Of a stretch of 30,462 nucleotides of DNA, positions 1 through 30,462 are shown in pieces. Every line of letters starts with the position of its first letter. The stretch's first letter is position 1. Location: positions 1-30,462 of the IMG/VR virus record IMGVR_UViG_3300042691_019200; one strand, written 5' to 3'. This stretch comes from a virus. Under the pieces are notes generated by a model. It did no database searches and was not told where the DNA came from. It worked only from the letters and a program-made list of their open reading frames with translations. The position numbers were made by a program, and so were the translations under genes.

Positions 1-69
1 TTGAAGATGCAGCACCTGAGCGTACTGACAATGTATGTCCCAAGTGCGGATTCGATCTTGGTGCAGCCG
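1..69. repeat. Terminal direct repeat, left copy
   Basis: Bases 1-69 are identical to 30394-30462. The repeat lies inside one open reading frame that continues through the junction, so it is most likely the overlap left when a circular or circularly permuted genome was assembled. A physical terminal repeat of 69 bases is possible but less likely. Confidence 0.95.
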
Positions 70-98
70 GTATGACAGATGAAGATATCGACACCTGA
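1..98 (+). CDS. ParB-like protein, C-terminal part (cut by window start)
   Basis: This is the end of the gene that starts at 29901. Reading continues in frame across the 69-base terminal overlap (first full codon at base 3) to a TGA at 96-98. It encodes a short acidic tail with one Cys-x-x-Cys pair (CPKCGFDLG), which could be half of a zinc ribbon, although no second pair is seen. Joined across the circle the protein is about 195 residues. See the entry at 29901 for the domain description. The next gene, the methyltransferase, starts 16 bases after the stop, so the two are very probably co-transcribed. Confidence 0.8.
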   Translation, partial: EDAAPERTDNVCPKCGFDLGAAGMTDEDIDT

Positions 99-114
99 AA
101 CCAGAGGATGACTC

Positions 115-1110
115 TTGAGCAGCTACTCAGTCGCATCGTTGTTCGCAGGATGTGGTGGATCGTCGTGTGGGTATCGAATGGCAGGCTTCAGAGTCCTGTT
201 CGCAAATGAGTTTGTGCCTGAAGCTCGATTGTCGTATGCGTTGAACGCAGCCGACTATACCAAGCTTGATGGTCGTGATGTGCGAACACTCACAGGTAAG
301 GACATGCCGTATGGCGTGGATGTACTTGACGGATCACCGCCCTGCTCTTCATTCTCGACAGCAGGCAAGCGTGAGCGTGGTTGGCGTGAGGTGAAGAAGT
401 ATGGAGTTGGCGGCAACCTCAAGCAGCGCACAGACGATCTGTTTGATGAATACCTGAGACTTGTCGATGAAGTCCGGCCAAAGGTGTTTGTCGCAGAGAA
501 TGTTCGTGGGCTTGCTATCGGCAAGTGTCGTGGGTATCTCTCAGCTATCTTCAGCAAGGCAGAGTCACTTGGCTATATCGTCGAAGCAAGAGTGCTCGAT
601 GCGCAATATCTGGGAGTGCCTCAGCGCCGGAAGAGAACGATCATCATCGGCAGACGATCGGACTTCAAGCAGCCTGTCCAGTGGCCAAAGCTTCAACCGA
701 TCGTCACGCTGAAGCAAGCGTTGAAAGATGTACCACTCCCAAGTTGCGAAGAAGAAGCTGGCCCATCGATCGAGTCATATGCGATTGGGCAAGAGTGGAA
801 GAGAATGGGCAGACCAGGTACTCAGTCGGAAAGATACTTCAGTCTGGTGCGTCCATCGTGGGATGAACCCTGTCCGACGATCACTGCGACTACATCTGCG
901 ACTGGCGCAGCCGGAGTTGCTCACCCATCTGAATGTCGCAAGTTTAGTATTCCGGAGCTCAGGCGCATCTGCGGATTCCCAGATGACTTCAAACTGCATG
1001 GAACCTACCAGCAGCGTGCTGAGAGACTAGGCAGAGCGGTACCACCACCGATGATGGCAGCAGTTGCGAATGCCGTCAGGCAGATCCTTCAATCGGAGTT
1101 GCGATTATGA
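115..1110 (+). CDS. DNA cytosine-5 methyltransferase, variant with Arg in motif X (candidate carboxymethyltransferase)
   Basis: The 331-residue protein has the C5-methyltransferase motifs in order: motif I SLFAGCGG (8-15), motif IV DGSPPCSSF with catalytic Cys77, motif VI ENV (128-130), motif VIII QRRKR (170-174), a target-recognition region (about 190-265), and motifs IX/X (about 276-325). The start is TTG at 115, six bases after an AGAGGA ribosome site; the ATG at 108 is out of frame. Motif X is odd. The family has a nearly invariant Asn (G-N-x-V-x-P) that packs by the cofactor and catalytic loop, and here it is Arg307 (LGRAVPPP). From memory, engineered M.MpeI with Lys at this Asn gains use of carboxy-SAM. 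The next gene is a CmoA-like carboxy-SAM synthase, so I infer transfer of a carboxymethyl group to cytosine. Ordinary methylation remains the alternative. Confidence 0.93.
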   Translation: MSSYSVASLFAGCGGSSCGYRMAGFRVLFANEFVPEARLSYALNAADYTKLDGRDVRTLTGKDMPYGVDVLDGSPPCSSFSTAGKRERGWREVKKYGVGGNLKQRTDDLFDEYLRLVDEVRPKVFVAENVRGLAIGKCRGYLSAIFSKAESLGYIVEARVLDAQYLGVPQRRKRTIIIGRRSDFKQPVQWPKLQPIVTLKQALKDVPLPSCEEEAGPSIESYAIGQEWKRMGRPGTQSERYFSLVRPSWDEPCPTITATTSATGAAGVAHPSECRKFSIPELRRICGFPDDFKLHGTYQQRAERLGRAVPPPMMAAVANAVRQILQSELRL

Positions 1111-1829
1111 ACAGCAGTTCGTCTATCGATCATCGTCCTGCGAAGTCTCACTGGGAGTTTGACGCACAGGTGTCGAGCTGCTTCCCAGATATGGCCAGAC
1201 GATCAATACCACTCTATGACCAGACGGTGTCGGAGCTTGTGCGCTTTGTCGGTCGTGTGATGGCTCGAACACCAAAGCAATGGATCGATCTTGGAAGTGC
1301 TCGTGGTCGAGTGATCGAAGAAGCACTTGCGGTATACGGCAGAGCTCCGGCGTTCTGTATGGTGGAACCATCTCAGCCTATGTTCGATCTTCTGAACAAC
1401 ACCGCACTGTTTGACGGTATCGACAAACGATGTCAGGATGCGCTGAGCGTACTGACTAGCTACGCAGATGAATCGGTCGATGTAGTCTCTTGTATGTGGA
1501 CAATGCAGTTTGTACCTATCGATCAGCGTCAGACGATCTTCAAAGAGATTCGGCGTGTGCTCAGGTCTGATGGAGTCATGCTGTACGCAGAGAAGCTCGA
1601 AGGACAGACGCCAAGATTTGCTGATCTGCTTCGTGAACGGTATGAGGACTTCAAAGTATCGAACGGATACAGCAGGGAATCGATCGCACTGAAGCGTGAT
1701 GCGCTCAAGGGAGTGATGACACCTATCTCAGCTCCGGCGAACAAGGCATTGGCGAACAATGCTGGATTCGATATGGAGGAGGTTCTGCGCTTCTTCAACT
1801 TCGCAGCGTGGATCTGCCTGCCACGATAG
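1107..1829 (+). CDS. cmoA: CmoA-like carboxy-S-adenosyl-L-methionine synthase
   Basis: The 240-residue class I SAM-fold protein aligns along its length with E. coli CmoA (247 residues), which converts SAM and prephenate to carboxy-SAM and phenylpyruvate. Shared blocks are W-x-F-D-x-x-V and FPDM-x-x-RS-x-P-x-Y (16-37), the DLG SAM-binding turn (61-63), TMQF-x-P-x-x-RQ (132-142), DFK-x-x-NGYS (181-189), KR (196-197) and the C-terminal CFNF-like FFNF (229-232). Arg197 falls where I count E. coli Arg199, recalled as the residue holding the cofactor carboxylate. The glycine-rich loop differs (GSARGR instead of GCSLGA). The ATG overlaps the methyltransferase stop by 4 bases (ATGA), implying translational coupling. 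The likely role is to supply carboxy-SAM to that enzyme. Feeding host CmoB for tRNA wobble modification is the alternative, since no cmoB is present here. Confidence 0.88.
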   Translation: MNSSSSIDHRPAKSHWEFDAQVSSCFPDMARRSIPLYDQTVSELVRFVGRVMARTPKQWIDLGSARGRVIEEALAVYGRAPAFCMVEPSQPMFDLLNNTALFDGIDKRCQDALSVLTSYADESVDVVSCMWTMQFVPIDQRQTIFKEIRRVLRSDGVMLYAEKLEGQTPRFADLLRERYEDFKVSNGYSRESIALKRDALKGVMTPISAPANKALANNAGFDMEEVLRFFNFAAWICLPR

Positions 1830-1881
1830 TCGCTGCACAGTTTCGATCTTCCGATATGCTTTGCGAATACGCAGGTGAAGT

Positions 1882-2244
1882 ATGTCCAGCGAACAACCGC
1901 CAATGGTTGACTACATTGTTGATGGTCGAAACACTCGCAGCAATGTCGCATTAGTTTGCCAGCGACTGAATGAGCTTGGCGCAAAGGGTGTTCCTGTACC
2001 TCAGCAGCTGCTCGATGCACTGCCTCATATCGTCGCAAGGCTCATGAAGTCAGACAGCTTGAGAGTACAGGCCAGTGGAGTCAAGCTCCTTATGGCTATG
2101 GTGAAACACAATCTGGAGCTGGTAGCAGTTGCTGACAAGATGAATAGACTGGACACAGATCAGCCGACTGAGCGCATCGACTGTCCGGTCAAGCTCATTG
2201 AAGGTATCGATCCAAAGGTGTTCGACGATGAAGAACGATCCTGA
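1882..2244 (+). CDS. Unknown protein upstream of terminase, possible small terminase subunit
   Basis: A 120-residue protein with no motif I recognise. The central part (about 20-85) looks all-helical. It starts at ATG 1882 after an AGGTGAA sequence and is separated from cmoA by 52 bases. Its position two genes before the large terminase, its size and its helical content suggest a small terminase subunit that recognises the packaging site, but this is inferred from location only. The tail is acidic (DPKVFDDEERS), and its end overlaps the next gene. Confidence 0.6.
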   Translation: MSSEQPPMVDYIVDGRNTRSNVALVCQRLNELGAKGVPVPQQLLDALPHIVARLMKSDSLRVQASGVKLLMAMVKHNLELVAVADKMNRLDTDQPTERIDCPVKLIEGIDPKVFDDEERS

Positions 2245-2452
2245 GTGCGGTACATTTGAGTTGCTCGGTGGACCATTCGATGGGCAGTTGATGACTCTCC
2301 CGATCGACACTCAAAGCTTCATTGGAGCTATGACGAATCGATATGCCTGCTATGTGAGATGCAGCTCGCAGATGCGACTGAAGTATGTGAACACTGCCTG
2401 CTACATCGAAGATGCTATGGAAGCAATCGAGCACTTCGATGAATACCAATAA
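2228..2452 (+). CDS. Small GGPFDG-motif phage protein, function unknown
   Basis: 74 residues if started at ATG 2228. An upstream in-frame start at 2198 would deepen the overlap with the previous gene. The segment FELLGGPFDGQ (about 8-18) resembles a G-G-x-x-D-G motif that recurs in small uncharacterised phage proteins. It has four cysteines and no membrane segment. It overlaps the gene before it by 17 bases and the terminase after it by 14 bases, so it belongs to the packaging operon. No function can be assigned. Confidence 0.6.
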   Translation: MKNDPECGTFELLGGPFDGQLMTLPIDTQSFIGAMTNRYACYVRCSSQMRLKYVNTACYIEDAMEAIEHFDEYQ

Positions 2453-3728
2453 GTTTCAAGTGATCGGAGCGCACAAGAAGCTCTGGCAGACCAGAGCACC
2501 ACGCATCCTCATCGAGGGTCCAAGTGGCACTGGCAAGACTCGCAACGAGCTGGAGCGTATCAACTTCCTGTCATGGAGATATCCACGATCACGACATCTG
2601 ATTTGCCGGAAGACAAGAGCAAGCATGAGTGAGTCAGTGCTCGTCACTTGGGAGCGGGATGTGCACGCTCAAACATTCGATCTGTTCGGAAATATCCGGC
2701 GACAGAATCGTGAGGTGTATCGATATCCGAACGGCAGTTGCGTAGTAGTCGGTGGTCTCGACAAACCAGAGCGAACATACAGCTCAGAGTATGACACAAT
2801 CACAGTATTCGAAGCAGTAGAGACAACTGAGAATGAAGTTGAGCAGTTGCTTCGTGCATTGCGCTCCGGAAGGATGCCGTTTCAACAACTGGTAGCAGAC
2901 TGCAATCCTTCTCACGAACGACACTGGTTGAATGTGCGAGCAGACCAAGGATGGTTTGAACGGCATCTGACTCGACACACCGACAACCCAAGATACTGGA
3001 CTGGATCAGACTGGACTGAAGATGGCAAGAAGTTCATAAGCAGTCTGCAAGCTCTAACAGGTCACAGAAGGTTGCGACTGTTAGAGGGAAGATGGGCATC
3101 AGCTGAAGGTGTCGTGTATGATGAGTTTGACGCCAGTAGGCATGTGATCGACTCGATGCCGATAGGCTGGGAATCGTGGCGCAAGTTTCGATCAATTGAC
3201 TTTGGGTTCAACGATCCGTTCGTCTGTCAGTGGTGGGCTGACTCAGGTGAGGCATTGTACCTATATCGTGAGGTGTATATGTCCGGCAGGATCGTTCAAG
3301 ATCACGCTGAGCAGATAGTCCGGCTGACTGGTGATGAGGTGATTGACTACACCGTAGCAGATCACGATCGTGAGGATCGTGAAACCCTACACAGGTATGG
3401 AGTCCATACCATCCCTGCTCGCAAGGACATTGATCGTGGTATCGATTCAGTCAAAGCAAGGTTGCGAGTACAGGCGAATGGGAAGTCACGAATGTACATC
3501 CTGCGTTCATCTCTTCTGGAGCGTGATCAAAGGCTGGCTGTCAAGTCACGACCGACAAGCACAAGAGAAGAGTTTGACTGCTTCATCTGGTCGCAAAGGC
3601 GTGATGGTGATATTCGTGATCGGCCTGTCGATCGAGACAACCATGGTATGGATGCGATGCGATACGCAGTGATGAGTGTCGATAGCATTGGCGCAGGTGG
3701 CGACTATATTGGTGTGGTTGAGTGGTAG
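2439..3728 (+). CDS. terL: Terminase large subunit
   Basis: The 429-residue motor-nuclease that pumps DNA into the prohead. The Walker A motif is GPSGTGKT (27-34), and the Walker B region is YDTITVFEAVE, with the likely catalytic Glu125. The C-terminal RNase H-like nuclease has candidate metal-binding acids at Asp254 (SIDFGFNDP), Asp308 (VADHD) and Asp405 (NHGMDAMRYA). The start at ATG 2439 gives a sensible N-terminus; an upstream start at 2412 in the same frame adds nine residues that do not look conserved. The length is typical for a small siphovirus TerL. The hydrophobic strand before the Walker B glutamate is unusual in containing two threonines. Confidence 0.95.
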   Translation: MNTNKFQVIGAHKKLWQTRAPRILIEGPSGTGKTRNELERINFLSWRYPRSRHLICRKTRASMSESVLVTWERDVHAQTFDLFGNIRRQNREVYRYPNGSCVVVGGLDKPERTYSSEYDTITVFEAVETTENEVEQLLRALRSGRMPFQQLVADCNPSHERHWLNVRADQGWFERHLTRHTDNPRYWTGSDWTEDGKKFISSLQALTGHRRLRLLEGRWASAEGVVYDEFDASRHVIDSMPIGWESWRKFRSIDFGFNDPFVCQWWADSGEALYLYREVYMSGRIVQDHAEQIVRLTGDEVIDYTVADHDREDRETLHRYGVHTIPARKDIDRGIDSVKARLRVQANGKSRMYILRSSLLERDQRLAVKSRPTSTREEFDCFIWSQRRDGDIRDRPVDRDNHGMDAMRYAVMSVDSIGAGGDYIGVVEW

Positions 3729-3739
3729 TGGAGTACACA

Positions 3740-6700
3740 ATGGGTATCTTCGATGCATTCCTGAAAGCTCGCAAGCGTCCACCTACAGAGATGGATGCTG
3801 AATACACAGCTGCTTCGATTCGTGTAGGTGAAGAGTTTGCGGCATCATCGCAGAATGCGATCAACCAAGTTGACTTCAATCGTGTCGGTCGTGCGATGAC
3901 CGGAAGTATTTGGAATGCGTCAAGTATCATCGCAACTGAATGTGCGTCACATCCGTTGAAGCTGTATCGCAGAGCAAACTCCGGCAAGCGAGTTGGCAAG
4001 TGCGTGAAGATCGACAAACGGCAGTCTGATTTCCTTACTGGAAGAAGCTCATCGTGCAAGGTAACAGCCAAGCAAGCTTCTATGGCAGATGCTGCAGGAA
4101 CTATTGAAGAAGTCATAGAGCATCCTGCGCTCGATCTTCTTTCAGATCCTGATCCGGTCACGACTGCTTCGGACTTCCTGACGATGCTGTACTGGTATCG
4201 TGAAGTGGCAGGTAAGGCATATGTATGGACAGGAGAGCAAACCAAGGATGGTCCATCAGGACTCTACATCCTTCATCCGCAGTTCACGCAGCCAGTACTT
4301 AGTCGGCAGGACTTCATATCTGCGTATCGATATGGAAGGGATATCACAGGTGTCATCGAGATACCTGCAGAGCAGGTGATCTTCTCTCCATATCAGCGTG
4401 ACCCATTCAGACCATGGGATGGCATGTCGTGGCTGACTTCTGTCGAGCAATATGCCGATGCGGAGAACGCTGCACTGATTGCCGAAGTACAGAGATGGAA
4501 GAACAGTGGTCAGGCTGGATTCATCCTCAAGGTGCCGATGACCTACACCGACCAGCAGATGAAGCAAGTCGAAGCAGCTCTGCGAGCAAAGGCTGGCCCA
4601 CTTGCAGCTGGTCGTGCGCTGATCATTCGTGAGGCTGAGATCGTTCAGTCAGCGAGCAAAGCCCACGAGATGGGATATATCGAAGGTTTGACGCAGGCGG
4701 AGAAGGCAATATACAGAGCAGCCGGAATCCCAGAAGCAATTTGGAAGTTGAATGACGCAAACCTTGCTGGCGCAAAGATGGGTGAGCGATTGCTCATGCG
4801 ATCGTGCTTCAAGCGTATGAGAAGAGTCGCAGAAGATATGACAGCGTATCTTCTCCCGATGTTCGGTGAAGAAGATGGCACGATGTGGTTTGGCTATGAG
4901 AATCCGGATCTTGAAGATCAGGTTGCAGAAGCATCGATGATGAACGCAGCATTCATTGCTGGCGTAGTCTCTGAGGACGAATACCGCAAGGTGTTGTACT
5001 TACCACCACGCAATGGCTCTGACTCTGTAGATATCGATGAAGAAGAGATGACGGTTGCTCAGGCAGACGATGCTGAAGCTTCTGACGATAGTGAATCTGA
5101 GCTTGATGATGTCGAAGAATCAAATGACGAGATGACTGACGATACCGTCACTGAAGCTCCGGCTGAGACTAGCTCAGTTGATGCGAGCGCAACTGATACG
5201 GTACAGGCTGCGGCATCTGATATCAATGTTGCGTCTACTGCGTTGAACGGTGCGCAGGTACAAGCACTGTTAGAGTTGGCAACTGCCGTATCGTCCAATC
5301 AACTTCCATCTGAGTCTGCGAGAGCAATAGCAGCTGCCGCATTCCCAACGGTTGCACCTGAGGTACTCGATGCCGTATTTAAACCACTGTCAAGCTTCAC
5401 GCCAGCCTCAGCTCCGCAACAAAGTGATTCGTTCAAGAGCATTCGTGGACTTGTTCATAGATCCAAGGATGGTAACGATACTCCTGTTGCAGCAGTTGAA
5501 CAATCAAAGGCTGAAGAAGGATTCGTGCCACCTGAGCAAGTCCGGCGCAACGCAGAGCGTGCGCTTGAATGGCGCAGAGAATACAACAGAGGTATGACGC
5601 CAGTTGGAGTCGCACGAGCAAGAGACTTGATGAATGGTCGTGCGCTGTCGGCTGATACCATCTCACGCATGGTCAGCTATTTCGCTCGTCATGAAGTTGA
5701 TAAGCAGGCAGAAGGATTCAATGACGGTGAGGATGGATTCCCATCTGCCGGAAGAATCGCATGGGATGGTTGGGGTGGCGATGAAGGCAAGGCGTGGGCA
5801 GAACGGATCGCTGCACGATTCGACGATGAAGAGAAGATGTGTGACGATCAAGAGAAGATGTGTGGTAGTCCGGAGCATGAAGAAGGGAAGATGAAACCAC
5901 CATCTGAGCTCACAGAAGAAGAGTTGCGACAACTCGCAGAGTTTCTGAAACCATTGCTCATGCCAAAGTCCGTTCGTGTTGATCGATATGACTGGGATGG
6001 TCAATGCGGTTGTGCGCTCGATGGCATTCATGGCAAGGCAAAGCAAGAAGAGACAGATGACAAGATCGAAGAAGAGATCAGGCGTGCGATTGAGGAGTGG
6101 GCAAAGCGAACGATTCCTGAAGTCATCCGGCAACTCGACAAGACTGAAACAGTACAGTTCACAGACTTGAGTCGCACACAACTTCAGGAGGTTCTGGCAG
6201 TTGGAGTCGAAGCAGCATTCAAAGCAGGAGCGCAAGATACGCTGTCATCATTCAATAGCACTCTGCCTCCACTCAGCAGCGAGCAAGCATCGAAGTACAT
6301 ACAGCAGTACAACTTCAATTTGGTATCCGGCGTGACTCGCACAATGCGAGATCAGCTGCAGACGCAGATCAGTTCCGGTATCGAAGCAGGTGCGACTCGC
6401 AACGAGATTGCGGAGAAGCTTCTTGAGAATGTCGATGATATGAGTCGGAATAGAGCGACAGTCATTGCGCAAACTGAGACTGCTAGAGCGTACCAGCATG
6501 GTGCGTTGCAGCAGGGTATTGAGATGGGGATACCTGCGAAGAAGTGGCGATTGAGTGGCAACCCATGTGGTTTATGTGAAGCAGCGGCACGAAAGAGTCG
6601 CAGTGAACCAGTGCCGATCGGTGAACCCTTCTTGCGAGCAGGTGAAACGATCATGGGTACTGACGGCAAGTTGTACACGATGAAGATGGATGTGATGGTG

Positions 6701-6760
6701 GCGTCTGAAGCTCACCCAAACTGTGCGTGCGGAACAACAAAGGTGGATGAAGAAGTATGA
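3740..6760 (+). CDS. Portal protein fused to MuF-type head morphogenesis protein
   Basis: At about 1006 residues this is far longer than a usual portal (400-550). Residues 1-430 are an HK97-type portal (NASSIIATECASHPLKLYRR near the start; IYRAAGIPEAIW and NLAGAKMGERLL later). Residues about 430-490 are a very acidic linker. Residues about 500-550 are a helical segment (GAQVQALLEL...FPTVAPEVL). Residues about 597-690 hold a conserved phage-head-associated domain (NAERALEWRREYNRGM, FARHEVDK, FPSAGRIAWDGWGG). Residues about 780-1006 are a MuF/SPP1 gp7-like domain ending in C-G-L-C and HPNCACG. The chosen start is ATG 3740, behind a GTGGAG site. GTG codons at 3722 and 3728 are in frame but overlap the terminase stop. 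The protein should form the DNA-entry vertex and carry the MuF module into the head. Confidence 0.92.
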   Translation: MGIFDAFLKARKRPPTEMDAEYTAASIRVGEEFAASSQNAINQVDFNRVGRAMTGSIWNASSIIATECASHPLKLYRRANSGKRVGKCVKIDKRQSDFLTGRSSSCKVTAKQASMADAAGTIEEVIEHPALDLLSDPDPVTTASDFLTMLYWYREVAGKAYVWTGEQTKDGPSGLYILHPQFTQPVLSRQDFISAYRYGRDITGVIEIPAEQVIFSPYQRDPFRPWDGMSWLTSVEQYADAENAALIAEVQRWKNSGQAGFILKVPMTYTDQQMKQVEAALRAKAGPLAAGRALIIREAEIVQSASKAHEMGYIEGLTQAEKAIYRAAGIPEAIWKLNDANLAGAKMGERLLMRSCFKRMRRVAEDMTAYLLPMFGEEDGTMWFGYENPDLEDQVAEASMMNAAFIAGVVSEDEYRKVLYLPPRNGSDSVDIDEEEMTVAQADDAEASDDSESELDDVEESNDEMTDDTVTEAPAETSSVDASATDTVQAAASDINVASTALNGAQVQALLELATAVSSNQLPSESARAIAAAAFPTVAPEVLDAVFKPLSSFTPASAPQQSDSFKSIRGLVHRSKDGNDTPVAAVEQSKAEEGFVPPEQVRRNAERALEWRREYNRGMTPVGVARARDLMNGRALSADTISRMVSYFARHEVDKQAEGFNDGEDGFPSAGRIAWDGWGGDEGKAWAERIAARFDDEEKMCDDQEKMCGSPEHEEGKMKPPSELTEEELRQLAEFLKPLLMPKSVRVDRYDWDGQCGCALDGIHGKAKQEETDDKIEEEIRRAIEEWAKRTIPEVIRQLDKTETVQFTDLSRTQLQEVLAVGVEAAFKAGAQDTLSSFNSTLPPLSSEQASKYIQQYNFNLVSGVTRTMRDQLQTQISSGIEAGATRNEIAEKLLENVDDMSRNRATVIAQTETARAYQHGALQQGIEMGIPAKKWRLSGNPCGLCEAAARKSRSEPVPIGEPFLRAGETIMGTDGKLYTMKMDVMVASEAHPNCACGTTKVDEEV

Positions 6761-7368
6761 TCACGATCAAGAGTAAAGAGTGGCAAGCGCAAGCGTTTGA
6801 GAGACTCGCACGAAAGCACTATCGTGTATGGAAGTCCGGCAGACTCTTTATGAAGTCCGCAAGTGATCTCGCTGGAGGTATCCAGCCTATGGGTGACGAT
6901 CAACCAACGCACATTCGTGCGTATGCGACTCGACCAACTGTTGATCTTGAAGGTGATGTAGTACTTCCGGCTGGTATGAATGCGGAATACTTCAAGATGA
7001 ATCGCACGATGTTCGTCGATCATCAGTATGACGCAATGTCAGCAGTCGGCAAGTTGCGAAACATCTTCAGCGACTCAGGTGGCATTATTGTCGAATCCGT
7101 ACTGATCAACAATCCTCAGAATCAACTTCGCAACCAGATCGAAGCACTAGCAGCCGCTGGCAATATCGGTCACTCCATCGGATTCGAGGCTGTTGACTAT
7201 GGCCCACCTACTGCTGAGGAGCGCAAAGCATTCCCAGATGCTTCGACTATCCATAGGCAATGGCGTTTGCTTGAGGTGTCCTATACAGCTATGCCCATGA
7301 ACGGATATTGCCAAAGTGATATGACTCCTCAGGATGTGACAGCTAGCAAGACAATTGTTATTCTCTGA
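6757..7368 (+). CDS. HK97-type prohead maturation protease
   Basis: A 203-residue serine protease of the HK97 prohead type (peptidase S78). It shows the IRAYAT...VDLEGDVVLP N-terminal strand pair (53-71), candidate catalytic His89 (FVDHQYD), candidate Ser140 in GHSIGFEA (138-145), and the LLEVSYTAMPMN strand near the C-terminus. It should cleave the delta domain of the capsid protein during head maturation. The ATG overlaps the portal-MuF stop by 4 bases, and the capsid gene follows after a structured 79-base gap. The length is standard. Confidence 0.93.
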   Translation: MITIKSKEWQAQAFERLARKHYRVWKSGRLFMKSASDLAGGIQPMGDDQPTHIRAYATRPTVDLEGDVVLPAGMNAEYFKMNRTMFVDHQYDAMSAVGKLRNIFSDSGGIIVESVLINNPQNQLRNQIEALAAAGNIGHSIGFEAVDYGPPTAEERKAFPDASTIHRQWRLLEVSYTAMPMNGYCQSDMTPQDVTASKTIVIL

Positions 7369-7447
7369 CTGTCGGCCAATCTGTCTGCGATCGCATGTGC
7401 CATAGCAGATCGATACGCTCACAAAGTTGATTAGTGTGAGGTGAACA
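7369..7447 (+). promoter_or_regulatory. Structured leader of the capsid gene with a stem overlapping the ribosome site
   Basis: The 79-base gap contains the 10-bp palindrome TGCGATCGCA (7386-7395). It also has a perfect stem, CTCACA (7418-7423) with TGTGAG (7435-7440), whose 3' arm overlaps the GAGGTG ribosome site of the capsid gene (ATG 7448). Folding would partly mask the ribosome site. I see no convincing promoter here. Confidence 0.45.
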
Positions 7448-8869
7448 ATGAACTGGAAGTCTCTGGTGAAAGCAATGCAGGCTGAAGGATACAACGGTGC
7501 TGAAGATGACTGCACCGCTGTCTCGCAATTCGTCAAGGGTGCCGGACTTGTGCTCAAGCATGACGGCAAAGATGTAGACATTGAGCAGGTGTTCAAAGCG
7601 CATCAGGTTCGTGAGATCGAGCTCTCAAACTTCGATGAGAAGGTGAATGCCTTGGAGTCTGAGTTGGCTGTCGTGAAGAGTCGTGCTCGTGGAGCTGCTG
7701 CTGTTCATGCGACGATCGTTGAGGAGCAGGCTCCTCAGCGTTTCAGCATCGGCAACTCGCAACGCAAATCGTACGATCGCAAGGCAAAGATCGGTCGTGA
7801 GACCAGTGGCGTGCGAGAGACAGCGTTTGCGAGCAGCGATGAAGCTGAGCTGTTCGGAGCGTGGGTGAAGTCATGCCTTATGCCGACTGTCGCCAGCAAG
7901 GATGATCGTGATATCGTTCGCAAGGCGAATATCACGACCACCGCAACTCTTGGTGGCACGACTGTCCCTGATATCTTTGTTCCGGCGTTGATCGATCTGA
8001 AGGAGTTGCGTGGCGCAGCTCGCAAGGTTCTCAATGTCATGACTGTCGGCAGCGATGTTGTCCAGATGCCACGCCGGACTGGTGGCATCACAGTGTCGTG
8101 GGCTGGTGAAGGCAACGCACCTTCAGAATCGAATCCCACGACGAATCTTGTGCAGGTGACTGCGAATAAGATGACTGCTTTGACCTATGTGAGCAACGAG
8201 CTGCTGAACGACAGTGCTATTGCGTTCGGTGACTTCGTTGCTCGTGAGCATGCCTACGGCATGGCCGACAAAGAAGATGAAGCAGTGTTCAACGGTGACG
8301 GCACGAGCACCTATGGTGGTCATACCGGATTCCGAAGCAAGCTGTTGACTGACTCGACTCCGGCGAACAACGCTGGTGTTGTAGTCGGCACTGGTTCTGC
8401 TAGCTATTCAGCTCTGACGCTGACTGACTTCGAAGCAGTCGTTGGTCGTGCTCCTTCATATATCGATAGTGAGTCACCTGTGTGGGTCATGCACAAGGAG
8501 TTCTACTGGAATGTTGCTGCGAGACTCGCACTGGCTTCTGGTGGCGTCACCTCTACTGAAGTGCAGAACGGTGTGAAGGTTCCCTTGTTCCTTGGTTATC
8601 CTGTCGTGTATTCGCAGGTGATGCCACGAATCGCTGCTGCAAGTCAGATCTGCGCTCTGTTCGGAGCTTTCAACTTGGCTGCGAAGGCAACGCAGGTCGG
8701 TGGTGGTCTGCAGATCGCATCTGATACCTCTGTCGGATTCGCAAGCGATACTACGGCATTCAGAGGTACAAATCGGTTTGGCATCACCGTCCACGATGTC
8801 GGAAACACCTCAGCGACTCCGGCCAGCCGGATTCCTGGCCCTGTGTGTGGGTTGGCAACTGGAGCCTGA
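7448..8869 (+). CDS. Major capsid protein, HK97 fold
   Basis: A 473-residue member of the HK97-like capsid family. The first 100 or so residues are charged and partly coiled-coil (QVREIELSNFDEKVNALESE), as expected for a scaffolding delta domain removed by the upstream protease. The mature region begins after a basic linker. It includes the VPDIFVPALIDL...RKVLNVM segment, the beta-rich PRRTGGITVSWAGEGNAP stretch, the spine-helix region (VTANKMTALTYVSNELLNDS) and the typical EDEAVFNGDGT motif. It should be the shell subunit and the most abundant virion protein. It starts at ATG 7448 after GTGAGGTG. Confidence 0.94.
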   Translation: MNWKSLVKAMQAEGYNGAEDDCTAVSQFVKGAGLVLKHDGKDVDIEQVFKAHQVREIELSNFDEKVNALESELAVVKSRARGAAAVHATIVEEQAPQRFSIGNSQRKSYDRKAKIGRETSGVRETAFASSDEAELFGAWVKSCLMPTVASKDDRDIVRKANITTTATLGGTTVPDIFVPALIDLKELRGAARKVLNVMTVGSDVVQMPRRTGGITVSWAGEGNAPSESNPTTNLVQVTANKMTALTYVSNELLNDSAIAFGDFVAREHAYGMADKEDEAVFNGDGTSTYGGHTGFRSKLLTDSTPANNAGVVVGTGSASYSALTLTDFEAVVGRAPSYIDSESPVWVMHKEFYWNVAARLALASGGVTSTEVQNGVKVPLFLGYPVVYSQVMPRIAAASQICALFGAFNLAAKATQVGGGLQIASDTSVGFASDTTAFRGTNRFGITVHDVGNTSATPASRIPGPVCGLATGA

Positions 8870-8886
8870 TTCTAAGGAGTTATGAC

Positions 8887-9303
8887 ATGATTGCTTTACA
8901 GAATGTGAAGTTTCAGAAGATGATCGTGCCTGCGTCGATCAGCAGCGCAACAGCTACTGAGATCGAATGTGATACCAAGGGATATGACTATCTGACTGTC
9001 ATCATTCAACTTGGCGATGTTCCGGCGAATATGACTGTGCTCAAGTTGCAGGAAACTGACACCTCAGGATCTGGTGAGGCTGACTTCACTGGAAGTGCTT
9101 TCACAGCTCCGACAGCTGCTGGTGGCGATAGTGATGTGCTCGTTGCGTTCATTGATCTCCGCAAGCGCAAACGATACATCTCGATTGTGGCGACAGCTGG
9201 TGCTGGTACTACCTTCCTGTCTGCGATCGGTATTCTGTCTCGTGCAGAAGTGTCTCCCACTTCGGCAACTGAGCGTGGTATCGATGAGCAGTTGGTACTC
9301 TGA
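8887..9303 (+). CDS. Probable capsid decoration or head protein
   Basis: 138 residues, starting at ATG 8887 after a strong AAGGAG; the ATG at 8882 runs into a stop. Predicted beta-rich with small residues, with a basic stretch DLRKRKRYISI near residue 98. It follows the capsid gene directly, where decoration or cement proteins usually lie. The sequence looks like a small family of post-capsid proteins that I cannot name, so the role is inferred from position and composition. Confidence 0.65.
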   Translation: MIALQNVKFQKMIVPASISSATATEIECDTKGYDYLTVIIQLGDVPANMTVLKLQETDTSGSGEADFTGSAFTAPTAAGGDSDVLVAFIDLRKRKRYISIVATAGAGTTFLSAIGILSRAEVSPTSATERGIDEQLVL

Positions 9304-9396
9304 CTCTCCTTCTGTCTGGCGTCAGCCTTGCAGCTGCGCCGGACTTTGCGATGGGTGCGATGAAAGTCGTGCTCATCGTTTCATCTGGAGCTCTAT
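9304..9396 (+). other. Short gap with a stem-loop before the next head gene
   Basis: GATGAAA (9359-9365) can pair with TTTCATC (9379-9385), leaving a 13-base loop. The ribosome site TGGAG follows at once. This could be a translational control element or mRNA processing signal. There is no T-run, so it does not look like a terminator. Confidence 0.3.
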
Positions 9397-10041
9397 ATGG
9401 GAACAGGCATCAATGCCTCAATGGACTATCGTGATGGTGGTCTCTTCACTCGCACCTTTCCCTCTACTGATTGGGTCTGTGCACACGATGATCTGAAGAC
9501 AGTGACTGCTAATGCGTCTACTGTGCTCCTGCGTCCATCAACCTATTCCGATAGCAATGCTCATCCGATTCGTGTGCCAGCCGGAGCGCAGAGACTATTC
9601 CTGCGAGCACGATATGGTGTCGGAGTCACTGCTGTTACTGCTTCTCCGGCAATCGCAGTGTTCGGAGCGTATGGCCCAGATAGTGGATACAACGCAGAGA
9701 CTGGTGTGTTTGACGATACTGGTGTCATCAAGTGGATTCGACTTGACGCATCTGGAACGGTGTCAGGAATGAATATCGGCGCATTCACGCCAACCTTTGT
9801 TCCGACTCTCACTGGAGGTATCTACCAAGATATGAGAGATACCAACTGGCGATATACAGGGATGGGTGGCGATATCGCTGGCACGAACAACTACTACATT
9901 GGCTTTGAGCTATTCGGTTGTGAGTGGGTTCTCTGTCTAGTTTCGACAGCCGCAACTACGACAGGTACAGGCAATGTAGCTATGAAGCTCGATGCCGCAT
10001 TCTACTGTGGCAATGCTGCACCGTACGCTGTTCCGATCTGA
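9397..10041 (+). CDS. Unknown beta-rich virion protein in the head module
   Basis: 214 residues starting at ATG 9397, behind GGAG with suitable spacing. The sequence is rich in Gly, Ala, Thr and aromatic residues, with alternating hydrophobic patterns typical of beta sandwich proteins (IRVPAGAQRLFLRARYGVGV; NNYYIGFELFGCEWVLCLV). I recognise no family. Its place between the capsid and connector genes suggests a second decoration protein or head fibre exposed on the capsid. The C-terminal part contains three cysteines. Confidence 0.6.
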   Translation: MGTGINASMDYRDGGLFTRTFPSTDWVCAHDDLKTVTANASTVLLRPSTYSDSNAHPIRVPAGAQRLFLRARYGVGVTAVTASPAIAVFGAYGPDSGYNAETGVFDDTGVIKWIRLDASGTVSGMNIGAFTPTFVPTLTGGIYQDMRDTNWRYTGMGGDIAGTNNYYIGFELFGCEWVLCLVSTAATTTGTGNVAMKLDAAFYCGNAAPYAVPI

Positions 10042-10050
10042 GGAGTATCA

Positions 10051-10671
10051 ATGGGCCTGATCGTCACGCTTCCTGAATACAAGACTCACGCAGGTATCAC
10101 AGGCACTGCTGATGACGCTCGTCTGGCGGATATTCTCGATGAGGCTCATGCTGCGCTCCGCAGAGCGTGCAATCGTGATTTGACTACAGGCTTTGAGGCA
10201 ATCACCAGAACTGAAGATTATGCGACAGACTATGGTGAGCTGCAGCTGAAGGAGTATCCTGTCAGCTCGATCACTTCGATCACAAGAATCAATGATGACA
10301 ATACGCTTGGCGTTGCGATTCCGGCGACAGACTACAGACTTGAGTCATCGATCGGAGTAGTCACGCTCAATGCAAGTCAGAATGGGAGAGTGATCAAAGA
10401 TGCTGACACTGATCGTGAAGTTATTTCATCGTGGCAATATGAGCCACGATTCGTTCGTGTGCGAGTGGTATATGTCAGCTCCGCACCAGCCGCTGATGTG
10501 AAGGGTGTTATCAAACGCATGACAGATGGGTTGTATTCCGGCGTCAGGCGTGACCCTTCCATCGCAAGTCAGTCACTCGGAGCGTGGTCTGTTTCCTACG
10601 CTTCAGCATCTGAAGCAGCGCAGCAGAACCTTCATCTGATTCGATCATTGCGTGGTGGTGGAGTGCTATGA
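10051..10671 (+). CDS. Head-tail connector (gp6/adaptor type)
   Basis: 206 residues. The N-terminal segment LPEYKTHAGITGTADDARLADILDEAHAALRRACNRDL (about 5-42) is typical of the phage gp6-like adaptor family: a short helix bundle that packs against the portal. A beta region (KEYPVSSITSITRINDD, about 71-87) follows, as in longer versions. It would form the first ring below the portal. It starts at ATG 10051 after GAGGAG, 9 bases after the preceding stop. Confidence 0.82.
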   Translation: MGLIVTLPEYKTHAGITGTADDARLADILDEAHAALRRACNRDLTTGFEAITRTEDYATDYGELQLKEYPVSSITSITRINDDNTLGVAIPATDYRLESSIGVVTLNASQNGRVIKDADTDREVISSWQYEPRFVRVRVVYVSSAPAADVKGVIKRMTDGLYSGVRRDPSIASQSLGAWSVSYASASEAAQQNLHLIRSLRGGGVL

Positions 10672-11046
10672 ATGCCGCTGACTCCGCAGTCATCTATGCC
10701 GACACCTTGGTGGTTCTTGAGGCAGTCAGCAACCGTCACGACTCGATCGTCAACGCAAGAGACAGCCGGATCATATGAGTTGACAGCTGGTACTACCTAC
10801 ACCGTACTCAGTTGCCTGCAACCTAATAGCTCGACAGATGGGCAGATATACAAGCGTGAGACTGGCAATAGCCTGTTCACCCTATACCTTGCTCCGACTA
10901 CGACAACTGGTGCTTCGATCGCATCTGTTGTAAACCACATCAGCACCATCACGATCGAATCAGTTGTGTACCAAGTCAACGGTGAGGTTGTCGATCTGTG
11001 CAGCAATGGAGCTGTATACCAGCTCAGTGTGTTCAAGGAGTCCTGA
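10672..11046 (+). CDS. Probable head-tail stopper or closure protein
   Basis: 124 residues, starting immediately after the TGA of the adaptor. It is small and beta-rich with an SH3-like appearance (TTYTVLSCLQPNSSTDGQIY; ITIESVVYQVNGEVVDL). Position between the adaptor and the gp10-like neck protein is the usual place of the stopper that closes the portal channel. I assign it from gene order and size; there is no diagnostic motif. Confidence 0.65.
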   Translation: MPLTPQSSMPTPWWFLRQSATVTTRSSTQETAGSYELTAGTTYTVLSCLQPNSSTDGQIYKRETGNSLFTLYLAPTTTTGASIASVVNHISTITIESVVYQVNGEVVDLCSNGAVYQLSVFKES

Positions 11047-11048
11047 TA

Positions 11049-11711
11049 GTGCCAACGGACTTCAGCCAAATGCAGCCATTCATCAACACTGTCATACAGT
11101 CGTGTCGATATGGCGTAGGTAGGATGGCTGAGAGAGTCGTGACGCATGTTCAGGAGAGTTTCCCACGAGCTGGGAAGTTTCAGTCAGGCCCAAAGGGACA
11201 ACCGCCTGCGATCAAATCGAACATGCTCGCAAACTCGATGACCTACATGATCACTAGTCCGGTATCAGTCCGGATCGGCCCAACGATCAAGTATGGTGAG
11301 GTGCATGAGTTTGGGATGACGATCCAGCCACGCACAAAGAAGTTTCTGAGAGTACCAGTCAACAATGCTGCCAAGACTCTCAATGCGAAGTCTGCAAATG
11401 CGTCACTGCTTGCGCTTGGCAAGTTTCGCATCTTCAAATCGAAGAAGGGAAACCTGATTGCACTTGGACAGGACAAGGTGAAGTCGAGACAATATGTGAC
11501 CAATGCAGAAGGCAAGCGTGTCGTCAAATCATCGAATGATCAGCCGGTATTCGTTCTCAAGAAGTCTGTTCGCATACCAGCAAGACCATTCATGGCTCCT
11601 GCACTACAGTGGTCTGCGTCGAATCCGGAGCTCACGAAAGCATTTCAGCGTGGATTCAATGAAGCACTGAAGGCATCTGGGTATCCTGTCACACTGAGGA
11701 TCGTTTCATGA
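11049..11711 (+). CDS. HK97 gp10-like neck / tail completion protein
   Basis: 220 residues from GTG 11049, which has GGAG eight bases upstream. An earlier in-frame ATG lies inside the preceding gene. The family hallmarks are the basic amphipathic N-terminal helix, the YGEVHEFG motif after a GPTIKYG strand, and the C-terminal IPARPFMAPAL motif, which is characteristic of gp10-like minor tail or neck proteins. An insertion rich in Lys (about 115-165) makes it longer than the usual 130-150 residues. It should help join the completed tail to the head. Confidence 0.85.
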   Translation: MPTDFSQMQPFINTVIQSCRYGVGRMAERVVTHVQESFPRAGKFQSGPKGQPPAIKSNMLANSMTYMITSPVSVRIGPTIKYGEVHEFGMTIQPRTKKFLRVPVNNAAKTLNAKSANASLLALGKFRIFKSKKGNLIALGQDKVKSRQYVTNAEGKRVVKSSNDQPVFVLKKSVRIPARPFMAPALQWSASNPELTKAFQRGFNEALKASGYPVTLRIVS

Positions 11712-12196
11712 ACACCTGTGTTGTTGCGAGAGCAGTACTCACTAGACTGAAGGCAGATCCGTCACTATGGACGAACAATGCGTGGACATCTCTGCTTGCT
11801 GGTGGAGCAAGCTACAACCTTGGCAAACCTGACACCTTGGTGTTCCCATATATCGTGTACACGATTCAGTGGTCTGCTGATAACAACTTCACTGGAATAG
11901 AGGGAAACAGTACGATCACTTTCAATATCTTCGATCAGGCATCGCAGGGTACTGACAGACTTGAGCAGCTCGTTGATCGAATCGTTGGCGACTCCATGCT
12001 TGCGACAGGAACAGTGAAGGTTCCCACATATGGGTTCCACAATCACCTGCTTGTTCTTCCGGCCAACACGCAGAATCTCAACAGTGAACGCTGGAGCGTA
12101 CAGGATGCAGATCTGCAACCATCTGATACTCTACAGGTCAACACCGCAACGATATCATTCACTGGCAGAGTAGGAAACACATTCACAAACCCATAA
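11708..12196 (+). CDS. Tail terminator-like protein
   Basis: 162 residues, overlapping the gp10-like gene by 4 bases (ATGA). The mixed alpha/beta pattern with LEQLVDRIVGDSM in the middle and a final strand ATISFTGRV fits the tail terminator family that caps the tube and meets the neck. The gene order (gp10-like, terminator, tube protein) supports it. No sharp motif is visible, so the call rests on layout and overall pattern. Confidence 0.7.
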   Translation: MNTCVVARAVLTRLKADPSLWTNNAWTSLLAGGASYNLGKPDTLVFPYIVYTIQWSADNNFTGIEGNSTITFNIFDQASQGTDRLEQLVDRIVGDSMLATGTVKVPTYGFHNHLLVLPANTQNLNSERWSVQDADLQPSDTLQVNTATISFTGRVGNTFTNP

Positions 12197-12205
12197 GGAG
12201 TCACC

Positions 12206-13018
12206 ATGGCATTCCCGATCACCGGATCAAGCGCAACCCTCACTAGTGTCACCGCATCGACACACTTGAATCAACTTCTGCTTACTGCGTTGAAGCTTCA
12301 GGACTTCACCTTTGCGATCGAGACAGATGAGTTTGATGTCTCTGAGCTCGATGCAGGTGACGCCAGCTACCAGCGCATTGTCGGCATGCGCTCCGGCACT
12401 GCAAGCTTCACAGGACTGTATCCGAAGTCCGCAGTCAAGACTGGCAACTCAGGCTCAGTATCAGGGCTGGTCGGTTCTTTCATTCAAGACTGGAAGATGG
12501 ATGTTGACTTTGGTGAGCAAGAGATCACATCATTCGGAGCGACTTCCAAACGATTCATGCCCAACGGTATGTATGAGTGGAGTGGATCGTTCACTGCGCA
12601 TGCTATCGACAGTACAGCAGTGACTCTGTCTGAGGATCTTCACGCATCAGTCAGATCAGCTCAGTTCCTGACGACATCGACCGGATCGCAACTGGCTGGC
12701 GATGTTTATATCACGCAGCTCAATCATGCGATACGCAAGGCAGATAAGCAAGTGCTGTCGTATTCATATCGTGGTTCAAGCTCGATCACTGAGAGTGGTT
12801 CACCTGTTCTTCTCTATGCTGGCAAATGGCCGGCTGCGCAATGGGATCAGACAGGCGGCAACGGCATTCCCGATATCCAGATTGTGTTCACAACCTATAC
12901 AGGCAGAACCTATACCTCATTTGCCTATCTCAAATCCCTCAGTATCGAAGTGGCTGTCAACCAACCAATCAAGGTATCCGGTCAGTTGCGACTCAACGAT
13001 GCGATCACTTCTGCCTGA
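12206..13018 (+). CDS. Major tail tube protein
   Basis: 270 residues, starting at ATG 12206 after a strong AAGGAG site, a sign of high expression. Beta-rich throughout, with a tube-like pattern (ASFTGLYPK; WKMDVDFGEQEITSF; YEWSGSFTAHAIDST) and no long helices. It lies directly before the tape measure and after the terminator, where the tube protein is expected. It probably polymerises into the non-contractile tail tube. Confidence 0.78.
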   Translation: MAFPITGSSATLTSVTASTHLNQLLLTALKLQDFTFAIETDEFDVSELDAGDASYQRIVGMRSGTASFTGLYPKSAVKTGNSGSVSGLVGSFIQDWKMDVDFGEQEITSFGATSKRFMPNGMYEWSGSFTAHAIDSTAVTLSEDLHASVRSAQFLTTSTGSQLAGDVYITQLNHAIRKADKQVLSYSYRGSSSITESGSPVLLYAGKWPAAQWDQTGGNGIPDIQIVFTTYTGRTYTSFAYLKSLSIEVAVNQPIKVSGQLRLNDAITSA

Positions 13019-13037
13019 TCGATTCTGACGGCATAAC

Positions 13038-13051
13038 AAACTCCGGAGTTT
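13038..13051. promoter_or_regulatory. Palindrome at the tape measure start
   Basis: AAACTCCGGAGTTT is a perfect 14-bp palindrome that contains the GGAG ribosome site of the tape measure gene (ATG 13055). It could fold over or dimerise, or bind a protein, and so limit translation of a low-copy protein next to the abundant tube protein. Confidence 0.4.
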
Positions 13052-13054
13052 CAA

Positions 13055-14752
13055 ATGGCCGAAGGTGGCACGATCGGTCGTGCGAACATTGAGCTTGGTG
13101 TCGATGCTTCAAAGCTCGACACTGGGATGTCTGCTGCAAAGGCGAAAGTCGAAGCAGATGTAGCAGAGATGGATGCAATCGCCAATGTCAGTCTGACTGC
13201 TGGTGGCGATGAGGATGCGTATGAAGGTGCGCTCGCAGCTCAGGAGGAGTTGAGGTATAGGGAAGCACTTGCTGGTTTAGCAGAGCGCACTCAAAGTGAA
13301 ACAACTACCTTCCTGCTGGAGGAGCAGAGGTATCAGGAAACACTACGCCGGATCAATGCCGATGTTATTGCCGCAGACGCTGAGAAGGCTCGATATGCAG
13401 AAGCATTGTTTGAGATGCGCAAGCGTCAGCTGCAGGTCGAGAATGAAACTGTTGGTGTAGCTAGACGGCAGGAAGCATCTGATGCGGCAGCTCAGGCTGC
13501 GCTCGATGAGGAGCTTGCGAAGAAGCAGGCAATTGCCGCAGCGGAGCAAGCGGCACTTGATGCAGAGATAGCTAAGAAGCAACAACTTGCAGCAGCTGAA
13601 GTTGAGGCTGATATTCGTCATCAGGAGGCATTGAAGTCGATTCATGCCACGACAAAGAATGTCGTTGATGAGATGCCGAATATGAAGCCACCACCTGTCA
13701 AGAAGCAGACTTGGCTTGAGTCTCTTCTAGATGACAGCAAGTCACTGAACAAGAGCATGGTCGCATTCGGCAAGCTGGCGATAGTCGCAACTGTTGCTGC
13801 GTCTATGTACAAGCTTGGTCAGGCGATCAGAGAGAATGTGATCAAGGCTCTGGAATCCGGAACTGATGCTGCCAACAAGTTTCGTGACAGTCTGAATACC
13901 ACTGATATCGGTCAGCGACTCTCATCGACTCAACAAGAAGTCGACAAGCTGAATGAGAAGATCGCAGCGCAGTCCGGTTCGTGGTTTGCGAGCGCACTTG
14001 GATTCATTCAAGGTGAAGGTACAGCAAAGCTTGAAGAGCAGCGCAACGAGCTCAATGCAGATGTCGGTCGAATGCAGCGTGATCGAGCTGCACAAGAGAA
14101 GGCAGCTAAGGATCGCAAGCGTACCAGCACATTCAATGAGATTGCCTACGACAGAGAAGAGCAGCGAATTGAGCAGTTGACAGATGAACGGATGAAGGCA
14201 AATGCGAGATTTGCTCTTGAGAATCGGAAGATTGATGACGAGATAGCAGCAGAGCAAGACACCAAGATGAAGGAGGTCTTGCGTCAGAAGAAGATCAATA
14301 TTGCTGAGCAGTATCAGTTTGAGATGGAAGAAGCTCGCAAGGCTGAAGAGAAGAAGCTGCAGGATGCTCAAGAGCAGCTTGACAAAGAAGAAGCAGATAG
14401 GAAAGAGAAGGCAAAGGACAATCGTGAGCTTGAATATCAGCTCATGGATGATCGACAGGAGCACGCTGCTCGATTCCTAGATGAGTACAACGATCTTGAG
14501 GAGCAATTCCGGAATGCTAAGGATGTTCGTGACAAGCAGTTGATTCGTGAGCAGATGCAGCTGCGAGCAAAGCTGTTCAACAAAGAAGTCGCTGAGCAGC
14601 AGAAGGAGCTCATGAAAGCGCAGCAGGAACAGTTCAAGAGTCTGCGCAATGACATCGCTGGACTCTTCAACAGTCAACAGCTTGAGGTAGGTATCAACAA
14701 GCTTGGATCGTTGCTTGGTGTATTGATTCAGAAGACAGGGGACAATCGATAA
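13055..14752 (+). CDS. Tail tape measure protein (short)
   Basis: 565 residues, mostly coiled coil. The N-terminus (ANIELGVDASKLDTGMSAAK) has the usual tape measure opening. A hydrophobic stretch at about 235-252 (MVAFGKLAIVATVAASMY) is the likely membrane or channel segment used in DNA entry. Long charged heptads run from about 275 to 545. Two tandem 18-residue repeats (copies starting near residue 148) read AALD-x-E-[LI]-AKKQ-x-[IL]-AAAE. At about 1.5 angstrom per residue the protein predicts a tail of about 85 nm. No lysozyme or peptidase domain is present. It starts at ATG 13055 and its stop overlaps the next gene. Confidence 0.85.
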   Translation: MAEGGTIGRANIELGVDASKLDTGMSAAKAKVEADVAEMDAIANVSLTAGGDEDAYEGALAAQEELRYREALAGLAERTQSETTTFLLEEQRYQETLRRINADVIAADAEKARYAEALFEMRKRQLQVENETVGVARRQEASDAAAQAALDEELAKKQAIAAAEQAALDAEIAKKQQLAAAEVEADIRHQEALKSIHATTKNVVDEMPNMKPPPVKKQTWLESLLDDSKSLNKSMVAFGKLAIVATVAASMYKLGQAIRENVIKALESGTDAANKFRDSLNTTDIGQRLSSTQQEVDKLNEKIAAQSGSWFASALGFIQGEGTAKLEEQRNELNADVGRMQRDRAAQEKAAKDRKRTSTFNEIAYDREEQRIEQLTDERMKANARFALENRKIDDEIAAEQDTKMKEVLRQKKINIAEQYQFEMEEARKAEEKKLQDAQEQLDKEEADRKEKAKDNRELEYQLMDDRQEHAARFLDEYNDLEEQFRNAKDVRDKQLIREQMQLRAKLFNKEVAEQQKELMKAQQEQFKSLRNDIAGLFNSQQLEVGINKLGSLLGVLIQKTGDNR

Positions 14753-15618
14753 TGGCAACCTGCACTGAGCTCATGGATGGTCGAAAGTACTCACGAGATA
14801 GCAATGGAGCTGTCGCATGTAGTCGCACCTTTGCGGTATTCGGAGCGCAGAATGAGGCTGGTGCTCGATCTGCACTTGAGTTGTTTCCGGGGTACGACAA
14901 GTTTCCAAATGACGATACGATCGGTCTGAAGCTCGATCGAATGGATATTGAAGCTCGTGGCGGTAACAGCCACTTTGTGATCACTGCGCAATATTCGTCA
15001 TTTCGTGGTAGTCGCAGGACGATCGAGATTGAACGATTCTTTGGTTGGGATCGAGCGAAGATTGAGGTTGATATACCGTTCTGTTGGTCTGAACAGATCA
15101 CGACCGGATCTGATAGCAATCAACTGTTCAAGGTAGTCTGGAAGGCAGATGTCAAGACTATCACTGAGAGAAGAATCAGGAGAGTACTCAACACAACCTT
15201 TACTACTTCGGATACTCGTGAGCTCGATGTGATTGCTACGCAAGAGAATTGCTTGCACAATATCAATGGAACCTACTACCACTTCATTGGCGCAGATGTG
15301 CAGCAGGACAGTACAGATGTGCAGAAGTTTCGATTGACTTACACATGGGAAATCGATCAGGGCAGTTGGATGCCTATCGATCGCACGACAAACTTTGCTG
15401 CACCTCTACAGCAGGCTGTCATGGATGGTCTTGTGTATATCCCTCTGTTTCCGGGTGCTGATGTAGACAACCAGCGTCAAATGGTTCGTCCTCCATATAC
15501 TGTGCTTGATCTTGTTCCGAGTTATGATGCTGGTATCCTGCCATGGGTAACAGTCATCAGTCCGCTCGTTGATCTTGGCGATGCGTGGCGTCAGCTACCG
15601 GGAATCGGCAACCTATGA
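14752..15618 (+). CDS. Tail tip / baseplate protein of unknown family
   Basis: 288 residues, coupled to the tape measure by a TAATG overlap. Beta-rich N-terminal half (FAVFGAQNEAG; GNSHFVITAQYSS) and a C-terminal half with several Trp and Pro residues (GSWMPIDR; GILPWVTVISP). Position after the tape measure is where distal tail and hub proteins lie. I do not recognise a distal-tail or tail-lysin motif, so only a tail-tip location is proposed. Confidence 0.6.
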   Translation: MATCTELMDGRKYSRDSNGAVACSRTFAVFGAQNEAGARSALELFPGYDKFPNDDTIGLKLDRMDIEARGGNSHFVITAQYSSFRGSRRTIEIERFFGWDRAKIEVDIPFCWSEQITTGSDSNQLFKVVWKADVKTITERRIRRVLNTTFTTSDTRELDVIATQENCLHNINGTYYHFIGADVQQDSTDVQKFRLTYTWEIDQGSWMPIDRTTNFAAPLQQAVMDGLVYIPLFPGADVDNQRQMVRPPYTVLDLVPSYDAGILPWVTVISPLVDLGDAWRQLPGIGNL

Positions 15619-16058
15619 AGAAGAGTGAAGCAAAGATCGATCCGTCACCTATTGCTGTCGTTGGGAAGATTGCCGGAATCAACGGCACTCCGAATGACGC
15701 TGGTTTCTATACCTCTGCTGGTACCTCATACAACATTCAATGCAGTATTCCGAAGCAGGGTGTCACTCTCTTTGAACGACAGGTGCCTCAGTTCAGACTA
15801 TGGACAGATGACACAGAGATCAATGCCGCAAGACTTCTTGGCGTCTGTGTATTCGGAGTGAAGATTGGTCGTGAGGTGCGATGGTTCTTCAGTGAGCCTG
15901 TAGCTACGACAGATTGCCAAACACAAGTGACGCAGGATGGTGGCGCATTGTTTATTCAAGGCAGCTCTAGCACTCCGGCTGGAGTACCTTCAACACCGTC
16001 AACACCAACAGATCCGAATGTTACACCAACGCCAACTCCTGATATCGGGATCAACTAA
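15615..16058 (+). CDS. Small tail protein with Pro/Thr-rich tail
   Basis: 147 residues from ATG 15615, which overlaps the previous stop by 4 bases; an in-frame start 30 bases upstream would overlap more. A folded N-terminal part of about 115 residues is followed by a low-complexity Ser/Pro/Thr tail (STPAGVPSTPSTPTDP, then TPTPTPD) that looks like a flexible linker or attachment arm. Probably a tail-tip or fibre-anchor component. Function unknown. Confidence 0.6.
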   Translation: MKKSEAKIDPSPIAVVGKIAGINGTPNDAGFYTSAGTSYNIQCSIPKQGVTLFERQVPQFRLWTDDTEINAARLLGVCVFGVKIGREVRWFFSEPVATTDCQTQVTQDGGALFIQGSSSTPAGVPSTPSTPTDPNVTPTPTPDIGIN

Positions 16059-16417
16059 TGGACCAGATATTCACTCACTGTGATCTGAACAGACTTGGCT
16101 GGATGCGTGATGACGCAGAGCGGCTGGTTGTGATCGATATGGGTGACAACGATGTTGTCAACTTCACGATCGAGCTCGTCACCGGAGCGTGGTCAGGAAC
16201 AGTGATTCATGTTCACTATTCAAACTCACCGACAGGGCCATGGGTTGACTATACCACGAACATTCGGTTGACTACTGCAGATCGCACAAGTGGACTCGTG
16301 GCGCATGTCGGTCGATATGTACGCTGTGAGGTGACTACGGCATCAGGTGCTGAAGCACGAGCTGATATATACATCCACGCTCGCAAGTCGCAGATCGATA
16401 CGCAGGTGCTTGTATGA
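16058..16417 (+). CDS. Small tail protein, immunoglobulin-like
   Basis: 119 residues, joined to the previous gene by a TAATG overlap. The alternating strand pattern (VVNFTIELVTGAWSGTVIHV; YSNSPTGPWVDYT; GRYVRCEVTTASG) resembles a beta sandwich of immunoglobulin or fibronectin type, common in phage tail-tip accessories that touch the cell surface. The evidence is from pattern and location only. Confidence 0.55.
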   Translation: MDQIFTHCDLNRLGWMRDDAERLVVIDMGDNDVVNFTIELVTGAWSGTVIHVHYSNSPTGPWVDYTTNIRLTTADRTSGLVAHVGRYVRCEVTTASGAEARADIYIHARKSQIDTQVLV

Positions 16418-17115
16418 GTTTCACTCGATCAGTCCCTGATACTTCGACACCTGGTGCTACTAAGAACACAGGTGTTGTTATCTTTGAGGATTATCTCTCA
16501 ACATCGATCGGTTGGGGAGTGGGATCACATAGTGGTGGTAGCATCTTGCAGTCTGGTGCATCTGTATCTAATAAGGCAGTTGGCGTCATTGCGCTCTACA
16601 CAGGAACTGGCGCAACTGGTCGTGCCGGACTCACATCTCATGTTGACGGCATTTGGTTTGGCGTCAATCGTTGGAGATTTGAAACTCGTGTAGGTGTAGA
16701 AGCACTATCAACATCTGTTCAAGACTTCACGATCAGATTCGGTTTCATGGATAGTGTCGCAGCCGATCCGACAGATGGTCACTTCTTTCGATATACGCAT
16801 GGAACAAATAGTGGAAACTGGCAATGCGTCACTCGCAATAATGGTGTCGAGACAGCGAGCAATACTCAGTTTGCTCCATCTGCTCTGTCGTCAGGTGAAC
16901 CCTATTCTGTGTTCAGTATCGATGTGAATGAGCTTGGCAACCGGATATCGTTCAGCATTGATAATCGGATCGTGGCGTCACATATCTCTGGGCCAACAGG
17001 ATCGTCACGAGCTACCGGCGTGGCATATTCCATAATCAAGAAGGCAGGGACAACACCACGATCGTTGTATCTTGATTGGACTTACATAGTCTGTAGGCTT
17101 GGAATCGATCGATGA
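16414..17115 (+). CDS. Putative receptor-binding protein with lectin-like fold
   Basis: 233 residues, overlapping the previous gene by 4 bases. The pattern WRFETRVGVEALST...FTIRFGFMD...GHFFRYTHG...WQCVTRNNGVET...SIDVNELGNRISFSIDNRIVA is typical of a jelly-roll (concanavalin-like) domain often found in phage fibres and receptor-binding proteins. It spans about residues 20-230, so the protein is essentially one domain. It probably recognises a surface glycan. The family assignment is from memory of the pattern. Confidence 0.6.
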   Translation: MSFTRSVPDTSTPGATKNTGVVIFEDYLSTSIGWGVGSHSGGSILQSGASVSNKAVGVIALYTGTGATGRAGLTSHVDGIWFGVNRWRFETRVGVEALSTSVQDFTIRFGFMDSVAADPTDGHFFRYTHGTNSGNWQCVTRNNGVETASNTQFAPSALSSGEPYSVFSIDVNELGNRISFSIDNRIVASHISGPTGSSRATGVAYSIIKKAGTTPRSLYLDWTYIVCRLGIDR

Positions 17116-17315
17116 GCGCAATCGATATCATCTGGATCATCGCATGTATTCGTCAGCCATCGTTGCGTGACTCAGTTTCGCAGCCATATGTCGATGACTT
17201 CTTTGCAGATCCAATTGCGTGGGCATCTGCGAGTCGCAACAGTACTCCTGAAGAGTCTGGTGCTATTGATTCGCTGCTCGCTGACTACAACGATGGAGTG
17301 ATTGCAAATCCATGA
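17112..17315 (+). CDS. Small unknown protein in tail module
   Basis: 67 residues, starting with a 4-base overlap with the putative receptor-binding gene. The N-terminus is hydrophobic (IDIIWIIACI), perhaps a helix rather than a signal sequence, and the rest is acidic and soluble. The overlap and coding continuity support a real gene. No function can be assigned; a chaperone or assembly factor for the neighbouring fibre is possible. Confidence 0.5.
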   Translation: MSAIDIIWIIACIRQPSLRDSVSQPYVDDFFADPIAWASASRNSTPEESGAIDSLLADYNDGVIANP

Positions 17316-17365
17316 GTATCTGTTAGCATTAGTGATCGAAGCAACTATTTGAAAGTGAGTGACAT

Positions 17366-18226
17366 ATGCCATCGATTGAATACTTGAATGACGGTGCGAC
17401 ATCGTTCAGTGGTACTTGGAAGTTGATCGACGGTACTGCTGGCACAGGATTCCAGAACGATGCTGAGTTGATCATACCTGGTGGTGGCAACTCGATCAGT
17501 GCAGGACTCGATCAATCAGCTAGCACTACAACCGGAATCCGGTACTTGGTACTTGCTGAAAGCTTCAGCGGCAATGTCGGTGACGGCACTTCTCCTCTGA
17601 TCACAGAAGCAACTGACGGATCTGCTGCTGAGTGGCGTTCAGATAATACTGAGGGAAGAATCGAGCACAACGGTACTGGTACGCTCTATGTCAAGGGTGA
17701 TACTAATGGCATCAGCAACCTGATGCAGAATGGCAATGGCCGAACGGTATTGACAGACGGTACAGCGTCATATGTGCGAGTCTTGCGTGGACTCTTCAGC
17801 TGCGCCGGAGCTGCGACGATCACAAACCTATCTGTGCTTGGTGGCACAACGACGATCGTTGCGAAGTCACCGACCAACTCTGCCGGAACAAATCTGTATG
17901 TGTTCGGCGGATCAGTGACGGTATCCAGACCATTCACAAACATCTATGTGTATGGTGGCAACCTCACAATCAATACCTACAACGCTGGTGGAGCCAGTAC
18001 CGTCTATCAGTACGGTGGCACAGTGAGTCTCGTTGCCCATGGCAACAACGCCATCACTGCCTACTACCACGAAGCAGGTACGCTCGATGCGACACGACTG
18101 CGAGTTGCGTCCACGATCACGACTTATGTGCGCTCCTTCGGATCGATCTTCACAGGCAGACCGAATGGTGCGCAGTTGACGATCACCAACAACTATCGCA
18201 AAGATCCAAATATTGGTCCGGTCTGA
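17366..18226 (+). CDS. Beta-solenoid virion protein, likely tail fibre or tip
   Basis: 286 residues with repeated short strands rich in Gly, Thr and Asn (TITNLSVLGGTTTIVAKS; TNLYVFGGSVTVSRP; TNIYVYGGNLTINTY; STVYQYGGTVSLVA). This is a ladder of about 18-20 residues per rung with a recurring aromatic-x-GG turn, as in a right-handed beta helix. Such folds are used in tail spikes and stable fibre tips. No catalytic residues are apparent. It starts at ATG 17366 after a 50-base gap with a weak GTGAG site. It could carry the host-binding surface together with the gene at 16414. Confidence 0.6.
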   Translation: MPSIEYLNDGATSFSGTWKLIDGTAGTGFQNDAELIIPGGGNSISAGLDQSASTTTGIRYLVLAESFSGNVGDGTSPLITEATDGSAAEWRSDNTEGRIEHNGTGTLYVKGDTNGISNLMQNGNGRTVLTDGTASYVRVLRGLFSCAGAATITNLSVLGGTTTIVAKSPTNSAGTNLYVFGGSVTVSRPFTNIYVYGGNLTINTYNAGGASTVYQYGGTVSLVAHGNNAITAYYHEAGTLDATRLRVASTITTYVRSFGSIFTGRPNGAQLTITNNYRKDPNIGPV

Positions 18227-18256
18227 TCCGATTCTCCGAGTGCGAAGAAGGTGCGC

Positions 18257-19489
18257 ATGAGGTTGTTGATCCGCAATGGTCGTGCCGTCGGCATCGGCAA
18301 GAAACTTCTGATCACGAACGATCGTCATTGCTGTTGCAATGATCGACCTGAGTTGGCGTATCTCTTCTGCGAATGCTGTGATGGTGATCCCTGCTTCTGG
18401 ATTGCTCAGAGAGCATTTCCGAACGGACAGATGTGCGAGCTCCTGAAGGATACAGGATCAGTAGATACTGACGGCAGACCGACATGCTATGGATTGCGAG
18501 ATATCGATAGGCTTGAGGCAGTACTCTCGCAAGATAATGCCGTCAGGCTCACTCGTGGCAATCTGCAGTGCGCAGATATCATAATGCCTTGCAACGAGAC
18601 TCTTGAGTGTCGCACCTGCCCAACTAGTTGCTGTATCTTCGGATATGTACCACGCTGCGGCCAATCCGGATCTGACTGTTGCAATCTTGGTAGTGCGTAT
18701 GAGATGGTGTACACCTACAACTACTATTTCCTTGATCAGGGAAGTTATGGATGCGAGGTGAGCACAGTGTCCGATCCGTCAGGAGGATACTCTCTGTGCT
18801 GTCAGGCATACTCCGGACTGATTCGTGAGGTGAAAGAATCTAAGACATACAGAGTCAAGCACTACAAGACTGGTGGTGCTTGTGGATTCCGAAGATCAAC
18901 CGGAAGCAATCAGTTCAGCTACCAAGAACGCAATCTGCGTCACGATGGATTCATTCGTGAGCCTATTCCGAATAGTGACCTGACTTGCATTTCAGGACTG
19001 GTCAATGGTCGCATTGAAGAGATCAACACCAGCAGTGCTGATTCTCTCATATATATCGGTCGTGGTCAGTATCCTTGGGGAACAGTCGACAACTGCAACT
19101 TTCAACGCTCTACTGGTCAGGCTATCGGATGCGCTTGGCAAACTGACGATCGAATCCTGCAGGCTGGAATGTCCTGCCTAAGTGGATTCCGGAATAGCAC
19201 ACGAATCACGAGGACAATGGCTGGCTGTTGTGATCGTGGGCCAGCGTGCTTCCGGATGCAGACGACGATCATTCAGGAATCGTACTTCGTGAACATTCTC
19301 GATCGTACAGGTTGCGAGACTACAGACTGCGGCAGCATCAGCCCACTTCTTAGACCACCTGCGCCATATGCTAGTGGCCGATTCAATATCAACCGCACTA
19401 GGGATGATCTATCTGTTACGATCAGTCCGCTGATTCAAGAGCAGTCAAAGCGTGGCTGTATGTCATGCCGATCTGCACGAGGTATCTGA
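18257..19489 (+). CDS. Extremely cysteine-rich tail-region protein
   Basis: 410 residues from ATG 18257, with GAAGAAGG just upstream (GTG 18251 also possible). I count 33 cysteines, about 8 percent, including clusters HCCC (N-terminus), FCECCDGDPC, CRTCPTSCC, DCC, CC, GCCDRGPAC and CMSC. Cysteines are spread along the chain, often in pairs, as in disulfide-stabilised or metal-binding extracellular proteins. There is no signal peptide. The late-gene position next to fibre genes suggests a virion surface protein that oxidises after lysis. No known fold is recognised. Its stop overlaps the next gene (TGATG). Confidence 0.75.
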   Translation: MRLLIRNGRAVGIGKKLLITNDRHCCCNDRPELAYLFCECCDGDPCFWIAQRAFPNGQMCELLKDTGSVDTDGRPTCYGLRDIDRLEAVLSQDNAVRLTRGNLQCADIIMPCNETLECRTCPTSCCIFGYVPRCGQSGSDCCNLGSAYEMVYTYNYYFLDQGSYGCEVSTVSDPSGGYSLCCQAYSGLIREVKESKTYRVKHYKTGGACGFRRSTGSNQFSYQERNLRHDGFIREPIPNSDLTCISGLVNGRIEEINTSSADSLIYIGRGQYPWGTVDNCNFQRSTGQAIGCAWQTDDRILQAGMSCLSGFRNSTRITRTMAGCCDRGPACFRMQTTIIQESYFVNILDRTGCETTDCGSISPLLRPPAPYASGRFNINRTRDDLSVTISPLIQEQSKRGCMSCRSARGI

Positions 19490-19899
19490 TGCTCACATTT
19501 GTAAAGATGCTCGACATTGGGCTTGATCGTCTGATCGATCTTGCGTTGCGAGACCAGCTGACTCCTGTGACGATATGGACTGCTGTGCGTGGTGGTTGGC
19601 GATATGTCGGAGCACTTGCTACTGGTGATGAAGCTCCGGCTGATATCGTCACAGAGCGTATGAAGATTTGCCTGCGCTGTCCCGCTCGTGATGAATCGGA
19701 CACCTACAAGCCTACTGTCGGCGCAGTCTACTGCGGGACAGGTCAGCCTATCGACTCTCAGCCGACTTGCGGATGCCTTGTTGCAATACGCATCAACGGG
19801 ACACCGTACCCAGCTGGGAAGAGTCTTGTTGCCTCTGAATCCTGTCCTAGACAGGCGTGGCTATCGGTTGGCCATAGAGCGCAGCCGGAGCGTGTATAG
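19489..19899 (+). CDS. Zinc-ribbon-like small protein ending the late operon
   Basis: 136 residues from ATG 19489, sharing a TGATG with the Cys-rich gene. An N-terminal helical half is followed by a cysteine-rich half with C-x-x-C (CLRC), YCGTG, TCGCL and a final ESCPRQAW. This layout resembles small zinc-binding phage proteins whose last cysteine sits in a CP-x-x-x-W motif. Role unknown; the coupling suggests it works with, or helps fold, the Cys-rich protein. Its stop codon lies in the first stem of the structured gap that follows. Confidence 0.6.
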   Translation: MLTFVKMLDIGLDRLIDLALRDQLTPVTIWTAVRGGWRYVGALATGDEAPADIVTERMKICLRCPARDESDTYKPTVGAVYCGTGQPIDSQPTCGCLVAIRINGTPYPAGKSLVASESCPRQAWLSVGHRAQPERV

Positions 19900-20091
19900 G
19901 CTGTTTGAATCGTCAGAGCCTGCTCCGATCGGTCTGCGGCCACCGATCGTTCTAGGCAGCGTATAGGCTCAATAGGATGCTCCTTGTCGCATCGTTGCAA
20001 CACCGATCCTGTTCCCGCTCTAGAAACAGGATTGATGTACATCGGAGCATCGGGAACCCTATTCCCGATCCTAGAACAGGCTCCTTGTGGC
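19898..20091 (+). other. Highly structured gap between convergent late and early modules
   Basis: The roughly 300 bases between the late stop (19899) and the early stop (20202) hold a chain of stems. These are AGGCT/AGCCT (19898-19902 with 19917-19921), CGATCGGT/ACCGATCG (19926-19933 with 19942-19949), ATCCTGTT/AACAGGAT (20006-20013 with 20025-20032) and ATCGGGAA/TTCCCGAT (20049-20056 with 20062-20069). GATGCTCC (19976-19983) can also pair with GGAGCATC (20044-20051), enclosing the third stem, and GTTCCCG (20011-20017) with CGGGAAC (20051-20057). These pairings compete. GCTCCTTGT occurs twice (19979 and 20080). No T-runs follow, so it is not a classic terminator. It may be a transcript end, a structured RNA, an origin or a packaging site. 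From about 20092 to 20196 I see nothing certain. Confidence 0.5.
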
Positions 20092-20201
20092 AAGGACTGG
20101 CATCAGGATCGATTCAGAACGCCTGAGCGTACTCCCTTGTACAAGTATCCGCATCATGTACAAGAAGAATATCGACTGCGACTGAATCTGAAGTGAATGA
20201 C

Positions 20202-20417
20202 CTACTCGTCATCCTTCTCTTGGTCGAGTCCGATCAAGTGACCATAGGTATCTCTCAGGAGTGGTATGCTCCTGATATCGTCATACAACTGGTCACGAAT
20301 CTTCTGCAGTGCCTGTCGTTCAAGCTTGGCGACTAGGTTGCGATTGAATCCCAGTTTGCGAGCAACAGCCCGATAGGTCATCAGTGGATACTGGAGTTGT
20401 TCCGGCTGCTCGTCCAC
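20202..20417 (-). CDS. Small sigma-70 region 4-like DNA-binding protein
   Basis: 71 residues from GTG 20417 (an internal ATG at 20381 is possible). Residues about 10-44 read YPLMTYRAVARKLGFNRNLV, then AKLERQALQKIRDQL. This matches the helix-turn-helix of sigma factor region 4, including the closing A-L-x-K-[IL]-R signature. There is no region 2, so it cannot be a full sigma factor. It may redirect host RNA polymerase to phage promoters, or block the -35 contact. It is the last gene of the early operon and overlaps the rusA frame by 98 bases, an unusually long overlap. Confidence 0.65.
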   Translation of the reverse strand: MDEQPEQLQYPLMTYRAVARKLGFNRNLVAKLERQALQKIRDQLYDDIRSIPLLRDTYGHLIGLDQEKDDE

Positions 20418-20766
20418 TACATGACTCGATCGTCACGATGACGCACCCACCACGACAAACCTCACCACGCTCGATGAGTAGTATGTCAATCTGCGAATCA
20501 TCTGCCCATACATGAGCATATGTCATCGAATCGAGCAATGGTTTGAGAACATTGTCGAGATCACGCCTGCGACGATCAGGTGGCTGTAGCTCGATCCTCA
20601 CATCCAGTCTGTCTCGTGACTCGATCACATATGGGTATCTGCGTTTGATCAGGTCGATGACTGATGATCGATACAGACGCCCACGCTTGCTTATCAGCAC
20701 TCTTCCCTTCGGCAGTACTCTGTAGTACTGATTGATTGATGGTGGATATGGAAGGATCAAGCGCAT
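20320..20766 (-). CDS. rusA: RusA-type Holliday junction resolvase
   Basis: 148 residues. The N-terminus PYPPSINQYYR and the block PPDRRRRDLDNVLKPLLD are diagnostic of RusA. Asp69, Asp71, Lys75 and Asp90 fall one residue before the recalled E. coli RusA residues Asp70, Asp72, Lys76 and Asp91. It should cut branched DNA made by RecE/RecT-type recombination and clear junctions before packaging. The domain ends near residue 115; the remaining 33 residues are low in conservation and lie where the next gene overlaps. ATG 20766 has CGGAG upstream and overlaps the upstream gene by 10 bases. Confidence 0.93.
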   Translation of the reverse strand: MRLILPYPPSINQYYRVLPKGRVLISKRGRLYRSSVIDLIKRRYPYVIESRDRLDVRIELQPPDRRRRDLDNVLKPLLDSMTYAHVWADDSQIDILLIERGEVCRGGCVIVTIESCSGRAAGTTPVSTDDLSGCCSQTGIQSQPSRQA

Positions 20767-21215
20767 CGAAACTCCGGCTGCACTTCGATATCGGTCAGAA
20801 GCTCCGCAGGTATGAACACGCAGAGGTTGACATCAAGCTGATTGTGCCTAGCTGATCTCTGGAATGCTTCGCATCGGAATCCTACTGGCTGTCTGCCTTT
20901 CCATTCCCACAACGCTGGTCTGCAGTATTGAATGACTCCACCCCACTCGACCACGAAGAACGCCGGAACACCCATCATATCGATCTGTTTGATCTTGTAG
21001 AGTTTGTACTGGTCAACCAGCAGTGACTTGAATCGTTTGGATCGGCATCTGATCTCAAATGAACAGCATGGCACTCGATCATCCTTGGATCGATATGCCA
21101 CACGATCAATGCCGAATCCCTTTGGCTTGACGAGCTTCTGCAATTGCCACGCCTGTGCGACTCTCATCGCAACTCTTTGTTCGTTGACAAGATCGTCAGC
21201 ATCTTCATATATCAA
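20757..21215 (-). CDS. Nuclease-like protein (possible PD-(D/E)XK fold)
   Basis: 152 residues from TTG 21215, preceded by AAGGAG. The middle reads CSFEIRCRSKRF...LVDQYKLYKIKQIDMMGVPAFFVVEWGGVIQYC. The order of a strand with Glu, a basic residue, a helix with Gln/Lys and a second strand resembles small archaeal-type resolvase or VRR nucleases, but the usual E-x-K is E-x-R here and the upstream Asp is uncertain. It sits before rusA, suggesting a role in DNA processing. The ribosome site lies in a 9-bp stem (21218-21245), so translation may be controlled. Confidence 0.5.
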   Translation of the reverse strand: MIYEDADDLVNEQRVAMRVAQAWQLQKLVKPKGFGIDRVAYRSKDDRVPCCSFEIRCRSKRFKSLLVDQYKLYKIKQIDMMGVPAFFVVEWGGVIQYCRPALWEWKGRQPVGFRCEAFQRSARHNQLDVNLCVFIPAELLTDIEVQPEFRCA

Positions 21216-21217
21216 AG

Positions 21218-21245
21218 CTTGCCACTCCTTCTCAGCAGTGGCAAG
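21218..21245 (-). promoter_or_regulatory. 9-bp stem-loop over the ribosome site of the nuclease-like gene
   Basis: CTTGCCACT (21218-21226) pairs perfectly with AGTGGCAAG (21237-21245), leaving a 10-base loop. On the minus-strand transcript the AAGGAG ribosome site spans the loop and the 3' arm, just before TTG 21215. Melting of the stem would be needed for efficient initiation. Confidence 0.5.
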
Positions 21246-21280
21246 TGTACATCAGTCTGTACTTATCATCAACTGTCGTA

Positions 21281-21640
21281 TCAGTATACCTGAGCATTCC
21301 GGTACAGGCGTGACTTCCAGACTCGCATCGGTCTGCGATGATTGCTGACTCGATCACTAACAACAAACATATCCGCAGGTTCAATCCATCCTGCTGATCT
21401 AGCCAGACGCATCACCGCACCCATCGCTCGTGGTTCGTCCGGCATCTCGATCTTTGCGGCAACGATCCGTTTGAACACCTCGTCAGATGTGAATGATTTG
21501 TAGTCACGAGCGCAGTCTGCTACTAATGGCAGCACTGTCTCGATCCATTCGAAGTGTTTGCCAGCGACTTGCCTCAGAGCGATCTGTTTCAAATCTTCTG
21601 CAATGCGCTTATTCCATCGACTGCCTGATGATCGTTTCAT
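21281..21640 (-). CDS. Winged-helix-like phage protein, function unknown
   Basis: 119 residues from ATG 21640, chosen because GAGGAG lies 7 bases upstream; an in-frame start at 21682 would enlarge the overlap. The segment FTSDEVFKRI...MGAVMRLARSAGWI...RRPMRVWKSRLY resembles a recurring small phage family with a winged-helix pattern (a helix, a glycine-led recognition helix, and a C-terminal wing with Trp-x-Ser). It probably binds DNA or a replication protein. It overlaps the upstream gene by 32 bases. Confidence 0.6.
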   Translation of the reverse strand: MKRSSGSRWNKRIAEDLKQIALRQVAGKHFEWIETVLPLVADCARDYKSFTSDEVFKRIVAAKIEMPDEPRAMGAVMRLARSAGWIEPADMFVVSDRVSNHRRPMRVWKSRLYRNAQVY

Positions 21641-21968
21641 CGTTGCGCTCCTCATGTCGTATGACATCGATCGTGTACGCATTCCATGGTGAAACTTCTC
21701 CGCACTGTCTTGTGTATACCTTGAAGAGATACATCACCTTGGAGTGACTTCGTGACCCCATGACATGTGCGATTCTTTGCCAAGTCAATTGAGCGCACTG
21801 CGGAGTGCGAGCAGTCCGGAGCAGAGCAGCAATCCTTCCCTTTGCTAGAGTGTTCTCACGAGTGCGTGGACTTCTGAGGATTCCACGATCAAATCCGATT
21901 CGTGCGAGCACGATATCCAGCAGATGCTGATCGTGAACCGAATCACTTGGCAGTATGTTGAATGTCAT
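21609..21968 (-). CDS. DnaA domain IV-like DNA-binding protein (copy 1)
   Basis: 119 residues. Residues about 34-80 contain a basic helix with an ARG/LLR pattern, then LTWQRIAHVMGSRSHSKVMY (61-80). This parallels the DnaA domain IV helix-turn-helix (S-x-x-E-I-G-x-x-F-G-G-R-D-H-S-T-V), with GSRSHSKV in place of GGRDHSTV. There is no AAA+ ATPase. It probably binds a repeated site in the phage origin, or acts as a small regulator. A second related gene lies two genes upstream (22305-22619). ATG 21968 has a strong AGAAGGAG. Confidence 0.6.
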   Translation of the reverse strand: MTFNILPSDSVHDQHLLDIVLARIGFDRGILRSPRTRENTLAKGRIAALLRTARTPQCAQLTWQRIAHVMGSRSHSKVMYLFKVYTRQCGEVSPWNAYTIDVIRHEERNDETIIRQSME

Positions 21969-22305
21969 AACTGTTCTCCTTCTGTTCTCCGATCAACGCT
22001 GCTATATCAAGCTGATCAGATCTTGTGGCTGCTTCGCAAACCAAATCCCACGCAATGCTTTGAAGTGCCGGCTGGTTTGGTGTTGTCTTGCACCAGTCAC
22101 GCCACGCAATACATTCTCGCAGTAGTGTCTGGATACACCCAACCAGTATCTTCTCACGCTCCGATGATGTTGTGGTGCGGTGCGCATTGCAGGCCGGACA
22201 ATTCACCTTCGTGATTCTCTTCTTACCGTCACGACAGATGAGCCTTGGTGTCGTCCATCGTCCTGTACCTTTGCAGTAGCTACACCGCTTGAAGTCTTCT
22301 GGCAT
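21943..22305 (-). CDS. DnaJ-type zinc-finger protein
   Basis: 120 residues. Cys8-x-x-Cys11-x-G-x-G (CSYCKGTGRW) and Cys36-x-x-Cys39 (CPACN) make a likely four-cysteine zinc site like half of the DnaJ zinc-finger domain. The rest is helical. Such proteins are common beside phage replication genes; the role may be protein-protein contact at the replisome or holding a partner. The ATG overlaps the upstream stop (TAATG), with AAAGGAG upstream. It overlaps the DnaA-like gene by 26 bases. Confidence 0.6.
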   Translation of the reverse strand: MPEDFKRCSYCKGTGRWTTPRLICRDGKKRITKVNCPACNAHRTTTSSEREKILVGCIQTLLRECIAWRDWCKTTPNQPALQSIAWDLVCEAATRSDQLDIAALIGEQKENSYDIQHTAK

Positions 22306-22619
22306 TAGTCAGACTCCTTTGCACTATCGACCAGATCGAGCTCCGGAACATCGTCACGAAACTTCCATAGTGGAGTCGCACCCTGAGCTTGAATGCGGTG
22401 ACGCACCGTACACACATTGGTATTGCACAGTTTGGCGATTCGATTCAGCGACAGCTGAGGACACTCCGGATGTACGCAGGAGCGCATCAAGCTGTATATC
22501 TGCTGACGGATCTTTACATTGCGTGGGCTTCGATCACCATACAGAACACCTGTGGTGCAATCGAGCTTGGTGAGGATCTTTGCGAGAACCTCTTGACCAA
22601 CTACATCGATATCATTCAT
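22305..22619 (-). CDS. DnaA domain IV-like DNA-binding protein (copy 2)
   Basis: 104 residues from ATG 22619, which has TGGAG 7 bases upstream; longer in-frame starts exist but lack a ribosome site. Residues about 28-76 resemble DnaA domain IV: a basic SPRNVKIRQQIYSLMRS helix, then LSLNRIAKLCNTNVCTVRHRI, corresponding to L-S-L-P-E-I-G-x-x-F-G-x-R-D-H-S-T-V-x-x-x-I. The R-D-H signature is lost (NTNVC). Together with the gene at 21609 it forms a diverged pair, perhaps from a duplication, flanking a zinc-finger gene. It is probably an origin-binding or regulatory protein. Confidence 0.55.
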   Translation of the reverse strand: MNDIDVVGQEVLAKILTKLDCTTGVLYGDRSPRNVKIRQQIYSLMRSCVHPECPQLSLNRIAKLCNTNVCTVRHRIQAQGATPLWKFRDDVPELDLVDSAKESD

Positions 22620-22679
22620 TTGACTCTCCATTCTGTCGGATGCTTCCGACTGATAGCATACTTCTGACGACATTTGTCG

Positions 22680-23363
22680 TCAACTGTTCTGTTTCGACTT
22701 CGATCTGATTGCTGCAATGACGAGTCCGGCAGGATTCTTCGCACCTGCGTTGTTACTCCGGCGTGCGTGCGAGATGATGTCATTGAAAGTCGCAGTAGGT
22801 AGGTTTGGAGCCTCTGAGAAGAGTTTCAGCCATGTGTCCTTATCGATCCAAGGCTGATCTGTCCTAAGCCACTCAGGGCGTCTAGCCAGCTTCTGAGCAA
22901 GTGCGACTAGATTTGACTCAGACTGAGACTCAACAACACCACCACCTTCTTTGTTGTTGTTGTTGTTGTTCTTATCTATCTCTTCTCTAATCTTATCTGG
23001 TTCGCAAACTGTTACGCTGCGAGCGTAACACCTCGCACGAGTCATTCTGGCTGCTGCTTGCGCACGCTGCTTCGCACTCTGTCCGTTGTGCTCCTCAAAC
23101 CTCACGATGAGCATTCCGGTATTCGTCTGCTGCAGCCAACCGACTTCTTCACACGCACTTGCAAATCCGGAACAACCAACCAGATCATCTATGACCAAGT
23201 GGTTGTATCCGGTCAGGTGTCCATCTGCAGTATGCGTATCACCAAGAGTCCATAGTGCGTAGCACAAACCTACAGCGTGCGCTCTATGAATCGACATGAT
23301 ACTTGCGATCTGCACGATCCTTGGATCTGACAGCAAGTCCGTTCGCATCTTGATCCACGCCAC
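22680..23363 (-). CDS. Replication initiator-like protein (winged-helix N-terminus)
   Basis: 227 residues from GTG 23363, with GAGGTG upstream and 8 bases after the recT stop. The N-terminal 105 residues (WIKMRTDLLSDPRIVQIASI...VGLCYALWTLGDTHTADG...VGCSGFASACEEVGWLQ...VRFEEHNGQSAKQRAQAAAR) fit the winged-helix N-terminal domain of phage replication or helicase-loader proteins. A poly-Asn run of six, encoded by a GTT/AAC triplet repeat at 22951-22970, links it to a C-terminal domain (about 150-227) that may contact the helicase. It should start replication at the phage origin and recruit the host helicase. Confidence 0.75.
   Translation of the reverse strand: MAWIKMRTDLLSDPRIVQIASIMSIHRAHAVGLCYALWTLGDTHTADGHLTGYNHLVIDDLVGCSGFASACEEVGWLQQTNTGMLIVRFEEHNGQSAKQRAQAAARMTRARCYARSVTVCEPDKIREEIDKNNNNNNKEGGGVVESQSESNLVALAQKLARRPEWLRTDQPWIDKDTWLKLFSEAPNLPTATFNDIISHARRSNNAGAKNPAGLVIAAIRSKSKQNS
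22951..22970. repeat. Triplet microsatellite (TTG)n in the replication gene
   Basis: Six TTG units plus two bases, read on the minus strand as six Asn codons. It forms the linker between the two domains of the initiator-like protein. Slippage would change linker length in whole residues and keep the frame. Confidence 0.9.
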
Positions 23364-23371
23364 GAGTCACC

Positions 23372-24121
23372 TCACGATCCATTGATGATCTTGCTCTCAA
23401 GCTCACTCGTGGTCGAGTCCTGCGCTGCCTCAAACTCCTCTGCGATACCTGCGCCACGCAGAGCATCTGGGAATGCGTCACGCAGTGCGAATGCACGAGC
23501 ACGATACATCATCATCCGGCGTGGATAATTCATCCATGGACCATGCTTGCCCCAGAGTCCGGCTGCCTTCGCATCCTTTACTCCGAACACCCACTCAGTT
23601 GCGATCTTCTCTTCACCAACCTTGCGATAGACAGTGAACCTACAAGCGAGATCATCACCTGTCCCGATCCACTCAACCTTCGATCCGGCATATGCCTTAT
23701 GCTGCAACACGAGACTCATCGGAGCATCACCCCACAAGCATGGACGATTCTGGATGATGAGGACATTCGATAGTGACTGCAGTGGAGTCATTCCAATGTT
23801 GAGTCCATATTCAATGGCAACTGCGACTCTACTCTCAGTCTCTGAAGTACTCTTGCCTTCCAGACCACGAGGTACCATTCCTGCTCGACAGTAGTGGCGT
23901 GCCATCGCCATCACCTGCTTCATTGTGTCGCAGACTACGACACCAAGAACGATTCGTGGTGAGATATCCTCAGCCGGAGTTGCCGACGATACGGCAATGC
24001 TTCCATCTGGTTGCGTTGTGACGATCTCACGAGGCTGACGATCAACTGGCGTTGCTCGATCAATGATCTGATCGAGCTCCTGCTGCGTTGGTGCAGCAAC
24101 CTTCTTCACCTTGCTATCCAT
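23372..24121 (-). CDS. recT: RecT-family single-strand annealing protein
   Basis: 249 residues from ATG 24121, which has AGGAG seven bases upstream; an in-frame start at 24166 lacks one. The core GLNIGMTPLQSLSNVLIIQN...LWGDAPMSLV is the RecT signature, followed by EKIATEWVFGVKDAKAAGLW and the PRRMMMYRARAFALRDAFPDAL helix. It coats and anneals single-stranded DNA and should partner with the exonuclease just upstream. The acidic C-terminus is typical. The pair likely drives recombination-dependent replication and concatemer formation. Confidence 0.9.
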   Translation of the reverse strand: MDSKVKKVAAPTQQELDQIIDRATPVDRQPREIVTTQPDGSIAVSSATPAEDISPRIVLGVVVCDTMKQVMAMARHYCRAGMVPRGLEGKSTSETESRVAVAIEYGLNIGMTPLQSLSNVLIIQNRPCLWGDAPMSLVLQHKAYAGSKVEWIGTGDDLACRFTVYRKVGEEKIATEWVFGVKDAKAAGLWGKHGPWMNYPRRMMMYRARAFALRDAFPDALRGAGIAEEFEAAQDSTTSELESKIINGS

Positions 24122-24172
24122 TGCGATTCTCCTTCTGTCGATCAACAACCACTGCCGATACGACAATGCAGC

Positions 24173-24192
24173 CTGCAGACTCTCGTCTGCAG
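24173..24192 (-). other. Stem-loop between the exonuclease and recT genes
   Basis: CTGCAGAC (24173-24180) and GTCTGCAG (24185-24192) form a perfect 8-bp stem. On the minus-strand transcript the loop is GAGA, a GNRA-type tetraloop. It lies in the 81-base gap between the two recombination genes. There is no U-run, so processing, stability or protein binding is more likely than termination. Confidence 0.55.
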
Positions 24193-24202
24193 ACTACAGC
24201 TC

Positions 24203-25048
24203 TCAGAACGGATCATCAACCACCACATCATCCGAAGATGACTTGACGATCCAGCTAGGGAGTTCAAGCAGTTGCAAGTGTTCAGGATACCCTGCCCACT
24301 GCTTAGACTCACGAGCAGATTGGTAGAGCCGGAGCGCAGAACGATATCGACTGCGACCAGCCTCAATCGCTGCGTCATCAAGTCGATAGGTTGCGACACA
24401 ATGTGGCGCAGATGATTCGACAACGATGAATATGAATGGCAACTCCTCACCAGTCAATGCTTTCCATCCGTCGATATAGAACGCTGCCTGCATGTAGTAT
24501 CCGAAGTTTGCGCAAGTCCGAGCAAACTCACGCATATCAGCAACCTGTGTGGTCTTTAGATCGATCAACGCATTGCCAGCTTTGATCGCATCAGGCAGAC
24601 CCTTACAAACTACATTCGTGACCGGATCAACCCAGATCATCGGATGTTGTAGGTAGTCGCACTTGCGGAGTTGACTTGCAATAGGATGCTTGTCGATACT
24701 CAAGACCATCGCAGTTGCCTGGTATATATCGTCAAGCGTGACGATCGTTCTGTTGCCTACAGATGCTTGAAACTCCTGCCACTTCTCTTTGCCAGCTGTA
24801 GTGCGACGATCAACATCTGGAGCTACTGCGTAGTGTTCTTGCCATACCGGATCGAATGTCATCCGATCAACCAGACTGCCAAGCTTCATCGCAGGTGTCT
24901 GCTCGATCTTCGAAGTCAGTGCGTGATACATATGGGCAGCTGATCTCGCAGCATGCTTCAGTGTGCTGTAGTTGGCCGCATCAAACTTCCGGTATTCGTC
25001 CTCAGACATACTCCGCAGTTGCTCGATCGTGTAAGGTTGGGTGCTCAC
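24203..25048 (-). CDS. RecE-like PD-(D/E)XK exonuclease
   Basis: 281 residues from GTG 25048, which overlaps the upstream stop by 4 bases (GTGA). The nuclease core shows GSLVDRMTFDP (57-67), then CKGLPDAI with Asp153, LIDLKTT with Asp163 and Lys165, and GYYMQAAFY (183-191), the usual order of the RecE/lambda-exonuclease-type PD-(D/E)XK fold. It should degrade one strand of duplex DNA to give tails for RecT. The adjacent recT gene confirms the pairing. The C-terminus is acidic (SSDDVVVDDPF). Confidence 0.88.
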   Translation of the reverse strand: MSTQPYTIEQLRSMSEDEYRKFDAANYSTLKHAARSAAHMYHALTSKIEQTPAMKLGSLVDRMTFDPVWQEHYAVAPDVDRRTTAGKEKWQEFQASVGNRTIVTLDDIYQATAMVLSIDKHPIASQLRKCDYLQHPMIWVDPVTNVVCKGLPDAIKAGNALIDLKTTQVADMREFARTCANFGYYMQAAFYIDGWKALTGEELPFIFIVVESSAPHCVATYRLDDAAIEAGRSRYRSALRLYQSARESKQWAGYPEHLQLLELPSWIVKSSSDDVVVDDPF

Positions 25049-25386
25049 TTCTTCTTCTCCAGTATGAGCCTCTTGAGACCAACCTCATCCTGCACGAGTC
25101 TTCTGAGCAGGAATGCCGCAAGCGCAAGCTGGTCTTCTGAGTCAGTCATCGTTGTGGCTGAATACGCAGAGAGCAAGTGAACGATCAACCTGCCCATTCT
25201 GATCTGCCAAATCTTCGCATCGAGATCAGTAGCAGTCTGCCACTCGACTTTGCTTGTAAGCATCGCAAGCTCACCAACGCTGATCTTCTCCGGACTTGTC
25301 CAGTCACCCTTCAGGTGTGGTCGAATCGCATCTGCGATGACCGGATTGAGACCACTCAACAACTTCTCAACTTCTTCATTCTGCAT
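25045..25386 (-). CDS. Unknown helical protein coupled to the exonuclease
   Basis: 113 residues from ATG 25386, preceded by AGAAGGAG; an in-frame start at 25467 would pass through a structured region. It is all-helical in appearance with an acidic N-terminus and basic C-terminus (KRLILEKKK). The 4-base overlap suggests a stoichiometric relationship with the exonuclease. I do not recognise the family. An accessory or inhibitor of host nuclease (in the manner of lambda Gam) is one idea, with no sequence proof. Confidence 0.55.
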   Translation of the reverse strand: MQNEEVEKLLSGLNPVIADAIRPHLKGDWTSPEKISVGELAMLTSKVEWQTATDLDAKIWQIRMGRLIVHLLSAYSATTMTDSEDQLALAAFLLRRLVQDEVGLKRLILEKKK

Positions 25387-25485
25387 GCCAACTCCTTCTC
25401 CAGCAATGTGGCGCTGGCCATTCTGGTGTCGATGTTCGAGGCACGACACCAGTCTGGCGAATGTCACACGACATCCGAAGAAGTT
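25387..25485 (-). other. Structured 99-base gap with two stem-loops
   Basis: CTGGTGTCG (25423-25431) pairs with CGACACCAG (25444-25452), a 9-bp stem with a 12-base loop. Next to it ATGTC (25461-25465) pairs with GACAT (25470-25474) over a 4-base loop. Neither is followed by a U-run on the minus strand. Confidence 0.5.
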
Positions 25486-25584
25486 TCACCAGCGTGACCA
25501 CGCCCATGCGAAGTACACTGCGATCATTATGATGATCACCGCAAAGCCAACTGTGTTGATCTTATCTTCTGTTTGCTGTTTCAT
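25486..25584 (-). CDS. Tiny single-span membrane protein
   Basis: 32 residues from ATG 25584, behind a strong AAGGAGA. A short charged N-terminus (MKQQTEDKINT) is followed by one hydrophobic helix (VGFAVIIIMIAVYFAWAW) and a final SRW, so the C-terminus is amphipathic and probably lies at the membrane face. It fits between two other early genes with no wasted space. Such proteins in early regions may block superinfection or perturb the host membrane. It could also be a small holin, although it is far from the lysis genes. Confidence 0.6.
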   Translation of the reverse strand: MKQQTEDKINTVGFAVIIIMIAVYFAWAWSRW

Positions 25585-25585
25585 A

Positions 25586-25831
25586 TCAATCTCCTTGGTT
25601 GATCTTCTTCGACGCTCCGGCACCGTAGTATGCGATGCCATCGGAGTACACACGAATGACCATGAATACAGATGCAATCGTTCGTTCGTGATCGATCGGT
25701 TCTGCTGCATAGAGCTCAGGCAAACCACTGCCAGAGTCATTCGGCACAAGACCGATCCGGAATGTATCGCCATCTGCTGCTGTCTGTTCTAAGCTCATCA
25801 GAAGATCATCGAGACTTGTTGCTGTTGTCAT
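25586..25831 (-). CDS. Small early protein, function unknown
   Basis: 81 residues from ATG 25831 with AAGGGA upstream. Mixed acidic sequence with a beta-like central part (DTFRIGLVPN; ASVFMVIRVYSDGIAYYG). It ends one base before the start of the next gene. No family recognised. Confidence 0.55.
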   Translation of the reverse strand: MTTATSLDDLLMSLEQTAADGDTFRIGLVPNDSGSGLPELYAAEPIDHERTIASVFMVIRVYSDGIAYYGAGASKKINQGD

Positions 25832-25845
25832 TGCTATTCCCTTCT

Positions 25846-26262
25846 TCAGTTTGCAAAGTCATCGAGCTTGCTAATGCTGTCGCACATTGCGTCAGCTTCT
25901 TCGACTAGTGATGTCGCCTGATCGAGTTGAACATTTGACGCAGCATCAATGAAGTGGTAGAAACTCCGGAGAAGCTTTAGATCATCAGCGTCAATCCGAT
26001 CAGCTGTCACGAATCTATCTGCCTGTTCTGCTGCTTCCAAGATATGCAGTTGCAGATCGAGCAACACTTGACGCTGGTTGTTGACATAATCCTTCTGCAT
26101 CTGGAGTTTGCTCTGGATAGCATCGAGGTGCTTCATCGCTTCTTCGATCCGGTTGCTGCTTGCAAGCATCTCCTTCCCATGATCTGTGACCATCTCTGAT
26201 AAGTTTCTTAGTTGCTGTGCGATGCTCTCTGCTTCCCTGTTCGTTGACTTCTGCTTAGTCAT
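25846..26262 (-). CDS. Small coiled-coil early protein
   Basis: 138 residues from ATG 26262, preceded by AGAAGGAG; the in-frame start at 26340 runs through a stem-loop and is less likely. Almost entirely helical with heptads (AQQLRNLSEMVTDHGKEMLA; RIEEAMKHLDAIQSKLQMQK), like the proteins at 27641 and 28128. The three may be diverged relatives or simply share composition. Function unknown; a structural or host-takeover role is possible. Confidence 0.6.
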   Translation of the reverse strand: MTKQKSTNREAESIAQQLRNLSEMVTDHGKEMLASSNRIEEAMKHLDAIQSKLQMQKDYVNNQRQVLLDLQLHILEAAEQADRFVTADRIDADDLKLLRSFYHFIDAASNVQLDQATSLVEEADAMCDSISKLDDFAN

Positions 26263-26298
26263 CTGCGACTCCTTCTGCCGTACTCCGGCTGTTGAATC

Positions 26299-26326
26299 CG
26301 ATCGTGATGGTGTCCCACCACGATCG
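26299..26326 (-). other. Stem-loop with GACA tetraloop between early genes
   Basis: CGATCGTG (26299-26306) pairs with CACGATCG (26319-26326). After one mismatch, TGG pairs with CCA around a four-base loop that reads GACA on the minus-strand transcript. The same loop sequence occurs in the hairpin at 28082-28113. It lies between the DUF932 gene and the coiled-coil gene. Confidence 0.55.
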
Positions 26327-26347
26327 AGCACCACCCCCAAGGCTCAG

Positions 26348-27352
26348 TCATGCGATGAGCGCAAATGCCGCATCGTGCGCTGCCTTGTTGATATCGGCAG
26401 CTGAACCGAACAGCACCGAATTGGTGCGAAGATTGTCACCTGTAGACTCCTTGCGAATCGTCTGCTCATGCTGGGCCCATTGCGTAACAGAGTTCAACGC
26501 ACTCCAGATCGTGCCGGAAGTCGATACGCCAGTCTGTCGCTTGTCATCTCTGAAGTTGCGCAACCACATGCCGACTTCTTTGGCGTAGTTGTTTGCTCTG
26601 CGACTCTTCTCATTGGCGATATCGTCAGAGGTGAGTGGCCCATTGATACGCTGCCAGACTGAGGTGAAGTATGCCTGCAGTTGCTCATCTGTGATCGGAG
26701 TTTCAGCAAGCTGCACAACCTTCTCTCCATATCCTCTGAAGATGCTCGTGGGAGTTTCAAGCCAGTGCCGGACTTCTGCCATACGCTCCGATGCGCTTGC
26801 GTTGTGTCGGATCTTCAGTGACTCTGTGGACATCTCGCTGAGCGCAATCGCAAATGTATTTGCGCAGACGACACGAGTTGCGATGCAGCCGATCGTCAGT
26901 GCCATCTTTCGATCGTGACCAGCTCCGATGAACAGGTATGGTTTGATCTTGTCGTCAGACGCTGCGAAGATCGTACCCATGTCGAGCAAGAACCAGACAC
27001 GCCTGCCACCACGAACACTTCCGGCTGACTCGACTGCACGCTGACTTTGCTGTGAGACTTCCATTGCAAGCTCCGCAATGTCACGATTCTGAATCGGAGT
27101 GTACCCTGACTTGCATGTGGCAAACATCTCGCCAGTGTCGGAGCGCACGACTGCGCAATGCTCACCACCTTCAACCTGTCGACCATCTGCGAGCTGTGCG
27201 ACGATCGGAGCAACCTCAACCTTCCAATCGAGCTTGGCGACTTCAAGAGCAGTCATAGCATCTGTGCGCTCCGGCAGGACTGTCCCCAGACCATGCCACG
27301 CACGCTGTCCTGCGAGCATCAAGCCATCAGTTGCTGTTATCTCATGTGCCAT
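26348..27352 (-). CDS. DUF932 phage/plasmid-like protein
   Basis: 334 residues. The opening MLAGQRAWHGLGTVL, the SGYTPIQNRD segment (about 82-91), the GGRRVWFLLDMG strand and RVVCANTFAIAL are the signature of the DUF932 family, found widely in phages and plasmids. The biochemical role is not established to my knowledge; an association with recombination or DNA metabolism is often suggested by context, and here it is in the early operon upstream of the RecE/RecT pair. ATG 27352 has AGAAGGAG upstream. Length is typical. Confidence 0.88.
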   Translation of the reverse strand: MAHEITATDGLMLAGQRAWHGLGTVLPERTDAMTALEVAKLDWKVEVAPIVAQLADGRQVEGGEHCAVVRSDTGEMFATCKSGYTPIQNRDIAELAMEVSQQSQRAVESAGSVRGGRRVWFLLDMGTIFAASDDKIKPYLFIGAGHDRKMALTIGCIATRVVCANTFAIALSEMSTESLKIRHNASASERMAEVRHWLETPTSIFRGYGEKVVQLAETPITDEQLQAYFTSVWQRINGPLTSDDIANEKSRRANNYAKEVGMWLRNFRDDKRQTGVSTSGTIWSALNSVTQWAQHEQTIRKESTGDNLRTNSVLFGSAADINKAAHDAAFALIA

Positions 27353-27366
27353 TGCAAACTCCTTCT

Positions 27367-27379
27367 GACCCTGTGGGTC
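27367..27379 (-). other. Small stem-loop before the DUF932 gene
   Basis: GACCC (27367-27371) pairs with GGGTC (27375-27379) around a three-base loop, placed just 5' of the AGAAGGAG site of the DUF932 gene on the minus strand. Confidence 0.4.
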
Positions 27380-27388
27380 TGTTATCTT

Positions 27389-27619
27389 TCAACCTTCTCT
27401 GACAATGCGGACTTCATACCAGTCGAGATCAACAAGCAGAGTCCTGCTGGGCTGATCGTCATAGTTGCGCAGTGCGACTACCCACTGGTGCTTAGAACGC
27501 TGACCGATGCCGATGATGTTGTTGCGGATATCACCCCACACATAGTGCTCGATCACGCTGACGATCTTGTCAAATGTCTCTGCTGGTGTTCCGAGAATCG
27601 ACTGAGTGTTGCTAGTCAT
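27389..27619 (-). CDS. Small early protein, function unknown
   Basis: 76 residues from ATG 27619, behind CCGGAG. A helical N-terminal half (AETFDKIVSVIEHYVWGDI) precedes a beta-like half (QWVVALRNYDD; TLLVDLDWYEVRIV). The protein could be a small alpha/beta domain. No family recognised. Spacing to neighbours is short (21 and 36 bases), in keeping with an operon. Confidence 0.55.
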   Translation of the reverse strand: MTSNTQSILGTPAETFDKIVSVIEHYVWGDIRNNIIGIGQRSKHQWVVALRNYDDQPSRTLLVDLDWYEVRIVREG

Positions 27620-27640
27620 GGTGGTGCTCCGGAAGATCGA

Positions 27641-28027
27641 TCAGGTAGCAGATGCGGCAACATACTTCTTCACATCGTTCTGCATATCACGCAGAGTGCT
27701 CATATGGGTATCGGAAGTGGAACCAAATTTGTAGTAGAGTGTGCAGAGCTCAGTGAACTGCCGACCGATCTTGGCAGTATCAGCATTGTCCTCATGACAT
27801 CGGGTGCGAATGTCGTTGGCGACAACTGTGAGACTGAAGTGCGCTTCACAGAAGTGCTTTGACCGATCGATCTGATCTGCAAGCAGTGATCGCCACATAT
27901 CGATCGTGCTGAGAAGCTTCTCTGCCTTTGCAATCTCGTTTGAGACTTCTCCGGCATCTGCGATAATTGCATCAGCAAGTAGTGCTGCTTCTGCGTCGAT
28001 TCGACTTGTTGAGACTTGCGTATCCAT
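27641..28027 (-). CDS. Helical early protein, function unknown
   Basis: 128 residues from ATG 28027 with AGAAGGAG upstream. Predicted all-helical (AALLADAIIADAGEVSNEIAK; IGRQFTELCTLYYKF), with three cysteines and no membrane segment. Its style resembles the coiled-coil early proteins at 25846 and 28128. It follows a structured 100-base gap that may control its expression. Confidence 0.55.
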   Translation of the reverse strand: MDTQVSTSRIDAEAALLADAIIADAGEVSNEIAKAEKLLSTIDMWRSLLADQIDRSKHFCEAHFSLTVVANDIRTRCHEDNADTAKIGRQFTELCTLYYKFGSTSDTHMSTLRDMQNDVKKYVAASAT

Positions 28028-28081
28028 TCTGTGCTCCTTCTGCTAGTGCTGAAGCTCGATTGCCGGAGCTCCTTCGGCGAA

Positions 28082-28123
28082 ACAGACCGGAGCAGTGTCC
28101 TGCTCCGATCTGTGAAGCACAGA
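28082..28123 (-). promoter_or_regulatory. Competing stem-loops, attenuator-like
   Basis: CGGAGCAG (28088-28095) and CTGCTCCG (28100-28107) form an 8-bp stem with a GACA loop on the minus strand, extended across one mismatch by ACAGA (28082-28086) with TCTGT (28109-28113). The same TCTGTG (28109-28114) can instead pair with CACAGA (28118-28123) around a 3-base loop. The two outer pairings exclude each other, as in attenuators. The element lies between the first and second genes of the early operon. Confidence 0.5.
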
Positions 28124-28127
28124 CTTG

Positions 28128-28484
28128 TTACCGGATATCCTCTGCCTCAACTTGGATTGCCTCAAACTCTTGGAGCTCCTCATCGGAGTGTTCGATAAGA
28201 TCACGAACGGCAAGAGCAATCGCATCCTCAGTCGCCATGTGCTTGACATCCTCAGAGGTGCGCTCAACTTGGTCCATGAGCTTCACTGCGCTCATGATCT
28301 GAGTGTCGAGTTGGCAAGTCATATCTTCCAGCTGCTCGATCTTGTACTGCAGATCACTGATCTGTTCTTGAAGCTCGTCACGCATGCGCTCCATACTGCA
28401 TGCTGCATCTTCGACTTCGGAGAAGCGATCAGCCAGCTTCTCCAAGGCAGTCGTGATCGTGGTCTTGAGGTTGTCGGTAGTCAT
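28128..28484 (-). CDS. Coiled-coil protein, first gene of early operon
   Basis: 118 residues from ATG 28484, behind AGAAGGAG. One long acidic coiled coil (LEKLADRFSEVEDAACSMER; ELQEQISDLQYKIEQLED) followed by a short acidic tail. As the first gene downstream of the divergent control region it should be among the earliest expressed, which favours a host-takeover or regulatory role. No family recognised. Confidence 0.6.
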   Translation of the reverse strand: MTTDNLKTTITTALEKLADRFSEVEDAACSMERMRDELQEQISDLQYKIEQLEDMTCQLDTQIMSAVKLMDQVERTSEDVKHMATEDAIALAVRDLIEHSDEELQEFEAIQVEAEDIR

Positions 28485-28778
28485 CTGCGTGCTCCTTCTT
28501 ACCTGCGCTCCGGAATCCGGATCTGATTTGTGCTTGCCTGCGAACGATTCGCTGGCCTGAGAAGAGCATAGGGTGCGCTGCTAGTCATTGCCAGTAGCTA
28601 CAGGTCATATTTGACAACAATATTCAAGATCGATCCTAAGTGCCTGTAAACACTAGACTTATAGGACACAGGATTTGGGCAGAATGTCAAGACTCGATCC
28701 TGCCGGAGCTCCTTATAAGGAGTACGCAGCCGGAGAGAACGCCACGCCACTTCCGAAGCTTCTCTGTATCATCGGAGT
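28485..28778. promoter_or_regulatory. Divergent control region between early and lysis genes
   Basis: This 294-base region separates leftward early genes from rightward lysis genes. A candidate leftward promoter has -35 TTTACA (complement of 28645-28650), a 17-base spacer and -10 TTGAAT (complement of 28622-28627), matching 5 of 6 and 4 of 6. The palindromes GGAGCTCC (28705-28712) and CTCCTTATAAGGAG (28709-28722) overlap. TGCCGGAGCTCCTT (28701-28714) is repeated exactly at 28061-28074 in another gap. No convincing rightward promoter is seen, although a TTGACA lies at 28611. Confidence 0.5.
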
Positions 28779-29513
28779 ATGAAGAAGCTCCTGACCATCG
28801 TTGTAACATCCTGCGGATTGTTACAAGCTGGATGCCTGTTCAAGACCACCTCACCGATCAGTGGTGAGAAGGTAACAGCAGCCCAGCTGGCGTCTGAGCA
28901 CCAATATGAGAAGATGAAAGAAGCCCAAGAGCAGATTGCGATATCGCAGAAGCTTGCTGACGCACAGCGCACATTCGATCGTCAGCAGCAGGAGTCTGCT
29001 CGCAGTTTCGACAAAGCATGTCGTGAGCTTCAGGCGCAGGCTGACGATCGGATCAGACAACTTGCTGCTCAATATGAGCAAGATCGTCTGACAGCAGAGC
29101 ATGCTCTGTATGAGGTGCAGACATCCGGCCAAAGATCGATCGATGCGCTCAAAGCCAAGGCTGAGAGTCGCAACCAAGCAATCCAAGTTGCGCTCGATGA
29201 TATCAAGCAGCAGCAGGAGCAGGCCGGAGTACTCCTCAGTATGACTGAAAGTATCGCAGGAGGATTCGGTGCGACTGGTGGCGCAATCGGAGCTGGCATT
29301 GGTTTGATCGGCACGCTGATCGGTCTGCGTGGCAAACGACAAGCGGCAGAAGTACAGACGGCTGCGAGTCGAGTGATCGATGCGATTGATGTCCTGAAGC
29401 AGACTGACCAAGGAGTCGCGTCTGCGTTCAAGAACAATGCTGCGCTCCTCAACGAATGGATGGGTGAATCGGGCAAGGCTCTGGTTGATCGTGTACAGGA
29501 AACCAAGTCGTGA
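28779..29513 (+). CDS. Coiled-coil lipoprotein with internal hydrophobic segment (possible spanin)
   Basis: 244 residues. The N-terminus MKKLLTIVVTSCGLLQAGC is a lipoprotein signal with lipobox L-x-A-G-C and Cys19 as the acylated residue. Residues about 38-150 are a charged, Gln-rich coiled coil. Residues about 160-182 are a glycine-rich hydrophobic span (GGAIGAGIGLIGTLIGL), and a soluble helical tail of about 60 residues follows. A lipid anchor in the outer membrane plus a membrane span is the plan of a one-piece spanin, although the long tail after the span is unusual. GGAG lies only one base before ATG 28779, too close for good initiation. It overlaps the next gene by 4 bases. Confidence 0.65.
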   Translation: MKKLLTIVVTSCGLLQAGCLFKTTSPISGEKVTAAQLASEHQYEKMKEAQEQIAISQKLADAQRTFDRQQQESARSFDKACRELQAQADDRIRQLAAQYEQDRLTAEHALYEVQTSGQRSIDALKAKAESRNQAIQVALDDIKQQQEQAGVLLSMTESIAGGFGATGGAIGAGIGLIGTLIGLRGKRQAAEVQTAASRVIDAIDVLKQTDQGVASAFKNNAALLNEWMGESGKALVDRVQETKS

Positions 29514-29818
29514 GCATCGATCCTTCAACACTGCAGTTGTATCGATCGATCGTGAACACACTCGATGAGATCAAGACCAAGCAGACGGTTGCGCAGACAA
29601 AGCTCGAAACAACTCAGCAAGATGTAGAGCGCATCAGCAAGATCATGCTTGGTGAATCTGAACCTGAGCGTGGGCTGGTGATGAGACTTCGATCTGTCGA
29701 GGATAAGCTGCAACAGATCTTCGATGAGCATCGAGCTGTCAAGAACTGGGCTTGGTCATCTATCGGTGCCGGAATCGTCAGTGTTGTGACCCTTCTGGCA
29801 AAGTGGGTTCTTGACTGA
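29510..29818 (+). CDS. Small coiled-coil membrane protein, XhlA-like, possible holin
   Basis: 102 residues from GTG 29510, inside a 4-base overlap with the preceding stop. A coiled-coil N-terminal region (about 12-75) precedes a single C-terminal membrane segment (NWAWSSIGAGIVSVVTLLAKW). This is the plan of haemolysin XhlA-type proteins, which are often paired with lysis genes. It may form or regulate the membrane lesion at lysis. Its partner would be the lipoprotein upstream. No endolysin was recognised beside it or elsewhere. Confidence 0.65.
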   Translation: MSIDPSTLQLYRSIVNTLDEIKTKQTVAQTKLETTQQDVERISKIMLGESEPERGLVMRLRSVEDKLQQIFDEHRAVKNWAWSSIGAGIVSVVTLLAKWVLD

Positions 29819-29835
29819 TCGATCTTTGCTCTGAC

Positions 29836-29864
29836 TTGACACGATGCGATAGTTGTGCCATGAT
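29836..29864 (+). promoter_or_regulatory. Sigma-70-like promoter of the ParB/modification operon
   Basis: A perfect -35 TTGACA (29836-29841), a 17-base spacer and a -10 CATGAT (29859-29864, 4 of 6 matches). The expected transcription start is near 29871. It should drive the ParB-like, methyltransferase and carboxy-SAM synthase genes across the circular junction. Confidence 0.65.
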
Positions 29865-29869
29865 TCCAA

Positions 29870-29885
29870 TGTTCCACGAGGAACA
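29870..29885. promoter_or_regulatory. Palindromic operator resembling parS
   Basis: TGTTCCACGAGGAACA has 6-bp arms around ACGA and matches 13 of 16 positions of the bacterial parS consensus (TGTTTCACGTGAAACA, from memory). It lies over the predicted transcription start and 15 bases before the ParB-like ATG, so it is well placed to be an operator for autoregulation. Confidence 0.55.
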
Positions 29886-29900
29886 CTGGAAGGAGCATTT

Positions 29901-30462
29901 ATGTCAAGTCGCAATTCGTCCGACAGCAAGCTGGGGGATTTGGGGGACTGTGGGCATATCGCAGAACAGTTGCGACCACTCGCAGTCTCGATCGAGAGTC
30001 TGACGCCAGATCCGGCGAATGCTCGATCACACGATGATCGAAACATCGATGCGATCAAGAAGAGTCTGAAGAGATTTGGCCAACGCAGTCCGATCGTCGT
30101 GCAGAAGTCCGGCATGGTCGTGCGAGCAGGCAACGGCAGACTCGAAGCTGCAAAGCAGCTAGGCTGGAAGTCCATAGCAGCTGTAGTGGTTGATGACGAT
30201 AATCTAGATGCGATATCGTTTGCGATTGCCGACAACCGCACAGCGGAGCTCGCATCGTGGGACAACTCGACATTGACCACGCTCCTGAACAGTCTGCCCA
30301 AAGAATCTCTGATTGATACAGGCTTCAGTCAGTCTGATCTCGACAACCTTCTGTCAGTTGTCGCATCCGCTCCGGCTGAGACTGATCTTGAGTTTGAAGA
30401 TGCAGCACCTGAGCGTACTGACAATGTATGTCCCAAGTGCGGATTCGATCTTGGTGCAGCCG
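29901..30462 (+). CDS. ParB/Srx-domain protein, N-terminal part (cut by window end)
   Basis: The gene continues at bases 1-98 across the circular junction; the whole protein is about 195 residues. It starts at ATG 29901, behind AAGGAG. Residues about 28-120 form a ParB N-terminal (ParB/sulfiredoxin) domain: SIESLTPDPANARSHDDRNI, then IVVQKSGMVVRAGNGRLEAA (GNGR in place of the ParB box G-E-R-R) and AIADNRTAELASWD. No helix-turn-helix or dimerisation domain of true ParB follows; instead there is an acidic tail with one C-x-x-C. Such stand-alone ParB-N proteins are often found next to phage methyltransferase genes and may bind CTP or ATP or have nuclease activity. It is the first gene of the modification operon. 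Confidence 0.85.
   Translation, partial: MSSRNSSDSKLGDLGDCGHIAEQLRPLAVSIESLTPDPANARSHDDRNIDAIKKSLKRFGQRSPIVVQKSGMVVRAGNGRLEAAKQLGWKSIAAVVVDDDNLDAISFAIADNRTAELASWDNSTLTTLLNSLPKESLIDTGFSQSDLDNLLSVVASAPAETDLEFEDAAPERTDNVCPKCGFDLGAA
30394..30462. repeat. Terminal direct repeat, right copy
   Basis: Identical to bases 1-69; see that entry. It shows that the window holds one full genome unit. Confidence 0.95.

Follow-up and report, generated by a model that had tools for sequence, protein, structure and literature searches.

A cysteine-rich protein encoded by an exchanged late gene of a siphovirus-type phage and conserved mainly in its cysteines

The plus-strand ORF at positions 18257..19489 of the virus record IMGVR_UViG_3300042691_019200 encodes a protein of 410 aa with 33 Cys, which represents a new family of an already known kind, that of swapped adhesins and of virions hardened by disulfides, such as those of phage Milano. 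The record, analysed here over its whole length of 30,462 bases, is referred to as the window. We propose, with a probability of about 0.55, that the product is a disulfide-scaffolded virion protein, exposed at the surface and in contact with the host, most likely a tail receptor-binding or adhesion protein, and that its gene is a swapped cassette. This interaction with the host is suggested by the fixed frame of cysteines, the changing surface, the place beside the fibre genes and the exchange of the cassette.

Genome organization

The window belongs to a siphovirus-type phage. The plus strand carries the terminase, a portal and head-morphogenesis fusion, the head protease, the major capsid protein, the head-tail adaptor, the major tail protein and then the tail genes; the minus strand carries RusA, PDDEXK nuclease, replication initiator, RecT-like and exonuclease VIII-like genes. 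The portal is fused to a head-morphogenesis (MuF-like) domain at 3722-6760, and the middle segment of this fusion presents 44-57% identity to Roseobacter phage proteins. When the ORFs of the window were scanned against Pfam and PHROGs, neither an endolysin nor a holin was recognised; the 30,462-base record may be incomplete. None of the scanned ORFs was recognised as encoding a disulfide-forming enzyme, which speaks against the proposed reading. The search for relatives in bacterial genomes found none, so host assignment failed.

In the late block, a gene at 16414..17115 (plus strand) encodes a protein with an SO2946-like_C domain (Pfam scan, E 3.3e-9), and a fibre-like gene at 17366..18226 (plus strand), whose position is conserved in the family loci, lies directly upstream of the cysteine-rich gene. 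The latter and the zinc-ribbon-like gene that follows it close the plus-strand late block, after which the opposite-strand early genes begin. The initial annotation had described a late gene beside fibre genes, and this placement holds both here and in the relatives. A Shine-Dalgarno-like sequence, GAAGAAGG (18244..18251, plus strand), ends five bases 5' of the ATG at 18257. The stop codon TGA occupies 19487-19489 and the next gene starts within it, with ATG at 19489 (TGATG), an overlap that had been correctly noted.

The cysteine-rich family

Cysteine-rich proteins are rare in phages, whose proteins fold in the reducing cytoplasm. Cysteine makes up 8.0% of this protein, against a mean of 1.05% in the upstream ORFs; with that background, at least 33 Cys in 410 aa have a binomial probability of about 6e-19. 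The translation agrees with the count that was first reported, and the motifs HCCC, CECC, CRTCPTSCC and GCCDRGPAC are all present exactly as written then. A signal peptide is absent, as judged by eye.

The protein has no profile match in Pfam, PHROGs or NCBIfam, and direct searches with it retrieved nothing from viral contigs, genome contigs, isolated phages, plasmids or the PDB; no homologue of known function was found. Its AlphaFold model is beta-rich and of low confidence (pLDDT 50.7); it is too weak to interpret, so that its fold matches, none of them significant, are given no weight. Relatives were reached only with the terminase and the zinc-ribbon gene as queries. The terminase search revealed 14 related phages at 68-71% identity, several of them with a cysteine-rich gene in the same slot, and the scan with the zinc-ribbon gene gave nine loci, all nine with a cysteine-rich gene directly upstream. 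Nine distinct full-length members from related IMG/VR phages could be aligned, with mutual identities of 20-42%, and all sit in the slot that follows the fibre-like gene and precedes a zinc-ribbon-like gene with six cysteines. A DNA-pattern scan of viral contigs added one partial homologue, L062. In one record (G012, IMGVR_UViG_3300005805_000355) the late genes span the record ends, and the contig looks circularly permuted.

With the window as reference, the nine-member alignment presents 16 invariant cysteines out of 33, against 11 invariant positions among the 377 other residues (Fisher P 4e-13). The initial annotation had named weak conservation of the cysteines in homologues as an outcome that would speak against its proposal; the opposite was found. 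Since the nine homologues keep the frame together with the 16 cysteines, the reading frame is real. The invariant positions are C25, 26, 27, 40, 41, 77, 105, 118, 121, 125, 126, 134, 209, 353, 401 and 404; eight of the nine members also share C142 and C307. The other 17 cysteines of the window protein vary, among them C324, C325 and C331 of the motif GCCDRGPAC.

Four regions can be distinguished along the plus strand. The N-terminal lead to CCC (residues 1-27, 18257..18337) is also matched in the divergent protein of G018; the cysteine-dense region (residues 25-145, 18329..18691) holds 12 of the 16 invariant cysteines; a variable region, predicted as beta-rich by the low-confidence model, covers residues 146-352 (18692..19312); and the conserved C-terminal tail (residues 399-410, 19451..19486) contains CxxC and a terminal G-L/I. 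Excluding cysteine, the mean pairwise identity of the body is only 18-24%, lower than that of the first 24 residues (32%) and of the final 12 (38%).

More divergent proteins, built from GACC...GDGT.C repeats of about 40 residues in tandem, occupy the same slot in L044 (3821-5344) and L045 (5682-7310), with 39 and 45 Cys, respectively, and have no Pfam or NCBIfam match. The repeat proteins in this slot of G015 and G018 resemble the family in the zinc-ribbon-like gene that comes next and, in the more distant G018, in 30 N-terminal residues up to CCC that are matched by the family profile (E 1.2e-4); they differ in having a body of tandem cysteine repeats of about 40 residues, without a Pfam match. 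GACC repeats are probably common in Planctomycetota.

Disulfide bonds or metal binding

The nine members contain 33, 25, 29, 27, 23, 23, 21, 25 and 27 cysteines, all odd totals, as are those of the two divergent neighbours (39 and 45). The number of cysteine columns that differ between any two aligned members is always even. When gain and loss were simulated as independent events on a tree built from the non-cysteine columns, nine totals of the same parity occurred with P of about 0.004; this argument is post hoc and rests on 9-11 sequences. Several optional cysteines co-occur, namely C38/C46, C244/C325, C141/C358 and C142/C307. In addition, C60 occurs in six members, all of which have one extra cysteine, either C112 or an inserted one, that is missing from the three members without C60. 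This pattern of gain and loss points to disulfide bonds, as support and not as proof, because the parity test was unplanned and shared ancestry can produce matching cysteine patterns without bonding. An odd total would leave one cysteine unpaired, which could bridge to another chain.

The initial annotation had offered a disulfide-rich or a metal-binding protein. The odd totals and the paired changes favour the first of these. For the second, zinc or another metal would be bound by the cysteines both in the cytoplasm and within the particle, and would be supplied by the zinc-ribbon-like neighbour. The CCC, CxxC and CC clusters suit this idea, as does a neighbour with six invariant cysteines of its own. 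The nine-member alignment has no invariant histidine, however, and single cysteines that are gained and lost in pairs at distant positions of the chain are better explained by disulfides than by four-ligand sites, so that metal binding is quite unlikely.

Exchange of the cysteine-rich gene

Near-identical phages were compared in pairs at the family loci. For G007 and G031, identity is 95% both for the fibre-like protein upstream and for the zinc-ribbon protein downstream, whereas the cysteine-rich protein is only 38% identical, the lowest value in the compared tail block; between L053 and G001 the corresponding values are 93%, 95% and 23%. At the borders of the ORF, the DNA identity of about 90% drops to background level: BLASTN homology stops at most about 60 bases past the start codon and resumes 10-30 bases before the stop codon. 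An assembly artefact or chimera was ruled out as the origin of this replacement, since the G007 arrangement was found in a second metagenome at 99.2%. These comparisons indicate that the gene is an exchanged, fast-diverging cassette, swapped as a unit between related phages. A second variable patch corresponds to window positions 15585-16058 and the C-terminal part of 14752-15618; between G007 and G031 the homologues of 15585-16058 are 55% identical, with neighbours at about 83-90%. This patch is possibly another part in contact with the host.

The gene is a late gene in a tail-fibre cluster that has diversified and been exchanged markedly more than its neighbours, as in the class of receptor-binding proteins, and the conservation of its cysteines in homologues would be expected of a virion disulfide protein of the Milano type. 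A purely hardening function, in which the protein would be a disulfide or cement component of the tail-tip structure with no role in host binding, would account for the invariant cysteines and the odd totals and has a precedent in phage Milano (PMC10491603). One would not expect the gene for such a part to have diverged and been exchanged more than any other in the tail block, so this alternative is unlikely, and these two properties point to host binding beyond hardening.

Fast divergence is also compatible with a role in superinfection exclusion or as a decoy. A late non-virion protein that acts in superinfection exclusion or at the cell surface, its gene closing the late block and being swapped in the manner of a moron, would agree with the replacement at the ORF borders and with the position of the last genes ahead of the opposite-strand early genes. 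Such a protein is made improbable by the position next to the fibre gene, which is the same in every locus, by the constant downstream partner and by the lack of a visible signal peptide.

The zinc-ribbon-like partner

The gene at 19489..19899 (plus strand; other in-frame starts are ATG 19465 and ATG 19507) encodes a zinc-ribbon-like protein of 136 aa with six invariant cysteines (C61, 64, 82, 94, 96 and 119). This neighbour, already noticed in the initial annotation, is conserved in the family loci and keeps nearly the same sequence beside very different cysteine-rich proteins. It behaves like an assembly partner, and is probably a dedicated assembly or thiol-protecting partner of the cysteine-rich protein.

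No Pfam match was found for the zinc-ribbon protein of the window, DUF6171 (PF19668) included, nor does it match the family of any known fibre chaperone. DUF6171 comprises small zinc-ribbon-type proteins, and the likeness to it consists of a weak match in the C-terminal stretch of the divergent G015 partner (best 13.7 bits, E 0.084), which does not reach the Pfam cut-off of 27 bits.

Proposed mechanism and significance

In the proposed host-contact protein, disulfide bonds between the fixed cysteines would hold the scaffold and leave the rest of the surface free to change, and related phages would exchange the whole gene as a cassette. We infer that the protein, lacking a signal sequence, is made in the cytoplasm, presumably in reduced form, with the co-encoded zinc-ribbon protein as its probable assembly or thiol-protecting partner, and that oxidation would take place at or after lysis. 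A wider two-gene system can be suggested tentatively, though it is doubtful: the conserved zinc-ribbon protein would keep the thiols of many interchangeable cysteine-rich clients unoxidised, perhaps metal-loaded, until lysis, when the hypervariable binders would lock into their disulfide form.

Disulfide networks have been proven in the virion of Agrobacterium phage Milano, including at its receptor-binding proteins (PMC10811340, PMC10491603). The likeness lies in phage structural proteins with extensive disulfides, links at receptor-binding proteins included, seen there in the virion and putative here. However, the Milano structural proteins contain about 2.1-2.4% Cys, whereas here a single protein contains 5-8%, and a conserved cysteine scaffold with a hypervariable remainder belongs to the present family. 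Modules of a tail fibre and its adjacent chaperone move between phages, for example in Alteromonas phages A5 and V22 (PMC10579305). They share with the present loci an exchanged host-recognition gene, putative here as to binding, adjoining a small downstream partner gene; they differ in that, in the present loci, the cysteine-rich gene is replaced next to a partner that remains 95% identical. On the present evidence, neither these modules nor the Milano proteins are related in sequence to the family.

If this reading is true, a family that fixes only its cysteines, with everything else rewritten and exchanged, would offer a natural stable scaffold on which binding surfaces can vary. It would also raise the question of how the mispairing of 20-45 thiols is prevented in a phage until lysis, for which the constant zinc-ribbon neighbour would be a direct candidate.
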